From a bacterium (GTDB lineage Bacteria; UBP15; UBA6099; DSWB01): a DNA stretch of 5,725 nucleotides. Positions 1 to 5,725 of the stretch are shown in pieces. Location of the stretch: contig JAGUYV010000119.1 of NCBI GenBank assembly GCA_020061125.1, positions 1 to 5,725 of the forward strand, written 5' to 3'. The translations under genes and the position numbers were made by a program. Each line of letters begins with the position of its first letter. The stretch's first letter is position 1. The notes beneath the pieces are model-generated. The model was not told the origin of the DNA, made no database searches, and worked only from the letters and a program-made list of their open reading frames with translations.

Positions 1-1
1 A

Positions 2-2491
2 AAGCTCTCGGCGCAGGCCACCAACCAGGTCGGCCTCAAGTGCAACCTCAAGTCCGACAGCCGCTCCCTCATCGCCGACGGCCTCGACCCCAAGGAAGGA
101 TACGCCACCAAGGACGACACCCTGGTGGACCTGTACAAGCTCGACGCCGGCGAATACACCCCCGAGCACCTGGGCATCCGCGAAGGCGACTGGGTCGAGA
201 TCAAGGCCGAAGCCTTCTACAACGCGCAGGCCAACAACAATGAGTTCGGCGCCTGGACCACAGCCACAGGCAACGCCGCCGCAGGCCAGCAATTGTTCAG
301 CCTGATCGGCGCGTCCAATCTGCCCGTGGAAATCGGCGATCAGGGCGGCTTCTCCGTCCAGGTCGGCGCCACACTCTACACGGCAGCCAACCGCGTGAGC
401 GAGGACCCGGACCCGGACAACGACGGCGTCTACAACCTGGCCGCCAACGAATGGGTGTACAACTCCAAGACCGGAGAAGTCATCGTGGGCACAGCCGCCG
501 CGCTGAACGACGCCGTGACCATCAACTACCGCACCCGCAACCGCTGCGAAAACACCATGCCCTTCCAGACCGAGAAGTACTACTACTTCCAGGTCACCAA
601 CGACACGGACATAGCAGATCTCGAGACCGCCATCCAGAATGCGCTCAATGCGCTCGACGTGAACGGCACCATCAACGCCGAAGTCAAGTACGACACGGAC
701 GACGCGCAGTTCTACATCTACAACAACACCGTGGCCGACTCCCAGGACTGGAACGAAATCAAGGTCAGCATCAACGCCGCGTCCGGCAGCGCCATCCGCC
801 AGGGCTTCATCCTGCAGGACAGCACGGACAAGACCGTGAACGGCACGCGCCTTAGCCTGGTCAACGGCGGCCTGGGCGGCAATATGGAAGCCGAAAACCT
901 GGGCATCATTGATTACCAGACCGACACCCTGGCCCTGGACTACGGCGATGTGGACAACTCCGAGCAGATCTACGCCGAAGTTGTGAACACCCGCCTCTCC
1001 ACCTCTTACAACCCCGGCGTGCAGGGCGGCGCACTCGCTCTGAACGAGTGGACCACCGGCTACACCCAGGGCAACGCCCTGCTCATGATCAATCAGACCG
1101 ACAAGCTGTCCGTGGACGGCACCTACTGGTCCCGCGTGGACTTCTTCTCCGGCGCGGCCAACGAGTATGTGATCAGCGACGCGGGCGGCACGATCCCCCC
1201 GGTGATTTACTTCAACACCACCGCCGGCCTGGCGCCCGCCGCCAACCAGAACATCGTGCTCGAGTTCCGCCCGTCCAACGCCACGGTCGTGCAGCTCACC
1301 GAGAACACCGGCTACACCATTGACTCCTCCACGGGCAACATCAGCCTCGTGTGGAGCGGCGCCAACACCGATCAGAACCGCGCCCTCATGGTCAACGGCG
1401 CAGGGCTGCTCACGGGCCAGATCAAGATCACGGCCCAGTACACCACCGAGGACCGCCTGCTCGCCGCTCCCTCGACCCTCATGGACAGCCGCTGGGCCGA
1501 CTTCGTGCAGGCCTACGCCGAAGTGAGCGAAGGCGGCGACGGCAAGGCCCGCACCGACTTCAACAACATGTGGGGCACCATCAACAACAAGGTCGGCTCC
1601 ACGCCGGACCCGCTCATCTACGACCAGGCCACCAGCACGCAGCCCACGCAGAAAGGCTCGAGCCGCTTCCTGTCCGCGGACACGCACCGCACCTCCATCA
1701 ATGTGTACGACTCCCTGGGCGCGATACACGAGCTGCAGTTCGTGTTCACCCATGTGGGATCGTACTATGACACGGCCAAGCAGGTGCGCTACACCAACCA
1801 GTGGTTCTGGCGCGCCGAGCTGCCCTACAGCGATGTGTTCTCCTTCGACAGCATGGACAACATTGACGCCGTGGCCCAGGGCGTGTCCCGCCTCAAGGGT
1901 TCGCTCACCTTCGACGACAACGGCCTGCTGCAGTCCACCGCGCTCGCCGGCAACACCGGCCCCATCATGTTCGACCCCTCGCCCATCGGTCTCAACGGCA
2001 ACTCCACCCACAATGTGGACACCTTGAGCATCGAGGTTGACTTCGACGGTCACACCACCAACCTGCTGGGCGGCGTGACCCAGTACGCCTCGGATTCCAC
2101 CACCCTGGCCTACGAGCAGAACGGCTGGGCCATGGGCATCCTGCAGACCTTCGCCGTTGACCAGCTCGGCATCATTCAGGGCAGCTACTCCAACGGCGTG
2201 GTCAAGCCCATCGGCCAGCTCGCCCTGGCCATCTTCCCCAACGAAGACGGCCTCACCAAGCTCGGCGCCAACCTGTGGGACCAGTCCGCCAACACCGGCA
2301 CCCCGACCCTGGTGCCCGCGTATGTGGGCGGCGCAGGATCGGTCATGGGCGGCGCCCTCGAAATGTCCAATGTGGACATCGCCGAGGAATTCACAAAGAT
2401 GATCATCACGGAGCGCGGCTTCCAGGCCAACTCTCGCATCATCACGACTTCCGACGAGATGCTGACCGAGGTGCTCAACCTCAAACGCTGA
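2..2491 (+). CDS. flgE: Flagellar hook protein FlgE, 5'-truncated by window edge, very large variant
   Basis: This is the C-terminal 829 residues of the hook protein, which polymerises outside the cell into the curved joint between rod and filament. The frame is open from base 2 with no start, so the N-terminus lies upstream. Numbering from the first complete codon, residues 6-20 resemble the conserved 'NLdS' stretch of FlgE. Residues 566-573 (INVYDSLG) match the conserved 'tvYDSlGn' motif. Residues about 785-829, including GFQANSRIITTSDEML near the end, are the classic C-terminal D0/D1 helix of rod/hook/HAP proteins. Between the first two motifs, where ordinary FlgE has only a few residues, lie about 540 residues rich in Asn, Thr, Ala and Asp. 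These are presumably extra surface domains in the D2/D3 position. They contain a DxDxDG-type loop (137-142) and two similar beta-rich stretches (152-181 and 438-485). Only two cysteines are present, at 14 and 182. The gene ends at an intrinsic terminator, so it closes its own transcription unit. The family call is firm; the fold of the insertion is unknown. Confidence 0.93.
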   Translation, partial: KLSAQATNQVGLKCNLKSDSRSLIADGLDPKEGYATKDDTLVDLYKLDAGEYTPEHLGIREGDWVEIKAEAFYNAQANNNEFGAWTTATGNAAAGQQLFSLIGASNLPVEIGDQGGFSVQVGATLYTAANRVSEDPDPDNDGVYNLAANEWVYNSKTGEVIVGTAAALNDAVTINYRTRNRCENTMPFQTEKYYYFQVTNDTDIADLETAIQNALNALDVNGTINAEVKYDTDDAQFYIYNNTVADSQDWNEIKVSINAASGSAIRQGFILQDSTDKTVNGTRLSLVNGGLGGNMEAENLGIIDYQTDTLALDYGDVDNSEQIYAEVVNTRLSTSYNPGVQGGALALNEWTTGYTQGNALLMINQTDKLSVDGTYWSRVDFFSGAANEYVISDAGGTIPPVIYFNTTAGLAPAANQNIVLEFRPSNATVVQLTENTGYTIDSSTGNISLVWSGANTDQNRALMVNGAGLLTGQIKITAQYTTEDRLLAAPSTLMDSRWADFVQAYAEVSEGGDGKARTDFNNMWGTINNKVGSTPDPLIYDQATSTQPTQKGSSRFLSADTHRTSINVYDSLGAIHELQFVFTHVGSYYDTAKQVRYTNQWFWRAELPYSDVFSFDSMDNIDAVAQGVSRLKGSLTFDDNGLLQSTALAGNTGPIMFDPSPIGLNGNSTHNVDTLSIEVDFDGHTTNLLGGVTQYASDSTTLAYEQNGWAMGILQTFAVDQLGIIQGSYSNGVVKPIGQLALAIFPNEDGLTKLGANLWDQSANTGTPTLVPAYVGGAGSVMGGALEMSNVDIAEEFTKMIITERGFQANSRIITTSDEMLTEVLNLKR

Positions 2492-2519
2492 TCGTTAACC
2501 CTGCATCACTCCAATTTCC

Positions 2520-2545
2520 GCCGGCCGCGCAGGCCGGCTTTTTTT
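2520..2545 (+). terminator. Intrinsic (Rho-independent) terminator of flgE
   Basis: A perfect 7-bp GC stem is formed by GCCGGCC (2520-2526) and GGCCGGC (2532-2538). The loop is the 5-base GCGCA, and seven T residues follow at 2539-2545. It lies 28 bases after the flgE stop codon. The stem, loop and T-run are seen directly. It should end the flgE transcript and insulate the downstream genes. Confidence 0.93.
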
Positions 2546-2561
2546 ATGCCCGCATTTTCCC

Positions 2562-2589
2562 GCGCGCGCGCCTTTTGATCCGCGCGCGC
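2562..2589. repeat. GC-alternating inverted repeat in the flgE / DUF115 intergenic region
   Basis: GCGCGCGCG (2562-2570) and CGCGCGCGC (2581-2589) are perfect 9-base inverted arms separated by a 10-base spacer (2571-2580). The spacer carries the candidate -35 hexamer of the next gene's promoter. In RNA reading through from flgE this could fold as a second hairpin, although no T-run follows it. In DNA, the alternating purine-pyrimidine tracts are the type of sequence known to adopt Z-form under negative supercoiling. The repeat is certain; any function is inference. Confidence 0.75.
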
Positions 2590-2601
2590 TTCTGGTACAA
2601 T
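2575..2601 (+). promoter_or_regulatory. Candidate sigma-70-type promoter with extended -10, driving the DUF115 gene
   Basis: The -10 hexamer is TACAAT (2596-2601), preceded by TGG (2593-2595), which makes a full extended -10 (TGnTACAAT). A weak -35, TTGATC (2575-2580), lies 15 bp upstream; this short spacing is tolerated when the extended -10 is present. Initiation would fall near 2608, just after the flgE terminator and about 20 bases before the start codon at 2630. The placement fits well, but no start site has been measured. Confidence 0.55.
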
Positions 2602-2629
2602 GAAGCGGACAAAAGGAACCGCACAGGCC

Positions 2630-3538
2630 ATGACCACGGACCCGCAAGACCCCCAGGCGTTCAACCCCGGCGACGCCATCCTCAAAACCTCGCAGATGGG
2701 CGACATCGTGGCCCAGCGCGGCAAGTGGCTGCACAGCATCCGAAACAACCTGGCGGTCATCAACAAAAGCAAAGACATCACATACCTCAACAACCTGTTC
2801 CAGGGCCTGCCCGGCATCGTGGTGGGCGCCGGTCCCAGCCTGCAGAAGAACATTGATCTGCTCGCGGAGCGCGCCGCGCAATATCCCCTGTTCTGCACGG
2901 ACCGCGCCTTCGCCATGCTTCACGAAAAAGGCGTGATCCCCGAGTTCACCGTGGCCGTGGACTTCCAGGACATCGTGGCGGATTTCTTCAAAGGCATGCC
3001 CGTGCACAAATCCATCCTCCTGGCCTCGGTTAAGGTGAGCCGCAAGCTCGTGGACCTGCCCTGGATGGAGCGCCTGTTTTTTCTGGTGCTGGACAGCGAC
3101 ACGCAGTTCAACGAGGCCATGGCCAACCTCACGAACCGGCGCGTGGCCGGCATCCCCGGCGCCATCATCTGCGGCAACAGCGCCTACCTGCTCGCGCGCT
3201 TCGCGGGCTGCAACCCCATCACCTTCTGCGGCTGCGACATGAGCATGCCCGAGCCGAGCAAAAACCCGCGGGACATCAACTACGAAGCCCAGGGCCTGGA
3301 CGGCGAAAAAATCTACTCCCTGCCCGGATACCTGGCCGGACACGAGTGGCTTCTGCGCCACCTGCACCTTGACAACGAAGTGCAATCCGGTAAAGTGAAG
3401 GTGTTTAACTCCACCGAAGGGGGAATCATGTACGGCGAACACCTGCCCCCGCTCACCATGCGCGAGTTTCTCGACGCATATCCGGGTTCGGACAAAAGCC
3501 TTATGATGCAAATCCGAAAAAGATTGGATCTTTACTGA
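2630..3538 (+). CDS. DUF115 / MptE-like (Maf-related) protein, 302 aa
   Basis: This protein belongs to the DUF115 (PF01973) family. The family groups archaeal 6-hydroxymethylpterin pyrophosphokinase MptE with the catalytic core of flagellar Maf proteins, which transfer nonulosonic (pseudaminic or related) acids to flagellin. Hallmarks seen: the nucleotide-binding-like turn VVGAGPSL (64-71); CTDRAFAMLHEKGVIPEFTVAVD (89-111), the family's 'atD.al..L...gI.PD..v..D' block; GNSAYLLARFAGCNPITFCGCD (182-203); and NSTEGGIMYGEHLPPLTMREF (260-280). No signal peptide or membrane segment is evident, so it is probably cytoplasmic. At 302 residues it is about half the length of typical bacterial Maf proteins and consists of little more than the core domain. 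The ATG at 2630 is chosen because the in-frame ATG at 2600 overlaps the candidate -10 box. AAGGA at 2613-2617 lies 12 bases upstream of 2630, which is slightly long spacing. Its place between flgE and flbD suggests a motility-linked role such as modifying a flagellar protein. The donor, acceptor and reaction are not established. Confidence 0.85.
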   Translation: MTTDPQDPQAFNPGDAILKTSQMGDIVAQRGKWLHSIRNNLAVINKSKDITYLNNLFQGLPGIVVGAGPSLQKNIDLLAERAAQYPLFCTDRAFAMLHEKGVIPEFTVAVDFQDIVADFFKGMPVHKSILLASVKVSRKLVDLPWMERLFFLVLDSDTQFNEAMANLTNRRVAGIPGAIICGNSAYLLARFAGCNPITFCGCDMSMPEPSKNPRDINYEAQGLDGEKIYSLPGYLAGHEWLLRHLHLDNEVQSGKVKVFNSTEGGIMYGEHLPPLTMREFLDAYPGSDKSLMMQIRKRLDLY

Positions 3539-3553
3539 CCGCCGGGGTAAAAT
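3524..3553 (+). promoter_or_regulatory. Weak candidate promoter upstream of flbD
   Basis: TAAAAT (3548-3553) is a good -10 match. TTGGAT (3524-3529) is a poor -35, placed 18 bp upstream and inside the end of the preceding gene. It could give flbD a start of its own near 3560. The short 43-bp gap means simple co-transcription with the DUF115 gene is equally likely. Confidence 0.25.
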
Positions 3554-3581
3554 GTCACCGGGACAACAGGAGTATATTTGT

Positions 3582-3785
3582 ATGATAGAACTTAAGAAAC
3601 TCAACGATCAGGCGTTCATTGTGAACTCGGATCTCATCGAATTCATCGAAAAAACCCCGGACACGGTGATCACCCTCACCACGGGGCGCAAAATCGTTGT
3701 GCGCGAGTCTGTTGACGAAGTTGTAAAAAAGGTGATAAAATACCGGCGATTTATTAATGAAGGCATTGCCGTGAAGACGGAATAA
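3582..3785 (+). CDS. flbD: FlbD / SwrD family small flagellar protein, 67 aa
   Basis: This is a small protein of the PF06289 family, called FlbD in many genomes and SwrD in Bacillus subtilis. In B. subtilis it is known to increase the power of the flagellar motor during swarming. It is not the NtrC-like FlbD of Caulobacter. The sequence shows the family signature throughout: MIELKKLNDQAFIVNSDLIE at the N-terminus, then EKTPDTVITLTTGRKIVVRE (23-42) and the VDEVV helix. Its 67 residues are the usual family length. ATG 3582 is chosen because AGGAG (3568-3572) sits 9 bases upstream and translation from here begins exactly at the conserved N-terminus. The ATG at 3552 would put the ribosome site inside the coding region and add ten unrelated residues. 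The gene follows the DUF115 gene by 43 bp and precedes fliL by 77 bp. In many bacteria the next genes would be motA and motB, which are missing here. Confidence 0.9.
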   Translation: MIELKKLNDQAFIVNSDLIEFIEKTPDTVITLTTGRKIVVRESVDEVVKKVIKYRRFINEGIAVKTE

Positions 3786-3796
3786 ATTGATTTGCA

Positions 3797-3812
3797 TGGC
3801 TTTTTTATTGTG
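3797..3812 (+). promoter_or_regulatory. Sigma-54-like promoter element upstream of fliL
   Basis: TGGC (3797-3800) and TTGTG (3808-3812) match the -24 and -12 elements of RpoN promoters (TGGCAC-N5-TTGCW), with the required GG-N10-GN spacing. The deviation is GT instead of the near-invariant GC at -12. Initiation would fall near 3822, about 40 bases before the fliL start. Sigma-54 control of mid-class flagellar genes is well established in many polar flagellates, so the context is favourable. The -12 mismatch keeps this tentative. Confidence 0.35.
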
Positions 3813-3841
3813 TCAACCCATACTGGAACAACGAGACACAA
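3808..3841. repeat. Perfect 7-bp inverted repeat in the fliL leader
   Basis: TTGTGTC (3808-3814) and GACACAA (3835-3841) are perfect inverted arms with a 20-base spacer. The left arm overlaps the -12 part of the sigma-54-like element, and the right arm ends 7 bases before the fliL Shine-Dalgarno. It could be an operator for a dimeric regulator or an RNA hairpin in read-through transcripts from flbD. The repeat is seen directly; its function is unknown. Confidence 0.5.
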
Positions 3842-3862
3842 CCTAAACAAGGAGGCAGGCAC

Positions 3863-4474
3863 ATGGCAGAAGAGGAAGTCTTGACGGAGCAGGAAGCGCC
3901 TCAAAAGAAAGCCCGCAGCGGCATGAATCCGATCATCATCCTCGGCGTCGTGATTCTCGGTTTCATCATCATCGCCGTTCTGATCATCATGCTCATGGGC
4001 AAGGTCGGCGGCAAGTCCGAAGCCCCGGTCAACACCACCATTGAAATCGAAGCCTGTGAAGACAAATACAAGGTGTTCGTATTCGGCGAAGACCAGCTCA
4101 AGTTCAAACTCAAAGACAAGCAGGAATACCTCATGACCAAGGTGGCGCTGTGCGTGCCCACGGAAACCTCGGACGACGCGCTCAACACCAAGGTGCCGCT
4201 CATGAAGGCCATCATGACCCAGTACTTCCTGCGCTTCACCAGCGAAGATGTGTTCGGCCCCCAGAAGCCCGCCGAAGACCTGGCCCCGGCTGAAGAAAAG
4301 CAGACCCAAGACATCTTCACCGACGGCGCGGTTGACGACATCCCCGACACGCCGGAGGAAAAATTCAAGCTCATCAAAAAGGGCTTGAAAAACGAACTCA
4401 ACGGCACCTTCAAGGAACTGGGCATCATAGATGTGTACCTGTTCGAGTACGAGCCGGCGAGAACACCGTTCTGA
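3863..4474 (+). CDS. fliL: Flagellar basal body-associated protein FliL, 203 aa
   Basis: FliL is a single-pass inner-membrane protein that surrounds or supports the MotA/MotB stator at the flagellar base. Seen here: a short charged cytoplasmic tail (1-20), one strong transmembrane helix (about 23-46, NPIIILGVVILGFIIIAVLI onward), and a periplasmic domain. That domain has the family pattern of a beta strand with 'YLMTKVALCV' (89-98), a helix around VPLMKAIMTQYFLRFTSEDV (111-130), and a C-terminal 'LKNELNGTFKELGIIDVYLFEY' stretch (175-196) that matches the 'iN..l..g.v..Vyf..f' end of FliL. Between residues 131 and 165 lies an acidic, Pro-rich insertion not usual in the family. Two cysteines are present at 65 and 97. 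The start is firm: AAGGAGG (3849-3855) is 7 bases before ATG 3863. The 32-bp gap to fliM and their standard pairing indicate one operon. The sequence is divergent, so the family call rests on the membrane topology, the C-terminal motif and the position next to fliM. Confidence 0.8.
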   Translation: MAEEEVLTEQEAPQKKARSGMNPIIILGVVILGFIIIAVLIIMLMGKVGGKSEAPVNTTIEIEACEDKYKVFVFGEDQLKFKLKDKQEYLMTKVALCVPTETSDDALNTKVPLMKAIMTQYFLRFTSEDVFGPQKPAEDLAPAEEKQTQDIFTDGAVDDIPDTPEEKFKLIKKGLKNELNGTFKELGIIDVYLFEYEPARTPF

Positions 4475-4491
4475 TCTGATATTCGATTCGC

Positions 4492-4499
4492 GAGGAGGG
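4492..4499 (+). promoter_or_regulatory. Ribosome binding site fixing the TTG start of fliM
   Basis: GAGGAGGG (4492-4499) is a near-perfect anti-16S match, 7 bases before TTG 4507. No other start codon at suitable spacing keeps the conserved FliM N-terminus in frame. The site therefore supports a rare TTG start. Confidence 0.85.
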
Positions 4500-4506
4500 C
4501 AATCCC

Positions 4507-5595
4507 TTGGGCGATTTTCTGAACCAGGATGCCATAGATGATTTGATATCCCAGATAGGCGACGACTCGGGCGGGGGCGGCTCCTCGCTCGGAGGCGGCG
4601 ACGATTTCGGCCTGGGCGACCTGGGCGATCTGGGAGTGGACATGCCCGCGGCGCCCTCCGGCGGCGGAAGGGCCGCTTCCCCCGTGGTCCCCGCGGACAC
4701 GGACAAGGATGTGCGCCCCTACGATTTCGCCCGCGCCTCCAAGTTCTCCAAAGATCAAATCCGCACCATCCAGATGATCCACGAAACTTTTGCGCGCCTT
4801 TTCGCCAGCACCCTGGCCGCAAAGATCCGCGCCCTCACCAAAATCAAGGTCGTGTCCGTGGAGGAAGTCACCTACGAGGACTTCATCAACACGGTCTCCA
4901 ACCCGTCCATCATCTCCATCTTCTCCATGCCGCCCATGGAGGGCAACGCCGTGCTCGACATCAGCCCGCAGATCGGGTTCCCGGTCATGGACCGCCTTCT
5001 GGGCGGCGCGGGCGAGGAAGACGAGGAAGCGCGCGAACTCACCGACATCGAAGTCAACATCATGGAGAGCGTGCTCCACGACGCCCTGGGCTTCATCAAA
5101 GAAGCCTGGGCCAATGTCATTGACATCAACCCCAAACTGGAATTGCTTGAAAGCAACCCATACTTCGTGCAGGTCGTGCCGCCCTCCGAAATGATCGTGC
5201 TCGTGAACCTCGAAGCCGAAGTGGGCGAAAAGACCGGCCGCATGAACCTGGCCATCCCTTATGTGATGCTCGAAACCGTACTGCCCAAGTTGAGCATCCA
5301 GCAGTGGTTCTCCACATACCGCCGCACCGTGTCTCCGGACACCCCGCTCAAGGTGGAGGAGCGCCTGCTGAAAACCGCGGTGCAGTTCACGGTCCAGCTC
5401 GGCAGAACCAACATCTCGCTCAAGGATTTCCTGAACCTGGGCGAGGGCGACATCATCCAGGTCAATTCCAAGGTCAGCGACGAATTGCCCATATTCGTGG
5501 GGGATCGCATAAAATTCAAGGGGCGGCCCGGCGTGGTGGGCAAGCGCATCGCAATCCAGACGACATCCGTGGTCAAGGATGTCGAAGAAGTCTGA
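4507..5595 (+). CDS. fliM: Flagellar motor switch protein FliM, 362 aa, TTG start
   Basis: FliM is the C-ring switch protein. Its N-terminus binds phosphorylated CheY, its middle domain contacts FliG, and its C-terminal domain packs with FliN. Seen here: an N-terminal CheY-P-binding-type segment, MGDFLNQDAIDDLISQ (1-16), close to the 'LSQ.EIDALL' consensus; a Gly/Asp-rich linker (about 20-65); and the FliM core from VRPYDFARASKFSKDQIRTI (69-88). The core includes IHETFARLFASTLA (91-104) and the LLGGAG loop (164-169), equivalent to the GGxG motif needed for FliG binding. A C-terminal SPOA domain follows (about 285-352, with LKDFLNLGEGDIIQV at 305-319). The length is somewhat above the usual 330 or so because of the linker. 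The TTG start is chosen because it lies 7 bases after a strong Shine-Dalgarno and yields the MGD N-terminus also found in enterobacterial FliM. A later start would remove the CheY-binding segment. The gene is in an operon with fliL. Confidence 0.97.
   Translation: MGDFLNQDAIDDLISQIGDDSGGGGSSLGGGDDFGLGDLGDLGVDMPAAPSGGGRAASPVVPADTDKDVRPYDFARASKFSKDQIRTIQMIHETFARLFASTLAAKIRALTKIKVVSVEEVTYEDFINTVSNPSIISIFSMPPMEGNAVLDISPQIGFPVMDRLLGGAGEEDEEARELTDIEVNIMESVLHDALGFIKEAWANVIDINPKLELLESNPYFVQVVPPSEMIVLVNLEAEVGEKTGRMNLAIPYVMLETVLPKLSIQQWFSTYRRTVSPDTPLKVEERLLKTAVQFTVQLGRTNISLKDFLNLGEGDIIQVNSKVSDELPIFVGDRIKFKGRPGVVGKRIAIQTTSVVKDVEEV
4612..4638 (+). repeat. 9-bp tandem repeat in the fliM linker
   Basis: Three consecutive 9-base units, CTGGGCGAC, CTGGGCGAT and the degenerate CTGGGAGTG, encode LGD-LGD-LGV in the flexible linker between the CheY-binding segment and the core. 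In-frame units of this kind could change the linker length by slippage. Confidence 0.6.
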
Positions 5596-5596
5596 A

Positions 5597-5633
5597 CCGG
5601 GCGCCCCGGCCCGGACCCGGTCCGGGCGCCCGG
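5597..5633 (+). other. Long GC-rich hairpin after fliM, no T-tract
   Basis: The arms CCGGGCGC (5597-5604) and GCGCCCGG (5626-5633) pair perfectly. Inside them CCGGAC (5611-5616) and GTCCGG (5620-5625) form a second stem with a 3-base loop, leaving a 6-base bulge on the 5' side. It begins one base after the fliM stop codon. No run of T follows, so it does not qualify as an intrinsic terminator on the + strand. It may protect the 3' end of the fliLM message, slow RNA polymerase, or aid Rho-dependent termination. Confidence 0.6.
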
Positions 5634-5677
5634 CGCCGCTTCCCAGCGCCGCACGCGCAAACCCGGACTCGATACCC

Positions 5678-5725
5678 ATGATAGAGCAGAAACACATCAT
5701 CGAATTGTTCACGCGCCTTGGCCAT
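5678..5725 (+). CDS. Start of an unidentified gene, cut by the window edge
   Basis: An ATG at 5678 opens a frame of 16 codons, MIEQKHIIELFTRLGH, that runs off the window end. The same frame extends back past the fliM stop but contains no ATG, GTG or TTG there, so 5678 is the first possible start. The ribosome site is weak (GGA at 5664-5666, 11 bases upstream). The predicted N-terminus looks like an amphipathic helix. There is too little sequence to name a family. Its position 82 bases after fliM, beyond a strong hairpin, leaves open whether it belongs to the flagellar operon. Confidence 0.4.
   Translation, partial: MIEQKHIIELFTRLGH

Follow-up and report, generated by a model that had tools for sequence, protein, structure and literature searches.

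The hook protein FlgE encoded in the 5725 nucleotide window analysed here carries an insertion of approximately 540 residues between the two halves of its D2 domain and, at the edge of that insertion, a Lys and a Cys that align with the residues forming a lysinoalanine link between neighbouring hook subunits in the spirochete T. denticola. We consider it rather probable that this hook would combine two reinforcements, extra outer domains and lysinoalanine cross-links, outside the spirochetes.

The hook protein gene and its neighbourhood

The window equals one entire contig (G000:C187), from a metagenome-assembled genome of 513 contigs that is 79% complete, and holds flgE, a Maf/PseD-like gene, flbD, a fliL-like gene and fliM, in the order of a hook gene cluster (Table 1). 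Judged against relatives, approximately 165 N-terminal residues are absent from the window FlgE. The remaining frame was recognized by Pfam, above the curated cut-offs, as FlgE_D2 (3.9e-15, 57 bits) and Flg_bbr_C (1.7e-16, 59.9 bits), the former at residues 560-708, i.e. only after the insertion, and the latter at the end, and it was also matched by the NCBIfam FlgE models. The N-terminal D0/D1 region with its conserved rod-type start is found in the six full-length relatives, the window's own lying beyond the contig edge. No second hook gene was found in the window's genome, where the other matches were short and to the shared C-terminal region.

Genes for a fliK-like product, flgD and TIGR02530 lie upstream of flgE in the relative L030. 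The genes motA/motB are absent between flbD and the fliL-like gene (window 3785-3863); three of the seven phylum genomes have a MotB_plug match on a different contig (G000:C50, G001 and G002). The Maf/PseD-like gene also lies between flgE and flbD in G001, and in G002 the place is taken by a gene that resembles it in size and start; these two loci are L197:5818-6714 and L196:5224-6123.

Table 1. Features of the window discussed in the text
Feature	Position	Strand	Remarks
flgE, hook protein, 3' part	2..2491	+	829 aa; 5' end beyond contig edge
Lys corresponding to T. denticola FlgE Lys165 (cross-link lysine)	2..4	+	Profile alignment to PDB 6ndx; invariant K167
Cys corresponding to T. denticola FlgE Cys178 (cross-link cysteine)	41..43	+	13 residues after Lys
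Asn corresponding to Asn179	44..46	+	Profile alignment; invariant N181
Inserted segment, approximately 540 aa, between the two D2 halves	53..1672	+	Alignments with relatives
First independently folding part of insertion, beta-rich with one helix	116..823	+	AlphaFold2 of the aligned L030 part
Baseplate_J-similar segment of insertion (tentative)	1088..1354	+	28.3 bits, E 1.9e-8
Thr corresponding to Thr334	2099..2101	+	Thr860 in L030; in window via alignment with relatives
Maf/PseD-like gene	2600-3538		Between flgE and flbD; PF01973; NCBIfam FlagModPseD 7.9e-12
flbD	3582-3785		
fliL-like gene	3863-4474		
fliM	4507-5595		

The insertion in the hook protein

The initial annotation had drawn attention to the wide separation of two FlgE motifs, and this held: within a single open frame (2-2491), base 44 is the start of NLKSDS and base 1697 that of INVYDSLG, and 551 residues separate the L in CNL from the Y in YDS. 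The uniform base composition (GC 61-65% along the whole of flgE) and the N/T/A/D-rich character of the insertion (these four residues make up approximately 37% of it vs 30% elsewhere in the window FlgE) were likewise borne out. A hook protein with the insertion is encoded in all seven genomes examined from the small phylum to which the window belongs, all within one order, and as the insertion is common to these seven genomes an assembly artefact was ruled out. The six complete copies, at 980-1015 aa, are about twice the usual hook protein length, and the window frame shares 55-58% identity with them over its whole length. In the alignment of phylum members, parts of the insertion are conserved as strongly as the core.

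A profile built solely from the insertion matched all seven phylum genomes and no other FlgE in the 386 genomes searched, consistent with the narrow-clade segment that had been proposed, and comparison of the insertion with FlgE frames gathered from other genomes gave no sequence match. No convincing match was found in Pfam (nothing above threshold), NCBIfam, PHROGs or the PDB sequences, and an internal duplication of the insertion was unsupported (hhalign probability 2.9%). The sole outside match of the profile in the 386 genomes, over approximately 100 residues, was to a Baseplate_J-type protein, L194 (1122-2879, minus strand), which comes from an unrelated genome and aligns with the second half of the insertion. 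The similarity of the insertion segment to Baseplate_J scored 28.3 bits vs no more than 4.9 bits in 500 shuffles, with E 1.3e-7 for the genome match, and a tblastn search with this segment found no match among phage proteins. We tentatively take the alignment to be real enough to note; it fixes neither the fold of the insertion nor its origin.

A full-length AlphaFold2 model built from the seven sequences was unusable (pLDDT 32) and the surface position of the insertion thus rests on homology, by which it would constitute extra domains on the outer surface of the hook. That the insertion folds separately was upheld for one part, L030 residues 205-425, which gave a fair AlphaFold2 model (mean pLDDT 74.8). 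A Foldseek search with this part returned no match with E < 0.001, and the best VIA-align Z scores, 5.1 and 5.0, were to phage baseplate proteins and lie in a range that the tool calls uninformative. The D3/D4 domains of Campylobacter jejuni were not among the fold matches listed for this part, which excludes nothing.

In order to place the insertion among hook proteins generally, the spacing between the two motifs was surveyed in 128 other diverse FlgE proteins carrying both. It is bimodal, with a median of 144 residues, values of 60 or less in 59 of the 128, at least 500 in eight, and a maximum of 707. Six proteins (L127, L128, L160, L108, L133 and L100) are likewise very long at the same site, at 575-707 residues, and in the first four the spacing (648-707 residues) exceeds that of the focal FlgE, to which they are unrelated in sequence here. 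Unlike the focal protein, none of the six matches the insertion sequence and none is listed with a Cys at its edge. The D3/D4 site of FlgE is known to be hypervariable: in C. jejuni it holds 386 residues that make up D3 and D4, and Caulobacter has a D3 of unrelated sequence or fold there (PMC5069557). Because the site is hypervariable and eight of the 128 spacings reach 500 or more, size alone is not unusual, and the architecture is ordinary, one more case at the known D3/D4 site.

The C. jejuni FlgE (PDB 5jxl) is the best PDB match of the focal profile and is similar in the N- and C-terminal core, and its D3/D4 domains occupy the same site (PMC5069557), likewise between a short N-terminal and a long C-terminal part of D2. 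Its insertion is shorter (386 residues vs approximately 540 here), without sequence match to the focal one. Deletion and structural work suggests that D3/D4 make the C. jejuni hook stronger (PMC5097172). Hence, of the proposal of a lineage-specific expanded segment, the absence of matches outside the phylum and the part that folds alone are retained, and size as a distinguishing feature is not: all near relatives are equally long and the segment lies at the usual D3/D4 place of FlgE.

The insertion may also be read as serving mainly for adhesive or glycosylated surface display with no strengthening of the hook, a reading that would suit its N/T/A/D-rich composition and the presence of the Maf/PseD-like gene after flgE in three phylum members, the product of which may glycosylate hook or filament proteins. 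However, no adhesin family matches the insertion and parts of it are conserved like the core, unlike a freely varying display segment, and we regard this reading as unlikely. Of the roles put forward initially, adhesion thus found no support, and for that of a modification target the neighbouring Maf/PseD-like gene speaks in favour and nothing further does.

Lysine and cysteine at the edge of the insertion

The initial annotation missed a Lys and a Cys that flank NLKSDS, the Cys lying directly before it. In a profile alignment, Lys167 and Cys180 of L030 lie opposite Lys165 and residue 178 of T. denticola FlgE (6ndx), the latter being Ala in the crystal sequence and Cys in the natural proteins. 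In T. denticola, neighbouring subunits are joined by a lysinoalanine that arises autocatalytically from these residues, and both the link and motility are lost in mutants in C178, K165 or N179; in Leptospira, a Ser forms the link as well (PMC10691653). All seven phylum members have the Lys, Cys and Asn, with the same 13-residue Lys-Cys spacing as in T. denticola, and the residue equivalent to Thr334 is Thr in the six full-length relatives and in the window. Cys180 is the only cysteine of FlgE in each of the six full-length relatives, and the window copy has one more. The equivalent of Lys336 is unmatched (the full-length relatives have Arg and the window has Leu), and the FlaA-bearing genome G023 lacks Lys there too; in the available parts of the source, Lys336 is marked in the published alignment and is not among the residues reported as mutated (PMC10691653).

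Spirochete FlgE, which is a neighbour of the focal FlgE in the tree, thus shares Lys, Cys, Asn and Thr in register; those listed are mostly 447-540 aa long and have no insertion of the focal size. C. jejuni FlgE has Ala at the place of the focal cross-link Cys. The Lys and Cys at the edge suggest a more concrete role for this region than could be offered initially, namely covalent stiffening of the hook.

A lone Cys could instead make an inter-subunit disulfide or bind a metal, and an exposed single Cys on an extracellular polymer could indeed pair with that of a neighbour. This would leave the matched Lys, Asn and Thr unexplained, and the same residues give lysinoalanine in spirochetes (PMC10691653); we consider it very improbable.

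Flagellum type and proposed mechanism

The FlaA sheath protein was found in none of the seven phylum genomes, whereas the periplasmic flagellum of spirochetes has FlaA, and FlgH, the outer-membrane ring protein, is present in six of the seven. Because FlaA is absent and FlgH is present in six, the flagella of this phylum are probably external.

We propose that the approximately 540 residues in the D2 loop would form extra domains outside the hook tube and that these could add subunit-subunit contacts, as D3/D4 of C. jejuni do. In the assembled hook, the Cys with which D2 begins would lose its sulfur to give dehydroalanine, to which the Lys that ends D1 of the neighbouring subunit would add, producing a lysinoalanine weld as in spirochetes. 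The extra domains and the cross-link together would then stiffen the hook of an external flagellum. Formation of the cross-link in the focal hook is predicted here from the aligned residues. If this is correct, the insertion adds a natural case of two known ways of strengthening a hook in one protein.

Distribution of the Lys/Cys pair

In a first survey of FlgE from approximately 150 diverse genomes, 16 sequences had Cys at the place of position 180, including six from the focal phylum, and all 16 have Lys; where T. denticola has Thr334, these Cys-bearing FlgE all carry Thr or Ser. Ser occupies the Cys place in 17 sequences, 11 of which have Lys. After removal of duplicate loci and with a single count for the focal phylum, the others divide into six with Lys and 99 without. 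The association of Lys with Cys, with the focal phylum again counted once, had a Fisher p of 1.6e-11, a test that ignores relatedness. As a positive control, K-x12-C-N was found in 29 of 29 FlgE of a phylum that includes a genome with FlaA. This phylum was taken to be Spirochaetota because FlaA is present and one sequence is identical to that of T. denticola over the aligned stretch bar the mutated residue. Two controls gave the anticipated residues: the FlaA-positive genome G309 has Lys/Cys, and the FlaA-positive G023, of the same phylum, has Lys/Ser, as published for Leptospira.

Judged from the alignments, the Lys/Cys pair is present also in other FlaA-negative lineages. FlaA is absent from the other Cys-bearing genomes G361, G326, G142, G279, G140, G228, G161, G264 and G125. 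The phylum of G361 is not the spirochete phylum, as it includes only four genomes; the others were termed non-spirochete on the absence of FlaA alone.

For the phylogenetic analysis, the three tested columns were omitted from FlgE tree building. FastTree grouped the focal FlgE with the spirochetes and with sequences of G361, G252, G116, G379, G308, G022, G125 and G264 in a 46-member clade (support 83), and all 46 have Lys together with either Cys (39) or Ser (7). A short IQ-TREE quick run recovered the same group, the union with the spirochetes having a support of 45 and the inner groups around the focal phylum 85-89. Further Cys-bearing FlgE lie elsewhere in the tree, on which Cys changes at least 7-8 times.

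These data also bear on whether the insertion provides large outer domains only, with the Lys and Cys simply inherited and non-cross-linking, the Cys being a tolerated small residue at a place usually taken by Gly, Ala or Ser. Most FlgE have Gly or Ala at the Cys place, and Lys is frequent beside Gly in one phylum (that of G326), with the consequence that only the Lys and Cys taken together are informative. A tree-aware pair test gave no opposite case and had too few pairs, and was not significant (p 0.125-0.25). Against this, hook proteins otherwise avoid Cys: 114 of 133 FlgE without Cys180 have no Cys at all, and it is the sole Cys in 47 of the 49 that carry it. In addition, the focal phylum retains this Cys as an invariant and unique one despite divergence to 55-58% identity, and Cys without Lys never occurs among the 49 Cys-bearing sequences of the tree. 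We consider non-cross-linking residues somewhat unlikely.

Hook lysinoalanine has been presented as a feature of spirochetes, and its formation without an enzyme proposed as a drug target specific to them, in a study that retrieved FlgE from all bacteria and analysed spirochete sequences only (PMC10691653); a review likewise assigns the reaction to spirochetes (PMC9254593). Going by that review and the available parts of PMC10691653, the Lys/Cys cross-link trait appears to be unreported outside the spirochetes. Whether hook lysinoalanine belongs to a wider FlgE clade and several lineages with external flagella, here together with giant outer domains, and is not tied to spirochetes or periplasmic flagella, is in our estimation an evenly balanced question. 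If it does, two ideas would need revision, namely that the link arose to serve periplasmic flagella and that the drug target is specific to spirochetes, and recombinant FlgE from non-pathogens could be used to study lysinoalanine chemistry.

One sequence, L093 (G140), has Lys and Cys while its two tree neighbours have Thr/Ala and Thr/Ser, and this looks like a joint gain of the two residues.
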